Of a stretch of 64,000 nt of DNA, positions 1 to 64,000 are shown in pieces. The notes under the pieces are model-generated. The model did not search any database and had not been told where the DNA came from. It worked only from the letters and a program-made list of their open reading frames with translations. The position numbers and the translations under genes were made by a program. The stretch comes from Vittaforma corneae ATCC 50505. Its lineage: Eukaryota; Microsporidia; Nosematidae. Positions within the stretch are counted from its first letter, which is position 1, and every line of letters begins with the position of its first letter. The DNA lies in contig NW_006889851.1 in assembly GCF_000231115.1 (NCBI RefSeq), positions 1-64,000 of the forward strand. The letters are read 5' to 3'.

Positions 1-60
1 TGGAAAATAATGAAGCCGTTACAATATGCGTTATATGCCTTAAATCTTGAAGATTATTTA

Positions 61-840
61 TTATGTTGGCTTAATAGCGCATCCAAATGAGCTTGAAATA
101 GCCATGAAAATTCTCGAATTCCAATGGTTTTTAACATTATCAACAAACTCCACAGGAACATGCTTTTGGTTAAGATTGATTTTGAGATTGTCTCCAACTT
201 GGACAAACTCCATAAAAACTTGACTGTACTCAGGCCAATCTCTCCATTTATATTCCAAGCTAACGCTATCAGATGAACTTTGAATATTTCTAAGAACAAC
301 ATTTTCAAAGCTAATCGATCCACCATCATTTTTCATCGTTGGCCCCATCCAAAAAACATGAAACTGTGGCTCTGCGATAAATTTGATCATATCTTGAATA
401 TTGGAACTGAAATAAATTTCAAGCATCAAACTTCCATATCTCTTCTCTCCTTGTACTTTAAACTCAACTTGCTTATTTGATCTAGCAGACTCTGATTCAG
501 TTCCCAGGGCTTTCCCTCCAAATTTTAGTATCGCTTCCATTTCCCTCTCTTTGACAAAATCTATTAACCATTTAAGACTTAAATCATCATATTCCTTATT
601 TATACTACTATAATTATCTACTGAAATTATATTTCCCGACTTATCTTTCATTTTTAACGTAAAAGTATTGATAATTGTAATCTTTCCAAGTCTTGTCATG
701 ATTTCTGAATCGATATCAAATAGCACAATTGCATATCCTTTTTCTGCAATAAACTTTTCGATACCTTCTCTCATCCAAGCTGTTACATTGGTTGTTTTAT
801 GAAGAAAATTCTCATTGTCTACTAATTTACTCTGTGCCAT
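61..840 (-). CDS. AHA1: AHA1-like activator of Hsp90 ATPase
   Basis: Cytosolic co-chaperone expected to bind Hsp90 and stimulate its ATPase. The 259-aa protein has two parts. Residues about 1-125 align in layout with the Aha1 N-domain. Residues about 130-259 match the AHSA1 C-domain, including KWRDWPEYSQVFMEF, the VPVEF...NHW segment and a terminal SSFGCAIKP that parallels the family's closing aromatic-glycine motif. It is shorter than the roughly 340-350 aa of yeast and human proteins, with the linker reduced. The ATG at 840 follows an upstream block of CCCCTCCC preceded by an A/T box, the usual start context in this window. The N-terminal half is weakly conserved and the usual NNWHW-type motif is not obvious, so the call rests mainly on the C-domain. 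Confidence 0.75.
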   Translation of the reverse strand: MAQSKLVDNENFLHKTTNVTAWMREGIEKFIAEKGYAIVLFDIDSEIMTRLGKITIINTFTLKMKDKSGNIISVDNYSSINKEYDDLSLKWLIDFVKEREMEAILKFGGKALGTESESARSNKQVEFKVQGEKRYGSLMLEIYFSSNIQDMIKFIAEPQFHVFWMGPTMKNDGGSISFENVVLRNIQSSSDSVSLEYKWRDWPEYSQVFMEFVQVGDNLKINLNQKHVPVEFVDNVKNHWNSRIFMAISSSFGCAIKPT

Positions 841-1044
841 TCTTGGGAGGGGTTAAGATTTTAAAAAAGACACACGATGTAGTCAGTAGACCATTATCGT
901 TATTAAAGGGAAGTCATTCACAGACAACCAATGCATTGTCAATAAATATTTATTATTGTTTTCATCGAGCAAGGTTAACAATTGTTAAGATTGAACATCA
1001 AAAAATTTCATATGTCTTATTTTTCGAATCATTTTTATCCCATA

Positions 1045-1864
1045 ATGAATAAAAAGGATAGCAATAGTATTTAAAATCGCCACATTACCAATTAACTTAC
1101 CCAAAAAACGCACACTAGCATTGTTAGAATTGCTATCCAAAAAATATCCTTTAAATTACGACATTAAAAGACAAATAGTGCTCCATTTTATTGAAAACGA
1201 CCAATTTCCAAATGCTACCATGGCATTAGCATTCTTGTGCATAAAATTCAAAAAATTCCAAGATTTTGGGCTTCTTTTATGCATTACCTTTTTACAGAAC
1301 AATTTCAGCTTCTATTTTAAGGATATGAGCTTTTTTGAAATTATCGAAGATTCTGAAGAGAAGAATTTCCTCAAAACCTTATGCGACAAGCTAGAGCAAT
1401 ATAAATTTATAGTTGATTATGAAAGATTTTTAAGTAGTAATCCAAACAATCAAAGGCCATGCCAGATAAATGAGAGCAATACATTTTCTACCGAGTACAA
1501 ATACCACAACATTTACATCGATTTGATTCACAATATTAATCAAGGACAAATTGACAAAGCATTAACGCTGTCATTTGAAATTTTCAATGTATCCACGTAC
1601 TTTGACTCAATTCAATTTATGATTGCTAATGAAAAGGTTGATCTTCTGTTTAACTTATCAATGAAAAATGTATTTTTTGTAAAATATTATAAAGAAGTTA
1701 TTAAAAAAATCTCCAAAAGCCTTATAAATGTTCTGGAAGTTATTATTTTAACCAAATCTGAAGTATTTGCTGAAGGTTTCATAAACTTATTACAAAAATA
1801 TACGGATAAGGACAAGTCAAAGTGTACAGAAAAGTATTCAAAGGATGATTTAGATATTTGGTAA
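1045..1864 (+). CDS. Helical-repeat hypothetical protein with disrupted 5' end
   Basis: No confident family. The clear reading frame runs to the stop at 1864 and encodes a mostly alpha-helical, Leu/Phe/Lys-rich protein. A TPR-like stretch (LLELLSKKYPLNYDIKRQ) lies near its start. The main frame has no ATG until 1220, although it is open from 1049. The natural start is the ATG at 1045, which sits two bases after CCC, but that frame stops after nine codons. Either one surplus A in the A5 run at about 1051-1055 breaks the frame (the restored protein would be about 272 aa), or a 52-nt intron (GT at 1067, TAG ending 1118) rejoins it in frame. The C-terminus is Lys/Asp-rich. Confidence 0.55.
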
Positions 1865-1983
1865 GAACCTAAAATGTGTGCGAATGAACATACAACTCAG
1901 ATCAACAGACAGCTTGACTAAAGATTACACAGTACTTATTTTGCAAGCCAAATTCTCTTTAGTAGAAATTGACTACCTCAGTC

Positions 1984-3366
1984 CTATTCATTCCAGTCAA
2001 TATTTACTTCTTCTCCATTAATCAATACAACACCATGCCCACCAAAATAATCTCTCATTGCTTGCAACAAAGTGCCATTTCCTGCTTTCATATTCATCCC
2101 GTACAACCACGTAAGACAATTGTTGAAAAGTGGAGAGTAAACATTATTTTCCAGGCAAAACAAGCAAAGCTGCTTCAGAGATGGCAAGCATTCATCTAAT
2201 ATAGCTAAAAAACCATCGGAAATTTCAAAAATATCATTTTTGGATATTTCTCTCAAAACGTCTAAAAATTCACACCGTAAGATACAGCCATTTCTCCAAA
2301 CATCGCAGATATCAGAAATGGTGTAATTCCAACCATGAACAAGTTTACTATTCATAAGAAGATTAGCACCTTGAATGTAGCAAAGCGCCTTTGCAAGATA
2401 GAAGGCCTTCTCAAAAACATCGATATCTACAACATCTCTGTTCTCAGTAGCAGTGCTGAATTTGCTTTGATCAATAATTTTATGGCATGACATATTTTTA
2501 ACTTTGCTATTAAATTTTACTCGCTTATCTTTTGCATTTGATAAATATCTTGAAAACACAGCTTGTGCTATAAAACTCACATCAAAATCCGTTTCAACCC
2601 CAGCAACAACACACATTTTCCCGGTGCCCTTCTGTTCCGCTCTATCATTTATTTGATAAAGAACAATGCCTGAGTCATTACGCGTTCTTAAAATTTTTTC
2701 ACAAATTTCCACTAAATAGCCGTTGCATCTGCCAACGTGGAGAGACTCAAATATCCTTAATGAAAATTCATGCGATGGAGAAATATTTAAAAGCTCCTGA
2801 AGTAGTTGCATCTCACAATACTCAATTCCATTGTGCACAATCTTAACAAAATGACCCGCACCATCATTGCCTAACCACTTGCAACATGGATTGGAATTGT
2901 GCTTGGCACTGATACTCTCCAATATGCTCCTAACTTGGCCATATGCGTCTTTTTTACATCCTATCATTAGAGATGGCCCATATCTGGCACCTTGCTCGCC
3001 GCCAGACATACCACAGCCGACAAAATTAAATTTATATTGGTGAAATCTTCGTATTGTGTCTTTATAATTGCTATTCCCACAGTCAATTACAATGTCGTTT
3101 TCATTTAATAGTTCACTAAGACGTCTCAAATATTCTTCTACAGGGCTACCAGCAGAGACTATTAGCAAAATTTTTCTTGGTGACCGTAATGATGAAACAA
3201 ATGCATTAAGGTTGTCGAATCCCAGAATTTTAGAAGAAATTTTTTCAATTTCTGCAGTCTTAGATATTGTTCTGTTGAAAACATGCACTGTGTATCCACG
3301 ATCCACAAGATTTAGAATGAGATTCTTGCCCATTATACCCAGCCCTATAACTCCAACATCTGACAT
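1984..3366 (-). CDS. GND1: 6-phosphogluconate dehydrogenase (decarboxylating)
   Basis: Third enzyme of the oxidative pentose phosphate pathway: it oxidatively decarboxylates 6-phosphogluconate to ribulose 5-phosphate, making NADPH in the cytosol. The 460-aa protein is near full family length. It has the Rossmann motif GLGIMGKNLILNL at the N-terminus, the substrate-binding CGMSGGEQGARYGPS segment, the catalytic KIVHNGIEY motif (Lys, His and Asn present), and GTGKMCVVAGVETDFDVSF in the C-terminal domain. The start chosen is the ATG at 3366, directly after TTGCCCATT. An upstream TTG would add three residues but is not a likely eukaryotic start. The conserved C-terminal Arg-His region is less obvious, but the frame is intact and the assignment is firm. 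Confidence 0.96.
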   Translation of the reverse strand: MSDVGVIGLGIMGKNLILNLVDRGYTVHVFNRTISKTAEIEKISSKILGFDNLNAFVSSLRSPRKILLIVSAGSPVEEYLRRLSELLNENDIVIDCGNSNYKDTIRRFHQYKFNFVGCGMSGGEQGARYGPSLMIGCKKDAYGQVRSILESISAKHNSNPCCKWLGNDGAGHFVKIVHNGIEYCEMQLLQELLNISPSHEFSLRIFESLHVGRCNGYLVEICEKILRTRNDSGIVLYQINDRAEQKGTGKMCVVAGVETDFDVSFIAQAVFSRYLSNAKDKRVKFNSKVKNMSCHKIIDQSKFSTATENRDVVDIDVFEKAFYLAKALCYIQGANLLMNSKLVHGWNYTISDICDVWRNGCILRCEFLDVLREISKNDIFEISDGFLAILDECLPSLKQLCLFCLENNVYSPLFNNCLTWLYGMNMKAGNGTLLQAMRDYFGGHGVVLINGEEVNIDWNE

Positions 3367-3492
3367 AATGGGCAAGATTTATTTTTTTTTAAACACAAAA
3401 ACTAGTATAACTTACTTTTAAAGAAAGTACTGAAAAAATAAAAAGAATTTAAAACTAGGTTTTTAATTAATACGCCAAATAATATTTTCTAA

Positions 3493-4215
3493 CTAAAAAC
3501 CGTCAAAGAGTCCGTCTTCAGATTGTAAGATAAAGTTTGAACACAGCTTTACAAACAAGCAGAACTCATTCAGCCCGAACTTCGATTGGCCTGCACTCCT
3601 ATCATAAAATATTATTGGCACTTCTGCTATTTTCAGGCCCTTTTTCTCAGCTCTACTGATAGCTTCCATCTGTATGCTGAATCCGCTACAGTTCGACTCA
3701 GCAAGTAAGATCTTTAGCACAGAGGTACGATAGCATCTGAAGCTTCCAGTTAAATCTGATGTCTTTAATCCAATCACATACCTTGCTAGATTGTTTGAGA
3801 AACGAGATAAGAACCGTCTTACAAATGACCATCTGGACACCATTCCCGATTGGGCATATCTCGTTCCGGTGACAATATCGTATTTCTCAGGAGAATTTGC
3901 AAGCTTAAAAAATTGGGTAATGAAAAAAGGATCATGCTGAAGGTCTGCATCAAGAATAATAGTATACTCATACTTGCAGTATTTCAAGCCTTTCAAGTAA
4001 GATTTCCCCAGTCCAGATTTGCATCTCTCCTCAATCACCATAACATAAGATAGTCTTAAGTTCTTGACAATCCTAGGAGTCCCATCAGAACTGCCGCCAT
4101 CCACGACGATAATTAAGAAGGGGACACCAAGGCCTTTCAGTGTCTTGATAAGCATTCCTAGCATTGGAATGATGTTTTCTGCCTCATTATAAGTTGATAG
4201 TATGACGTTAATCAT
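3493..4215 (-). CDS. DPM1: Dolichol-phosphate mannosyltransferase catalytic subunit
   Basis: GT2-family enzyme transferring mannose from GDP-mannose to dolichyl phosphate at the ER, the donor for O-mannosylation and GPI synthesis. The 240-aa protein carries NVILSTYNEAENI, VDGGSSDGTP (nucleotide-binding Asp region), the metal-binding DADLQHDP, GTRY and SDLTGSFRCYR. It lacks C-terminal membrane helices, so it is the human DPM1 type, which in other eukaryotes is tethered by DPM2/3, and not the single-chain yeast type. The ATG at 4215 follows GCCCCA. An in-frame ATG at 4233 would add six residues. Its product could feed the KRE2-type mannosyltransferase at 49.6 kb and O-mannosylation of polar tube proteins. 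Confidence 0.93.
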   Translation of the reverse strand: MINVILSTYNEAENIIPMLGMLIKTLKGLGVPFLIIVVDGGSSDGTPRIVKNLRLSYVMVIEERCKSGLGKSYLKGLKYCKYEYTIILDADLQHDPFFITQFFKLANSPEKYDIVTGTRYAQSGMVSRWSFVRRFLSRFSNNLARYVIGLKTSDLTGSFRCYRTSVLKILLAESNCSGFSIQMEAISRAEKKGLKIAEVPIIFYDRSAGQSKFGLNEFCLFVKLCSNFILQSEDGLFDGF

Positions 4216-4749
4216 TGGGGCAGTAAAAATCATTCCAATATAAATAAAAGCAATATTATTTTAGATAAAAATTTTTCACTATAAATTAGTTCAATAAATT
4301 ACAGACAAAAATAAAAGCAATTAAATCAGACTTTGTATTTAAAACAGCACAGCACAAATATTAAAGTCTTAAATCAATAAAATTTATCGAACTTGGGGTT
4401 TTGTGGCCTTTCGTCTGGTATTATTTCAATCCATCGATACTATCTAGAAATACTAAGAGGTAGAACATTGTAGAATTTTCAATGACAAAACACCGACAAT
4501 TCTAGTTTATACGCACAGTTTGCAGTCAATTGTTTCGTTATCCGATTCAATCATTACGTATTGATTTTTGTAATGATTTTCTAGAATTAATCAATGAAAG
4601 TACATGGAAAACTGATTAGTTAAATCATAGATTAAAAAATAACAGGCTAATAAAAACCTTCTTTTTATTAACATTTATAAATTAAGAAAACGATACTTTA
4701 TTTAGGCTATTTATTTTTTTACACTATTGTAAAATATGATCCTCCACAA
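4216..4749. other. Intergenic region between divergent DPM1 and TOP3
   Basis: AT-rich spacer carrying both promoters. On the minus strand, a short stretch at about 4384-4445 reads like protein (ends PDERPQNPKFDKFY then stop), but it has no ATG and is preceded by in-frame stops, so I do not call a gene. No tRNA-like or repeat structure seen. Confidence 0.4.
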
Positions 4750-7125
4750 ATGATTGTTTTAAATGTGGCTGAAAAACCATCAGTTGCTAATTCCATCAGC
4801 AAAATATTAAGCACAAGTTGCAATAAAACCAGGGGAATGCATAAATATTGTCCAAACATATACTTTCAAACCAAATTTAACTCAGAAAATTCACAGATGG
4901 TTTTTACCAGTGTGTTGGGTCATCTCTTTGAATTTTCCTTTGAAGACCAAGGAAAATGGAATGAAAGTAATCCGAAAGATCTTTTCAAAGAGGAAATTAT
5001 TGGGAGAATCAATCCTGAACATAAGCTAGCTGCTGAAAATATAAAAAAGCTATCTGAAAGAGCTTCTCTTGTTGTTATTTGGACAGATTGTGATAGAGAA
5101 GGTGAGAACATTGCCAGACAAATAAAGACAATCATTGAAACACACAGGAAAGTGTGTATAAAAAGAGCAAGGTTTAGTGCTATTTCAAGAAACGAAATTG
5201 AATGTGCCTTGGAAAATTTGACAGAGATCAATTTTTTAGAGGCAGACGCGGTGGATGCGCGCATTGAACTAGATTTGAGAATAGGATCTGCATTCACACG
5301 AATTCAAACCATATCACATAACAATGGCAATGTTATTTCTTTTGGACCGTGCCAGATACCGACACTAAACTTTGTTGTCCAGAGACATATTCAAATTGAA
5401 AATTTTATATCTGAAAAATACTTTTCACTTCAAAATACAGTTTTAACAGATCAAAATAGTAAAAAACAAAACGATACCATTAAGAATGTGTTTGCATGGG
5501 AAAGAAAGCATTTGTTTGATAAAAACTGTATAATTTACTTCTACAATGTTCTAAGAAATTCAAAAGCAGTCATATCAGACAAAAAAGTTAGCAATAAAGA
5601 GAAGTACAGGCCATTGCCACTACGCACTGTGGAATTTCAAAAAATATGCTCATCATTTTACAAAATTGACAGCCACAGACTAATGAGCATTGCCGAAAAA
5701 CTGTATAATAACGGTTATATTAGTTATCCTAGGACAGAAACGGATTCGTTTCCAAAAAGCTTTGGATTTAAAAACATTATAAACAAGCTGAAAAATGATC
5801 CGAGACTTGGAGAGTATGCTAGTAACTTTGCTTTTGTATATCCTCGATCGGGATCCAATAATGACCAGGCACATTCTCCAATTTATCCCTTGAAAGACGG
5901 ATCCGATCTTCAGGGAGATGAAAGAAAGATATTTGAATTTATTTCAAGAAGATTCCTAGGATGCGTAAGTAAGAACGCAAAGGGAGTAGAAACAGAATAT
6001 ACAATGAATATATTTTTCAATGATGGGCTATCACAGCATGAGACGTTTAAGTGTAAAGGACTTAACATTGTCGAGAGAAACTATTTGGATGTGTACATCT
6101 ATGATAAGTGGGAATCTAGCCAAGTAGGGGATTTTAGGATAAATGAAGTTGTTGAGAACAATGTAGAGATCATAGAAGGAAACACAACCAAACCTGAGCA
6201 TTTGACAGAAAGTGATTTAATTTCCCTGATGGATAAGAATGGGATAGGAACAGACGCTACAATACACGAACATATCCATAAAATTCAGACACGAGGATAT
6301 GTGAAGAAAGAAAAGTTCAAGTTTATCCCTCTGAAGTTAGGGCTTAATCTGATCAAAGCATACAATTCAATAGGATTGCCAATAAGTGAGCCAACACTCA
6401 GAAAGAATCTTGAAGAGAACCTTAAGAAAATATGTGAGGGAACTAAAAATAAGAATGAAATAGTCAAGAATGAGATTCAAGAGTATTTGAGAATATACGA
6501 GAAGTTAGAAGGGAGTTTGAACATTTATAAGGAAATAATGAGAGACAGCGAAGAGCCGAAGAAACCTGAAGGAGGTAGCATGGAAAAGGACTCAAAGAGA
6601 AAGAAGCTTAAATCCAATGAGAATATCGAGCATAAAAAATATCACTCAAGTAGTGTGAAGAAAAAAGCAAAGAGCAATGCCGATGAATACGCTGATGTAA
6701 AATTTGATCAGGGAGTAGAAAACACAACGAACATAACCAAGGGAAACAACAAAACAGGAATCAATAAAGAGGATTATTGTATATTAACTGAGACTGAACG
6801 GTCTAAGAAGCTGCCAAAAGGACAACAGGAACTTTGTGATTGTGGAAAGGAAGCAAAGCTTCTTGAAGCAAAAAAAGGCGAAAATACTGGGAGGATGTTC
6901 TTGACATGCCACTTTTTTCCCAAGAAGTGCAGTTATTTTTGCTGGGAGGATAGCCCCAGGCATGAGCCTGCCAAAGGCAGTGCAACTGAGCGCATAATCA
7001 ATTGTTTTTGTGGGTACGAAGCACAAAAGAAAATTGCTAATACTGAAAGCAATCGAGGCAGGGAGTTTTACTGCTGTAAGAAAAACTATAAAAAATGTAA
7101 ATTCTTCCAATGGGTTGATGAGTAA
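4750..7125 (+). CDS. TOP3: DNA topoisomerase III with tandem GRF zinc fingers
   Basis: Type IA topoisomerase that cuts and passes single DNA strands. In other eukaryotes it works with a RecQ helicase to dissolve recombination intermediates. The 791-aa protein opens with a TOPRIM domain (acidic DCDREGENI, Asp113 and Asp115). The catalytic tyrosine is Tyr326 in GYISYPRTETDSF, and the type IA core continues to about residue 600 (GIGTDATIHEHI visible). A Lys/Glu-rich linker follows, then two C-terminal GRF-type zinc fingers, each with spaced cysteines (CDCGKEAKLL...FFPKKCSYFCW and CFCGYEAQ...KKCKFFQW). GRF fingers are typical of the TOP3-alpha branch and bind single-stranded DNA. The ATG at 4750 gives a normal N-terminus (MIVLNVAEKPSVA). 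Confidence 0.97.
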   Translation: MIVLNVAEKPSVANSISKILSTSCNKTRGMHKYCPNIYFQTKFNSENSQMVFTSVLGHLFEFSFEDQGKWNESNPKDLFKEEIIGRINPEHKLAAENIKKLSERASLVVIWTDCDREGENIARQIKTIIETHRKVCIKRARFSAISRNEIECALENLTEINFLEADAVDARIELDLRIGSAFTRIQTISHNNGNVISFGPCQIPTLNFVVQRHIQIENFISEKYFSLQNTVLTDQNSKKQNDTIKNVFAWERKHLFDKNCIIYFYNVLRNSKAVISDKKVSNKEKYRPLPLRTVEFQKICSSFYKIDSHRLMSIAEKLYNNGYISYPRTETDSFPKSFGFKNIINKLKNDPRLGEYASNFAFVYPRSGSNNDQAHSPIYPLKDGSDLQGDERKIFEFISRRFLGCVSKNAKGVETEYTMNIFFNDGLSQHETFKCKGLNIVERNYLDVYIYDKWESSQVGDFRINEVVENNVEIIEGNTTKPEHLTESDLISLMDKNGIGTDATIHEHIHKIQTRGYVKKEKFKFIPLKLGLNLIKAYNSIGLPISEPTLRKNLEENLKKICEGTKNKNEIVKNEIQEYLRIYEKLEGSLNIYKEIMRDSEEPKKPEGGSMEKDSKRKKLKSNENIEHKKYHSSSVKKKAKSNADEYADVKFDQGVENTTNITKGNNKTGINKEDYCILTETERSKKLPKGQQELCDCGKEAKLLEAKKGENTGRMFLTCHFFPKKCSYFCWEDSPRHEPAKGSATERIINCFCGYEAQKKIANTESNRGREFYCCKKNYKKCKFFQWVDE

Positions 7126-7526
7126 AAACAGCGTATTTTACAAACACAATAAAATACCTTATTTATATATTAAAGAATGAATAAGCACAAGACAAGGCAT
7201 ATCATTAAGTTTATTGAAATACCCTTCTCTTCTGTCAGGACTGCATTAATATTAACCTTGAAGTAGACCACAGTAATATCCTTTTGATCAATACCGTTAC
7301 TGGCTTTCTGTTTTAATGATAACCTTAATGCTGAGTATAAAGTCAGTAATAAAGAAATACTCCAGTATTAAATCCACCTAGTCCTTTCAATGTCTTTAAC
7401 GGTGTGTCAATTTACATTCCTCCTTAACATTCCTGAATAGACAAATAAGATATTAATTTTAATTTCTCTCCTTTTGAGACGGTTAACCAGTTCAAACCAT
7501 ATAAAACAATTCAAATTAAGGAGCAC
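7126..7526. other. Intergenic region with a possible broken small gene
   Basis: AT-rich spacer after TOP3. It contains the fragmentary coding-like stretch described separately at 7177-7371. Downstream, about 7372-7526, I see only A/T-rich leader sequence for the next gene. Confidence 0.4.
7177..7371 (+). pseudogene. Possible frame-broken PCC1-like small gene
   Basis: An ATG at 7177 opens a 29-codon frame containing KFIEIPFSSVRTALIL and then stops. Coding-like sequence continues in a second frame (LEVDHSNILL) and a third (LLAFCFNDNL...YKVS) to a stop at 7371. The opening EIPF-S-R-A pattern resembles the N-terminus of PCC1, the small KEOPS-complex subunit needed for the tRNA t6A modification, and the third segment could be its LxxxF...V-S strand and helix. 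Two frame changes would be required. It may be a real gene with sequence errors, a decayed gene, or chance. The family suggestion is weak. Confidence 0.25.
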
Positions 7527-7772
7527 ATGGGACAGGAAACCATAAACGACATTCCAACAGTAGATTCAAAAGATGTGTCGAAGATGGATGGGGACTCGCA
7601 AAGTGGGGAGAAACAGCCGTACGTTGTCTATTTGGATGAGTCAAAAGTAAAGAAGGTAGAAGAAATGAAACTGCGTCAAAGAAGAGAAAAACAGGTATTG
7701 TACTTTTCAGCAATCACACTGTCAGTTTGCTTAATTGTCTTTGGATGCACTTATTACAACGATTCAAAATAA
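7527..7772 (+). CDS. Small tail-anchored hypothetical protein
   Basis: 81-aa orphan. The N-terminal two thirds is polar and charged (Lys/Glu/Asp, with a KVEEMKLRQRREK stretch just before the membrane). A single hydrophobic helix of about 18 residues follows (YFSAITLSVCLIVFGCTYY), then a five-residue tail. This is tail-anchor topology, with the N-terminus in the cytosol and insertion into ER, Golgi or mitosome. It reads in the same direction as TOP3 and the next tail-anchored protein at 7996. I do not recognise the family. Confidence 0.6.
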   Translation: MGQETINDIPTVDSKDVSKMDGDSQSGEKQPYVVYLDESKVKKVEEMKLRQRREKQVLYFSAITLSVCLIVFGCTYYNDSK

Positions 7773-7870
7773 AAACTGTAAAGGTAAAAGCATGTCTGTT
7801 CATTTTTAAGTAAATCATCTTTTGCTAAAATAACTGGGCTTTGTAACAAAAGCTATTTTAACTATTTTTG

Positions 7871-7974
7871 ATTTAAGTTGCATGAATGGTTCAATGCTTG
7901 TAGATTGTTTGTATTTAAAATAATTAGTACTTACAAACAATCTACAAGCATTGAACCATTCATGCAGCTTAAAT
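7871..7974. repeat. Long inverted repeat: 43-bp arms, 18-nt loop
   Basis: Left arm 7871-7913 and right arm 7932-7974 are reverse complements except for one position (T at 7878 opposite G), which would be a G-U wobble in RNA. The arms are therefore fully paired as a transcript. The loop is 7914-7931. It lies between two convergently read, same-strand small membrane-protein genes, 21 bp before the ATG at 7996, so it would fall in the 3' UTR of one or the 5' leader of the next. No target-site duplication is obvious. Confidence 0.9.
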
Positions 7975-7995
7975 ACCTGTTTTGTTTATGCACCC

Positions 7996-8415
7996 ATGGA
8001 TGAGCTTGAGAAGAGAATCATTGAGAAGTATGGAACAGAAAAAATTTCACCAGAAGAAATAGATAGGATTCTCAACGATGCTGCAAGAGAAGGCCTTATT
8101 GAAAGAAAAGACATTAGACCTCAGCCGCCCATGGATGCTTCAAGCCTGATCGATCATATCTCGTATCTTCGACGTCTATTTTTAATAAATGACGGATTTC
8201 ATTTGAATTCGGATGAGGATCCGTACGAAAGCCTGTGCTGCAGCGGTGAAAAGACCGACAATTCACAGATCTTAAACAATGTATTGAAAGCCTATTTTGA
8301 ATATGAAAAGATGTGTGCCACAAAGAAAAAACCCACACGCAAAGCGCCTGCAATATTAGCAGTAATGAGTATATTTTTATTTTTGTTTTTCTCATACACA
8401 CCAAAACCATATTAA
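7996..8415 (+). CDS. Tail-anchored hypothetical protein
   Basis: 139-aa orphan starting at the ATG at 7996, directly after CACCC. Any upstream extension would run through the hairpin on a non-ATG start. The N-terminus is acidic and helical (MDELEKRIIEKYG, then a PEEIDRILNDAAREG helix). A central loop has a double cysteine. A Lys-rich KKKPTRKAP segment precedes one C-terminal membrane helix (AILAVMSIFLFLFFSY) and a short tail. The architecture suggests a SNARE-like or other tail-anchored factor, but no heptad layers or family motif let me name it. Confidence 0.6.
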   Translation: MDELEKRIIEKYGTEKISPEEIDRILNDAAREGLIERKDIRPQPPMDASSLIDHISYLRRLFLINDGFHLNSDEDPYESLCCSGEKTDNSQILNNVLKAYFEYEKMCATKKKPTRKAPAILAVMSIFLFLFFSYTPKPY

Positions 8416-8478
8416 ATTCTATATGAAACCTGCTTTATCGTACCTTTATAAATACCCGGACAATAAGTAAAGTACTAT

Positions 8479-9363
8479 TTAGTTTTCACATTCTCTTCTG
8501 TTTTTTAGCTGCGAACGAATTTTTTGGGAGATTTTCCAATCGCACTTGTCCATTTTGTTTATGGTGCATCCAATCATCTTCAAAAATGCAACTACCTTGT
8601 CTTGTGTTAATAAAAATCGGGGTATCTGTTCAAGATTAATTTCAAAGCCCGACACAATAAGTAGAACAACATAGAACACAATAACATATTTGTCTCTAAG
8701 AAGTGCTGGGAGTTTGCCCTTTATAAGATCATCCTTGATGGACGAGTAGAAGAATCGATACTTTCTTAGTAGCCTCTCTCCTATGGTCCTTTCAGAAAGC
8801 ATCTTAAAGATACAGTCCAAGATTAGCATGTTCCTCTTTTGATCAGGAGTATAAATTGACCTGACAAAGTCCGATAGATCGTTGATATCAACGCGCATGG
8901 CTTCAAAACGATCGATCACATCCTTATCAAACATTAAGTCTACAGAATAAGCATCTTTTGGTGACTCAGCTTCTCTGTCAAACGGTGGAATGAGCTGATT
9001 TTCAATATTAAAAGTAATAGACTCGTTTGGAAGATAACTGACAAGGCTCCTCTTTGCAACCCTTTCTTTACTCTTATCATCTCCAAAGTCCGTTATTAAA
9101 TTATTATATAAATGCGTAGCATCGTCTTTCTGCATTGCTTCTTTTTCGAAAATTGTCTCAACTGTAAAGTACTTTGCTGGAATGAGCTCATCTCTTGAAA
9201 ATGCGCCAAAAGTGTTGTGCTTTGTACAGAAAAACTGAACAGGAGAATTTCTCTCAATGGAAAAGAAGGCTAAATTGTCCACTTGACTTTCTATAACGTC
9301 AAGATTATTGCTTTTGGAAACTTTAAACGGTGCTTTTTGATTGTAATTAGAAAGAATAAACAT
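8479..9363 (-). CDS. RPA49-like RNA polymerase I subunit
   Basis: Probable A49 subunit of RNA polymerase I, which with A34.5 acts as a built-in TFIIF/TFIIE-like factor in rRNA transcription. In the 294-aa protein, residues about 155-294 resemble the tandem winged-helix part of A49: a GKLPALLRDKYVIVFYVVLL segment followed by EINLEQIPRFLL and a closing KMIGCTI. The N-terminal 60 residues could be the dimerisation barrel but are too diverged to prove it. The frame is open further upstream, but that adds a Cys/Phe-rich hydrophobic stretch unlike A49. The ATG at 9363 follows ATGCCC and is preferred. Shorter than the 415-aa yeast protein. Confidence 0.6.
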   Translation of the reverse strand: MFILSNYNQKAPFKVSKSNNLDVIESQVDNLAFFSIERNSPVQFFCTKHNTFGAFSRDELIPAKYFTVETIFEKEAMQKDDATHLYNNLITDFGDDKSKERVAKRSLVSYLPNESITFNIENQLIPPFDREAESPKDAYSVDLMFDKDVIDRFEAMRVDINDLSDFVRSIYTPDQKRNMLILDCIFKMLSERTIGERLLRKYRFFYSSIKDDLIKGKLPALLRDKYVIVFYVVLLIVSGFEINLEQIPRFLLTQDKVVAFLKMIGCTINKMDKCDWKISQKIRSQLKNRRECEN

Positions 9364-9813
9364 GGGCATGCAAAGAAATGCCCAACAAGACAAGAATACA
9401 AAATAGCACAGACAGAAACAAGCTGGAACACAAAACATCAAAGACGTAGAGTTAATCTTATAAAATCCAACGTGCAAGTCGGACAAATCGCTTTTGAAAT
9501 AATAATTTTAAGTACGTACGTTTCAATTAAAATGTTGCTGTGAGTCGAAAGAGTCAAGCTTTTTTGGATTGACTTTAGCACAGGTTGTTAAAAAACAAAA
9601 AGTGACTCTGGCCAAGCAGGGTTAAAACTTTTTTGAACTGATGAAAAGTGAATACGTGATTGACCAGAAATATTCAATAGGCATATTTAAATTGATGCAG
9701 GCTAGTTAAATGACCTTTTTTGAAGCGTAACACACAAAAGCATATTAAATAGCCATTTTCTGTCTACTTGCAAAACTTCTTAAAATTTTTATTTCCAAAA
9801 TCTGCCCTATCCA
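9364..9813. other. Intergenic region upstream of eL29
   Basis: Divergent promoter region. A plus-strand frame at about 9502-9711 reads as protein-like (FFGLTLAQVVKKQKVTLAKQ, one stop, then FFELMKSEYVIDQKYSIGIF), but it has no suitable ATG at its start and contains a TAA, so I leave it uncalled. The last 30 bases (AAAATTTTTATTTCC, then GCCCTATCCA) are the start-codon context of eL29. Confidence 0.4.
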
Positions 9814-9981
9814 ATGGCAAAAAGAACAAACCACACAAACAGAAACCAGAACAGAAAAGACCACAAGCATGGTATTAAAAAGCCAAAAAGACATGCATTG
9901 ATTGACACGCCAGGAGTAAATATTGCTAGGCTTAGAAATGCATACTTCAGTAAACTCGGACAGTTAAAAAAAGCTGAATAA
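9814..9981 (+). CDS. RPL29: Ribosomal protein eL29
   Basis: Small basic protein of the large ribosomal subunit. The 55-aa product begins MAKRTNHTNRNQNRKDHKHG and continues IKKPKRHALIDTPGVN and RLRNAYFSKL. This matches the eL29 signature (AKSKNHTNHNQNKKAHRNGIKKPKRH in other eukaryotes) nearly position by position. The length is close to the short fungal form, without the long C-terminal tail of animals. The AAAATTTTT and CCC elements precede the ATG. Too short for usual ORF cut-offs, so easily missed. Confidence 0.96.
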   Translation: MAKRTNHTNRNQNRKDHKHGIKKPKRHALIDTPGVNIARLRNAYFSKLGQLKKAE

Positions 9982-10191
9982 ATCTAATGCAGTGATATTT
10001 TCGGTTACCAACACTTAGTGTCTTAGATTGTTAATATACTCTTTTTTGTATCTGCAACATCGTGTTTATAGCATAGTCGTTTATGTGCCACAGATAAAAT
10101 CAAGTGCATTTGTCTGTGTGACTGAAATATTAAATTAAAACTGCCACACTACCGACACATTTGCCTTTTCTTAAGACTGATTCTACCCCCC

Positions 10192-10593
10192 ATGCCTTTG
10201 ATCATCGAGTCCTACGATTGCCCATACACGAAGATTGCATCCCTGTTATTTCCCGAACAAGAGTTCACATACATAGACAAGCCAGTGTCTGAGCCAGCAT
10301 CAGAACTATTCTGCTACACACGGGCCGAAGATAATCCAGACAAAATCAAGTACTATTTCAACAGAATATACTTTATTGAGAAGGAAAGGATTGTTTGCAT
10401 CAACAAGGCGTCTCAGAGAATAAAGTTTTATGACATCAACACAGGCAAGTTGATTACTTTTGAACAAAGAACAGAAGATGCGGATGGTGTCAGTAAAATC
10501 AAAACTGTCGATAAAACAGATTTTCTTCCACAGCTTCATGCACAAAACGGCGAAATTGTAATATTTCCTGATCAGGAAGAAGATGAAGAATAA
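10192..10593 (+). CDS. Hypothetical protein with acidic C-terminus
   Basis: 133-aa orphan whose ATG directly follows a run of C (TACCCCCC), the strongest start context in the window. The protein looks like a compact beta-rich domain (FNRIYFIEKERIVCINK, then IKFYDINTGKLITFEQ) with a short acidic tail (DQEEDEE) and no membrane segment. It sits between eL29 and eS27 on the same strand, so a role in translation or ribosome assembly is possible from context only. Confidence 0.6.
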   Translation: MPLIIESYDCPYTKIASLLFPEQEFTYIDKPVSEPASELFCYTRAEDNPDKIKYYFNRIYFIEKERIVCINKASQRIKFYDINTGKLITFEQRTEDADGVSKIKTVDKTDFLPQLHAQNGEIVIFPDQEEDEE

Positions 10594-10702
10594 AACCCAA
10601 TGAATAAGAGAAAATAGTCTTTGGAAACAGTTGTTTTCCAAATTTAACGTCCGCATTAAGCAAATCAATCGATTACTCTATCCTTTTATTTTGGTTTTAC
10701 TT

Positions 10703-10732
10703 TAAAAATTTTTACCAAAAATTTACCCCAAC
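10703..10732 (+). promoter_or_regulatory. AAATTT/CCCC start-codon element of eS27
   Basis: Two A/T boxes (AAAAATTTTT and AAAAATTT) followed by ACCCCAAC directly before the ATG. This is the best double example of the start context repeated across the window. Confidence 0.6.
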
Positions 10733-10978
10733 ATGCAAAATCTTGGTCTTCCCGTGTATGCTCCAGAAACATACAAGAAAGATAGAGTTTTTAGACAGTC
10801 CAATGGGTATTTTATGTATGTTAAGTGCCACGACTGTGAGGAGCAAACCATTTGCTATTCCCACAGCCAGGCTGATATAAAATGCAAGGGCTGTTCCGGA
10901 CTGATTCTCAAATCCACAGGAGGAATGGCAAAGCTTGTCAATAAAGCTAGATCAAAAATAGCCGAAAATATTTATTAA
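10733..10978 (+). CDS. RPS27: Ribosomal protein eS27
   Basis: Zinc-binding protein of the small ribosomal subunit. The 81-aa product has the family's C4 zinc finger, CHDC (about residues 34-37) and CKGC (about 53-56), flanked by SNGYFMYVKC and the conserved STGGMAKL. The length is normal (about 82-84 aa). The ATG is preceded by the AAATTT and CCCC elements. It is the second ribosomal gene in this 1.2-kb stretch, after eL29. Confidence 0.97.
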   Translation: MQNLGLPVYAPETYKKDRVFRQSNGYFMYVKCHDCEEQTICYSHSQADIKCKGCSGLILKSTGGMAKLVNKARSKIAENIY

Positions 10979-11124
10979 ATATCAATTCATTCAATCAGCT
11001 TTTCATGTTAAAGGTAAAATAGACTTTATGGCTTGAAATACCCGTTTAATTACATAAATGGTATTACAAAATCTCAGACAAGAAATAACTAGATGGATTT
11101 CTGTTAGGTGACCAAAATAGTTTA

Positions 11125-12122
11125 TTAATCATCATCCCAGTGTGGATTTGTCTTTGGTTTTACATCGAGTTGATCAACCTTTGCAACTAAATAATCATCA
11201 ATCTCCATAATAGTGGCTAGAAACTCAAAAGCATACTTCAGACATCTTATTTTGTCTTCAAGAATCGTACTGTCAAACTTCATGTCCTTGATAGCCTTTG
11301 ATATGCTAAATGTAACTGCATTCTCAGAACCTATAATCTTTGCTGCAACGTCAAAAAAGTCAGGTTTTGAAAAGCTCAGAACTTTGTCGTTGCCGTGCAT
11401 TTGCAAGTTTTCTAAAAGCAAAAGTATTTTCCTCTCCGTTTCGTCACAGACTTCCCTAATTGAGCTTTTGAGAACTATTGTAGTCACCTGGCCAGGAGCC
11501 ACAATCTTAGTAAACGCATGCTCAGCATCATGCACAACCTCAACTCTGTTTATAAAGCCTTTCAGCGGTATAGGCCCAAGAGTGTTGTAAATGGCCCCAC
11601 CAACAAGGTCACACAGCCTTTTCAAATCATATTTATTGAATATTTTTAAAACCAACAAATTTCTAGAATCTGCAAAATCAATAAAAAGATCGTTTACAGT
11701 TCCGTTAACAATTAAGACATTTACGTTGAGGGAATCAATCAACTTTTTGGCCATTTCAGCCTCTTCTTTGCTGAAATTTAAAAGCTCTGCAGAATTGTGC
11801 ATCAAAACTGTACCTTTCAGCTCAGTTCTAGTAATATCAAAAGGACAGTTGAAGATTCCAATAGAAGTGTTAACGGCAGATTTAATACATCCTTCAGGTA
11901 ACCTGTTAATGAGCATCCCCTCCGATCTATATGAATCATCCAGGGTGCCACTTTGAACCTTACATATTCTTATCTTTTCTGGATCAAAGCTCTGGGTATA
12001 CTCAATAGCCTCAATGAGAAGATTCGATACTGTCTCATTACCAATAACCCTACAAATATACCTTTTAATATCACTCTGAAGACTACTGTCTAGCCTTAGA
12101 TTTACCATATCTTGGGCCAAGC
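11125..12122 (-). CDS. CCT8: CCT theta subunit of TRiC chaperonin, N-terminus lost in gap
   Basis: C-terminal about 330 residues of a TRiC/CCT subunit, the hetero-oligomeric ATP-driven chaperonin that folds actin and tubulin. The apical domain shows IGIFNCPFDITRTELKGTVL and HNSAELLNFSKEE, very like CCT8 of other eukaryotes. The equatorial return and the C-terminal NPHWDDD tail also fit the theta subunit. The ATP-binding N-terminal equatorial part (about 190-200 residues) and the start codon must lie in the adjoining run of Ns. The TTG at 12120 is just an in-frame Leu codon. Confidence 0.9.
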
Positions 12123-13110
12123 NNNNNNNNNNNNNNNNNNNNNNNNNNNNNNNNNNNNNNNNNNNNNNNNNNNNNNNNNNNNNNNNNNNNNNNNNNNNNN
12201 NNNNNNNNNNNNNNNNNNNNNNNNNNNNNNNNNNNNNNNNNNNNNNNNNNNNNNNNNNNNNNNNNNNNNNNNNNNNNNNNNNNNNNNNNNNNNNNNNNNN
12301 NNNNNNNNNNNNNNNNNNNNNNNNNNNNNNNNNNNNNNNNNNNNNNNNNNNNNNNNNNNNNNNNNNNNNNNNNNNNNNNNNNNNNNNNNNNNNNNNNNNN
12401 NNNNNNNNNNNNNNNNNNNNNNNNNNNNNNNNNNNNNNNNNNNNNNNNNNNNNNNNNNNNNNNNNNNNNNNNNNNNNNNNNNNNNNNNNNNNNNNNNNNN
12501 NNNNNNNNNNNNNNNNNNNNNNNNNNNNNNNNNNNNNNNNNNNNNNNNNNNNNNNNNNNNNNNNNNNNNNNNNNNNNNNNNNNNNNNNNNNNNNNNNNNN
12601 NNNNNNNNNNNNNNNNNNNNNNNNNNNNNNNNNNNNNNNNNNNNNNNNNNNNNNNNNNNNNNNNNNNNNNNNNNNNNNNNNNNNNNNNNNNNNNNNNNNN
12701 NNNNNNNNNNNNNNNNNNNNNNNNNNNNNNNNNNNNNNNNNNNNNNNNNNNNNNNNNNNNNNNNNNNNNNNNNNNNNNNNNNNNNNNNNNNNNNNNNNNN
12801 NNNNNNNNNNNNNNNNNNNNNNNNNNNNNNNNNNNNNNNNNNNNNNNNNNNNNNNNNNNNNNNNNNNNNNNNNNNNNNNNNNNNNNNNNNNNNNNNNNNN
12901 NNNNNNNNNNNNNNNNNNNNNNNNNNNNNNNNNNNNNNNNNNNNNNNNNNNNNNNNNNNNNNNNNNNNNNNNNNNNNNNNNNNNNNNNNNNNNNNNNNNN
13001 NNNNNNNNNNNNNNNNNNNNNNNNNNNNNNNNNNNNNNNNNNNNNNNNNNNNNNNNNNNNNNNNNNNNNNNNNNNNNNNNNNNNNNNNNNNNNNNNNNNN
13101 NNNNNNNNNN
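12123..13110. other. Assembly gap, 988 Ns
   Basis: Unknown sequence. It should contain about 570-600 bp of CCT8 5' coding sequence, leaving roughly 400 bp for its promoter and possibly a small gene. The first 112 bases after the gap (13111-13222) show no convincing coding. Confidence 0.99.
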
Positions 13111-13222
13111 AAAGTCAAATTGCGACGATGGCAGTCAATGTTAATTAAACATGCTTGTTTAAGCTTTTTCAATAACTTATAATACAATATTAGTACAATT
13201 TGATACACGTTAAGTAAGTTAA

Positions 13223-13990
13223 TTAAACCAAAAATTTACTTATAAAACGTATAATTTGAAGATCTGGATTTTGGTGTTCTCGGTTTTCGTTAACCATTAT
13301 TGCATTATTAGATGTCAAAAGGAAGGAAATTAGAACTATTAAGGAATAAACGACGAATGGTAGGACATAGAAAATGAGTAATTGCATTCCAATTACCATC
13401 ATAATAGCAATTCTTTCGCTGTAATGAATTCTGAATAGCAATGGCAAGAGAAGATGATAAAATCCCACATTAGTTATAATACGAAGGATCATAAAGAACC
13501 ACTTAAACAGAGTTGCAAATCTTCTTGTCCCATCCTCTTTACTACGAAAAAGCAGGTCTTGTAAAAATCCTAACACCAGCAATTCAACAAGCAAAATCGT
13601 GGGTCCATATATGTATAAAGGATTGCAGTATTTCATCCCCACATAAAAGATTGGGTATTTTTCAGCAATGAGATCTGACATTTTGATGCATGCGTATGCA
13701 TAGAATGCAATTTTGGCAAACAAAAGACAGTATCCTGTAATAAAGAAGGGTTTATACTGATCATAATTGCCACGATTGATCATTAAATAAGCCAGTAGAA
13801 CCACAGTGCATAAAACACCAAGATACAGATCCAGTCCTGCGCTGCAATTGAAAAACTTGTACATTCCTGCCATTAACGGACCAAGAGACATATTTTCTAA
13901 CACTGTCAGTACATTTTCTGGTATAACTGCGCCACTATAGTCAGTAGCCATATTATATAAATCATCTAACTTTTCCATAATGTTATTCAT
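13223..13990 (-). CDS. Multi-spanning membrane protein, orphan
   Basis: 255-aa protein with about six predicted membrane helices: roughly DLYLGVLCTVVLLAYLMI, ITGYCLLFAKIAFYAYA, IYGPTILLVELLVLGFL, WFFMILRIITNVGFYHLLL, IAIMMVIGMQLLIFYVL and VVYSLIVLISFLL. The N-terminus is acidic and soluble and the C-terminal tail is short. The ATG at 13990 follows GACCCCAAAAAT. An ATG at 14053 in the same frame would only add an A/T-derived leader. Similar in size and layout to the genes at 17.0, 20.0 and 52.3 kb, although I see no shared motif. No transporter signature recognised. Confidence 0.7.
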   Translation of the reverse strand: MNNIMEKLDDLYNMATDYSGAVIPENVLTVLENMSLGPLMAGMYKFFNCSAGLDLYLGVLCTVVLLAYLMINRGNYDQYKPFFITGYCLLFAKIAFYAYACIKMSDLIAEKYPIFYVGMKYCNPLYIYGPTILLVELLVLGFLQDLLFRSKEDGTRRFATLFKWFFMILRIITNVGFYHLLLPLLFRIHYSERIAIMMVIGMQLLIFYVLPFVVYSLIVLISFLLTSNNAIMVNENREHQNPDLQIIRFISKFLV

Positions 13991-14543
13991 ATTTTTGGGG
14001 TCAATCACACAAAATTTTACATTATAAAAAATATCATAAAAATACAAAAACAAAAAATTCTTACACTTAGTGTTAATAAAGACTATCTAAGAGGTTGTAA
14101 GTAAATCGAATATCTGTCTTTATGTGTTGTGATACACCATTTTCTAAAGTTGATGATCTATTAAACTACAGCTCATCAATGAAACTGTTTGTATGCTTCA
14201 TCAAATTCCAAGAACTCCATCAATGAACTTGACACTTAATTAGAAACAGAAATACTGAGGCAAGCTAACATGTATATCAATAATACTCTCAATTGTTAAT
14301 AGACAATCATAACCATGACTTAGTCTCAATCTATTTGATGTGATTGCTATGTTTATACTTTAATTAATCTATTACACTACCCAAAAGATAATGCTGGTAG
14401 CTTCTGTAATGAAATTCAATTTGGTTTTAGATTTCTATGAGAGTGTGAATGACAATATAACAGGCAAGTTTAGAACCATCATTCTCGGTTATGATACGGC
14501 TCATCTTCTTTGTTGTATTTTTGATATTTTACAATCAGGCCCC
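13991..14543. other. Divergent intergenic region upstream of SRP54
   Basis: AT-rich spacer. An in-frame extension of SRP54 from an ATG at 14391 (itself after ACCC) covers 14391-14543 and would add 51 residues, but these match nothing in the SRP54 N-domain. It could be leader or a small upstream ORF. Nothing else seen. Confidence 0.4.
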
Positions 14544-15939
14544 ATGATAACAGAGCTTGGAAGCTCCATAAACGCAACACTACAAAAACTATTTAAAGGC
14601 CAAGTAAACGACGAAACAGTTGAGAACTCTTTAAAGGAGATATGCACTTCCCTGATTAGGTCAAATGCCAATCCGGAGCTGGTGTCGCGCTTTCGTTTGC
14701 AGATAAAGGAACAGATTGAGAAAGAGAAAATAGACAGCAATGCTAACAAGGCAAAAAGTGGTGCATAGAATATTTTTTGAAACTCTTGTGAGGTTTCTTG
14801 ATCCAGGCAGCAAGCCATACGAAATACAAAAGGAAAAAAGCAATGTTGTAGTGTTTGTGGGACTACAAGGTTGTGGAAAAACAACTTCGATATGCAAGTA
14901 TGCAAATTTTTACAAAAAGAAAGGATTTAGAGTCGGGATTGTATGTGCAGACACGTTTAGAGCAGGAGCTTTTGATCAGATAAAGCAGAATGCATCTAAG
15001 ATAGGAATTCCATATTTTGGGTCCCCCGATCCTGATCCGGTAAAAGTGGCCAAAGAGGGTGTTTCTAAATTTAGAAAGAATGATTTTGAACTAATATTGG
15101 TTGACACGAGTGGAAGACATACGCAGGAAGAGGCCTTGTTTGCTGAAATGAGGGACCTTGTCGATGCCATTTGCCCTGATAATATTGTTTTTGTGATGGA
15201 TGCGGGGATAGGACAGTCGGCCGAGGAACAAGCAGCAGGGTTTAAGAATGCAGTTAAGGTTGGTGGAATAATACTAACTAAAATAGACGGAGCATCAAAA
15301 GCCGGAGGGGCACTGAGCTCAGTAGCAACTACGCAGTGCCCCATTGAGTTTGTTGGAACTGGTGAAGGAATGGACGATATTGAAAAATTTAATGCCAGAA
15401 GATTTGTAGGGAAAATGCTAGGTATGGGTGATATTGACGGGCTTATTGAAAGGCTGTCATCAATTGAGATTGATAAGGAGGATGTTATAGAAAAACTGAC
15501 AACGGGGAAGTTCCGATTGATTGATTTCAAAAACATTTACACCCAAATTGTGTCGCTGGGGCCCATCTCTAAAATGCTTGAGATGATACCTGGACTAGGT
15601 AATATGGCCATACCCGACGAGAGCAAGTTTAAACGGATAATGCACATGTTTGATTCAATGACCAGGAAAGAACTTGAGTCAAATGGAGATGTGTTCTTAA
15701 AGGAACCAAGCAGGATAGATCGAGTGGCGCGTGGATCTGGCACGCATAGGGACCTAGTTTCAGAAATGTTAGGCAACTTCCGGCAGATGAGCTCGATGAT
15801 GAAAAAGCTTATGGCGAATCCAATGTTTGCACAGATGCTTCAAGGCACTTTGGATGAGAAAGACAAGAAGAAGATAGTAGAAAAGACGCGAGGCAAGGCC
15901 CCTTTGTCAATATTTGATTATATGAACTCTCTGAACTAA
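14544..15939 (+). CDS. SRP54: Signal recognition particle GTPase SRP54, frame broken once
   Basis: GTPase subunit of SRP that binds signal peptides and docks ribosomes on the ER. The four-helix N-domain begins MITELGSSINATLQKL. The G domain has GLQGCGKTTS (P-loop), ADTFRAGAFDQ, DTSGRH, TKIDGASKAGGALS and FVGTGE. The M domain has GPISKMLEMIPG and RIDRVARGSG. The ATG at 14544 directly follows GCCCC. The N-domain is in one frame and the rest in another. The switch is at the A5 run 14753-14757; reading four As restores a continuous 464-aa protein, so a one-base insertion error is likely. The Met-rich tail is shorter than the roughly 504-aa human protein. Confidence 0.95.
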
Positions 15940-16364
15940 ATAAAGCAGAAAATATTTTTAACATCGTTCAACAATGTCTTAGCATTTCTATTTACTACTT
16001 TGCCTAGTTGCATTTTACTTTATGACAGCATTCTTGAGGATTTGCTGCAAAATTTCAAAATTATTAAAGATTGATTGATTTTAAGATAAGCACATCTTTT
16101 AACACATATCTGGAAAAAGCATTGCTTACTATTATGCTAAAGCAAAGTAGGCTAGCCGTTCAACCTTTTATTTTCTATACATGCTGTAATCAGCAATCTT
16201 CCTATGGCAAGACTAACTAACAATGATAGATTTCCATAATACTAATTTATTACATTTTTGAGTAAATAACGCTTCAAAAGAAATCACTTGCATGCTCTTT
16301 TAGACACACAACTCCCAAGCACAGTATGATTAAGCCATCTAGCGGGGATAGAACTCTAAAGTCC
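15940..16364. other. Intergenic region, convergent genes
   Basis: 3' sides of SRP54 and the hypothetical gene at 16365. AT-rich. I see no ORF, tRNA or repeat. Confidence 0.5.
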
Positions 16365-16886
16365 TCATTTATCTTTCTTAATCAGTCTATACATTTTATC
16401 CAAATAATCTCCTGCATCCTGTGCACATTGGAATATTTCAACAATGCCTCCTCTGACCTGATCGACTAGCTTCAAGTTACTCGATTTTACCTTTACTAAT
16501 TCCTTTAGCATTATCTTTGTTTTCTCATCTGTTTCTTCGTGATATTTCTTAACCAAGGATTCAATAGCAAAGGATTCATTCCTAGCATACTCCAAAAGCT
16601 CAAAGACTTGCATGCGCAATCTTAAACATTTCAATGTCTCAACACAATGGTCTCTATTGCAGAATTCATAGAAATCAAAAGGCTCGTAGCTATAGGCGTC
16701 TGACATAACATAGTCCTTTGAAATGTCAGGAATGTAAACAACTTCGTTCTCGATGCTATTGGTTTTTCTAAAAAACTGCTCACAGATAGAATATTCATCG
16801 CCTTCTTTCAAAGGCTCATCCGAAATTCTATCAGCTGGATTCCAAAGCCTCATTTTGCGGCTGTGCTTGATGTTGTCTTTACTCAT
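16365..16886 (-). CDS. Helical hypothetical protein
   Basis: 173-aa orphan with no membrane segment. The N-terminus is basic, then Tyr/Asp/Glu-rich (VVYIPDISKDYVMSDAYSYE). The C-terminal half is strongly helical and charged (RLRMQVFELLEYARNESF, then ETDEKTKIMLKELVKVKSS) and ends in IKKDK. The chosen ATG at 16886 has AAAATTTT and CATCCC upstream. An upstream in-frame ATG at 16913 lies inside that element and is less likely. It shares a 132-bp divergent promoter with the membrane protein at 17019. Confidence 0.6.
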   Translation of the reverse strand: MSKDNIKHSRKMRLWNPADRISDEPLKEGDEYSICEQFFRKTNSIENEVVYIPDISKDYVMSDAYSYEPFDFYEFCNRDHCVETLKCLRLRMQVFELLEYARNESFAIESLVKKYHEETDEKTKIMLKELVKVKSSNLKLVDQVRGGIVEIFQCAQDAGDYLDKMYRLIKKDK

Positions 16887-17018
16887 TACTTGGGATGAAA
16901 ATTTTATTGGCAAAAAACTAGAAGTAGGAATAAATTCAACAGTCAGTTTGATGGTGTTTTGGACATTCTGGCCAATTTTCTTTGATCAATATAGTAGCAA
17001 CATTGATGCACCCGTCCC

Positions 17019-17939
17019 ATGCTCTCCGGGCTATTAAAGTATGACTTTAAAATGTTTACATATTACAGAAAATTACCAATTAAGTCTAAAAATGATGTTT
17101 TTAGTTCTGATCCATCAAAAACTGTCAAAAGATTAAAAATTTCTGACCCTTGTGCTATGAATATTTCTAAAATGATGGAAAATACCAGCAGCAAAGCTCT
17201 TGACAATATTTCCACAGATGACAGTTATGCATATAGTATCTTCTTTTTGATTAGAGATGGTATTGGACTAGGAAACATCAATATATCCTCTTGGATATGT
17301 AGTATTAGAGAAACAAGCACAGAGCTGGAGCCAGTAGGATTTGTTTTTACAATCCTAGGAGAAGTGCTTAAGCTTTATACCTCATGCCTGAATCATTTTC
17401 TCGTGATCACCGTTATTATTTATTTTATGTGTGAACTCAAAAGGGTATGGAGTGATGATGGAGTGAGGTTCAACATACCATTCCAACTTTTCTGTGTTTT
17501 TGAATTCGTTAAACTGTTTCTATCGATGCTATCTTTTAGCATTCTTTTCTATAGTAGTTATAGACCTAATATTACAACAATTAATACATTGAAAAAAGCA
17601 GTTACAAACCTCCCAATCGTAGTTATGCTGGCTGATGCATGCTTTGTGATATTAATCAATAGGAACATCCAATACTTTTTCTTTAAAAAGGATAGAAAGA
17701 TCCTTGATCTAAAGTATGTATCCGCTATAATAAAATCTATCCCTCTCTTGATTTATTCTACCACGCTAATAACTTTCGCATTTATTACGTGGGACATGCC
17801 AATCGTAGAATTCAAGGTTTACGGCTCTATGCTGGCAATAGCTATTGGCGCATGCGTTAATTTTATCATCACATTGCTGTTTTTAATGCAGATCAATTAC
17901 CATCAATATTTAAAGAGGACCACCGCTGTGCTTGTATGA
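17019..17939 (+). CDS. Multi-spanning membrane protein, orphan
   Basis: 306-aa protein with a long polar N-terminal region (about 100 residues, Ser/Asp/Lys-rich) followed by about six hydrophobic helices (for example HFLVITVIIYFMC, FVKLFLSMLSFSILFY, LPIVVMLADACFVILI, IPLLIYSTTLITFAFI, YGSMLAIAIGACVNFIITL). The ATG at 17019 directly follows CCCGTCCC. It is one of several orphan polytopic proteins clustered at 13-21 kb. No transporter family motif visible. Confidence 0.7.
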   Translation: MLSGLLKYDFKMFTYYRKLPIKSKNDVFSSDPSKTVKRLKISDPCAMNISKMMENTSSKALDNISTDDSYAYSIFFLIRDGIGLGNINISSWICSIRETSTELEPVGFVFTILGEVLKLYTSCLNHFLVITVIIYFMCELKRVWSDDGVRFNIPFQLFCVFEFVKLFLSMLSFSILFYSSYRPNITTINTLKKAVTNLPIVVMLADACFVILINRNIQYFFFKKDRKILDLKYVSAIIKSIPLLIYSTTLITFAFITWDMPIVEFKVYGSMLAIAIGACVNFIITLLFLMQINYHQYLKRTTAVLV

Positions 17940-18155
17940 AAAACGTTATACAGAAGTTTTGTGTTACGATCTATTATTAAAATAGGACACATAGTTTTAT
18001 TGAAAAAACTGATATAACAGCCCACATCAACGGTCATTTATAATTTCTCTTCAAAATTAATCGTGATTCTAGGTTAAATTCACCTACTATTTTTGAAACG
18101 CTTATCTTGTTTCAGGTAAAAAATAGTATTTATATTTGTAAGTATGTTTAGACCC

Positions 18156-19358
18156 ATGGGAAGCAAAGAAGATAAGAAAAGCAGTAGTGAGAATGCATCT
18201 GAAAAAGCCTGCTTCATCAAAAAATACCTCGAGGGCTGCAAAGAACAAATTAAAAGCAATGAAGTTATAATTAGTATTGGCTCTGAAGCATGCGATCCAG
18301 ATTCCTTTGTCTGTTCCCTTGCAGTTGCAATACACGAAAAGGCGATTCCCGTGGTAAATATGTCAAGAACAGTCTTTGAATCAAAAGGAGATTTGCAATA
18401 CCTTTGTTCTATATTTAAGATTTCCAACAACGACTTAATCTTTTTAGAAAGGCCAAAGGGCAGGTTTTCACTACCTGCACGTATTGTTGGAACCTCCTTC
18501 AAAGTAGGCGACAAGTCATACAAAATTGAAGATAAGAAAATGAAGCTCATTTTAGTCGATCATCATAAGCCAGTAGAGGAGCTGAGGCATTGTGAACTTG
18601 ATATGATCATTGATCATCATGCATTGAGTGAAGCCTCCTTGTTTGCCAGGAGAATCTATGTAGACATTGATGCTGGATCTTGTTGCACTCTAGTTTCAAA
18701 GTTTATTGGACACTCCTTATTAGCAACTAAAAATCCTAAGAACGAATACTTCGATAAGATTCAGTTTTGTAGACATCTTGCAAAGATGCTTGCGATACCC
18801 ATTCTGCTCGATACAAACAGATTCAGAAAGGTAACTTCACACTTTGATCGGGGAGAATTCAAAAAATTGATCAAAGCAGCCGATGTCAAAAAAGAGGATA
18901 TTGTGAATATAGTGAAAACAATCAAAAAGGTAAGGTTAAATGACAAGGATCTTGACAATGAAACAATACTTTTGAAAGATTTTAAGAAGTTCGACAAGGA
19001 TGGAATGGTTTTTGGGTATTCTACAGTTAAATATAGCTACGAGGAGTGGGTGGACAGAGAAGCCAAGAATGTGAATACAAGCTCAGAAAGCAAGGCAGGC
19101 TCGGTCCTAGAGGCCGCTTTTCATGCATTCAAGAGAGAGTATGGGCTAGATTTTCTACTTGTCAATAGAAAAGCAGGTAAAAAGAGGTTTTTAATAATGG
19201 TTAGCTGTCCTTTCGAAAAGAAATTAGCAGCCCAGCACAACTTTAAGCACGTGGATTTTAAGGGCTTGCATTATTACGAGATTGACGTTGAACTGAGTAG
19301 GAAAATATTAACGCCGGCGATTAAGGATTTGATACACAACCTATCATTGAAAGAATAA
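18156..19358 (+). CDS. PPX1: DHH-family exopolyphosphatase (PPX1/prune type)
   Basis: Predicted metal-dependent phosphohydrolase removing terminal phosphate from inorganic polyphosphate. The 400-aa protein shows the N-terminal Asp motif (GSEACDPDSF), the signature LVDHH, a second IIDHHALSE motif, and a C-terminal DHHA2-like domain with an FLLVNRKAGKKRF strand and a KHVDFKGLHYYE segment. This order and length match yeast PPX1 (397 aa). The start is the ATG at 18156 directly after AGACCC; an upstream ATG at 18144 would add four residues. Inorganic pyrophosphatase of the same superfamily is the alternative, but domain length favours PPX1/prune. Confidence 0.85.
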   Translation: MGSKEDKKSSSENASEKACFIKKYLEGCKEQIKSNEVIISIGSEACDPDSFVCSLAVAIHEKAIPVVNMSRTVFESKGDLQYLCSIFKISNNDLIFLERPKGRFSLPARIVGTSFKVGDKSYKIEDKKMKLILVDHHKPVEELRHCELDMIIDHHALSEASLFARRIYVDIDAGSCCTLVSKFIGHSLLATKNPKNEYFDKIQFCRHLAKMLAIPILLDTNRFRKVTSHFDRGEFKKLIKAADVKKEDIVNIVKTIKKVRLNDKDLDNETILLKDFKKFDKDGMVFGYSTVKYSYEEWVDREAKNVNTSSESKAGSVLEAAFHAFKREYGLDFLLVNRKAGKKRFLIMVSCPFEKKLAAQHNFKHVDFKGLHYYEIDVELSRKILTPAIKDLIHNLSLKE

Positions 19359-20001
19359 ACAGTTGATTTCATGTGCTTTCGTTAAGTTAGAACTTATTTA
19401 TGAAATAGGTTAAATAATCCCTGATATTTAAGTTGCACGTAGCTTTTCCTAACGGGGAGAGCAATACTGTGAAGATAGTCAAAAATAAAAAGATGTGACC
19501 AGTCTCAATCGTAAAGAATTGTATATTTAGAGTAGTCGGTGTTAGATCTAAACAGTTTATTATCGATACATTTGGATATACCGGCATTATATTAATAAGC
19601 CTTTGATTAAATTCATTGTTGATTATTCTCATGTATGCAAAGTCCCAATAGCTGTTTCTGCTTTTTGTCTTTGATTTCAAATTTTCTAATATTTCTACTA
19701 GCTATTTTAGCATGCGGCCAACTTCGGGAATACTACTGAGAGCGAGCATACTTATTAGTGTGGCTTTGCATCTGCTAACAAGTCTAAGCTTTACAAGATG
19801 TCTTAAGATTATAAGATGCATAGATTTCGATGGTGTGGCAAACTTCATACCTGGCTAATTTCCTAGACGGCTGAATAAGGTCTTCCAATATAAAAGTATT
19901 CTTTTGACATTTTATGCCGCTTAGAAACCAGAACAGAAGAACTAAATAGTTGTGCATCAGCCATTCTGAATTTCAAATAGATGGGTCAACTATACTTCAA
20001 A
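19359..20001. other. Long intergenic region between convergent genes
   Basis: 643 bp, less AT-rich than most spacers. A minus-strand open frame at about 19387-19680 contains one hydrophobic stretch, but it opens on TTG and its first ATG leaves about 80 residues, so I do not call it. No tRNA or repeat recognised. Confidence 0.4.
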
Positions 20002-21042
20002 TTATTTATTCAAAGGTTTACTATGAATAAAGTCCTGACTTTGAGATGCAAAACGAACTTTACGCGTTGACTGATTGTTGGGATTGGTGAATGCGCCTGG
20101 ATTTGAACTTTTTGCATCGGTTTTGAGATTTTCGCTTGATTTATTCACATGAACCTCTGCTTCGACTGCTATGCTAGCCTGACTGCAAGTATCACCTTTT
20201 GTTCTATCCTGTTGCTTGCTATTCCCACCAACCTTGACATTACTACTGATACTACCAGTCACATTGATACTGTGTTCTAGAAAAGGCTGCTGTTCAGGAT
20301 TAGGGTTTCTAATAGGCTGCATGGAAACACCATGTTCAGTTTTACTTGGGCTAACATTCATATCCCCAGCAGTACGAGAGCCTTTGATAATACCAGGCAG
20401 TTTCATAAGGTAAATCAAATATAGAGTTCCAATAACACCCTCATCAATCACACCCCACTTCATATAAAGATTCGAATACCCATGTGCTCCAAATATCCAT
20501 TCCATGATTACAGCTGTCATCTCCAATACCGTGCATGCCCAAAAGCCGACCATGGGAAAGCTAATCTTGACTATGAATCTTAAGAAAGCATATAATCCGA
20601 TTATAATAAAGTTAATAAACATTAGCCACAAAGCTACATTAAAGCTAACAAAAGGAACAAGCAATACTACAGCACAGTCCTCGATCCTTGTGCACTTTGC
20701 CCGGAGATGGATATAAATTATATAGCACATGAAGGTAGAAATTATCCTGAAGATTACAATAAGTATATATTCCAACTTAGTAATCATAGTGTCACTTAAG
20801 GATTTAAAGCATGGACATGGCCTGTAGAAATAGGCATTCTTGCCATTGCTGATTTGCCATTTAAAATGGTTGATGGCAATATACCAAGTGATAATGGCCA
20901 ATAAAACGTAGATAAGACAAATGCCCAATTCGACATTAGGCAGCGAGGCAGCGTAAGAAGCGAGGTCGTCCAATATGAAACCACTGGGAACTATGCTGTT
21001 TGTATCGCCTTGTGACTGCATTCCATTCTGAGTGCTTGACAT
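20002..21042 (-). CDS. Multi-spanning membrane protein with long polar tail, orphan
   Basis: 346-aa protein with about six hydrophobic segments in its first 215 residues (GICLIYVLLAIITWYIAI, YILIVIFRIISTFMCYIIYI, VLLVPFVSFNVALWLMFI, FIIIGLYAFLRFIV, ACTVLEMTAVIMEWIF, VIGTLYLIYLMKL). A roughly 125-residue Ser/Asn/Gln-rich soluble tail follows, likely cytosolic and disordered. The ATG at 21042 is preceded by TAAAAATTTTAT; no CCC is seen in the leader. The tail distinguishes it from its neighbours at 13.2 and 17.0 kb. Function unknown. Confidence 0.7.
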   Translation of the reverse strand: MSSTQNGMQSQGDTNSIVPSGFILDDLASYAASLPNVELGICLIYVLLAIITWYIAINHFKWQISNGKNAYFYRPCPCFKSLSDTMITKLEYILIVIFRIISTFMCYIIYIHLRAKCTRIEDCAVVLLVPFVSFNVALWLMFINFIIIGLYAFLRFIVKISFPMVGFWACTVLEMTAVIMEWIFGAHGYSNLYMKWGVIDEGVIGTLYLIYLMKLPGIIKGSRTAGDMNVSPSKTEHGVSMQPIRNPNPEQQPFLEHSINVTGSISSNVKVGGNSKQQDRTKGDTCSQASIAVEAEVHVNKSSENLKTDAKSSNPGAFTNPNNQSTRKVRFASQSQDFIHSKPLNK

Positions 21043-21337
21043 AATAAGAGATAAAATTTTTAGATCAATTTAAAAATTTTTGACAGAAATGAATTAAGGT
21101 TATTCTAGTAAAACATTGACAAATCAAGCCAAGAATCAGACACTAAAATTCAGGACTCGAACACAGCAATGACACCCCTACACACGGTCTGAACATCTTC
21201 GGATAGCACGGTGCAAAAATTTACTATGATCTGTCAAAAACATCATAATTATCTCTCAGATTAAAATAACTGAAGAACACGTCTCCTAACAACAATTTTA
21301 ATATAAAAACCACGGGGAATTCAATATTGCAATGTGT

Positions 21338-24300
21338 TTACTTACTTTTCTTTTTGAGAATTGAAATGCATCCCCTCATGCTCTCCACCAATGCACTCTG
21401 CTCTTCGACCACCCTTTCGGTCTGTCTTAGTTTTAAATTGAGTAGGTTGTTTTCATTTATCAATCTCACCACCTCTTCTTTGTTTTCCCTCTGAATTTCA
21501 ACAACCTTGACTTTATTTAAAAGCCCACAGTTACAGCTTAGAAGCTTCTTTCGTTCGATGGTTTTTAATGCATCCTTGTCTACAACAAAAGAGCTGACTA
21601 GTCTTTCTCTGATTAAATTACCACCATCAATGCTGTTGTTACTGGCATTGCTTAAATTAACGGGATTGTCATGGGCATTTATGGCCCCTTCCAAATTACT
21701 GCTAAGCTTCTGCATCATCTCTGATAATCTGCTTATCTCAGCTTCCTTCTCAGCTATCTTTACATTTGCCTCATTCAACTGCCTATTCAAGGCCTCAACC
21801 CTTTCAGCAAATGGCTTTACTGCTGAGTTGATTTTCCTTGACACTTCCCCATCCGTGATTTCATGTCCAATCAGCTCCTGAACCTTACATAAATTCTTCT
21901 TTAATTCTTCCTTCTTTTGGAGTATCTCACCCATTTCTTTATTATATTCCCTTTTGATCCTTTCAATCTCGTCTTCTCTTTCATCAAAGCGTGTTTGCAA
22001 TTTACCAATATGGTCTTTTAGCTCTCCTATTTGAATCAAGCTACTCTCGTTATTCACTGTCAAAGCATCAATCTCAGTCTTAAGAAGACTATTCTTTTTG
22101 AGAACATCTTCAATTTCCCTCTTTAACAGCATGTTGGCATTTTCATGCTCTTTTAGCGACTCATTCTCAGATCTAGCAATGGATAATTCATTGGAAAGCC
22201 TAGAAATTTCATTAATCAGGCTTTCAATTTGCAGATTTTTAGAATCTAAAATCTCAAAAAACTTTATCTGGAAAAGGTCTGAAATCAAATTAGCCTCATT
22301 TCTGACGCTTTCCAGACCCTCCTTAAGCTTAATCACATCAGTCTTTGGTACAAAATTATGCGTAAATTCTGATGCTACTTTTATGCAACTCTCTTCGGAC
22401 TCCTTAAGTTGTTGATTCAGCTCCCTAATCCTATTTTCTAGAATAGCATTTCCAGTCTCGAGCTCATTTACCTTTCTTTCATACTGTTTTTTTATACTTT
22501 TCTCATTCTCTAACTGCTGATTTATTTTGTCAAGAATAGACTCCATTCCTTCATCATGAGAAGATGACCCATTGGCAATATCGCTGCGCAGCTTCTCATT
22601 CTCAAGTCTTAATTTATGAATTTCTAGCTGCAGAGCCTTCCTCTCTTGATTCTCCCTGCAATCAACTAGGCACAGAGCCTCGATCTTTTCCTTTGCTAGT
22701 CTTTGGTTTTCCTCATACATCTCATCCTTTTCTCTACTTAGTTCAGAGTTTATGCTTTCGAGATTAGACAATTTTAAGCTTAATGTCTTGATCTGCTTGT
22801 GCAAAGACACGACAGTTTCCTGGGTTCCGTTTTTAATAGACTTAAGCTCTTCAATTTTAGATTCAAGACTTTTTGCCTGTTCCTGGTTGGCCAATAGGCT
22901 GCTTTCGAGGGTGTTTGTCTTAGCCTTGAAATACTCCAATTCTTGTTTTAATGCTGATATTTGTCTATTGTTTTCTTGGGTTATGTGCTCCTTCTTTCTA
23001 ATTTCACCCTGCAAGCTTTCATTTTCAAATTGAACATCATCAAATTCATTTTTAGTCTTTCGAATAACATCGTCCTGACAACTGATCTTCTCTTCCAAAG
23101 CTGAAATAGTATTTTTGTGTGCTGAGCATTCCCCTTTGACCAGCTCATTTTCTGTCTTAATATCGCATACCATCTTCTCCAATTCGTCTTTGCTCTTTAA
23201 TATTTCGTTGATTTCACTCTCCTTTAGTTTCAAAACTGAATTTAAATCCCCACCCTTTTGGACAAGATTTGAGATGGTCTCCTCTTTACTCTTTAGTTCC
23301 TTGTTTGTCTGTTCGAGCGCTGCATTTAGATCCTTTATCGCTGCACAGTGGTTTTCTTCTTTAATTTCACATTGTCTTACTTTATCCTTTAAGGACTCGA
23401 TGCTCTTAGATTGTTTGTCGAGACTAGATAATAGCTCGGTATTCTCCCTTCTTAGACCTTCAAGTAAACCTTCCTTCTCATCCAAGGCTAGTCTTGAAAG
23501 GTCATTGGTCTTTTTAAACTCCTCTACGGAGTTATTCAGGGATGAAATACATGCCTCCATCTTCTTCCTTTCCTTCCTTTCCCTTTCAACAAGATCTGCA
23601 TATGCTCTAATCTGCTCGTCTTTTTCTCTGATGCTCTCTTCATTCTTCTGAACTTCCAGCAACGGCTTAATCTTGATAAAAAGTGCCCACCACTTCCATT
23701 TCAATAGCTCATATGTCATGTTGGCATTCTTTTGTAAAAGAACGATAGCCTTCTGCCTTTCTTGGTTTATATTACTCCTCCTCAATTCAATTTTGTGCAG
23801 GAGAATGCCCGTGACAACTCTGGAAAGACGGGATATTCGCCTTTCTCTCATGTCCTCCATATCTGCTAGAACTCCTTGTCTTAAAAAAACCATTGTATTG
23901 CCTATTCTGTAGTCATTACTATTAATTTCAATAGATTCAAGAATACTCTTGGACAGATTTTTTGGAATAAGTAGAAGCTCATTAGCCATGTTCACGTTAT
24001 CATCACTCATAACATTTGTATTTACATTGAGTAGTATCAAATACCTCTCATTGAATTCCTTGAAGGATATTCTTGAAGGATATCCAAGCCGTGATATTCT
24101 AATTCCTTCTAATACACCATTGCATTTTAGCTGATCCAAAATAAGTTTCTTGTTGAATTCTGAACTGTTCTTATTTAAATTGGGAAGGATACATCTTACA
24201 AAGTGAGGATTAGTATTTCTCAATAGATCCATCAATCTTCTTAGATTTTCCCGATGACTTTGACTGACTGTTCTGAAAATACCTTTTTTTATGTTGGAGT

Positions 24301-26034
24301 CATTGCGAGTAGAAAGAAGATGAGAAGATGCTAGCTTGTGAAGATTCTCTGAATGGACGTCCTTATTCTTGTTAAGCCAGTCCTTAACTTCATATTCTAC
24401 AAGACCAGCATAATGCTTAATTCTAAATGTATTCTTAAATGGACACTTTTCCACACCCTGTATTCCCTTAATCTTATTAAGAAGAGTATCATCGCTGGCT
24501 TTGGGCATTACACATTCTTCATCCAAATATGATAATATTCCTATGGGATTGTTGCTTTCAATAAGCCTGATAGTAGGCTCTAAATCCAGACCAAAATCAA
24601 TGAAATTCCAGTCTATGCACTCATTCTTGTATATTTCCTGCTCCAGGATAAACATATGGTGATTGAAGAACTGCTGCAGCTTCTCATTAGTGTAGTTTAT
24701 ACACAGCTGTTCAAAAGAGTTATTCTCGAATATTTCAAAGCCAGCAATGTCCAAGACTCCAATAAAGGAGTCAGATGAAGAGATATCGAGGATAGAATTA
24801 ATTTCAAACACCAGGTTATCAAATAAAGAATCATACAGCATTTTCATAAGACCCTCAATGACCTTAAGGCATTCCTCTTTTGTACGAGAATGCGTTACAG
24901 TCTCATTGCCCGCTTTTATTGAAGGATGCAACACTTCTTTTAAAAAATCAGTGACGGAAATATTCAACAGCTTACAGGCCATTTCAACAGGATTAACATT
25001 ACCCTTATTACAGCTATTATTTATGCATGCCTGATCCTCGTTTTCGGCAAACTCAATATTACTTAAGTGAAGAATGGCAGCTATTATTTTGTAGTACCTT
25101 GATGGATCGGTCATTCCAAGATTTTCAAAGCAAACATTCAGCCTGTCAAATTCTTTTGAATCATCAACATCTTTGATTTCAAAACAGGAGTTCCTTAAAC
25201 ATACGTAATCTTCTGGATCCCTTGTTAGCCCCAGAGAAGTCAACAGATGTGGAGACCCACCTCTCAGAAGATAATAGAAAATATGGTACGATCTTTCGCC
25301 AGGACATTGATGAGTAACCCTGGATTTTTCCAATAGTATTTTTCAATCCTAGCGCCACAGATATTCCCCCCTTTGAACTTTAGCTGAATAAACTTACCAA
25401 ACCTAGAACTATTATCATTCTTTACTGTTTTGGCGTTTCCAAAGGCTTCAAGGATAGGATTGGCTGAAAGTAAAAGAGTATCAATGGACTTGCCACTTCT
25501 GCTGTCGCTGGCAACAGTTGACAGAAATTCTATCACTCTTTTGGTGTTTTCTGTCTTCCCGGCACCGCTTTCGCCAGTAATCAGAATAGACTGGTTCTCT
25601 CTATTAGAGAGAAGACAACGGTAAGCCTCGTTGGCTACTGCAAATATATGGGGCTCGGCTTCTCTATACTTCTTCAAAGTAATATTCTTTTTTACTTCAT
25701 CAGTATAGATGCCTAACTGTCTGTAAGGATTGAGGGAAATAAGAAACAGACCAGAGTAGGTGTAAATAAAAGACTCTTCATATCTTTTCTTAAGATTGTG
25801 AAGGACACTGGGCTCATTGAGGTGGGACAGTAGAGCTAGGTCTTCGACCATATCAAACTTGGCTGGATTCATCTTAAAAACTTCGGATTGCTTGAAGGAT
25901 TCTAAAACATTTGATTGTGTCTTTACATGTGTAGATGTCTCCCCTACAACATATGCAGGCTTGTACAGCTCGTATGAACAGGGTACCCATATCCATCTTT
26001 TGTTTTCCACAGTCAAGTCTTCCTCTGTTGTCAT
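21338..26034 (-). CDS. MYO1: Class II-type myosin heavy chain, frame broken once
   Basis: Actin-based motor of about 1,566 aa if one frame break is ignored. The head has the P-loop GESGAGKTENTKRVIEFL (about 154-171), switch I (NDNSSRFGKFIQLKF), switch II (DIAGFEIFENNSFEQLC) and the NEKLQQFFN relay helix. After the converter comes one poor IQ-like stretch. Then about 750 residues of charged heptad sequence form a long coiled-coil tail, as in conventional myosin II involved in cytokinesis. At about 25332-25336 the frame changes between GARIEKYY and LEKSRVTHQ; one extra T restores the normal IEKYLLEKSRV-type motif. The ATG at 26034 follows CTACCCTCA. Confidence 0.94.
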
Positions 26035-26400
26035 TGAGGGTAGAAATGAGGTGGGCTTTGAAATAAGCAAAAAAGAGAAAGATTAAAGAATAATGTTTAA
26101 TTATGCAAAATGAAATAAGCGATCGCACCAATCATTTAAGGTGTGTTTACAGCCATTAACGCTTGACAGCTCCTTATATGTGTTGGACTTTTGTTTATGC
26201 CGTGCGCTGTCAAGTTGATGTGTGTACATTAACAACCAAACAAAAGATTATTTAGATTTGTTATTTATCAATATGGCAGTAGCTGGTAAAAAAGAGAGAT
26301 GCACCATCTTACGCATTTTTAATTGAAAATCTCATTTTAAAACAGAAATAGCAATTTTGAAACACAGTCGTTTAAATACAAACGTTACAGCAATGCAAGG
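26035..26400. other. Divergent intergenic region with a small hairpin
   Basis: Upstream of both myosin and the secreted orphan. A 9-bp inverted repeat (CTTGACAGC at 26162-26170 and GCTGTCAAG at 26206-26214) brackets 35 nt and could be a regulator site or a weak hairpin. No ORF. Confidence 0.4.
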
Positions 26401-27567
26401 ATGAATAGTAGAATTGTATTGCCAGTGTTATTTGGAGTCAGTCTATCAAAGCACTATCTGGACAATGCTAACCAAAATAGGACTAGATTTAGCAGCTCCA
26501 ATGCTGACAAGGTTCCAGATAGCCACGGCGTTTCTGATAAACATGACAGCATCTACGTTTCAATTGGCACTAATCCGGACAAGACAGGTAGCTACAATCA
26601 CCCAGCCAGCAACAGTGCTGAAATACCATTTACAAACACTGACAACAGCATTCATGTATTTAAGCCCAAGACAGTCTCCAAGGAGATAAAAGAGCTAAAA
26701 GAGTGGGAAACCAAGAACATTGTCTTTATTGTTGGAACTTCAAGAGTTGAATCCGATAACATTCCTGAGTTTACAAAAAAGATTAAGTTGCTGATCGATG
26801 TTGATAGCACAATACATAAGAAGGAGCTATCGCAAAGGCAGGACTATAGAAACTGGGAAGATTACATGGAGAATACCTACCAGCCTTTGTTTTCAAAGTA
26901 CAGAGATGTTATATTTAAAATGGAGAAAGAGCAAATAAAAGAGATGCTCAAATTAAAAGACAACTTCGCAACGGCTAATTCAAGCAATGCAGGCACTAAT
27001 AATCATAGCAATACCACTACCAAAAGTAACGCCAAGTCAAGTAGCAGTAAAAGGAATAGAACACGCATCAGCAACGCTTTTCTTCCTTTTATGCTTGACA
27101 GGTTCTATTTTGCGAAACCCTCAGCTTTTGACCTAACTGTCAATGCCACTAATCTACTTCTAACAATTGTTGGAAGTGAGGACCTTTCAAAAGAAGAAAT
27201 GAATGAGCTCAAAAGGCGGTTTGTAATGACCCAGTTCAAGGACAGTAGTCCCAATGGCAATATATACACCAGCAATTATAGTAGTACCCTGTGGAACAAG
27301 GAGCTCTCAAGGAGCGAGATAAGAGAAATAATGGCTGACTTTGATTTAAGTTCAGTCATGGACAGTCTTAAAGAGTATTTTGACTTCATGAAAAGATTGG
27401 GAAAGATAGTCAATATTGACAAAGAGTACAGCTTTGTGTATCCTGTTCTTAACATTGAGGATTTTGAGGAGAGCGAGAAGAACATTCTGGTGGAGTGCTC
27501 AGAGGTTTTTGAGGGATACTTGCAGAATGTGAAGGGAATAAAGGGATGGATAGGAAGAAATAAGTGA
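26401..27567 (+). CDS. Putative secreted low-complexity protein, orphan
   Basis: 388-aa protein beginning with a short hydrophobic segment (IVLPVLFGVSLS) compatible with a signal peptide or anchor. Two Asn/Ser/Thr-rich low-complexity regions follow, at about residues 20-90 and 195-225 (NSSNAGTNNHSNTTTKSNAK), with charged helical blocks around them. No known domain. The Asn/Ser/Thr richness and the possible signal fit an exported or surface protein of the parasite, but the signal is weak. Confidence 0.6.
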   Translation: MNSRIVLPVLFGVSLSKHYLDNANQNRTRFSSSNADKVPDSHGVSDKHDSIYVSIGTNPDKTGSYNHPASNSAEIPFTNTDNSIHVFKPKTVSKEIKELKEWETKNIVFIVGTSRVESDNIPEFTKKIKLLIDVDSTIHKKELSQRQDYRNWEDYMENTYQPLFSKYRDVIFKMEKEQIKEMLKLKDNFATANSSNAGTNNHSNTTTKSNAKSSSSKRNRTRISNAFLPFMLDRFYFAKPSAFDLTVNATNLLLTIVGSEDLSKEEMNELKRRFVMTQFKDSSPNGNIYTSNYSSTLWNKELSRSEIREIMADFDLSSVMDSLKEYFDFMKRLGKIVNIDKEYSFVYPVLNIEDFEESEKNILVECSEVFEGYLQNVKGIKGWIGRNK

Positions 27568-27692
27568 AATAAATAGTATAATTAAATAGCAACTGCTTGT
27601 ATAAAGTAAAAGAGTGTATAGAGTTGGCATAGAGCATCGGTTTATTCAATTCAACAAGTATAGCAGTGCCTCTAATCGTATTCAATATAAAT

Positions 27693-28406
27693 TTATGCAC
27701 CAGACAAGACGTTCATCTCCTTTACAAAATCTTCAATGCTGGTGCATTTAATATCGTTTTTCTTGTCGCCGCTCATTTCACTCATTCTACTTACGAACTG
27801 AACTACACTTATATGGTCCATAAAGCTCTTCAGGGGTAGGTCCTTCAGGCTGTTGCTTTCTAGATTGGTGCCTTTCACTCTGCTAGCCAAGTATTCTAGA
27901 AAGACTCGCTTGTTCTCTTCCTTGTAAAAGACAACCTTAAATTGGCTAGTAACACAGCTGTTTTTATATAATATAAACGACACGGTCTTTTCGCCACCAT
28001 CCGTCTTGCATTTAACTTCTTTAACTCCAGTCTTTTCCAAGATGATGAGGCCTGTGCCTTTCTCCCCCCACTCAAACAGCCTTATTTCAATCCAATCGTG
28101 GATTATCAAAAGCTCAATAGTTTTCGAGGGAGACGTGAAAATAGAAACACATTCTACTTTATTATGCCCATTCCCATATGCTTTACCATGACTGTCCACG
28201 TTATTGTATCCATGCATTTCGCCATAATCGTTTTCGCTGTTTGACGATGTGTCATCAATGAAGAGTCTTTCCGAGTACTCCCTCAACCTTGTTTTGCAGT
28301 ACGAATATGCATCATTTTCGTTCCTTATCTGTTTTTTATACATGAATATTCTCCATCCCAGCTGCATAAACAACGAGCATTTGACAGTAGTATAAAAGCA
28401 CAACAT
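27693..28406 (-). CDS. Hypothetical protein with hydrophobic N-terminus
   Basis: 237-aa orphan. The N-terminus (MLCFYTTVKCSLFMQLGW) is hydrophobic and could be a signal anchor. A polar linker with Asn/Gly/His follows, then a compact beta-rich domain (ELLIIHDWIEIRLFEW, TGLIILEKTG, FKVVFYKEENKRVFLEYL) whose strand-strand-helix ending resembles a PH-like fold. The first ATG is at 28406; the frame is open further upstream only on non-ATG codons. Internal ATGs at 28367 and 28343 are alternatives. No CCC block is close, so the start is uncertain. Confidence 0.5.
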   Translation of the reverse strand: MLCFYTTVKCSLFMQLGWRIFMYKKQIRNENDAYSYCKTRLREYSERLFIDDTSSNSENDYGEMHGYNNVDSHGKAYGNGHNKVECVSIFTSPSKTIELLIIHDWIEIRLFEWGEKGTGLIILEKTGVKEVKCKTDGGEKTVSFILYKNSCVTSQFKVVFYKEENKRVFLEYLASRVKGTNLESNSLKDLPLKSFMDHISVVQFVSRMSEMSGDKKNDIKCTSIEDFVKEMNVLSGA

Positions 28407-28498
28407 GCTGTTGGAAAAGATTGCTAGAACAACCAAAGTATGGCAGCGGGTCTTAGCAAAAGTCGATATTCAAAAGCACAAATTATTTTACGTATGAG

Positions 28499-30385
28499 TT
28501 ATTTGTTGGAAAACTTCTCTTTGAAAACACTCTTCTTGAACGTCTTGCTCAGCGTCTTATATGAACTTTGAATAATCACGATGCTGTCTTTATACAAAGC
28601 AATATTGTGTATTAACAGCCCTATTTCATATGTTGAGATAGCACCATTCCGTAGTAAGAATATGTACTTTTCATTAGAAAATGCATTATCACCAGCCATA
28701 TACAAAATATCTTTAAACAAAGTACTATTCTGGTTGTTCACAAGTGGAAGAGAGATGGGCTCTTCAGCAATGCATTGGTGATCTTTGATAACCTTTTTTG
28801 AGTATCCATCGGGTGATTCCACAAGGTAGACAATATGGTCATTAAAGCATTGAGAGACAACTGGCGTGCCAATGCTTATTGGATGCATCTCATGGGTTCT
28901 GAGATTGTAGATCTCGCCCTTGACCGGAAATACAAGGTAATTGTTTGATATTTCCACTTTCTCATTAATATCCTCGTACTTCATATGGTGTTCCTCAAAT
29001 GAATCTATATTCAGTACTGTTACTGTGAAGTCAAAGTGCTGAAGAGCTAGAAAACCAGAGGAGAACCTCACCCACTTGGCAGGCGGAAACTCTCTTAGAT
29101 TTTCAATGTGGAGCTTGGAGCCAGTAAACAGACTGTACAAGATGGCCTTTTTGGATGTTGAAATGCAGGCATATTGCTGATCAAAGTGTATATCAGCAGA
29201 AATTATATGGTTTTTCTGCTTAATGCTCAGGAAGTGGTTGAACTTGGTGGTCTTTTGATTGATATTTTCTAAAACAGATTCATCGATCCTAAAAGTAATA
29301 AGCTTATTGGCACTATCGTTAAATAAATTGGATGCATCTACATTGCCATCACAGTTCACAACATCACTATCAAGAGGAGTGTGTGTATCTTTATCATTTG
29401 AAATTGAGAACAGGTCTAAGGATGCACTGTAGGCAGTATAGAAGTACTCCTTAGTTCTTCCCGCCAGTACCGACGAATCATATAAAATCCTAAAAGTATA
29501 CTTGTCAATCTCTGTAGAACTAATGACAACAGTGCAGTCTTCACCTCCAGACAACACTCTTCCATTATCAACACACATGCACAGTACTTCAGCGCTGTGT
29601 GGGTCCCCCTGAAAAGCCTTTACAATTTTGTTCTTCAAAATTTTAGCACAAAAGATTCTTGAATCGACTCCCGAAACATGAACCTGATCATTTAAAATGA
29701 CTAGATCGTTGAGAGGATGCTCTCTGACATGAAATTTATCAAGAACGATCTCGGAAATGGGATTTATAAGATAGATGTGTCCATTCTCACCGCAAACACA
29801 AAATGAACTGACATTAATACCAGCAAATTTAATAGGAGTGGTCTTAATTTCGATTTCGGTTATAACCTTACTGTTGTGTAATATTGTTATCCAGCCATCT
29901 GACGTCCCAATAAGGATATAGCTGAATGCAGCTAGTAAGGAGGAGATTTTGCTTGTAACTGTGGCTATCTGAACTATGCTATCCCCGACGCTATTGTTGC
30001 TGATATTATTAATGTTGCCTTGGTAATGAAACACTTCATTTCTCGAATTTGAAAAGTAGAAGGATCTTGGTGCATAGCCTATCTTCTGACACTCCACACT
30101 GATGTTTGTAGCATCTAAGTCCAGAACAGTCCTATTTAGATTTGAAGTATCAAAAATGACAACTCTGCCAGTCTTAGAAAGACATATAACGGTATTTAGA
30201 TCAAGAAAGGCGGATTGGACTATTTCCTCAGATATCTCAAAGAATAGAAATTTCTGAAGAGAAGAAGAATGATGGAGCTCAAGCATTCCGTTTCTTCGAA
30301 ATATGGCAACGATCCTGTTGTTTGAGCATAGGGAAGTGACTGGAGAGGGAATGAATTCCGGAGGTCTGAAGACGTGAGCGAGCAT
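28499..30385 (-). CDS. WD40 protein, UTP4/cirhin-like (t-UTP complex)
   Basis: 628-aa beta-propeller protein without membrane segments. WD-like blades are scattered through it, the clearest being SGVDSRIFCAKILKN followed by HSAEVLCMCVDNGRVLSGGED. In UTP4 the same order (a GVDS blade, then an H-x-DVRAL-GGVD blade) marks the middle of the tandem propellers. UTP4 belongs to the t-UTP subcomplex that couples Pol I transcription to early pre-rRNA processing. Blades elsewhere are degenerate, so another WD40 protein remains possible. The ATG at 30385 has AAATTTTTTCACCC upstream and is preferred to the earlier in-frame start at 30430. Confidence 0.6.
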   Translation of the reverse strand: MLAHVFRPPEFIPSPVTSLCSNNRIVAIFRRNGMLELHHSSSLQKFLFFEISEEIVQSAFLDLNTVICLSKTGRVVIFDTSNLNRTVLDLDATNISVECQKIGYAPRSFYFSNSRNEVFHYQGNINNISNNSVGDSIVQIATVTSKISSLLAAFSYILIGTSDGWITILHNSKVITEIEIKTTPIKFAGINVSSFCVCGENGHIYLINPISEIVLDKFHVREHPLNDLVILNDQVHVSGVDSRIFCAKILKNKIVKAFQGDPHSAEVLCMCVDNGRVLSGGEDCTVVISSTEIDKYTFRILYDSSVLAGRTKEYFYTAYSASLDLFSISNDKDTHTPLDSDVVNCDGNVDASNLFNDSANKLITFRIDESVLENINQKTTKFNHFLSIKQKNHIISADIHFDQQYACISTSKKAILYSLFTGSKLHIENLREFPPAKWVRFSSGFLALQHFDFTVTVLNIDSFEEHHMKYEDINEKVEISNNYLVFPVKGEIYNLRTHEMHPISIGTPVVSQCFNDHIVYLVESPDGYSKKVIKDHQCIAEEPISLPLVNNQNSTLFKDILYMAGDNAFSNEKYIFLLRNGAISTYEIGLLIHNIALYKDSIVIIQSSYKTLSKTFKKSVFKEKFSNK

Positions 30386-30409
30386 TATTTTGTGGGTGAA
30401 AAAATTTAC
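30386..30409 (-). promoter_or_regulatory. AAATTTT/CCC start-codon element
   Basis: On the minus strand this reads GTAAATTTTTTCACCC then ACAAAATA and ATG, a full example of the A/T box plus CCC context. Confidence 0.55.
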
Positions 30410-30636
30410 GCAAAGTTGAGAGAGCTGCAAAGCCAGGACAAGATAAGTAAAAGCATTTATATTCCTTAAAAATATTCTTAAATTGCCCTTTGTTTTATTT
30501 ATAAATGGATGATAGAAAATGAAAGGTCAGAAAATGCATTTTGCTTCATAAGAGGGAGCCCTTTAATGCTGAAGTACAAGGATCTATTGACCGGACAGCT
30601 TTTGGTAATCTTTACACACTACAAAACCGTTAAGAA

Positions 30637-31128
30637 TCACTTTTTACTTCTACTTTTCAAGTCTTTCATTAGATTTTCCTGTTTTTTCAAGAATAGTGCC
30701 TCATCAAAGATCCTCTTCTTCTTTGTTCCCAAAATCTCAACACTAAGCAATTTGCTTGCCTCAGAAAACACCTGATCCTTTGAGCCAGTGCGCAATGCTT
30801 CTGCTTCATTCTCAATTAGTGTCTTTTCAATGACTAGCTCTTCTTCGGCATTCCTGAATCTCTTAAAGAATTCATCGCTCAAGACCCTCTCCTCAAATAG
30901 ATTTGAGACTACTTCTCTCTCCTCAGCGAGTACATTCAATTTCTTGAGGGTGTTTTTGGCGGCAAGAATGAGCTGCTTCATTTGTACACTCATTGGTTCA
31001 GCAAACATCCCATAGAATTTATTTAGATCTTCGTTAGAGGATTCAGGACTGTCACCTGTAGTACTTCTAGCAAGCATTCCAATTCCTATTATGAGTATTG
31101 AGCAGAAAAGAGATACCAAAATTATCAT
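30637..31128 (-). CDS. SEC66: SEC66/SEC71-like subunit of the Sec63 translocon complex
   Basis: 163-aa protein with an N-terminal membrane helix (MIILVSLFCSILIIGIGML) and a helical cytosolic domain. The pattern of paired helices (FYGMFAEPMS, TLKKLNVLAEEREVVSNLF, LSDEFFKRFRNAEEELVIEK, then EASKLLSVEIL) parallels yeast Sec66, where LAPQI.LLYKNGSIGEDYWKRF is the equivalent core. Sec66 acts with Sec63 and Sec62 in post-translational import into the ER. Slightly shorter than yeast (206 aa). The ATG has CACCCC upstream. Complements SRP54 in the same window. Confidence 0.7.
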   Translation of the reverse strand: MIILVSLFCSILIIGIGMLARSTTGDSPESSNEDLNKFYGMFAEPMSVQMKQLILAAKNTLKKLNVLAEEREVVSNLFEERVLSDEFFKRFRNAEEELVIEKTLIENEAEALRTGSKDQVFSEASKLLSVEILGTKKKRIFDEALFLKKQENLMKDLKSRSKK

Positions 31129-31588
31129 GGTCTTTATTTTGGGGTGAGAAATACAAATACATATAAATTATACAATGCATAAGCATAGACTCCACAAATG
31201 CAACAAGCATATTCTACGCCTATTTCTATGACACGCCTTAATATCAAATAGAAGCTTAACCAAGGAAGCAATAGCAGTGTTCCAAAAGGCTAATTTATTG
31301 TTAACGGATCTAGCCTAGAAAAAAGAAGGTTGATGAAATTCTACTTTCGGGATCTTCGGTGAATTGCATCAAATTTATGTACTGTGCATCGCAAACGCTT
31401 TGAACACAGAATATATGGCATTTAGGATGTAGTTTGCATCGGAAGTAAAGATTTGGCACGATGCTAATTACAATATTCACCGTAGAGAGTCTTAGATATA
31501 GAACAGGCTGCGATGCATTGAACAAAAACCAACAACTTCTCTCCTTGGTGCTTCTGCTCTAACAGCAATTTTCCATTCCAAGTGCTTT
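31129..31588. other. Intergenic region between SEC66 and MTR4
   Basis: Both genes read on the minus strand. A minus-strand open stretch (31310-31525) opens on TTG and has its first ATG only near its end, so it is not called. Otherwise nothing recognisable. Confidence 0.45.
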
Positions 31589-34291
31589 TTAGAGATACAA
31601 GGAGTTAGCAAACACAATATCTCGTTTAATCAGGAATATCCCCTGGGAAAACAGATTCACCAATTCATTGTTTCCAATAACTGCTGCTGCATTTGATAGC
31701 TGTCTCAGCAGCTCTTCCAGTCTTTTAAACACCCTGATTATGCTTCCCTCAAAGATATTAGTGCTTTCACATATCTCAACAAAAGTTCTACCAGTCATCC
31801 ACATTTTGACTATGTCCATTAATGCATGGGAGAATCGTCCAATATACTCCGCTTCTCTCACATCAATCCCACATTCATTCATAATTTTAACAATCCTTTC
31901 AGCAGCATTAACGAGCAAAGTGTATACTGCATCATTTTCCTCACTCAAAACTAGATTCTCGGTGCTCTCTTCACAGACACAGCAGCTAAGCAGAGCCACC
32001 ATATCTGTCAGGGACAGATTAATAAACTCTGAATTGAATATCATCTCCGTTATTACAAGTTCGTCTCCTGCACTGATCTCAGAGGCCATCTTGCCTTTGA
32101 TTAGGACTGATGTGTCATCAATGTACTCAAGTCGTCTTAGAACGCCAATCATCTTTTTACATTCTTCCATGTGATAAATCTCCTTCAATTTATTTAAATA
32201 TTCTATCTTCTCCTGTAAGTTTTCCTGCTCTACAAGATACCTCAAATGCTCTATGCTTTTATCTAATAAAGGGGTATTTGTGGGCGTGTACTCGCAGCTG
32301 ACGAGGCATGCGCGGGAGGGATTTTTACAGAAAAGGCAGGATGAAAGATCTATTGATGGCTCGATTTCGCGTATTTTATTTTCTAAACGGGTAATTTCTT
32401 CATTAACGTCGTCCTTGTACTCTATTGGCCTGAACCTTTTACTAAACACCTTAATATCAACCTTACATTGAACATCATAAACACTACTCACATAAGCTAA
32501 GGGATACTCCTTGAGCTCTATATCTTTATTTGTTAGTATGTAAGCTTGAACAGTGCTGTGCTTTGTCACTTCCTTTACTATGGCATTTCGTATTGGAAGG
32601 ATGGATCCCTTGTGTGGAATCATAAGATCTACAACCCTGCCCTTGGCTCTAATCATATCCTTAAAGGCACTAGCAAGCGCCTCGTTTCTTCTACAATATA
32701 GCTCTTCTCTTCTTAATAATAGCTGTGACAGCTCTGTTTCTTCCGCGAAAGGCACATCTACTATTTTATTCTCTTGTTCTAGAGCACTCTTATATGCCTG
32801 AAAATGAAAGAAGCTTCTGCTCAGGACATAGGTAGGGTCCAATCCCTCTACCCTTAATAAGTTAAGAATCATGTTGTAAGTAAGGCGAAATGCACTGAAC
32901 AGTTTGTCTGCACTGGACGAGAAGATGGTCTTGACCTGTGCGACTGTTAGTTCCTCCGTAAGAATGCATATGGCCGCTCCCATCTCGTCCAGTCCTCTTC
33001 TACCTGCTCTTCCACTCATCTGGATAAATTCGCCCGAGGTGAGCAGTCTCCTGTTTGTGCCGTCAAACTTACGAAGTGATGTGAAAATGACTGTTTTTGC
33101 AGGCATATTTAGCCCTATGGAGAATGTCTCAGTGGCAAATAGCACCTTCAGAAGAGATTCCTGGAAGAGTATTTCAACTATCTCTCTGATAATTGGAAGA
33201 AGCCCAGAATGATGAATACCTATTCCTCTCTGTAGAAGCGGAAGCATCTTTTCTATAATGGGAATGTTCCTATCTTCCTGTCTTAGTGAGGCTATTGCAT
33301 TATCAAATATTGTCTTAACCAAGTCTTTCTCTTCCTCATCTAATAAATCCTTCCTAATCTTAACCGCATATCCTTCACATTCCTTTCTGCTGAAAGAAAA
33401 AACAACCGCAGGAGTATTGGCCCTTTCTATTGCTTCCTGCAATATCTTATCCATATCTTTCCTCTTTGGAACATTTTGCATAGACCGCATAAACTGTTTT
33501 AGATGAAACTTCTTGTCTTTAATCAGATATAGATCGTCGGTTTGAAAATAGTGAATGAGAGGAATAACCCTCTTTTCAGTATAAACAACATGCACAATTT
33601 GCTGTTGGATATATGAAATCCACTCTGCAAATTCTAAGGCATTAGGAATGGTCGCACTAAGGAATACCATTCTTACATGCCCGGGCAAGAGTATTATTGT
33701 TTCTTCCCACACTACACCCCTCTCTCTGTCTCTCATATAGTGCACTTCATCAAATATTATCCAGTGAACCTCCCGTATGACCTCTGATCCTCTGTAAAGC
33801 ATATTTCTTAAAATTTCAGTGGTCATGACGAGGCATGATGCTTCGGGATTGATGGTAACATCTCCAGTCATGAGGCCTACGTCTCCAAACTCCTCCTGAA
33901 GCTCTCTGTACTTCTGATTAGACAGGGCTTTTATAGGACTAGTGTATACCACCCTCTGGTTGTTCTTAATGGACTGTGCTATGGCATATTCAGCAACCAC
34001 AGTCTTGCCGCATGACGTGTGTGCACTGACGAGCACTGATTCATCACGCTCAATGCTGCATATTGATATTTTCTGGAATGTATCAAGTTCAAACTTGTAT
34101 TTCTTTGCATCGCATCGTGGTTCGTGGGGAATCTCCGAATAGCTACCACCAAATGGCACAACAGCCTCGTGTTTAGTTCCGCAGACGAAGAATTCGTCAC
34201 ACACTTCAGTCCTTGGTTGTTCCCTTATGAACTTTTTTGGCACTTTTAATCTCGAGTCATCATCGAAAATGTCAAAGTAAGCCTCATCCAT
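31589..34291 (-). CDS. MTR4: Exosome-associated RNA helicase MTR4
   Basis: Ski2-family DExH helicase that feeds nuclear RNA to the exosome for rRNA processing and surveillance. The 900-aa protein has motif I SAHTSCGKTVVAEYA, YTSPIKALSNQKYRE, MTTEILRNML, the DEVH box in IFDEVHYMRDRERG, FLSATIPNA, and in RecA2 FATETFSIGLNMP and QMSGRAGRRGLDE. The C-terminal end FLIKRDIVFANSLYL is the diagnostic MTR4 terminus and separates it from SKI2. A shortened arch with clustered cysteines (CLFCKNPSRAC) lies at about 655-665. The ATG at 34291 has AAAATTTTAC and CATCCC upstream. Confidence 0.95.
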   Translation of the reverse strand: MDEAYFDIFDDDSRLKVPKKFIREQPRTEVCDEFFVCGTKHEAVVPFGGSYSEIPHEPRCDAKKYKFELDTFQKISICSIERDESVLVSAHTSCGKTVVAEYAIAQSIKNNQRVVYTSPIKALSNQKYRELQEEFGDVGLMTGDVTINPEASCLVMTTEILRNMLYRGSEVIREVHWIIFDEVHYMRDRERGVVWEETIILLPGHVRMVFLSATIPNALEFAEWISYIQQQIVHVVYTEKRVIPLIHYFQTDDLYLIKDKKFHLKQFMRSMQNVPKRKDMDKILQEAIERANTPAVVFSFSRKECEGYAVKIRKDLLDEEEKDLVKTIFDNAIASLRQEDRNIPIIEKMLPLLQRGIGIHHSGLLPIIREIVEILFQESLLKVLFATETFSIGLNMPAKTVIFTSLRKFDGTNRRLLTSGEFIQMSGRAGRRGLDEMGAAICILTEELTVAQVKTIFSSSADKLFSAFRLTYNMILNLLRVEGLDPTYVLSRSFFHFQAYKSALEQENKIVDVPFAEETELSQLLLRREELYCRRNEALASAFKDMIRAKGRVVDLMIPHKGSILPIRNAIVKEVTKHSTVQAYILTNKDIELKEYPLAYVSSVYDVQCKVDIKVFSKRFRPIEYKDDVNEEITRLENKIREIEPSIDLSSCLFCKNPSRACLVSCEYTPTNTPLLDKSIEHLRYLVEQENLQEKIEYLNKLKEIYHMEECKKMIGVLRRLEYIDDTSVLIKGKMASEISAGDELVITEMIFNSEFINLSLTDMVALLSCCVCEESTENLVLSEENDAVYTLLVNAAERIVKIMNECGIDVREAEYIGRFSHALMDIVKMWMTGRTFVEICESTNIFEGSIIRVFKRLEELLRQLSNAAAVIGNNELVNLFSQGIFLIKRDIVFANSLYL

Positions 34292-34712
34292 AAGCTTTCT
34301 GGGATGTAGGAAAGTAAAATTTTACCATGAAAAATATGAGATTGAGATATTGGAAGACTTTGAGATTGGCAAAATGCTTCTGTGCTGCTCTCCTTCTTTG
34401 GGCTTTATAATGCATTCGGACTGCTATTAGTATTTGGCTTTACTAGCTAGTAGGATACCAGATGCAACATTGGCATATATTAAATAAATACTGTTGAGTG
34501 TACTTTGACCTTTGCTAATTGAGCACTCGATGGCACTCACGGTCCACGTCTGATTATTTGTACTGGCTTTGCGCTAGAATAGGCAGAAGTAGCTTATTTA
34601 TCGTTAACCAGCATATGCTAATGCTATTTCTGTAGCTCCATTTCTGTAGTGCATTTGACCATGCAGCTAGTTGGGTCGGGTTGGCTACATCAGCTTTATA
34701 GTGCTTCCACCC
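34292..34712. other. Divergent intergenic region MTR4/KISH
   Basis: 421 bp holding both promoters, less AT-rich near KISH. No ORF or RNA gene recognised. Confidence 0.5.
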
Positions 34713-34934
34713 ATGTCTGCATTGTTTAACTTCGAATCATTTCTAAGACTTGCAATTCTAATGATATGCACCTCAACGTATCTAAAGAGAAAGTTCCCCA
34801 CAATCTTTTCCAAGAAAAATGGATGGTACTCCCTTTTGTACAAATGCTGCATTATCGGGGAACGACTTTCCCCCTTTGTCGGAATACTTTGTTTGTTCTT
34901 TGGTTTGAAAAGACTTGTAAACTTTTTTATATAG
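34713..34934 (+). CDS. KSH1: KISH / TMEM167 secretory-pathway protein
   Basis: 73-aa Golgi/early secretory membrane protein. Begins MSALFNFESFLRLAILMICT and continues with RKFPTIF, then CCIIGERLSPFVGILCLFF. The MSA(L/I)FNF-S-L-----LL-C start and the central IGER-SP motif are diagnostic of the KISH family (72 aa in human and yeast). There are two membrane helices with a short loop. The ATG follows CCACCC directly; an upstream in-frame start at 34671 would add residues absent from the family. Yeast KSH1 is essential and linked to constitutive secretion. Confidence 0.95.
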   Translation: MSALFNFESFLRLAILMICTSTYLKRKFPTIFSKKNGWYSLLYKCCIIGERLSPFVGILCLFFGLKRLVNFFI

Positions 34935-35567
34935 AAAAGATATGGCCGTAGTAGAGAGCGGGCCGAGAATGCAGGAAAAGTTTATTAAAGATGTCTTGCT
35001 AATGTCTCAATTAGTTACTTTCTGTTTTATTATTTCTGGGCCTGCCATATTAAGAATAATAAAGATATACAAGTTAATAGCTTTCTGTGTTTACTCTCTT
35101 CATGCATGCACACAGCCCAAAGTCTCAAACCGTGTACTTTTGTCAAGGCCACACGCTCAAATATTCCTTGGCAAGATCTACCATGCAGCCCCTGGGCCAA
35201 TTTGGAGCTTTAACAAATTTGCCTCATTCAGGCGTATTTTGATTTTAAACATCGTTTCGCCATCTTCAAAATTCTTATGAATTACTTGCGGTTTATCATG
35301 CGATTCATGGCCATGCACAGATTCTTTGATATCTGTGCTTTACACCAACAATTTTGTCGATGTTGTTTCACAGTTTTACTTGAGCACGTAGGATCCCTAA
35401 TATCAAAAGACTGCAATTTATAGGGCATTGCACAGTACCATAATCATAAGAACTGGACTAGTTTCCTGAAAGTTTGTTTGCAAGATGGCATTCATAGACA
35501 AATCAGACTATGCCATAAATAGATCAGCCACTTTTATCAAAATTTTCTAAAGTTTTGACCGTGCGGA
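34935..35567. other. Long intergenic region upstream of the ABCG gene
   Basis: 633 bp. A plus-strand ORF from 34942 (112 aa, Cys/Ile/Phe-rich) lacks the CCC context and any recognisable motif; I leave it uncalled. The A/T box CAAAATTTTCT at about 35537-35550 probably belongs to the downstream gene. Confidence 0.4.
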
Positions 35568-37243
35568 ATGAGTGAGCTAGTTTTTGAAGATGTATCCATG
35601 GAAATTAACAAAGTTGCAATTGCAAACAACTTAACATTCTATGCCACGAGACTGTGCTGTATCTTCTTCAGTCCAGACTGTGGTACTTTCAAGGAGCTGT
35701 CGCTCCTCTTTTCCAAGATACATCTGCACTCTGCAAACGAGATTAAAGTTCGGGGAAGTGTATATTTCGATGGAAAAGTGCTTCCAGCAGCGAAGTTCCA
35801 CCATCTTCTCAACCAACATGTCGTATGCGAGGGCAACGACAGTGTATTTGATGTTCTCTCCTTGATTAACAGAGAAGAGGCTGAGAATATGGTAAGGAAG
35901 CTTGACATTTACTTTTACAATAAAAGAACTGACCATTTGAATGTGCAAGAATCTAGGATTTTTGAGATTGCTGTTAATTTGATTGCCAAACCGCCTGTTA
36001 TGTACCTTAAAGTGCTTGGAATGAGCCGCAAGCAGAAAGACAAGTGCCTATCAATACTCTCGGAATTTGTGCAGCAGCATGAGTCTGTAGTTTTTGTTGA
36101 AACCGATTTTCGGATATATTTGACTGTGCGGTTATTGTCAAGCATGAGAAGATACTCTCTCTAAGCAGACAGGAATCTTCAAGGTTCTTTGAAAGCAGAG
36201 AACTTTCGGTGTTTAGTCTGCCTTCAAACCCAATCAAGGGGAATTCGGCTGACAAGTTTGTCTCTGAGATCAATCTAAATAAAACAGACGAACCATACAA
36301 TTACAAAAAGCTATTTATGGCATATAAAACTAGCAATACTGTGGATTTAAAACATGTGAACATGCCGACTTGGAATAGACTGACAACCATCGACTTTTAT
36401 AAAGTGGGCCTGACACAAGCTGCGGTTCTCGGATATAAAAAATATGAAATGACATTCCAGAAACATGAAAAGAGAATAGGTGTGCTGAAGAGCCTATTTC
36501 CATGCTTCTTGTTGATTTTTGTTCTTAGATTGGCCAATGAACTGACTGACAAGCCCAATATTCAGCATGCTCCCGACTTGGTTGCCCTGACCTGTAGCGC
36601 AATCCTCAACAAAAACGACTTTCCTATACTTGCCACTTTCTTTCTGCAAACATTTGTTCTCAAGGGCTTTTCATTAAACAAAATCGGGTTTTTATTGAAA
36701 AAATTTTTCAGAGAAAGATTTTCCGAAGTAAGTCAACGCTTAATTTTTGCATCGGTCTGCTTCAGTGTAATGTACCAGTACTCCTCAATATTTGAGGAGG
36801 ATTTTCAGGCACTAAACTACAACATTAATGTTCTTATGACGCCAGGAACCTATATTGCCTCAATCTTTATTTTTGCTGCGCTGGCTCATATTTCCACCTT
36901 CTGTTTTGTGGGATGGATCTTTAACATCAGACTCATGACTCTAAACCTGATCTGTGCCTTCTTTATCAATCTTATTTGCTTTAGCTTCCTAGGCAAGCGT
37001 CTAAGAACAACATTCATCGGCTTTTTTATCTCGACTTGTCTTTTCAGTGCTCTAGTGACGGCAATGAGGTCTGGTCCGTCAATCATCCTCAAAATGTTCT
37101 ATGCTATTTTTCCATTACTGATATATTCCCAAGAGCTTATCGATGGGGGCTACTCTATTCCATCCACACTTTCATTGGTCTATGTCCTATTGTACTGTAC
37201 TGTCATCTACATTATCACATGCTATAGAATTTCATTTTACTAG
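35568..37243 (+). CDS. ABCG-type half-transporter with degenerate ATPase domain, frame broken once
   Basis: The order is one nucleotide-binding domain (about residues 1-200), then a membrane domain with about six helices (for example FPCFLLIFVLRLANEL, YIASIFIFAALAHISTFCFV, FIGFFISTCLFSALVTAM), the reverse layout of the ABCG subfamily. The ATPase motifs are decayed. Walker A reads SPDCGTFKE (last Gly and the Ser/Thr missing). The signature is LNVQE instead of LSGGE. The Walker B position is MYLKVLG with neither Asp nor Glu. The H-loop His is gone. The frame changes at the T4 run 36107-36110; one extra T joins VETD to FSDIFDCAVIVKHEKI as expected. Could be a catalytically dead partner of an active ABCG, or a decaying gene. 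Confidence 0.8.
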
Positions 37244-37682
37244 ATAGCGCTTGGTTTTACCAAAAAGAACCATTGCCGGCATTACACCTGTCATGTTCGC
37301 ACAACGCACTTTTCTTTGAATAAACAGGTTTTTGTTAAAATACATTTCCTACTGGTAGGACTGCAATAACTATTTTGCAAGTAAACGACAATTTTAATCA
37401 TAAATTGATCAAGACCAAACCTCGAAACAGTGGAACCTATCTTCTCTTCCGTATACTGAATTTAATCATAGGCTTTTCAGAAGATTTATCTTTCTGACAT
37501 CCATCCTAGCCGCTTGATTTAAACATATCACCCTATGGTAGAGAAACCTTTCTAACATTCCCGGCATCAATGGCTGTTAAGAAGATGCTCGTATGATTTT
37601 TCGTCATATTAGACTAGATATTAAATCATATGGATGCAAAGACTATGGATCGGTACAGTCAGATACATGATTTTATATCTTG
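37244..37682. other. Intergenic region between convergent genes
   Basis: 439 bp of AT-rich sequence. No ORF, RNA gene or repeat recognised. Confidence 0.5.
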
Positions 37683-38438
37683 TTATGGTTTGCCAGCAAG
37701 TTTCCTCTTCAAAATCTTAGTTCCAAGATTGTCTTCTAGGAATTTCAACGCATGCGTCGGTACTTGTTCAATGTTAGATACATCCACTTCACTAAGCTCT
37801 GGGGAAGCACCTTGGCTGATCGCTACATTAACTATATTTATTACAAACATTTCTTCGTTGTTTTGCGGATTTGGAACTCTGGACCTAAATCTACGCCATA
37901 TGTCAAAGGCAGCCAATTCAAAAATATCACCCTTGCAATTGCTATAGCCATCTTTGTCCTCCAATCCTTTGTTTTCAATCCAATCGCCTACAACCTTAAC
38001 AATTCTGAGATTATTTAAAAATAATTTGAACTTCGCATCATTAGCATAAATCACAGGAGCCGGTCTCAGACTACTTAACAGTTTTTCAAGTTCTTGAATT
38101 TCGCTTTGACTGAACCAACGTGAGAAATTATTAAGCTCTGGATCATCGTCGCTGTCATTAAAACCAGTATTGTAAAGATCGTCAAGATCTGCAAAATGAC
38201 TGGGCAAAGCATTAGGATTAGTTGCTGGTGCAAGTCCTGCACTTTCTTCATGGCTGCCTACATCTGTTGCAGTCATGCTACCAAGACTTGTAACTTCAAT
38301 AGTGCTGCCGGCAATATCCCTGTTGTTGGTAGCCTCGCTACTAGCGTCAACAACTCCAGGTAGTACTACAATCCCCAATATTGGAAGCATCTTAACAACT
38401 CCAAACAAGATTTGCTTAGTTGACTGTGCTTGTAGCAT
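37683..38438 (-). CDS. Putative secreted protein, orphan
   Basis: 251-aa protein with a likely signal peptide (hydrophobic VVKMLPILGIVVLPGVV ending at VDASSEA). A Ser/Thr/Asn-rich segment follows, then an acidic patch (FNDSDDDPELNN), and a helical C-terminal domain with FSQSEIQELEKLLSSLRP and FELAAFDIWRRFRSR. The basic tail is KRKLAGKP. The ATG directly follows TTACCCCCTA. No known family. A secreted or host-targeted role is an inference from the signal alone. Confidence 0.65.
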   Translation of the reverse strand: MLQAQSTKQILFGVVKMLPILGIVVLPGVVDASSEATNNRDIAGSTIEVTSLGSMTATDVGSHEESAGLAPATNPNALPSHFADLDDLYNTGFNDSDDDPELNNFSRWFSQSEIQELEKLLSSLRPAPVIYANDAKFKLFLNNLRIVKVVGDWIENKGLEDKDGYSNCKGDIFELAAFDIWRRFRSRVPNPQNNEEMFVINIVNVAISQGASPELSEVDVSNIEQVPTHALKFLEDNLGTKILKRKLAGKP

Positions 38439-38832
38439 TAGGGGGTAATAGCTAACAAAATTTTCAATTGGTTTTTTGCATTTTAAAAGGACAGTTCAAA
38501 AGAAAAAATCAAAGCGGCCATGAATTCTTGTGGTCAAAGACCAAGTGGCATTTAAAGCCTGTTTTCAACATGTCCCTTTAGAATATAAAAGAATATGCCG
38601 TGTTTGGCCAGAAGCATATCACTCCCAGACAATCTCTAGAATCTTCATGGATTTACGATGACTAAATATCCTTCCTTTACAAATATTTGCCGCCATAACT
38701 GCATGCACCAATGCTTAAACTAGCAAAGTTCTGAGACTTTGAATGGTACTAAGCAGCTCCAATACTAAAAACTAAGTACAGAAAATGTTAGGACTATTTA
38801 ATCAACAAACGAACTACTTATAAATATAGGCA
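38439..38832. other. Intergenic region between the secreted orphan and SCC3
   Basis: 394 bp. Holds the minus-strand leader of the secreted orphan (ACAAAATTTTC and CCCCC) and the 3' side of SCC3. Nothing else seen. Confidence 0.5.
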
Positions 38833-40944
38833 TTAAATAAAAGTAATATTCTCTTCTGTTCCCTTGGAGCTTCTACATTTCCTTAAAGCCTGTGTCTTAA
38901 ACTTGCTTTTGGGTGCAAGATTTTCCAGCACAATGCACTCATTTACACTTAGGCATGGCACAAAGTTAATCAGGATATTGTCCAAAAGATCGATGCGCGA
39001 AACTAGCTTTCTAATCGGATTGAAAAAGTACCTGTCCTTCTCGTTTCTGTTGATCTTTGCAGCAAGTTTTCTTGATACTTCAGGGTATTTCTTTGAATTT
39101 CGATCTTCCAAATATTCAAAATATCCGCAAACTAGAGGCTTAATGTCCTTCAGGTTGTCCGTAAAGGTTAGAAGTAGCTCTTCTGAGCAATGGTCAAACA
39201 GCCTCTTTGAGTACTGAGCGAACTGTCCAATTGAAATTAATTTGAACAGTCGGATGCACGATTCCTGATCATTAAAATGAAAATTTGCTGAAATATAGGA
39301 TATAAGCTTATCAAATAGTATCTTAGAACAAGAAACGGGGTCTGTAGGCTCAGTGGCTGAGTAGGGCTCTTCGGGCAGCTTAGAGTGGAAAAATACAACA
39401 AAGTCAACCAACTCAAGGAAATTATCAACGGCACACGAACCATGTGTGCTATTCTCAAATATGTCTGTATCTATTATAGAAGCACCATCTTGCTTGTTTC
39501 CAAATTCAAGATTCTTTACCCACTCATAGTCCTCTTGCAAAATCTTCCAAAGAGTGGCATAGCATTTTACAATAGGCGAAGATGACTGATCAACTGAGCT
39601 GGAAATATCAAAGAACTTTATGAGCGGAAACACATATTTGGTCTTTAGTTCTGATATAATTGTCTCTACCTGGAGAGAATATATATCCTCCAACTTTTTC
39701 AATAGCTCTGCAAATTTATCAATAAAGCTGTCATTATTTTCAGCCATTTTCCTTAAATATTCCAAGATTTTGAAGGTAGAGCCTGGAAAATTAGCAAACG
39801 AAGAAACAGAACACAATGCTTGAACTACTAGCCTGATGTTATTGCTGTTATCCTTCACAACCTCAAATAGATCTAAAAATATAATAGGATCAGTGTTGAA
39901 GCTCATAGCCGTCAAAATATCAAGAAAACACACATGGTTATTATCACAACAGGCAGACCTATTCCTAATGAACTCACAGATATTTAGAATGAACGACTCA
40001 ACGTCACTGTCAGAAAGCTTAAGGTTCTTAAAGACATGGCTTTTTGTTTGCTTGAGAATATTGTGTAAACTATCAAGTTCCCAGATTCCTTCAGGACACA
40101 GCTTTTTCAGAGCCAGAAACTTAAGATCATTGCAGGAATCATCATTGGAAATAATGGCAAGGATTTCTTCAGTGGCAAAGACCTGTTCATTCTTAAGAAA
40201 AATAGATAATATTGCCCTGCAGCACTCCTTCTGAATATTTGGATTGCAGTCTTGAAGTGCAACTTCAACCAATCTTGATTTATACTTTTCAACGAACCTC
40301 TCAACAGGATTGACAGCATCACTGAAATTGGCTTTTGGCTTACAAAATTTTGAAATTTTCAGAAATGATTTGACAGCCTTTCTCCTAACTGAGTCATTTC
40401 TATCATTGAGTGACCATCCGATGTACTTTAAGTAGTCCATATTCCTCAATGCATTGCTAGCGCATATCCACTCAGACAGAAATTGTACACACATGGCCCT
40501 GATGCTTGGATCGATGTCCCTGAATCTAGAAATAAACACACTCTGAAACAGAATCTCGATCTTGTCTAGCATCTTTGAGCTCAAATAGCTTGATTTTATC
40601 AAAGAAAGGACTAAAAAAGTTGAGTTAAATCTGTGCAGTCTCGTCTTCGATACTGTCAGCTCAATTATCCTCTCAATTTCAAAATTTTGGACCTTGAGAA
40701 AAATATTGGCAAGCTTCTTTAGTTGAAGACTCTGGGTCGTCCTTATTATCTCGACAAGGTCATCCGAGCAGTCTTCTTTTTCCTGCAGGGTCTTAATGAT
40801 CTTTTCGGGAGAGAATACCTCCAAGGCTGACACTGCGGTGGTGTTCATACCATTATTGAGTAGTGTGTTGTTGGATATATTACTGGCCACTACATTGTTG
40901 TTTAAAGCCGTGGCATTTAATGTTCTATCGTGTGAGGTGTCCAT
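38833..40944 (-). CDS. SCC3: Cohesin subunit SCC3 (STAG/SA family)
   Basis: HEAT-repeat cohesin subunit that binds the SMC-kleisin ring and DNA. The 703-aa protein contains the stromalin conserved domain: SRFRDIDPSIRAMCVQFLSE, then MDYLKYIGWSLNDRNDSVRR, followed by KAVKSFLKI. The rest is a helical solenoid. An Asn/Thr-rich 40-residue N-terminus is followed by the first helices. It is much shorter than the roughly 1,100-1,250 aa of yeast and human proteins, mostly at the C-terminus, as is common in microsporidia. The ATG at 40944 directly follows AAATTTTTAGCCC. Confidence 0.86.
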   Translation of the reverse strand: MDTSHDRTLNATALNNNVVASNISNNTLLNNGMNTTAVSALEVFSPEKIIKTLQEKEDCSDDLVEIIRTTQSLQLKKLANIFLKVQNFEIERIIELTVSKTRLHRFNSTFLVLSLIKSSYLSSKMLDKIEILFQSVFISRFRDIDPSIRAMCVQFLSEWICASNALRNMDYLKYIGWSLNDRNDSVRRKAVKSFLKISKFCKPKANFSDAVNPVERFVEKYKSRLVEVALQDCNPNIQKECCRAILSIFLKNEQVFATEEILAIISNDDSCNDLKFLALKKLCPEGIWELDSLHNILKQTKSHVFKNLKLSDSDVESFILNICEFIRNRSACCDNNHVCFLDILTAMSFNTDPIIFLDLFEVVKDNSNNIRLVVQALCSVSSFANFPGSTFKILEYLRKMAENNDSFIDKFAELLKKLEDIYSLQVETIISELKTKYVFPLIKFFDISSSVDQSSSPIVKCYATLWKILQEDYEWVKNLEFGNKQDGASIIDTDIFENSTHGSCAVDNFLELVDFVVFFHSKLPEEPYSATEPTDPVSCSKILFDKLISYISANFHFNDQESCIRLFKLISIGQFAQYSKRLFDHCSEELLLTFTDNLKDIKPLVCGYFEYLEDRNSKKYPEVSRKLAAKINRNEKDRYFFNPIRKLVSRIDLLDNILINFVPCLSVNECIVLENLAPKSKFKTQALRKCRSSKGTEENITFI

Positions 40945-40957
40945 GGGCTAAAAATTT
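40945..40957 (-). promoter_or_regulatory. AAATTTTT-AGCCC start element of SCC3
   Basis: Minus-strand GAAATTTTTAGCCC abuts the ATG, with the A/T box and CCC joined without spacer. Confidence 0.55.
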
Positions 40958-41148
40958 CCAAACACAAATGAAGAGCAGTTTAAGTCTAAATATATAGAGT
41001 CTGTGTTACATATTTTGCCATTACAAACAGTATGCAGAACTATTTGCACATACTTCACGGCATGCATTAAAAGCTAGTTTATCAACCAATTGGGAAGTAC
41101 TGCGTACCCGTTTCATATTTCAACTGTCATGTACCTACCGCTATATAA

Positions 41149-43047
41149 ATGACAAATAGACTAGATAAGCTAATGCTAGGTGGCGAAATGCTAAAGCTTC
41201 TTGCATCCTTCAATATTGATGGTTTTATAACAACGATGCAAGATGAGCACCTGAACGAGTTTATAAATGACAACGACAACAAAATCATGCATCTCACGGG
41301 ATTTACAGGGTCGGCAGGAATTGCATTTACAAGCATACATGAAAAGGTGCTAATAACTGACGGAAGATATTATCTCCAGGCTGAAAGAGAGTTGAGGGAG
41401 AATGAATCTAAGGGCTATAGGCTGGTCAAACAGGAAGATCAGGAAGAGTACTGGAAAGAAATATTGAAGAGCATTAATAGTATTGGAGTTGATACAAGAT
41501 ACATCAGCATTAGGGACTATGAGACGTTGAAAAATATATTTAACATGCTGGGAACCAAACTGGTGCATGTGCCCGATATCGTTTTAGAATTATGGAAAGA
41601 TAGACCGGCAAGGCAGTTTAGGAAGATAATAGACTTACAAGAATACAGATATAGAAAGGAAGTGGACTTTGATGAAATTGTACTATCGCTCGAACAGTGC
41701 TCACAGTTTAGTAATACATCTAATAGTAAAACTTCCAATCTTGATTTATTATTTGATAATGAAATAGTGAAACAACAAGGCGATAGTTTGACAAGCATTG
41801 CAGGAGAGTCCAGAAAAGACAAGATTTCCAGGGTTTTAGAGACTTTAAACGAAGATGAAATCCTAGTACTAACTGAACTAGACACAATCGCATGGATTTT
41901 CAATCTGAGAGGCGAGGATATAAAAAATAACTTGTTTTTCTACTCCTTTTCTGTGATTTTTAAAGAAAAAGTGGTGTTATTTACAAACTCTGATGTAAAG
42001 TTACCTGAGCTGCAGGATATAGTCCAGCCTACAAGCAATGAAACTTGGGATGGCACTTCTTATTCTTTTGAAATCAAAGGATATTCCGAATTTTACAGAT
42101 ATATTGAATCCTTCAAGCATGACAAAAAGATAGTAATTTCACCGAATACTCCCGCGTTTATTGCCAACAAGTTCAAAAACAAAAGAATAACCAATGATAT
42201 CCGTGCATTGCAGTCAGTAAAGAACAAAATGGAACTGTATGGCATGCTTCGTGCAAACATTCTTGATGCCCTAGCTTTAATTAAATTATCTACGTGGATT
42301 CATACGGCCAGCCGTACTGAAAGGGAGATTGCTGAGCAGCTCAGAAAGATCAAGTCAGAAAATAGATACTTTCTTAGAACAAGCTTCGATTCAATTGTTG
42401 CTGTTGGAAAAAACGGAGCTGAGCTGCACCACTCAATAGGAGATACCTATACAGCCAAGGAAAAGGCCATTTTGATTGACTCAGGCTCACAGTATATCTT
42501 TGGAACAACTGACATTACAAGAACATTGAGTACAAGACCAGATGCGATATTGAAACGGGACTACACATTTGTCCTTAAGGCAACGATTGCTCCTAAGCTA
42601 TTGCAGGAAAGGGAACTTGGAGGAGACACGGTGGATACTACGGCCAGAAGCGTGCTACTATCAGAAGGCTTAACGTATGACTCGTCTACTGGGCATGGTG
42701 TTGGGTTTGGATTGAATGTGCATGAGAACCCGCCAGCAATTTCCCAAAATGGAGGCGAGATACTAGAGAATCAAGTATTTACAATCGAGCCCGGAGTATA
42801 TCGTGAGGGAAAGTATGGAATTAGGATCGAGGATATGGTGTATTTGGAATCTTTAGATGGCATGGACATAGTTCATGATTTAACCTTCGCCCCATACCAG
42901 ATGGATATGATTGATAGGAATTTATTAACTGAAGATGAAAGTAAATACATTAATACCAAAAATCGAAAGATTGGGTGCTTATTTATGAGCAGAATCAAAG
43001 ATAAAGCTAGCTTGAAATACTTAATAGAGAACACCAAGGAGCTATGA
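41149..43047 (+). CDS. Xaa-Pro aminopeptidase (aminopeptidase P)
   Basis: M24-family metallopeptidase cleaving the first residue from peptides with proline second. The 632-aa protein has the three-part layout of the large eukaryotic APP1/XPNPEP1 type: two creatinase-like N-terminal domains (FTGSAGIAFTS and ITDGRYYLQAERE in the first) and a pita-bread catalytic domain. The five metal ligands can be placed at Asp444, Asp455 (LIDSGS and TTDITRT), His516 (TGHGVGFGLNVHE), Glu547 (FTIEPGVY) and Glu561 (IRIEDMVYL). The frame is intact. The start is the first ATG; ATGs at 41173 and 41188 are alternatives. Confidence 0.95.
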   Translation: MTNRLDKLMLGGEMLKLLASFNIDGFITTMQDEHLNEFINDNDNKIMHLTGFTGSAGIAFTSIHEKVLITDGRYYLQAERELRENESKGYRLVKQEDQEEYWKEILKSINSIGVDTRYISIRDYETLKNIFNMLGTKLVHVPDIVLELWKDRPARQFRKIIDLQEYRYRKEVDFDEIVLSLEQCSQFSNTSNSKTSNLDLLFDNEIVKQQGDSLTSIAGESRKDKISRVLETLNEDEILVLTELDTIAWIFNLRGEDIKNNLFFYSFSVIFKEKVVLFTNSDVKLPELQDIVQPTSNETWDGTSYSFEIKGYSEFYRYIESFKHDKKIVISPNTPAFIANKFKNKRITNDIRALQSVKNKMELYGMLRANILDALALIKLSTWIHTASRTEREIAEQLRKIKSENRYFLRTSFDSIVAVGKNGAELHHSIGDTYTAKEKAILIDSGSQYIFGTTDITRTLSTRPDAILKRDYTFVLKATIAPKLLQERELGGDTVDTTARSVLLSEGLTYDSSTGHGVGFGLNVHENPPAISQNGGEILENQVFTIEPGVYREGKYGIRIEDMVYLESLDGMDIVHDLTFAPYQMDMIDRNLLTEDESKYINTKNRKIGCLFMSRIKDKASLKYLIENTKEL

Positions 43048-43178
43048 GCGTCAATCAAAACATAGCTACCAACATGAAGCATGAAAATCAATGTGTAACA
43101 AACGGCTACATACTATCTGGGCATACTACTAAGTTTTGCCATTATACTTTTTGGTTTTTCTCAATTTCTTCCCCGAAA

Positions 43179-43893
43179 ATGCATTTTAAACTAGACTTCG
43201 AGGGAAAGCCAGAAATAGGAGCTTATGTCAGAATGACAAACAAGTATATACTCGTTGGGAGATCGCAGACACCAAACATCATCAATTTCTTCAGAGAAAA
43301 CTTCTCAGTCCCAATTATTGAGACCACCATAAACACGATCAATACAGTTGGTTCGCTTTGCGTAGGCAACAGCAAAGGATTGGTACTTCCAGACACGTGC
43401 ACGGATCAGGAGTTGCAGCACATCAGAAACTCACTTCCCGAGTCGATTAAAGTCGTTAGAATCTATGAGAAGCTCAATGCTCTTGGAAACATCATTGTCT
43501 GCAATGACTACGGCTGTCTGGTTCATCCAGAAATAGACGAGAGCAACATTAAGATATTGGAAGATACACTCGGAGTGCCAGTATTTAAGCACACAATCGG
43601 TGCCGAGCCACTTGTAGGCACCTTCTCAGTTCTGTCTAATCAGGGAATGCTTATCCATCCAAATGTTACAGAGCTTGAGCTAAAAGACTATCAGAACTGC
43701 TGAAGGTTCAGGTGATCGCAGGCACAGTAAACTCAGGATCCCAGGTAGTAGGAGTGGAATAGTGGCCAATGACTATGTCTGCATTACAGGGATACGATGC
43801 ACGAATGTGGAGATAAAGGTGGCCGAAACAGTCTTTAATCTTTCGAGTGAGAAGCTGTCTACAGCAGCAGCGATTGATGAGATCGTTTTGTAG
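43179..43893 (+). CDS. TIF6: eIF6 / TIF6 60S anti-association factor, frame broken twice
   Basis: Binds the 60S subunit, prevents premature joining with 40S, and is needed for 60S biogenesis. It begins MHFKLDFEGKPEIGAYVRMT at the ATG at 43179 (after CCCCGAAA). The five-fold pseudosymmetric repeats are visible (VLPDTCTDQELQHIRNSLP, VHPEIDES, GTFSVLSNQGMLIHPN). The first frame stops at 43703, but the rest continues in other frames: LSELLKVQVIAGTVNSGSQV, then SGIVANDYVCITGI, to a stop at 43893. Single missing bases near 43688 and 43753 account for both breaks. Restored length is about 238 aa (family 245). The upstream in-frame start at 43044 is leader. Confidence 0.93.
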
Positions 43894-44146
43894 AAGTGAT
43901 ATTGCGGCTATTTAAAATAAATCCTATTATTTACACACCGCGTTACTTGTTCTAAGAGCTTTGTTTGTTGTATGCATGCAGCGCATCCGGTGTGGTTAAC
44001 TTTATCTTGCAAGATCCAGTACTGTAAAACTAGACATAAGAAATGTGGTTGGTCTCTGCTATTACTGGATTACTCCTTTGACAGTTAATATTACCAAGAA
44101 TCTACAGTAATGGATAACCAATCCTTTTCTCTGCCCCTCACTAGCC

Positions 44147-44362
44147 ATGCCAGACACAACAAGCAAGTCTTTAGATTATTCTAAAAGACTAGCTTTGAGA
44201 ATCTCAGATGAAATTGACCATGCCTTAAACTCAATACCTCCAGGGATCCGCAACAAACTAGCAAGAACTGCAAGTCGAGTATTTGCAGGCCTCGGCATTG
44301 GAATTGTCTTCCTTTATGCAGCAACAAACTCAGACAGGACTTTCATACACAACGAGGATTGA
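44147..44362 (+). CDS. Small single-span membrane protein, orphan
   Basis: 71-aa protein. A helical amphipathic N-terminal half (SKRLALRISDEIDHALNSIP) and a basic segment are followed by one membrane helix (FAGLGIGIVFLYAAT) and a short polar tail. CCCCTC lies about 10 bases before the ATG, supporting a real gene. No family recognised. Possible small ER or mitosomal protein. Confidence 0.55.
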   Translation: MPDTTSKSLDYSKRLALRISDEIDHALNSIPPGIRNKLARTASRVFAGLGIGIVFLYAATNSDRTFIHNED

Positions 44363-44546
44363 TAAGCTTGCTATTCAATAAAACACAGTCTATATTCAAT
44401 TCTTTTTTCACTTATGAGAATATTGGAAAGTCTCTTCTTTGAACCATAAAGGTTATTGAGAATACTCAATATTAAGTTAAAATACTAGAGCTGAATGCTA
44501 AAATATTTACAATACAGCGCATTTATACTATTCATTGCTTCTTTAT

Positions 44547-45200
44547 TTAAAATAGCCCTTTAAATCTCTTGCCTTTGGGTCTTACAAGTTGTCTGGCCAG
44601 GTAACCTTCAAGTTGAGCAATCAGAAATGTAATAAAGGGAAGAAAGGCTAAAAGATTCAGATACCAATTCAGCCTCTCTGCATCCTTAATGTTAGTAGCC
44701 TGGGTGTTCTTGGCATAGTGATTCTCATTTCCCAGTATTTCAACCGCATTCTGCAATTGATTCAAAAGGGTTCTCAGGGCAATAATGTCCTCGTTTCCTT
44801 TATTTATCTTCATTACAGAGTGAACTGAAATAGAGAATCTTTCCATTTCATTTCCTCTGTTGTGCAGTTGGATAGTCCAAACGCCACCCTTGTCCAGTTT
44901 CTCAGTTACGTTTCTCTCGAGGGGAAGCTCAAGGCCTTCTACATCAACCTGTTCCTCGATCGACTCAGTTGCTTGGTACGAATCTTCAACATCAATGGCC
45001 TTTTTGTGATGTCTTTTGCCATCTGGCGGAACGACTCTGAAAAACAAGTTGTTGGACTGGGAGATACGGCTCAAGAACAGTTCAGAATACTGCTCATCGT
45101 CTGTGACATGCTTGCAGAATGTAAGCGTCTCCTTTGGTTGGATAATCTTGAGAAGATTCGAGCAGCAGATTGGTCCTAGGAGTAGCAAGAACATAAGCAT
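44547..45200 (-). CDS. p24/EMP24 family cargo receptor
   Basis: 217-aa type I membrane protein of the early secretory pathway, acting in COPII/COPI vesicle cargo sorting. It has a signal peptide (MLMFLLLLGPICCS), a beta-rich GOLD-like lumenal domain (residues about 20-130), and a coiled-coil segment (LRTLLNQLQNAVEILGNENH). One membrane helix (LNLLAFLPFITFLIAQLEG) is followed by a basic cytosolic tail rich in Lys/Arg. The order and length fit p24 proteins (about 200-220 aa). The lumenal domain is diverged, so the subfamily cannot be given. CCC lies upstream of the ATG. Confidence 0.75.
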   Translation of the reverse strand: MLMFLLLLGPICCSNLLKIIQPKETLTFCKHVTDDEQYSELFLSRISQSNNLFFRVVPPDGKRHHKKAIDVEDSYQATESIEEQVDVEGLELPLERNVTEKLDKGGVWTIQLHNRGNEMERFSISVHSVMKINKGNEDIIALRTLLNQLQNAVEILGNENHYAKNTQATNIKDAERLNWYLNLLAFLPFITFLIAQLEGYLARQLVRPKGKRFKGLF

Positions 45201-45690
45201 TGTTTATGGGTCGAGAAGGAAGAAAACTATAAGGTACATAATCATGGAAAAACAATAAGGATCGACGCATCCACACACATTTAATTAAAAGAAGACAATT
45301 TGTAGATTACTCCACCTCGAGTTTGTAACTTTAGAAAGCAACTTCGACAAATTGTATTCTGGAGTACGACTATGCATACACCATAAAAACAACAGTAGAT
45401 TTTGACGGAAATAACGGACCATGGACTACCATAAGCCCCAAAGGTCGCTCACAACTCCCAATTTCTCCAGTGGTGTGATAAATTACTTAGAAATTAAAAA
45501 TTAATTTAAATTTAAAACATTATCCACAGTAAACAGCAGGACACAAGTGTAGCATTGTCTTTACTAATAAAAATACATAAAATTTGTCGACCATCTCGGC
45601 AGCCATCCCTGTTAGGCGATAGATATTTGATATCTAGCACAGAGGCTTATCAAAGTAAAGTATTAAATAGTAAACCAGTTGATTTTGCAC
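45201..45690. other. Intergenic region with an ATG-less open stretch
   Basis: 490 bp. A plus-strand frame at 45335-45478 is open for 47 codons and reads as protein-like (DFDGNNGPWTTISPKGRS then QLPISPVV), but contains no ATG and is bounded by stops. It could be a relic or an unspliced exon. No RNA gene seen. Confidence 0.35.
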
Positions 45691-46248
45691 CTAAAATTCA
45701 ATGTATTTCCATATTTTCTCGCAAATTTCTTGCTGATTGAATTTTTCACTGCATTCCACAGTAAATACATCATTTCTATTTTTATTCACTACTTTAGCAT
45801 ATACTGCGCCTTCCTTTTTAACAAAATCAACCCCAAATCCCTTGACTATCTCGTAATAAAGCTCCTCAACTGTAGGATAGCTCAGAACTTTTATCTCCTC
45901 TTCCAAATGTGTATTCTTCTCAATCAGCTCGTTCAATCTTGCTTCTATCTCCTCATTCTCCTGCTCAAGTTCAATAATTCTTCTGGAAAGCTTTATTCTC
46001 TCGTTGTTTTTCTTGGTAAAGGATGCTGCGTTCTTGTCCTGAAGCATCTGCAGCCTCTCCACTTCAGACTCCACCTGTTTGTTCTTTCTCTTCACCTGGT
46101 TTATCGAGTCCTCAATTGCCTCCATCTTTGTTTTGTGTGCAATTTCCGCATCTCTCAGCTCCTGTTTGATTTTGTTTAGAGTCTCCTTGAGTGTTTCGCT
46201 GTTGAACTGGGCGGTTAGTTTCAATATCTGGGTCTTGGCTTCTTCCAT
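45691..46248 (-). CDS. Coiled-coil kinetochore protein, SPC24-like
   Basis: 185-aa protein with about 120 residues of heptad coiled coil (for example RIIELEQENEEIEARLNEL) and a small C-terminal globular domain. The C-terminal domain (YYEIVKGFGVDFVKK, NRNDVFTVECSEKF, IWKYIEF) matches the pattern of SPC24: helix with (R/G)-x-(L/F)GV, two strands, and a final IW helix. SPC24 pairs with SPC25 in the NDC80 complex linking kinetochores to the inner centromere. SPC25 or another RWD-type kinetochore protein is the alternative. Confidence 0.6.
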   Translation of the reverse strand: MEEAKTQILKLTAQFNSETLKETLNKIKQELRDAEIAHKTKMEAIEDSINQVKRKNKQVESEVERLQMLQDKNAASFTKKNNERIKLSRRIIELEQENEEIEARLNELIEKNTHLEEEIKVLSYPTVEELYYEIVKGFGVDFVKKEGAVYAKVVNKNRNDVFTVECSEKFNQQEICEKIWKYIEF

Positions 46249-46470
46249 TACTCAATCTATGTCTTGGGGTCTGAAAAACAAAGAAATCCAGCCTTGAGCC
46301 ATATGCCAGCAATGCTTGTAAATTGGTCATAGCACGCAAATAGAGGTACAGTGTGCCATTATTTCTTTACATAAGAAGTACCATGGCATAACTCTCGATA
46401 TTTCGTAGCACCGACAGCCAGCAATACCATTCTAATGTTCTTTGCATTTTCTTACTTTTTATACTTCATC

Positions 46471-46482
46471 AAAATTTCTCCC
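46471..46482 (+). promoter_or_regulatory. AAAATTTCTCCC start element of NOP56
   Basis: A/T box and CCC directly abutting the ATG at 46483. This decides between that ATG and the in-frame one at 46435. Confidence 0.6.
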
Positions 46483-47688
46483 ATGTTTTACTTGCTTGAA
46501 TCTGTATTTGGAGTAGCACTTTTCAAGAAGAATGAAGAAGAGATAATTCTTCTAAAAAAGTTATTATTTGACGCAAACGCAAATGTCGTTGACATTATAG
46601 ACTCCCTCAACGAAGGAGCCATTCCGGATCAGATAAAAGAGTTTATCAAAGAAAACTGCCCATTGGCAAGCACGGTAAATGTACTAAACCCGAAAATATG
46701 CGAGACACTTTCAAGAGAACTAAGCATGAATGCTGTCTGTAGTCCAGATAGTGGGTTTAGAAAATTGAGGACAAGCTACTTCGAGTACTTTGATGTGTCC
46801 AAGGATCTTTGTAGGATAGCAACATCGAAGATAGCTCACAGGCTAATAAAGACAAACAGAAATGACATGATTCTGATAGACATTCTTAACTACGTTGAGG
46901 AGATGGATGTAAGCATCAACAACAGGATTATGAGAGTGAGAGAGTGGTATTCTATTCATTTTCCGGAACTCAACACGGTTTCAGACAGCACGGCATATCT
47001 TAATCTTGTCTTGAAAATAGGCAGCAGACAGAAGTTTCTATCGAATTCAGATTATAACGGTGTGCCTGAGGAAATTGTCCGCGTAGCCGGAATGAGTATG
47101 GGCAGCAGTATGAAGACTGAGGATATTCAGCAAATCAAGGATGATGTATGCAACATTCAGAAGGACATTGAATATAAAAACGGTATGCTAGTGCTAATGA
47201 AGACTTATGCGCAAAAATCCTTTCCTAATCTTTTTAACATTATTGGGGAGGGGCTAGCAGTAAGACTAATCAGAAAGGCTGGGTCCATTTCTCAGCTAGC
47301 ACAGTTCGCATCGTCAACAATTCAAATTTTAGGTGCAGAAAAGGCCTTTAATGAAGCTGTAAAAATGAAAACCAACACTCCCAAATACGGGCTTATTTTT
47401 AGCCACAGTCTTATCTGCGATTCGCCCGAGGATATTAGAGGAAGAGTGGCCAGGGCGGTTGCAAATAAAGTTTCGCTGTGTGCAAGGATAGACTCGGATC
47501 CAAAAAATTCAATTGGTGGCGAATTTGGAACAAAAGCACGGAAAGAAATTGAAAAGCTAGTGGAAAAGCTGGTCGATAGGGAAAACAAAAAAGAAAAGGC
47601 TATTTTTAATAAAAAGAAAAGAATAGTCTCGGTGAAGGAGTATGATGTGTCAAGGGACAGTACAAAGAGAATGAAAAGCCAAGAATGA
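46483..47688 (+). CDS. NOP56: Box C/D snoRNP core protein NOP56
   Basis: Core scaffold of box C/D snoRNPs, guiding 2'-O-methylation and pre-rRNA processing in the nucleolus. The 401-aa protein starts MFYLLESVFGVALF. A coiled-coil region and the Nop domain follow, with RVREWYSIHFPELN, IIGEGLAVRLIRKAGSIS, STIQILGAEKAFNEAVK, TNTPKYGLIF and GRVARAVANKVSLCARID. RVREWY and the ANK-S-RID pattern favour NOP56 over NOP58. The basic C-terminal tail is short, without the long KKE/D repeats of yeast. It shares the pathway with RRP9 at 58.2 kb. Confidence 0.9.
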   Translation: MFYLLESVFGVALFKKNEEEIILLKKLLFDANANVVDIIDSLNEGAIPDQIKEFIKENCPLASTVNVLNPKICETLSRELSMNAVCSPDSGFRKLRTSYFEYFDVSKDLCRIATSKIAHRLIKTNRNDMILIDILNYVEEMDVSINNRIMRVREWYSIHFPELNTVSDSTAYLNLVLKIGSRQKFLSNSDYNGVPEEIVRVAGMSMGSSMKTEDIQQIKDDVCNIQKDIEYKNGMLVLMKTYAQKSFPNLFNIIGEGLAVRLIRKAGSISQLAQFASSTIQILGAEKAFNEAVKMKTNTPKYGLIFSHSLICDSPEDIRGRVARAVANKVSLCARIDSDPKNSIGGEFGTKARKEIEKLVEKLVDRENKKEKAIFNKKKRIVSVKEYDVSRDSTKRMKSQE

Positions 47689-47852
47689 AGCTGTACTTTA
47701 ATTAAAACTTTTAGATTTCACTTTTGGCATGGCTCCAAAGGCCCATAGGATAGTATTCAGATTAGGTACTGCTGTCTCGAACTTTGTCTTCTGCAAATAC
47801 TTATGAGGAGCTTTAATATTGCGCCTACACAGTACTTGCAAGCCCATGTCTT

Positions 47853-49298
47853 TCAAAATATCCTCTTTTTGAATCCAAATGACTCAAACAAGCAGTTTGA
47901 ATAGTCAAAAGCTCTGTTTGGTCTGGAATTTACCTTGTTTTCATATGCCATATTCAATAAGCTTTCTATGACAGAGTTTGCTCCAAACGCGAGGCTCTTT
48001 TCATAGTTTTGTATTGCATTTTCAAGATCATCAATCAGGTGGCAGATAAATCCCTTGCAGACAAAATAGTAGCTGTTCTTCTCACACTCCTCCAGCGAAG
48101 CTCTTGCCTCTTCCAGCTTACCAGTAAAGAGAAGGCAAAACACCTTCAAAATATTCTTTATACTAAATAACTCAAGATACCTCATGGCCTCCTCATACTC
48201 CTCATTGTAGATTAGACAGTAAATAAACGAATAGATTACTCTGTAGTCTGTGGGCTTTCCATAAATATTATCAATGCTAGATGTCTCTTGCCGTATGGAT
48301 CTATGTTTCTTATTTTTTGGGACTTCGTTTATAGCTAGCGAATCCTCCATAAGACTAATACTTCTTTTGAAATAGTGTTTTGCCTTTGGTATGTTATTCA
48401 TTAACTGGTACTCATACGCCAGGCAATATGCCGGGATATACGATGAGCTCATAATGGAGTAGGCATTGTTTAGAACTTTAACTGCATACTCAGTCTCCTT
48501 CAGCTTCGAGTGGCAAATTCCTGCCAAGAGATGACCAGGCCCCAAGTTCTTGTTAATTTCTATTGCTTTGTAAAAACAGCTTAGGGCCTCTTTATACTTT
48601 TCCTTTGCCAAGTAGTACATTCCCATTCCCAGATAAATAAACTCACAGTCGCCGAACAGATCAAGATTTCTGACACATACTCTGAATAAAAGAGCACTGC
48701 CGCTCATCATCTCCCGTTCGAAGAGAGTTTTATAGGCCAAAGAGCAGATTACTAATGGACAGACAATATTATCAATCGATACATCCCCTGATATTAGAGC
48801 ACTCATAATACTCCTGAGATGAGTATTGGGTATTTTGTCGATAAGGGCAGCCATTTCCTTGAAATTGCATAGCGATTCCTTATAAAGATATATCAAGGGC
48901 TCAATATTTCTACTGTCCCGTTCAAACGATAGTACAAACTGTTGCTTTCTGAGTAGTTCCTTCTTTGACAAGGCTGTGAAGAGTAGCTCGACTGAGGTAC
49001 TGTCCAGCGTATCAAAAGTGGGCACTTGCACGTTGGTGATTGGTTGAACGGATGATTCCTTTCCAGATCTGACGTAGAGAAGCTTTATTTCCTGGATCTT
49101 CAATAAGTCTGTGTTGAGTTCTACAATCCTCTGGATCTCCTTGTGAAAGCCCAGGTGTAAGAGAGACTTTAAGATAAGGAAATAATCAGGTATAGAAGAG
49201 TTGGGCAGTGTGCTTTGTGCTATAAGGAGGGAGGACCAGTACAGTTCATGGTTTAAAAATGCAAATCCCAGTTTTGTCATTTCACCCACGTCATTCAT
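47853..49298 (-). CDS. CDC16: Anaphase-promoting complex TPR subunit CDC16/APC6
   Basis: TPR scaffold subunit of the APC/C ubiquitin ligase that triggers anaphase. Of 481 aa, the clearest TPRs lie at about 235-330: YLGMGMYYLAKEKYKEALSC, FYKAIEINKNLGPGHLLAGI, SSSYIPAYCLAYEYQLMNNI and KAKHYFKRSISLMEDS. In CDC16 the same series runs G-Y-------EAR-YF-KA----FGPAW, then P-LYLG-EY---NN---A--FF. Later repeats are degenerate. CDC27 or CDC23 are alternatives but fit less well. ATG at 49298 after CACCCCAGTTA; ATGs at 49322 and 49280 are in frame. Confidence 0.75.
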   Translation of the reverse strand: MNDVGEMTKLGFAFLNHELYWSSLLIAQSTLPNSSIPDYFLILKSLLHLGFHKEIQRIVELNTDLLKIQEIKLLYVRSGKESSVQPITNVQVPTFDTLDSTSVELLFTALSKKELLRKQQFVLSFERDSRNIEPLIYLYKESLCNFKEMAALIDKIPNTHLRSIMSALISGDVSIDNIVCPLVICSLAYKTLFEREMMSGSALLFRVCVRNLDLFGDCEFIYLGMGMYYLAKEKYKEALSCFYKAIEINKNLGPGHLLAGICHSKLKETEYAVKVLNNAYSIMSSSYIPAYCLAYEYQLMNNIPKAKHYFKRSISLMEDSLAINEVPKNKKHRSIRQETSSIDNIYGKPTDYRVIYSFIYCLIYNEEYEEAMRYLELFSIKNILKVFCLLFTGKLEEARASLEECEKNSYYFVCKGFICHLIDDLENAIQNYEKSLAFGANSVIESLLNMAYENKVNSRPNRAFDYSNCLFESFGFKKRIF

Positions 49299-49594
49299 TA
49301 ACTGGGGTGACAATGCAAGCATATAAAAGTGTGTGGAGCATATTTTTGGATGCCAATCTGAAGACGTACAACAATTTATTTATTGCAGGATGGCCTTACA
49401 CATCATTAATTTTCCTTTGCTTTGAAGCATGCAGTAGAAGAACAGTACGTGAAACTAAAACGTCACAAACATTCCCGAATTCATTATTGCAAATATTAGT
49501 GGCCAAACAAACAATATTATTAATTTTGTTATTTGCTACTGTTTCAAAATTAAAACTGAAACCAATTTCATGGATTTTTGATGTCTAATATTAA

Positions 49595-50653
49595 ATGCAT
49601 TTCTTGCTTTACCTTATTTCTGCATTTTGCAGAAGAAAAGACAGTGTCATTTTAATTTTATGTAGAAATGAAGACAAAGATGAAATTGCAAAGACCATAA
49701 CCAACTTTGAGGAGAGGTTTAATGCTCGTTACAAATACCCTTATGTTTTTCTAAACGACAAGGACTGGGATAATGACTTCAAGGATAAAATAAAATCAGT
49801 CACAAAAAGCCAGGTCAAGTTTGGAAAAGTTCCAAGTGAGGATTGGGACATGCCCAAAAGCATAGACGCGGAAAAAGCCAAAACGAATTGGAAGACGATG
49901 GCAATGAAAGGAGTACCATATGCTGAGAAAGAAAGCTATCACAACATGTGCAGATTCTACTCGCGAAGCTTTTATTATCACGATCTTGTGCAAAAGTATA
50001 AATACTACTGGAGGATAGAGCCCGGAGTGAGATTTAGATGCAAAATACCCTATGATCCATTTGAAATAATGGAAGAAAAGGGATACAAATATGGATTTAC
50101 AATTACACTTTTTGAGTTTAAGGACTCGATACCCACACTCTATGACTCAACGTTGGAGTTTAAGAGAAAGTATTCCCATTTAATTCCAAAAGATAAGAAA
50201 ACCTTGCAGTTTATGTTTGAGAACCGAAATTACAACGGATGCCACTTTTGGTCCAACTTTGAAATAGCCTCTTTTGAGCTGTTTAGGAGCAAAAGCTATA
50301 CCACTTATGTGGGATATTTAAACCAAAAAGGAGGATTCTATTATGAAAGGTGGGGCGATGCACCAGTACACTCGTTGGCCGTGGCCATGTTTTTAGACAT
50401 GAGTGAGGTTCATTTTTTCGAAGAGATTGGATACACACACCCTCCATTTACACATTGCCCAACGAATGGAATAGACTGTGACTGTAAACCTGAAGAGAAC
50501 TTTGATAACAACCAGATTTCCTGCCTGCCGAAGTACCGCAACGATACAAAGTCACAGAAGACCCCAGCAGATGGAAAAGTGGCAAACGATGCAAAGAATG
50601 GCAGTGGCATTCATGTCAATATAGAGCAAGGCAAAGATGCCCGTAACATCTGA
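49595..50653 (+). CDS. KRE2/KTR-family alpha-1,2-mannosyltransferase (GT15)
   Basis: Golgi enzyme extending O- or N-linked mannose chains from GDP-mannose. The 352-aa protein starts with a short hydrophobic signal anchor (MHFLLYLISAFC). It shows YKYPYVFLNDKDW, MCRFYSRSFYYH, YYWRIEPGVRFRC (the family's EPGV site), YNGCHFWSNFEIASFELFRS (the most conserved GT15 block) and a final FERWGDAPVHS-type motif (YYERWGDAPVHSLA). A variable Asp/Asn/Lys tail closes it. Together with DPM1, it would build the mannose chains reported on polar tube proteins of other microsporidia. Confidence 0.95.
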   Translation: MHFLLYLISAFCRRKDSVILILCRNEDKDEIAKTITNFEERFNARYKYPYVFLNDKDWDNDFKDKIKSVTKSQVKFGKVPSEDWDMPKSIDAEKAKTNWKTMAMKGVPYAEKESYHNMCRFYSRSFYYHDLVQKYKYYWRIEPGVRFRCKIPYDPFEIMEEKGYKYGFTITLFEFKDSIPTLYDSTLEFKRKYSHLIPKDKKTLQFMFENRNYNGCHFWSNFEIASFELFRSKSYTTYVGYLNQKGGFYYERWGDAPVHSLAVAMFLDMSEVHFFEEIGYTHPPFTHCPTNGIDCDCKPEENFDNNQISCLPKYRNDTKSQKTPADGKVANDAKNGSGIHVNIEQGKDARNI

Positions 50654-50818
50654 CGATAGAAATTAAACACATTCAAAGCGCTTTTATTATAGTACAATAG
50701 ACTGTGCTAGAATGCATAAGTCTAAATTAAGTATAAATTAGTTTTTTAATTTTTGAAATCACTTTTGATCTTGTCTTAATTCTCATCTTTCCTTTTTTGT
50801 TGAAAAATTAATTTGCCC

Positions 50819-51052
50819 ATGTCTCACACATTCACAAGAAAGGTGCATCGAGGTGAAGTCCAAAAGCAGCTAAACGAGGAAGAGAAAAAGAAGCAAGAAA
50901 AGATCCAGCAGGAGCTGTTAGAAGAACAAAAATGGAGCGACGGGCCCAAAACGGCGACAAAGCACGAGCAAAAGATCATAAAGGAGGAGGAAAAGCAGAA
51001 GAAAAAGGAGCATCTGAAGCAGCTCTATGAGAAGGAGATGGAAGAAATCTAA
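50819..51052 (+). CDS. LSO2/CCDC124-like ribosome-binding protein
   Basis: 77-aa, almost wholly helical and charged protein starting after AATTTGCCC. Its layout (basic N-terminus, EEEKKKQEKIQQELLEEQ, then KWSDGPK, then KHEQKIIKEEEKQKKKEHL and an acidic end) parallels yeast LSO2 and human CCDC124, where an E-x-x-KW--G/D-K core is followed by a long EE-K helix. LSO2 binds vacant ribosomes; in microsporidian spores it is known as a hibernation factor. Low complexity makes chance similarity possible. The gene would be expected to be strongly expressed in spores. Confidence 0.55.
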   Translation: MSHTFTRKVHRGEVQKQLNEEEKKKQEKIQQELLEEQKWSDGPKTATKHEQKIIKEEEKQKKKEHLKQLYEKEMEEI

Positions 51053-51235
51053 GATCAAATATTAAATTTTCTTGATGGAGTTTTATCCTTAAGCTGGGAT
51101 TTTAGTATATTATTTCTGCTTTTAAGTTACTTTTCTTCATCAACTTTAAAAGAAAGTATAAACATTGAGCTCTACTCTTAATAGTACTGCGTAGTGCAGA
51201 TCTGTACGATCAGCTTTCTATTTCCAAAAAGTCCA

Positions 51236-51433
51236 TTAAACTTTTGCCTCGTAGTTAATTAACTCAATTTCATCATTTTCAAATATCTTTACGTAAGTTC
51301 CGAGACTTTCCTGCACCTCTATATTGTATATTTTGCTTTTGTAATTAAATGACAGTGATTGTGCAGTTTTGTCGTATTTTAAATCTCTAATCTCGCTCAC
51401 ATCTAAGTTCTGGGTATCGAGGATTATCTTCAT
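51236..51433 (-). CDS. Small hypothetical protein, possibly the 3' end of a broken gene
   Basis: 65-aa beta-rich orphan starting at the ATG at 51433 directly after ATACCC (MKIILDTQNLDVSEIRDL). Coding-like sequence in two other minus-strand frames lies immediately upstream (51387-51650 and 51586-51708), so this may be the end of a larger, frame-broken gene. The CCC context argues for an independent start. Confidence 0.45.
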   Translation of the reverse strand: MKIILDTQNLDVSEIRDLKYDKTAQSLSFNYKSKIYNIEVQESLGTYVKIFENDEIELINYEAKV

Positions 51434-51798
51434 GGGTATAAATGAGAAACAAGTAATCAACTAACCCTTGTCTGTTATTTGGTATTGCAAACTCAGCTGA
51501 GATATTTGTGATTGAGAGTATAAAACCCAGCTGGTGGCTAAGGACGCTTAAATAGTCCATATAATTTGCCAAGCAGATATATTCCTTACTGGCATATTTT
51601 CTGTTCAAGATCCACCTTCTCTTTCCAGCACAGTACCTTGCCACCGTCGGATAAGGTATGCAGTTGCTTCAACGATTTATTTTCTCGATCAGTCAATCTA
51701 GGAAAATGCTAAACAATAAAATTTCGTTAATGCCAATCTATTTTCAAAAACCAAACAACTAAATGAAATAAAATAGGCCTTTGCATCTAACTTATAGT
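51434..51798. other. Region upstream of the 65-aa gene with coding-like minus-strand frames
   Basis: Minus-strand frame a (about 51708-51586) reads LTDRENKSLKQLHTLSDGGK and ends KICQ-stop. Frame b (about 51650-51387) reads YICLANYMDYLSVLSHQLGF onward. Neither has an ATG in context. One indel near 51590 would join them. Confidence 0.35.
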
Positions 51799-52110
51799 TT
51801 AATTAGATCTCTGTCTCGTAACAAATCTAGTCTTCCTGTCTTCCTTGCTCCTCACTTTGACAATCCTCAAGTGGCATGCACAGCTTATGCAGTGGTTCTC
51901 AATGTTGAGGAATGTTGGCACTTCGACATTTTCGTAGACTGTGGCTGCTCTGAAGTCGTCCATTGAGGCTGCCTCGACGACAGGCGCATTGGAAGACCTA
52001 GATATTGCCTTGTCCTTGGCCACAGTGGCACCGCACTGGTTGCACTGTACATTGCATGTTGCACCTCTATTCTTTTTCTGTCTGCCGTGGTTTTGTCTCT
52101 TGACTGGCAT
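51799..52110 (-). CDS. RPS26: Ribosomal protein eS26
   Basis: Small-subunit protein at the mRNA exit channel. The 103-aa product begins MPVKRQNHGRQKKNRGATCN. It has the zinc-binding cysteines (CNQCG near residue 25 and CISCACH near 75), the DKAISR motif, and the basic C-terminal RSKEDRKTR. The length is a little shorter than yeast (119). The ATG at 52110 has AAAATTTTTACTCCA upstream. The frame is open beyond the start through the spacer, which is not coding. Confidence 0.96.
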   Translation of the reverse strand: MPVKRQNHGRQKKNRGATCNVQCNQCGATVAKDKAISRSSNAPVVEAASMDDFRAATVYENVEVPTFLNIENHCISCACHLRIVKVRSKEDRKTRFVTRQRSN

Positions 52111-52340
52111 TGGAGTAAAAATTTTTTGAAAATGTAAAGTTGCAAGTAGGTTTATAAGCAAATACCATTGACGTCTTAGCAGTCTTCGTTGTAAAGCTTG
52201 CACCTAAACATTTATCTTTTGTGTCCAAAATTTGTCAAAATTATCAGAGACTCGCTGGCATTCTACAATGATACACGCTTATATTTTCAAGGATGAGTAT
52301 TTTTTTTGCATTTGCAGCCGTAAAAATTTTACCCAAGCAA

Positions 52341-53084
52341 ATGCTTTTCCCACTCTTAGCAAATCAGGTCCTCGCAACTACGACCACTGAGAAGCAAAGT
52401 ATTACGAACGACGAGTTTTTCGATGCCAAAATCTTCCCTTCCTTTGATAGATTTCTGCACATTTTCTCCGTCTTTTGCCTTTACATTGCACAAATTATTA
52501 TTGGCATGCCTCTTCTCTGCATCTCTATGTTCAACTTGTGCTTCTTTTTACTTTGCAAAACATTCAAACTTACTCCAAAACGAAAGTTTGATCTTCTAGA
52601 TTCTTACATTCTGAACTCAGTTGTTATGTGTATGAATCTCAGTAATATTGTTTTCTACTTGATCTATAATACAGTGGCGTTGTTTTCTGGGAACTCCTTT
52701 GTGTTGTACTCCATTATTCCATCTGCCTTATTCTGTTTGTTTGAGTATTTTATAATTGAGCAGTCTATTCAAAAGAAAGAAAAACGCAAGTTTTCATATA
52801 AGGATTCGCTTGGCATTGTATCTCTGTTGACTCTTTTTATATGTCTCGCCACCTTGCAACAGTTTACTCCTGGCTTTGGAATCGTCAATTGCTTTGTAAC
52901 CATCAATGTCAGGTCGTTTTGGTTCTACTTTTCCAAGATAATAGAGCATATTCTGTTTTTAGTTATGACTTACTTGTTTTTAGTATCTCACTTTCCACTT
53001 ACTGGAACACATCCATTTTTTGGTGAAAAAAATCCAGATAAAATTAACGTCGCAGCAGACTCTAAAGAAGAGGATGTTAAATAA
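52341..53084 (+). CDS. Polytopic membrane protein with possible signal peptide, copy 1
   Basis: 247-aa orphan with about six hydrophobic segments (MLFPLLANQVLATTTT start, FSVFCLYIAQIIIGMPLLCI, LCFFLLCKTF, NLSNIVFYLIY, IIPSALFCLFEYFII, LGIVSLLTLFICLATL, IIEHILFLVMTYLFLV). The ATG at 52341 is preceded by AAAAATTTTACCCAAGCAA, the typical start context, so the earlier in-frame ATG at 52293 is probably leader. Its paralogue or allele at 54546 differs by a 9-residue insertion in one loop and an out-of-frame C-terminus. Function unknown. Confidence 0.7.
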   Translation: MLFPLLANQVLATTTTEKQSITNDEFFDAKIFPSFDRFLHIFSVFCLYIAQIIIGMPLLCISMFNLCFFLLCKTFKLTPKRKFDLLDSYILNSVVMCMNLSNIVFYLIYNTVALFSGNSFVLYSIIPSALFCLFEYFIIEQSIQKKEKRKFSYKDSLGIVSLLTLFICLATLQQFTPGFGIVNCFVTINVRSFWFYFSKIIEHILFLVMTYLFLVSHFPLTGTHPFFGEKNPDKINVAADSKEEDVK

Positions 53085-53231
53085 GTTAGAAGTGAATTTG
53101 CATATAATATGAGACAGTGATGTCCCAGAATTAAATTTATTTTTAAATCCATGTAATGATTTGCCCAGTAAATTAAATCATTCAGGCCTGTACATGAAAA
53201 CAATATCAGTAATAAAGCCATTTGTGCTGCA

Positions 53232-53717
53232 CTATTCCTCTATGCTCTTTACAAGTCTATCAATATCTGTCCAGCTGCCTTCCACACATGCCTTGACTCT
53301 CTTTTTGTACTCTTCCAAACTTTCTTGAAAAAGCTTGGCAGCCTCTGGATTGGCTGGTGATTTTGTGTTTGGATCGTTTAGCAGGCTTTGGATGCTCAGC
53401 AGAATTCCTTGCACATCGTATGACGGCGACCATCTACTCTTCAGTATGTCAAGGCACAGATCTCCGTTTGGGTAAATATTTGGGTGGAACATTTCAGATA
53501 CGAATGTGACTTCTGGAGGATGCTGGGGATATCCTTCGTCAAATGTAAGTACCAAAGAAAAAGTTCCATTTTCAAATGGTGTGTTGTCTGGTCCCAAAAT
53601 GATTGCTGTCCACGTCAGTAGATCTTCTTCTAGAGGCTGTGCGAATATTCCAATACAGTTCACTTTCTGGATTTCATTAAAATCTTTTAGTAGTCGTCTC
53701 TTTGCTGGTGTTGACAT
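53232..53717 (-). CDS. RAD6: Ubiquitin-conjugating enzyme RAD6/UBC2, copy 1
   Basis: E2 enzyme for histone H2B ubiquitination, post-replication repair and N-end rule degradation. The 161-aa protein begins MSTPAKRRLLKDF as in RAD6. The catalytic cysteine is Cys88 in HPNIYPNGDLCLDILKSRW, as in yeast. DVQGILLSIQSLLNDPNTKS and the ANPEAAKLF motif follow. It has a short acidic end but not the long poly-Asp tail of yeast. The ATG directly follows GGTCCC. Differs from copy 2 by one residue (Ile instead of Thr at position 22). Confidence 0.95.
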   Translation of the reverse strand: MSTPAKRRLLKDFNEIQKVNCIGIFAQPLEEDLLTWTAIILGPDNTPFENGTFSLVLTFDEGYPQHPPEVTFVSEMFHPNIYPNGDLCLDILKSRWSPSYDVQGILLSIQSLLNDPNTKSPANPEAAKLFQESLEEYKKRVKACVEGSWTDIDRLVKSIEE

Positions 53718-53888
53718 GGGACCAAAAAAAACAAAAAATATCAGTTTATCTTGTCACTGGACTGTATTTAGAACACTCCAATTTAGATTTTAACTACCAT
53801 CAATAACAGTCTTAATCTACAGTATGGAGAGGTATAGCAGTGCCTAGAGCAATTCAGCAAAACAGTAGAAGTTGATTTAAGTGTACAT

Positions 53889-54326
53889 TTATTTGATTTG
53901 TTTTACATTCCGTAAGTTTAGAATGCTGTCTAAGATATTATAAATAAGTGGGTTGTTTTTTATATAAAATTTTGCCATTTCAGGTACTGTTTTATACTCG
54001 TCAGCTAGCCATACTTCCATTTCTCTTTTAGATTCAAGATATAGAAGGAAAACATTTCTTGTGTACGATCTGACTTCTAGCTGTGCTGCTATAAAGCAGT
54101 TCAACAGCTCTTTCTTATGCTCAAACTCAAGAAATGAAAAGCGTGTCCTAAAATAGTCAGGATTGAAATAGTACTGTGGAAGCTTTAAGTGTAGCTCGTG
54201 GTCTAGGGATTCAAAAATAGACCACTCTGTCCTTAGTATTTCCTTTGCTGTGAATGCTCCATCTGTTACCACTGAGTATTCTAAAACCCGCTTTGTTTTT
54301 GACTCCTCTATCTTGGCTGCCAGAAA
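53889..54326 (-). pseudogene. Cyclin-like gene, copy 1, cut by the gap
   Basis: C-terminal part of the cyclin described at 56177, ending at the 20-N gap. Differs from copy 2 by a few residues (for example ESLDHELH instead of ESLGHELH and a different end). Truncation is due to the contig edge, not to a visible mutation. Confidence 0.9.
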
Positions 54327-54346
54327 NNNNNNNNNNNNNNNNNNNN
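54327..54346. other. Assembly gap, 20 Ns
   Basis: Fixed-length run of Ns joining two contigs whose ends overlap in content (copy 1 end and copy 2 start). Real size unknown and possibly negative. Confidence 0.99.
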
Positions 54347-54545
54347 TTGCAAGTAGGTTTATAAGCAAATACCATTGACGTCTTAGCAGTCTTCGTTGTA
54401 AAGCTTGCACCCAAACATTTATCTTTTGTGTCCAAAATTTGGCAAAATTATCAGAGACTCACGGCATTCTACAATGACACACGCTTATATTTTCAAGGAT
54501 GAGTATTTTTTTGCATTTGCAGCCGTAAAAATTTTACCCAAGCAA

Positions 54546-55316
54546 ATGCTTTTCCCACTCTTAGCAAATCTGGTCCTCGCAACTACGACCACTGAGAAGC
54601 AAAGTATTACGAACGACGAATTTTTCGATGCCAAAATCTTCCCTTCCTTTGATAGATTTCTGCACATTTCCTCCGTCTTTTGCCTTTACATTGCACAAAT
54701 TATTATTGGCATGCCTCTTCTCTGCATCTCTATGTTCAACTTGTGCTTCTTTTTACTTTGCAAAACATTCCAACTTACTCCAAAACGAAAGTTTGATCTT
54801 CTAGATTCTTACATTCTGAACTCAGTTGTTATGTGTATGAATCTCAGTAATATTGTTTTCTACTTGATCTATTATACAGTGGCATTGTATCATGGGGACT
54901 ATTCTGTGTTTGGCTTTTCTACGGACCATTCTATGTTTTACTCCATTATTCCATCTATCTTGTTCTGTTTATTTGAGTATTTTATAATTGAGCAGTCTAT
55001 TCAAAGGAAAGAAAAACGCAAGTTTTCATATGGAGATTCTTTTGGAATTGTATTTCTGTTGACTCTTTTTCTATATCTCGCCACCTTGCAACAATTTACT
55101 CCTGGCTTTGGAATCGTCAGGTGCTTTGTAACCATCAATGTCAGGACGTTTCTGTTCTACTTTGCCAAGATAATAGAGCATATTCTATTTTTATTTATGA
55201 CTTACTTGCTTTTAACATCTCACTTTCCACGTACTGGAACACAGCCATTTTTTGGTGAAAAAAATCCAGATAAATTAACGTCACTGCAGACTCTAAAGAA
55301 AAGGATGTGTAAATAA
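54546..55316 (+). CDS. Polytopic membrane protein, copy 2
   Basis: 256-aa counterpart of the gene at 52341, same start context (AAAATTTTACCCAAGCAA). Between the helices near residues 105-125 it reads ALYHGDYSVFGFSTDHSM where copy 1 has ALFSGNSFVL, a net 27-nt length difference plus substitutions. Near the end, an AAAA/AAA length difference shifts the frame, replacing copy 1's NVAADSKEEDVK by a basic LTSLQTLKKRMCK. The T run in the leader is also one base shorter than in copy 1, but outside the coding region if this start is right. Confidence 0.7.
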   Translation: MLFPLLANLVLATTTTEKQSITNDEFFDAKIFPSFDRFLHISSVFCLYIAQIIIGMPLLCISMFNLCFFLLCKTFQLTPKRKFDLLDSYILNSVVMCMNLSNIVFYLIYYTVALYHGDYSVFGFSTDHSMFYSIIPSILFCLFEYFIIEQSIQRKEKRKFSYGDSFGIVFLLTLFLYLATLQQFTPGFGIVRCFVTINVRTFLFYFAKIIEHILFLFMTYLLLTSHFPRTGTQPFFGEKNPDKLTSLQTLKKRMCK

Positions 55317-55518
55317 GTTAGAAGTGAACTTATATATAATACGAGACAGTGATGTCCCAGAATTAAATTTATTTTTAAATCCATGCCTGTGCAACAATGA
55401 TCTGCAGAAGAGTACAAAGACATTTTAGATGTCTAACTAATGGTTTTCCCAGTAAATTAAATCATTCAGGTCTGTACATGCAAACAATATCAACTGTAAT
55501 AAAGCCATTTGTGCTGCA

Positions 55519-56004
55519 CTATTCCTCTATGCTCTTTACAAGTCTATCAATATCTGTCCAGCTGCCTTCCACACATGCCTTGACTCTCTTTTTGTACTCT
55601 TCCAAACTTTCTTGAAAAAGCTTGGCAGCCTCTGGGTTGGCTGGTGATTTGGTGTTTGGATCGTTTAGCAGGCTTTGGATGCTCAGCAGAATTCCTTGCA
55701 CATCGTATGATGGCGACCATCTACTCTTAAGTATGTCAAGGCACAGATCTCCGTTTGGGTAAATGTTTGGGTGGAACATTTCAGATACGAATGTGACTTC
55801 TGGAGGGTGCTGGGGATATCCTTCGTCGAATGTAAGTACCAAAGAAAAAGTTCCATTTTCAAATGGTGTGTTGTCTGGTCCCAAAATGATTGCTGTCCAC
55901 GTCAGTAGATCTTCTTCTAGAGGCTGTGCGAATATTCCAGTACAGTTCACTTTCTGGATTTCATTAAAATCTTTTAGTAGTCGTCTCTTTGCTGGTGTTG
56001 ACAT
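55519..56004 (-). CDS. RAD6: Ubiquitin-conjugating enzyme RAD6/UBC2, copy 2
   Basis: Second copy of the E2 at 53232: 161 aa with the same catalytic Cys88 and start context. One amino-acid change (Thr at position 22) but several synonymous differences, so coding is under constraint in both copies or both are recent alleles. Confidence 0.95.
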   Translation of the reverse strand: MSTPAKRRLLKDFNEIQKVNCTGIFAQPLEEDLLTWTAIILGPDNTPFENGTFSLVLTFDEGYPQHPPEVTFVSEMFHPNIYPNGDLCLDILKSRWSPSYDVQGILLSIQSLLNDPNTKSPANPEAAKLFQESLEEYKKRVKACVEGSWTDIDRLVKSIEE

Positions 56005-56176
56005 GGGACCAAAAAAAACAAAAAATATCAGTTTATCTTGTCACTGGACTGTGCTTTAGAACATTCCAATTTAGATTTTAAATACCATCAATAACAGTGT
56101 TAATCTACAGTATGGAGAAGTATAGCAGTGCCTAGGGCAATTCAGCAAAACAGTAGCAGTTGATTTAAGTGTACAT

Positions 56177-56845
56177 TTATTTGATTTGTTTTGCATCCTG
56201 TAAGTTTAGAATGCTGTCTAAGATATTATAAATAAGTGGGTTGTTTTTTATATAAAATTTTGCCATTTCAGGTACTGTTTTATACTCATCAGCTAGCCAT
56301 ACTTCCATTTCTCTTTTAGATTCAAGATATAGAAGGAAAACATTTCTTGTGTACGATCTGACTTCTAGCTGTGCTGCTATAAAGCAGTTCAACAGCTCTT
56401 TCTTATGCTCAAACTCAAGAAATGAAAAGCGTGTCCTAAAATAGTCAGGATTGAAATAGTACTGTGGAAGCTTTAAGTGTAGCTCGTGGCCTAGAGATTC
56501 AAAAATAGACCACTCTGTCCTTAGTATTTCCTTTGCTGTGAATGCTCCATCTGTTACCACTGAGTATTCTAAAACCCGCTTTGTTTTTGACTCCTCTATC
56601 TTGGCCGCCAGAAAGAGACAGGATATTCCAATAAGCTGGTACTCCTTCAGCTCAAAGCCATTTTTTTCGGTATATTTGTCTATTATAAGCACTGCCGTGG
56701 TGTAGGTATAGATGGAATACCTGAAGTCTCTGCATACCTCATAAAGCCATCTGAGAAGTCTTTTGCGATGGGAAGATTTGTGTATTGTCAGCTTGATGCG
56801 CTTGGAGGAGATATTCGTAATATCCTGGAACACACTCTTTAGCAT
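56177..56845 (-). CDS. Cyclin-fold protein (B- or G1-type), complete copy
   Basis: 222-aa cyclin. The cyclin box shows RKRLLRWLYEVCRDFRYS, YTYTTAVLIIDKYTEKNGFE, and the hallmark QLIGISCLFLAAKIEE with the conserved Lys-Glu. The second half (LGHELHLKLPQYYFNPDYF) is the hinge into a shorter C-terminal cyclin fold. It would activate a CDK in the cell cycle. The protein is minimal, without a destruction box that I can see in its roughly 30-residue N-terminus, so G1-type is as likely as mitotic. AAAATTTACAG precedes the ATG. Its upstream neighbour at 56901 is divergent, 55 bp away. Confidence 0.85.
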   Translation of the reverse strand: MLKSVFQDITNISSKRIKLTIHKSSHRKRLLRWLYEVCRDFRYSIYTYTTAVLIIDKYTEKNGFELKEYQLIGISCLFLAAKIEESKTKRVLEYSVVTDGAFTAKEILRTEWSIFESLGHELHLKLPQYYFNPDYFRTRFSFLEFEHKKELLNCFIAAQLEVRSYTRNVFLLYLESKREMEVWLADEYKTVPEMAKFYIKNNPLIYNILDSILNLQDAKQIK

Positions 56846-56900
56846 AGTTCTGTAAATTTTTGGTTTTATAAATCCATTTTGGAGGGAAGTTTTGGAGGGA

Positions 56901-57100
56901 ATGCCATGTCTTAAAATCGAAATTCAAGTGATAAAGCAAGATTTTCAACTGTCTTTGTCTTCAAATCACACACGCAAGCAGAGTGCTTTCTTTATGAATG
57001 CACAGACGTAGACACTGCAATTTACAAAACCTATCAGCCGGTTGGTCTAAGATTGGGCCTTAACACCAACGACATTTTACACTTTGTTTACAAAACGTAA
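56901..57100 (+). CDS. Small hypothetical protein, frame broken once
   Basis: ATG at 56901 opens MPCLKIEIQVIKQDF. After the T4 run at 56942-56945, coding continues in the -1 frame: TVFVFKSHTQAECFLYEC, IYKTYQPVGLRLGLNTNDIL and HFVYKT to the stop at 57100. Reading five Ts gives a continuous 66-aa, beta-rich protein. Each single-frame piece is too short for ordinary ORF detection. No family recognised; the compact strand pattern suggests a small partner subunit. Lies between the divergent cyclin gene (55 bp) and convergent TMA46 (20 bp). Confidence 0.55.
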
Positions 57101-57120
57101 TAAGCGAATGTAATTTAAAT

Positions 57121-57903
57121 TTAATCCTCAGCAAATCGTTCCTGCTCTTTCTCTTCTGACTCTTCATAGTTACGCTCGGCATAGTTAATTTCTTCGCCTG
57201 CTTCGTCATCATCTTCAAACATTTCTGGATTTTTAAGGAATAGATCACATCCTTTGACATTTCCTGATAGGGCTGCAACTCTCTTTGCATGCAACTCGTC
57301 CTCTCTATCCTTTTTAGCCTTCCACTCAGCAAACGTCTTTTCATTCACAGGTGTAAGACTGTTCTCGTCTATTGTTTGTCTCTGCAGCTCGATATATTCC
57401 TCAAGGGACACCTCTACTTCTTGGTTATTGGACAGCTCAATAAGTCTATGGATGTCCTGGCAGTTGGGAAGTGGACATTCCCAACTCTTAGAATATTCTC
57501 CGCCATTAATCGCATCTATCAAGAACTTGCATACTACTTTCTGTTTTGGATGTGGCGGCACATTCTGTTCCTTCTTTTCCTCCTTCTTTAAAAAATGCCC
57601 AAACTGGCACAGATCGCCCTTTTCGCATTTCCCATTAAGAAAGTTAATACACTGCACTGTCTTTGGGTCCACACCAACAGGAATCAGCTGCTTCACAACT
57701 TCAGACTTCCTGATGTTGTCTATCTCCTGCTTCTTTTTTCTTTCCAGCTCCATTTCCAGCTCAAACTTCTTGATCATAGACTGTATTTCCTTTTTCTTTG
57801 TTCTATTTTTCTCTCCAAATAACTGCTCTTCCAGCATTTTGATCATTTCTTTCGGTGTCTTTTGTTTTACTGGCTGCTTGGTACTTGTCTGCGACTTACT
57901 CAT
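57121..57903 (-). CDS. TMA46: TMA46 / ZC3H15 (DFRP1) CCCH zinc-finger protein
   Basis: Ribosome-associated partner that stabilises the DRG1/RBG1 GTPase. The 260-aa protein has a Lys-rich N-terminus (TPKEMIKMLEEQLFGEKNRT). The first CCCH finger is in VDPKTVQCINFLNGKCEKGD and CQFGH. KQKVVCKFLIDAINGGEYSK leads into a second finger (WECPLPNCQDIHRLIE). The DFRP domain follows with VSLEEYIELQRQ, then TFAEWKAKK. It ends in an acidic Glu/Asp tail. This order matches yeast TMA46 (345 aa), shortened. AAAATTTT lies upstream of the ATG. Fits the window's translation theme with LSO2 and eIF6. Confidence 0.9.
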   Translation of the reverse strand: MSKSQTSTKQPVKQKTPKEMIKMLEEQLFGEKNRTKKKEIQSMIKKFELEMELERKKKQEIDNIRKSEVVKQLIPVGVDPKTVQCINFLNGKCEKGDLCQFGHFLKKEEKKEQNVPPHPKQKVVCKFLIDAINGGEYSKSWECPLPNCQDIHRLIELSNNQEVEVSLEEYIELQRQTIDENSLTPVNEKTFAEWKAKKDREDELHAKRVAALSGNVKGCDLFLKNPEMFEDDDEAGEEINYAERNYEESEEKEQERFAED

Positions 57904-58188
57904 TTGGATGAGGTGGTAGATGAGAAAATTTTCAACAGTATTTGGAGCTAATAAACAGTAAACTATGGATGCTGCGATATTAATGCATATGAATGAATTA
58001 CTTGTAGCATAATGGTTATCTGTTTGTGCTTATCGATTTAGCAGTCTGAAAGTGAAGCATGTTTCTTGTGAGCATCGAACCAATGTAAAATGAGGTATTT
58101 AAATATATACATTTCATGTTGATTTATAGCTTTATCTATAAATAATCAGCCTCAGCATTCTATTTTTTCTATTTTTCTAACCTCACCG

Positions 58189-59073
58189 ATGAAACTCAGT
58201 ATAACAGCCAAAGCCAAGTTGTGCAAACCACCAACAGCGATCTGCTGTTGCTTTGATAAGACATACATTGCCACCAAGGGAAGAAGGGTGTTTTTCACAG
58301 ATGATATGCGCACATTCAAATCCATTCTCTTTTCTTCCCAAGTTAATTCTCTAGCTTGCTCTGAAAATCTGCTTTTTTGCTGCCAAAAGAATGGAAGCGT
58401 TTTTGGAATCAACTCAAAACACAAAACCGCCTTTAAGACAAGTATTGGCGAATCGGAATGCATTTACTCTGTCTTCGACCCAGCTGCTGACAATCTTTTA
58501 GTTGGCTCCAAGAGCAAGAAAGTTTCAATCTTTGGATTAAACACGATTCTCAAAAGTTCATATTTCATAAATGAGTCTCCATTAGCATATTTTGATGTGT
58601 CTGATAGCCACACTCTTGCTGGAATATCACAAAATGATCAAAACATTCAATTTGTCAATCTTAAAACAAAAGAAAAATTGTCCTTGAGGATAATTGACGG
58701 ATTTCCCGAAATTTTAAAGTACCTCAAAAGTGATGTTTTAATTGTTGGGAGCTCCACAGGTGTTTTGAATTGCTTCTCGACAATCAATATGAAAAGAATA
58801 AGCTTTCTGAAGCTTGGCTCGGCCATAACAGCCATCCACATCCTAGGATCTACTCATTTACTTGTTGGAACCGTATGCTTCATTTATCTGGTCGATTTGT
58901 CAAATTTTAATAGAATGGTGATTGCACAGGAATTGCCAGTTGATGGAATACCCATTGGTTTTTTCGGAACTGAAGTGATATACTGTGCAATCTCACGGGA
59001 ATCACGACTTGGAAGATGGCTGAAGTGTAAAAAAGGGCACAATCAACTTGTTGTTCTTAGCATAATGCATTGA
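58189..59073 (+). CDS. RRP9: U3 snoRNP WD40 protein RRP9-like
   Basis: Small beta-propeller protein of 294 aa with seven weak WD-like blades (for example NLLVGSKSKKVSIFGL, DVLIVGSSTGVLNCFSTI). The C-terminal end ISRESRLGRWLKCKKGHNQ followed by LVVLSI is the distinctive RRP9/U3-55K terminus (EHRLGRW...K-ARNG in other eukaryotes). RRP9 binds the U3-specific B/C motif and is needed for 18S rRNA maturation. It lacks the roughly 120-residue N-terminal extension of yeast and human proteins, so only the propeller remains. The ATG follows AACCTCACCG. Confidence 0.72.
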   Translation: MKLSITAKAKLCKPPTAICCCFDKTYIATKGRRVFFTDDMRTFKSILFSSQVNSLACSENLLFCCQKNGSVFGINSKHKTAFKTSIGESECIYSVFDPAADNLLVGSKSKKVSIFGLNTILKSSYFINESPLAYFDVSDSHTLAGISQNDQNIQFVNLKTKEKLSLRIIDGFPEILKYLKSDVLIVGSSTGVLNCFSTINMKRISFLKLGSAITAIHILGSTHLLVGTVCFIYLVDLSNFNRMVIAQELPVDGIPIGFFGTEVIYCAISRESRLGRWLKCKKGHNQLVVLSIMH

Positions 59074-59410
59074 GTCGATCACGGGTTTGCTTTTGGAGTG
59101 AGCCCCTTAAAATAACTTACTAATGAAGTTTCGATAAAGCCGCTGAACTAGTGGGCACTGGGAATCATGCGCGCTTTTGCAACAGTATTTTTATTGTCAG
59201 AAGCGCACTGCACCTCAATATGCACTTTGTTTTGCATCTACTTTTAAATAATAGTAGTGAAGAAATTAGTAGATAAATTGATGGATGGCACAAATGTGGC
59301 ATTTTTAATATTGAGCGCCTTGGTTTAGGTGAGATTTATACAAAAACATATGGCAGATGCCCTTTTGCAAAACACTGATTTGTGATTTGCAATATGCAAC
59401 ATTTCATGCT
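59074..59410. other. Intergenic region upstream of the HSF-like gene
   Basis: 337 bp with no ORF or RNA gene recognised. An in-frame ATG at 59357 would add 18 Cys/Phe-rich residues to the next gene. Confidence 0.45.
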
Positions 59411-60169
59411 ATGCCTTATGGAAAAATAAAGCCATTCATCAAAAAGCTCTATGACATACTGGGAAGTGCTGAGTTTTCAGAGATAATCCAGTGGAATTCA
59501 AACGACTCCTTCATTATTCATGATCGTGAAAAGTTCTGTGAAGAGATCCTTAGAAAGTTTTTTAAAACTTCAAGCTTCGACAGCTTTACAAGACAGCTTA
59601 ATAAGTATGACTTCAGAAAGCAGAGAAACCAGGATATTTTCTGGAACAATGATTTTACTAAAAACAATTACGACAGGCTGAACAAGATAGTGGTTAAAGA
59701 GAGCTATCACACGCTGAGGCAGATTAGAGATAATGGACTGGGACTGTCTCTTTTTAATTGCAAGGTTGTTAAGATTCTGACCAAAATTGCTGATATGCTC
59801 GAAAATATAGCAAAAAACCAAAAGACAACAAAAAAAGTGCCAAAGATACTGATTTTCGAAGACTTTGATCCCTCAGAAATGGTTGAGATGCTTCAATGTA
59901 GAGGAGCCAAGGCTGATGTTGTATTCTTTTATAACGACTTCGAGGTGAAAATCAACAGCATCGAGTATGATTATCTTGTTATTGATTCAGAGCTATTTGA
60001 AATATTTAATAAAATTTCGAATGTGGACAGCTATAGGTCGAAGACAAAGGTCATTTGCACATCGAAGTTTTCTCCTGGAAAGTTTTCTTCAGACACTATG
60101 GGAAATTGTATTTACAAGCTGCTGAGAAAGCCATATGACGGATATCAGCTTTGTTCACTAATTAAATAA
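59411..60169 (+). CDS. HSF-type DNA-binding domain fused to receiver-like domain (SKN7-like)
   Basis: 252-aa putative transcription factor. Residues about 1-95 are an HSF-type winged helix: KIKPFIKKLYDILG, IIQWNSNDSFIIHDREKF, and the recognition-helix region FFKTSSFDSFTRQLNKYDF. A helical linker (about 110-140) follows. The C-terminal 105 residues look like a response-regulator receiver: ILIFEDF (acidic pair Glu150-Asp151), YDYLVIDSELF (Asp192 at the phospho-acceptor position), KVICTS (Thr217 at the switch) and LLRKPYDG (Lys240-Pro). This HSF-coil-receiver order is that of fungal SKN7/PRR1. The receiver is diverged, so phosphorylation is not assured. Start at 59411 or 59357. Confidence 0.75.
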   Translation: MPYGKIKPFIKKLYDILGSAEFSEIIQWNSNDSFIIHDREKFCEEILRKFFKTSSFDSFTRQLNKYDFRKQRNQDIFWNNDFTKNNYDRLNKIVVKESYHTLRQIRDNGLGLSLFNCKVVKILTKIADMLENIAKNQKTTKKVPKILIFEDFDPSEMVEMLQCRGAKADVVFFYNDFEVKINSIEYDYLVIDSELFEIFNKISNVDSYRSKTKVICTSKFSPGKFSSDTMGNCIYKLLRKPYDGYQLCSLIK

Positions 60170-60572
60170 GATAGACAGTACATTGGCTACAAGAACGGCC
60201 AGTTCCATATTGAATGTTCGTTAGTCTTTCGTTTTAATGTGTTTGCAATATTTTAAGTCACAGTGTCATCTTGTGCTCCAACAACAGTAATGTGACTAAA
60301 TGTCTAAAATGCCATCACAGCAATTTTTGCATATTATATACTAAACTATTTATAATCTGTTTGTACTACAAACTAATAATATTAGACGAATCGGCCAATT
60401 AATATCTAAAACAATGCTTTACCAATCCGATACCCTACTTGTGTCAAAATAAACCCTAGTTTCCCAGAGATCTTTTACATTCATTGGTTTTTTTTGCAAA
60501 GGCATTCTATGTTTCAGGTTCTGAAACTGACCGTTTCATAATGTATATAAAAATAAAATACATCCAAAATAC
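60170..60572. other. Intergenic region upstream of PTP1
   Basis: 403 bp, AT-rich, presumably the promoter of a strongly sporulation-expressed gene. ATATAAAAATAAAATA lies about 25 bases before the ATG. No clear CCC within 25 bases, unlike housekeeping genes here. Confidence 0.45.
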
Positions 60573-61553
60573 ATGTTCATCATGTTTAATCCCTTAGAGC
60601 TGCTTCTCACGATGGCATGCGTATATGCTAACATGTACAACAACTGTGCTGGTTTGAACTACTCAGCAAACCAGATTGCTGATATGTCTAAAATGCTTTC
60701 ATCTGGACAGTATTGTACCAACACTACTCCATCCAACGAGATGGGGTTCTTACCTCCAACCAGTCCATCAGGGCCTGGATATTGTGCAAACCAAGGCGCA
60801 ACTCCATGTGCCACAGGTGGTGGATCTTCTTCAGGATACTATCCCCAAAATGGTAACACTACTAATATTCCAGGAATGACATCTTCTCAGGCCCAAGAAT
60901 GCAGCGTGGTTACTTCAGTAGAGTGTGGTCCAAAGCAGTCTGGTAACAACTCTTTAGTGCCTCAGAGATTCACACCCTCTCAGTCGTCAACTGATTACAG
61001 CAATCAAAGTTGCAATCAACAGAGCACTGGCGGCGGTGGGTTTATTCCAGGACTGTATCCAGGTGATGGATCAAGTGGCAACGGAGGAGCATGCTATTCA
61101 CAATCTTCAACAAGACCAGACCAATCCAACAGCCTTATTGGATACTCCCAGCCTTGCAGTTCCTATCAGAATGGATCTGGCAGTTTCGTTCCAGGAAACA
61201 GCCCCATTGGATACTCCCAGCCTTGCAGTTCCTATCAGAATGGATCTGGCAGTTTCGTTCCAGGAAACAATTCTATTGGATACTCCCAGCCTTGCAGTTC
61301 TTATCAGAATGGATCTGGCAGTTTCGTTCCAGGAAACAGCCCCATTGGATACTCTCAGCCTTCTGCTTGCAGTTCCTATCAAAATGGAGGAGGATTCTCT
61401 GGTTTGTTTGATTGCTCAAATCCTTCCTTTGGCAAAACCCCAATTAATACTGCATATATTGGAACGACCGAGCTTCCTGTCGTTCCAGGATTTACTATTA
61501 ACCCTTCGTCCTGCAGCTCAAGCAGTGCATGCTGTACACCTTCTGCTCAATAA
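60573..61553 (+). CDS. PTP1: Polar tube protein 1-like
   Basis: Main structural protein of the polar tube, the extruded tube that delivers the spore contents into a host cell. The 326-aa protein has a signal peptide (NPLELLLTMACVYA). The mature part is rich in Gly, Ser, Asn, Gln and Pro, with about 16 cysteines for disulphide cross-linking. The centre holds tandem 23-residue repeats (GYSQPCSSYQNGSGSFVPGN core), and the C-terminus is Cys-rich (SSACCTP). PTP1 proteins diverge strongly, so identity rests on composition, repeats, secretion and the conserved linkage to PTP2. Ser/Thr-rich regions are likely O-mannosylated. ATG at 60573 or 60582. Confidence 0.85.
   Translation: MFIMFNPLELLLTMACVYANMYNNCAGLNYSANQIADMSKMLSSGQYCTNTTPSNEMGFLPPTSPSGPGYCANQGATPCATGGGSSSGYYPQNGNTTNIPGMTSSQAQECSVVTSVECGPKQSGNNSLVPQRFTPSQSSTDYSNQSCNQQSTGGGGFIPGLYPGDGSSGNGGACYSQSSTRPDQSNSLIGYSQPCSSYQNGSGSFVPGNSPIGYSQPCSSYQNGSGSFVPGNNSIGYSQPCSSYQNGSGSFVPGNSPIGYSQPSACSSYQNGGGFSGLFDCSNPSFGKTPINTAYIGTTELPVVPGFTINPSSCSSSSACCTPSAQ
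61140..61404 (+). repeat. 69-bp tandem repeat in PTP1, 3 full and 1 degenerate unit
   Basis: Units start at 61140, 61209, 61278 and 61347 (each GGATACTCCCAGCC or one change). The first three are almost identical; the fourth has an inserted Ser-Ala-Cys and ends early in NGGGF. Each unit encodes 23 residues with one cysteine. Period divisible by three keeps the frame, so copy number can vary without loss. Confidence 0.95.
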
Positions 61554-62143
61554 ATAGTTAAGGCTTAAGCTGTTGTATTAATATCTACGACACAATGTGC
61601 TATTCTTCGCACATTTCTAGTTTAGTGTTGATTTATTTGGCATATTGCAGCTAGACAAAAGATGTAGCTTTAAAGTTGTTATTTTAATTTTAGTGTACTA
61701 GAGCTTTTATTAGTTTTGGTCTGATTTTATGGATATAATATTTGGGCTGTATTATAATCTTTTTTAACGTTCTCGACACAGGAGCTAAAACAACTACTAT
61801 TAAAGAAAAATAGTTAATGAGGTAACTCAATGAGTATGCAACGATTACTAGCTATGTTTACATATAAAATTTCCCTTTAATTAGTTTGTATTAATTAACC
61901 CCCATGCATTATTGAACCATGGACATTCTGAAACCAAGCAGGTGTTACTTGAAATTCATTATGCACCGGCAATATTACTGATACATGTCATACTAAATTC
62001 CGATTGATCCATACTATTTTATATGCTGTCAGATATGAAACGTTAATTCTAAAACAACATTTCAGCTTTTTAAGTCCCTATTGGAGGGTCTTGAAACATG
62101 TTTGACAACTTTTCATTATAAAAAAATAAATTGAGTTTCAAAT
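61554..62143. other. Intergenic region between PTP1 and PTP2
   Basis: 590 bp, among the longest and most AT-rich spacers. Contains no ORF or RNA gene that I can recognise. Presumably the 3' end of PTP1 plus the PTP2 promoter (ATAAAAAAATAAATTG shortly before the ATG). Confidence 0.5.
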
Positions 62144-63025
62144 ATGAACAGAGTAGTGTCAATGATATTTTCCTTACTTACACTCAGTAAAGCACTAACA
62201 ATTCAAGAATTGCCGGATAACCATCCTATGAATGCACGTATGATGGGTCCACAGAACAGTGAGGCTGGTGTGATGATTAACCATTTGCAGAATAAGGTGA
62301 TGAGTGATGCAATGTATGGTAATAAGGGCGATGACTGTGGTGCAAGAGATAACCGGCTATCGGAAGGTGTTTACATCCCGCAAGCAGATCCAGTGACTGA
62401 GCATCTAGAGAGAATTCAGAAGCAACAGCAATGCTTGGTAGCCAAAGCTAAGACACAGAAAGCAATTGAAGATACAATGAAGCGGGTTATTAAAGAAACT
62501 ACTAAGCAAGCTACTAATGACTTCCAGAAGAACCTAGAAAAGAAGAATTGCGTGAACAAACTCGATCGATCTAATCACGAATGCTTCGTGAAGGATGTTC
62601 TGAAAGATTTCTATACTGCTATTGTATGGAAGGTAGCTGTTCACGACAATGTTGCACAGTTGTGGTATCATGATAAACTGGTTATTATGATTATATTTGA
62701 AACGATTGATTATATTGTCAAACCTGAGGAGCAGGAATGTTTCACATTCTTCCCTACATCCAATGTTGCTGCAGAAGAGAATGCACTTGGACATGTTGTG
62801 AATGTAATTGGAAAGCCAGCCACGCCTAAGTCTGCCACTCAGGGCGAATGTAGGCCATGCACTGATTTCCTGAAAAAGACGGTCGAAGGAACAGCATCGA
62901 AGTGCACCAACAACTGTGATCCATCCAATATTCTATTTTCAGGTTCCAACTTTAAGACCAAGAAAAGAAATACTTCAACAGTGGCACCCAGTGAAGCAAG
63001 GAACAGAGGTGGTAAAGAGGATTGA
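62144..63025 (+). CDS. PTP2: Polar tube protein 2-like
   Basis: Second polar tube structural protein, basic and cross-linked to PTP1. The 293-aa product has a signal peptide (VVSMIFSLLTLSKA), a helical Lys/Gln-rich centre (QKQQQCLVAKAKTQKAIEDT) and nine cysteines. Several are in conserved-type pairs (GECRPCTDF, SKCTNNC). The C-terminus is basic then charged (TKKRNTS...RGGKED). Size and Lys/Cys composition match PTP2 of Encephalitozoon and other genera (about 275-300 aa). The adjacency with PTP1 on the same strand is conserved across microsporidia. Confidence 0.88.
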   Translation: MNRVVSMIFSLLTLSKALTIQELPDNHPMNARMMGPQNSEAGVMINHLQNKVMSDAMYGNKGDDCGARDNRLSEGVYIPQADPVTEHLERIQKQQQCLVAKAKTQKAIEDTMKRVIKETTKQATNDFQKNLEKKNCVNKLDRSNHECFVKDVLKDFYTAIVWKVAVHDNVAQLWYHDKLVIMIIFETIDYIVKPEEQECFTFFPTSNVAAEENALGHVVNVIGKPATPKSATQGECRPCTDFLKKTVEGTASKCTNNCDPSNILFSGSNFKTKKRNTSTVAPSEARNRGGKED

Positions 63026-63291
63026 TTAAATTAATACTTTAGCAAAAGCACATTTTCAGTGATTTTTACCTTAAGCTTATTGATGGTAACCATCCCGACT
63101 GCATCAAGCATATGGCTTAATAGATGCAATCGTAGCACTTAAATTGGTGCCTAGCTAGATAAGAGTTTTGGAGTTTGCCGTGTTCATGAGAATCAAAAAT
63201 ATACAAGTCTTTTGCAACCTTGTTACTGGCCTCATGTGGCATGAAGCCATCAAAGCGAATTGTTTTGTGCATTCGTATCCTAGCCCCTCCA

Positions 63292-64000
63292 ATGGGTAGG
63301 AAGAAGGATGCGCTCATTCTAGGAATCCTGGCAAGCGCAGCTGCATATTTTCTCACATCAAAGCTTATCAGAAATAAAAAACAGGCAAGTACCCTTGCCG
63401 CACAGGGCTTTGCTAGCTTTAAAGAGCAGAAGTTTGGCGAGGCATTGGCGCATCTTCTCCAAATAGAACATCCGGATTTTGAGGTCAACGTCCGAATCTT
63501 CGAGTGCTACGAGAGACTGGGGAATCTGACAAGCGCGCTTATTTATCTCAACAGATGTCTAAAAGCTAAAGAGAATGGACTCGTTGATTTTAAAGCGATT
63601 TAATCTTCACTCGTCTCTGGAAATGCGCAGAGAGGCATTTAAAGATCTTTTTCTATTGAATTTAATAAACAAAGATGGAGAGCACAAGGAGAATGCGTCT
63701 GAATTTTTGAAGAAAATATGTGGAGGTTTGGCCAAAGCCCACAAGATTGAGGGGCTTGCCTCTCCCGTGAATTATGCTGATTTCTTTGAGACTCTTTTCT
63801 TTTTAAAGGATAAGCAAGATCCTGCGATTGTCTTTTTGAACAGCGCAGAATATAAAAAGTGTTTTGAATTTGTAAAGGAAAGCGATAATGAGCTTCACAA
63901 GCTCATACTAGGGTGTTTTTATCTCGTAAATGGCGATTTTACAGCATCGCTTAGGACATTTGAGTGTTTGGAGAATCAACAGACAGGCAACGATTTTGTG
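63292..64000 (+). CDS. TOM70: TOM70-like import receptor, frame broken and running off the window
   Basis: Outer-membrane receptor for proteins imported into mitosomes. It starts MGRKKDALILGILASAAAYF, an N-terminal signal anchor. A basic IRNKKQ follows, then TPRs (ASTLAAQGFASFKEQKFGEA and VNVRIFECYERLGNLTSALI), as in Tom70. The first frame stops at 63603, but TPR-type coding continues in the +1 frame (DSLILKRFNLHSSLEMRREA onward) to the end of the window. The break lies at about 63561-63570; dropping one A of the A4 run joins them. The ATG at 63292 follows GCCCCTCCA. The C-terminus is beyond the window. Confidence 0.78.

Follow-up and report, generated by a model that had tools for sequence, protein, structure and literature searches.

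Most signalling pathways have been shed by microsporidia, and the locus described here raises the question of what a receiver domain, joined to a DNA-binding domain in the manner of the fungal stress regulator Skn7, does in such an organism. In the accessible parts of two papers, microsporidia are stated to lack histidine kinases (PMC4965123) and hybrid histidine kinases (PMC5285503), and the remark to this effect in the initial annotation of this DNA is found in print. Of the two microsporidian species covered by a 2015 survey, 50% are listed with HK and RR domains and neither with HPt (PMC4558063). A microsporidian Skn7 with a receiver has already been reported: a 2019 study describes Nosema ceranae NCER_101594 as SKN7-like with a receiver, gives an SKN7-like gene, an HMS2-like gene, or both for every examined microsporidian genome except one, and comments on the lack of Sln1 (PMC6531884). 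The accessible part of a further paper mentions an antisense lncRNA to a V. ceranae Skn7 homologue (PMC13359526). A literature search that combined Rozella with Skn7 found no paper.

Architecture and identity of the gene

The window, which is the whole analysed stretch of 64,000 nucleotides, lies on contig C18 of the Vittaforma corneae genome (2.9 Mb in 35 contigs). Near its end, the open reading frame at 59411-60169 on the forward strand (759 bp) translates into 252 aa. A longer alternative frame of 270 aa begins at 59357; the Met encoded at 59411 forms an invariant column in 8/8 sequences and is the exact start in three relatives. The features of the locus are the following:

59411..60169, + strand: gene very probably of the Skn7 type, 252 aa in a single open frame
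59435..59692, + strand: HSF-type DNA-binding domain, residues 9-94 (Pfam PF00447, E 3e-20; among solved domains, the C. thermophilum Skn7 entry 5d5w matches best by sequence)
59744..59818, + strand: predicted coiled-coil helix, residues 112-136 (AlphaFold2 model and heptad check)
59840..60166, + strand: CheY-like receiver domain, residues 144-252 (by profile and predicted fold)
59858..59863, + strand: acidic pair E150-D151, aligned with CheY D12-D13 (E in 8/8; D in 6/8, N in 2/8)
59984..59986, + strand: candidate phospho-acceptor D192 (8/8), with a shortened beta3-alpha3 loop directly after it
60059..60061, + strand: candidate switch residue T217 (8/8); in the hhalign alignment, the neighbouring S218 takes this position
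60128..60133, + strand: K240-P241 (8/8), at the position of CheY K109-P110

The initial annotation had proposed the order of an SKN7-like HSF DNA-binding domain, a linker, and a receiver, and this order is borne out by the PF00447 match at one end and by profile and fold at the other. In the intervening helix, the heptad a/d positions are L, I, V, M, F or A in 7/8 (best of seven registers), and residues 97-118 and 136-140 have low pLDDT values in the AlphaFold2 model.

Seven relatives from the protein database cover 98-100% of the window protein at 40-84% identity, and we take them as orthologues because the similarity extends over the full length. The relative from Glugoides intestinalis is named skn7 in its NCBI source. 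All conservation counts refer to the window protein and these seven relatives (n = 8); P0009, which matches the HSF domain only (26% of the query), was left out of the alignments. By these sequence comparisons, both end domains are constrained and the linker much less: the mean pairwise identity is 0.61 for the DNA-binding domain, 0.37 for the linker, and 0.45 for the receiver, and the invariant columns number 27/75, 5/61, and 19/109, respectively. A further protein search with the DNA-binding domain alone returned four proteins from 12 candidates, none of them new.

For the DNA-binding domain, fold and sequence give different rankings. In the comparison with solved structures by fold (Foldseek), HSF2 entries rank just above Skn7, and fold alone thus cannot tell Skn7 from HSF. 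In the comparison by sequence (phmmer), however, C. thermophilum Skn7 reaches 59.9 bits and any HSF at most 47.5 bits. The genome contains only one other HSF-domain match, a 224-aa frame on contig C3 (L002:1483-2157), which has no further Pfam domain at E<=0.001. The nearest solved sequence to this second protein is an HSF (61.6 bits), with Skn7 in 15th place of 18 (43.8 bits). The window gene could in principle encode a canonical heat shock factor that carries an unrelated alpha/beta domain at its C-terminus, as the top Foldseek rank of the HSF2 structures would allow, but the sequence of its DNA-binding domain is nearest to Skn7, its C-terminal domain is a receiver by both profile and fold, and it is the other HSF-domain gene of the genome that is nearer to HSFs. 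We regard this alternative as very improbable. The canonical HSF1 is an HSF-type factor without a receiver, and the window protein departs from that class in having a receiver. Skn7-type identity, by which the gene is a relative of the fungal stress regulator, is in our view very probable, and this relatedness is most likely an orthology, as judged from the sequences.

Saccharomyces cerevisiae Skn7 has the same succession of an HSF-type domain, a coiled coil, and a receiver with a phospho-acceptor Asp. The window protein differs from it by its length of 252 aa, as compared to about 620 aa in yeast, by the lack of long linkers and of a C-terminal tail, and by a receiver that is below Pfam detection; also, no counterpart of Sln1 or Ypd1 was found in the genome. 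The likeness to Nosema (Vairimorpha) ceranae NCER_101594 extends, as far as the accessible text of that study goes, to the HSF-type domain closest to SKN7, the receiver, a genome without reported Sln1, and a second HSF-domain gene (PMC6531884). The second gene of Nosema ceranae is termed HMS2-like there, whereas for the second V. corneae gene the closest PDB sequences are those of HSFs, with no Hms2 entry among the matches listed.

The receiver domain and its pocket

With single sequences, the Pfam library is uninformative on the receiver. The window protein has no Response_reg match, whether searched whole (E<=1) or as the cut domain (E<=10), and it does not reach the curated cut-off of PF00072. 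One of the eight cut receiver domains matches Response_reg (E 0.006), and unrelated families score alike on the cut domains (BBH37 on one of the eight, 0.0015; DUF3873 on two of them, best 0.0081), which is why these matches carry no information.

The profile built from the eight sequences gave a clearer picture. In a search against the PDB (hmmsearch), ArlR took the top two places (E 0.0019 and 0.0021). Six of the nine matches at E<=10 were response regulators, the four besides ArlR at E 0.13-0.42. Comparison of the profile with seven E. coli receivers by hhalign resulted in a probability of 94.9 (E 4.6e-8). A single CheY sequence, though its pocket residues lined up individually with those of the profile, gave no significant match (E 0.13, as compared to 0.48 for CheZ as control).

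The AlphaFold2 models have the alternating beta-alpha fold of receivers and resemble receivers in Foldseek and VIA-align. Among the 50 matches listed in one structure comparison, 49 could be recognised from their title or known identity as receivers or response regulators, and the remaining one was a USP11 entry; among the 50 listed in the other, one was CpaE2 and one had an unclear title (RD-BEF), and the others were response regulators on the same basis. The confidence of the models was middling, with mean pLDDT values of 75.1 and 72.6 and with 3/5 receiver-only models at 45 or below, and helix 4 is almost missing. The receiver-like domain that had been read from the letters is thereby matched by the structure prediction, and the C-terminal domain is confirmed as a CheY-like receiver at the level of sequence profile and predicted fold. 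Receivers of the bacterial OmpR family, for example ArlR and PmrA, share the fold and the pocket positions with it. The window receiver differs from them by an identity of only about 15-24%, by being about five residues shorter after the acceptor Asp, and by the lack of a bacterial output domain.

E150, D192, T217, K240, and P241 are identical in 8/8 sequences, whereas D151 is D in six of them, including the window protein, and N in two. The initial annotation had described the acidic pair, the acceptor Asp, the switch Thr, and the Lys-Pro as kept; this stands in all eight sequences for the five invariant residues, including Asp192 and Lys240, whose conservation in orthologues it had singled out, and in six of them for D151. 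With six named sites, which is the number in that residue list, the chance that at least five fall among the 19/109 invariant columns is 5e-4, and it is 2.4e-3 when only D/E/K/T/P columns (9/34 invariant) are counted. In the alignments, about five residues are absent after D192, corresponding to the short beta3-alpha3 loop, and a Pro and a Gly that are invariant in 7/7 E. coli receivers fall within this gap. Among the papers listed in the literature searches, none deals with how well the pocket is conserved in microsporidian Skn7; Fig. S2B of PMC6531884 may show the corresponding residues of NCER_101594.

A chance resemblance to receivers was also considered and is ruled out by the profile search against the PDB, the fold match, the hhalign result, and the pocket-residue odds.

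Relay partners and the role of the receiver

HisKA, Hpt, and Response_reg profiles had no match at E<=10 in the genome (2.9 Mb, 35 contigs), in line with the two published statements on histidine kinases cited above. The HATPase_c profile had three matches, of which one is a topoisomerase II by its gyrase B and Toprim domains in Pfam and one a protein with a MutL_C domain. The third (L004) has HATPase domains alone in Pfam, including HATPase_c_3, and we take it to be MLH1-like by its resemblance. On these assignments, the last of them tentative, we reject a histidine kinase among the three. A scan for the HPt motif found 31 places, as compared to 21 with the reversed pattern as control; none of the stop-to-stop frames that contain the 31 exceeds 95 codons or is a plausible HPt frame.

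The sensitivity of these searches differs between families. The protein-kinase profile recovered 27 stretches at E<=1e-10, showing that strongly conserved families are detected. PF00183 (HSP90), however, had no match at E<=0.01 in the whole genome, which is unexpected in a eukaryote. We consider a gap in the search or in the assembly more likely than a true loss; Hsp90 is present in Nosema ceranae according to the accessible text of PMC6531884. As PF00072 missed the window receiver and PF00183 missed Hsp90, there are gaps in either the search or the assembly, and the genome-wide absence of HisKA, Hpt, and Response_reg is a weakly powered negative.

The best explanation, to which we assign a probability of roughly 0.6, is a compact Skn7 with an orphan receiver outside a His-Asp relay. 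For the relay-independent working of the receiver taken by itself, we see slightly better than even odds. The Skn7 relative would act in the nucleus as a transcription factor, with its HSF-type domain bound to HSE-like DNA, and it may oligomerise through the short coiled coil. The histidine kinase, and probably HPt too, would have been lost, leaving the receiver orphaned. The receiver may then work through binding, either to partner proteins or within its own dimer. Accessible accounts of yeast Skn7 ascribe the Sln1-related osmotic role to D427, make the oxidative-stress role dependent on Ser/Thr phosphorylation, and report a D427-independent role. By analogy with that oxidative-stress role, the orphan receiver could possibly be tuned by Ser/Thr phosphorylation, and the D192/E150/K240/T217 cluster would be retained as a metal-binding or structural core and not as the acceptor of a His-Asp relay.

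The strongest fact against an orphan receiver is the invariance of the five pocket residues in 8/8 sequences although the identity between receivers falls to 30% in the most divergent pair, as the loss of some of these residues would be expected in a module that serves binding alone. Atypical orphan receivers provide a comparison: RitR, FrzS, and HP1043 are similar to the window receiver by Z- or TM-scores, and they are atypical, are not known to be driven by a cognate kinase, and have lost key pocket residues. The window family differs from them in that it keeps five of the six pocket residues in all eight sequences. The 2015 survey, in which the accessible text has HK and RR domains in one of two microsporidian proteomes (PMC4558063), also counts against an orphan receiver.

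Both points would suit a cryptic His-Asp relay, in which HPt and kinase are too divergent for Pfam and phosphate still reaches D192. As the family search missed the window receiver itself, a divergent HPt could have been missed likewise. However, the accessible parts of PMC4965123 and PMC5285503 deny microsporidia histidine kinases, and in the genome there is no HisKA or Hpt match at E<=10, no frame from the motif scan that would be plausible as an HPt, and an alternative assignment for each HATPase_c match, one of them tentative. The Asn in place of D151 in 2/8 sequences and the short beta3-alpha3 loop also speak against a functional relay, which we consider unlikely. Pocket conservation could also reflect phosphorylation of D192 that needs no histidine kinase, with a small phosphodonor or a kinase of an unusual type as the source, and the 27 protein-kinase stretches would offer candidates for the latter. 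To our knowledge, no Ser/Thr kinase phosphorylates a receiver Asp, and acetate kinase and phosphotransacetylase, as sources of the donor acetyl phosphate, are unmatched in the genome at E<=1; phosphorylation by such donors appears quite improbable. That D192 phosphorylation still switches the receiver, be it through a divergent relay or through a kinase not known for receiver Asp, is on the whole doubtful.

What selects for a phospho-acceptor site after kinase loss is thus a testable puzzle for the orphan receiver. Phosphorylation of D192 would mean that there is a hidden signalling pathway; without it, the protein would be a clear example of a two-component domain that has been put to new use for binding.

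Genomic neighbourhood

The initial annotation had suggested that the gene could control the osmotic or germination programme, which is speculation, and the closeness of the Skn7 gene to polar tube genes is a matter of position only. Polar tube protein 2 (PTP2; 62144-63025, + strand; PF17022, E 1.7e-70) is encoded by the second of the long frames that follow downstream, and its gene marks the genome as microsporidian. The HSE scan found 37 GAANNTTC sites in the window, as compared to 31.3 in shuffles, with 19 of 100 shuffles reaching 37, and thus no enrichment; a mono-nucleotide shuffle had overstated the GAANNTTC excess. In the gaps checked, one site is upstream of the Skn7 gene and one between the Skn7 gene and the next gene; the remaining two gaps have none, and no site lies upstream of PTP2.

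The frame at 60573-61553 (+ strand) encodes a 326-aa protein rich in Gly, Ser, Pro, and Cys that has no Pfam match and that we assume, from position and composition, to be perhaps a PTP1-like polar tube protein. Inside this gene there is a 69-bp tandem repeat of 3.4 copies (61128-61362), from which the overlapping long frames at 60573-61553 probably stem. Other neighbours are ordinary genes by Pfam, namely those for a ubiquitin-conjugating enzyme (55519-56004), a cyclin (56177-56845), and a Tma46/DFRP-type CCCH protein (57121-57903), all on the reverse strand.
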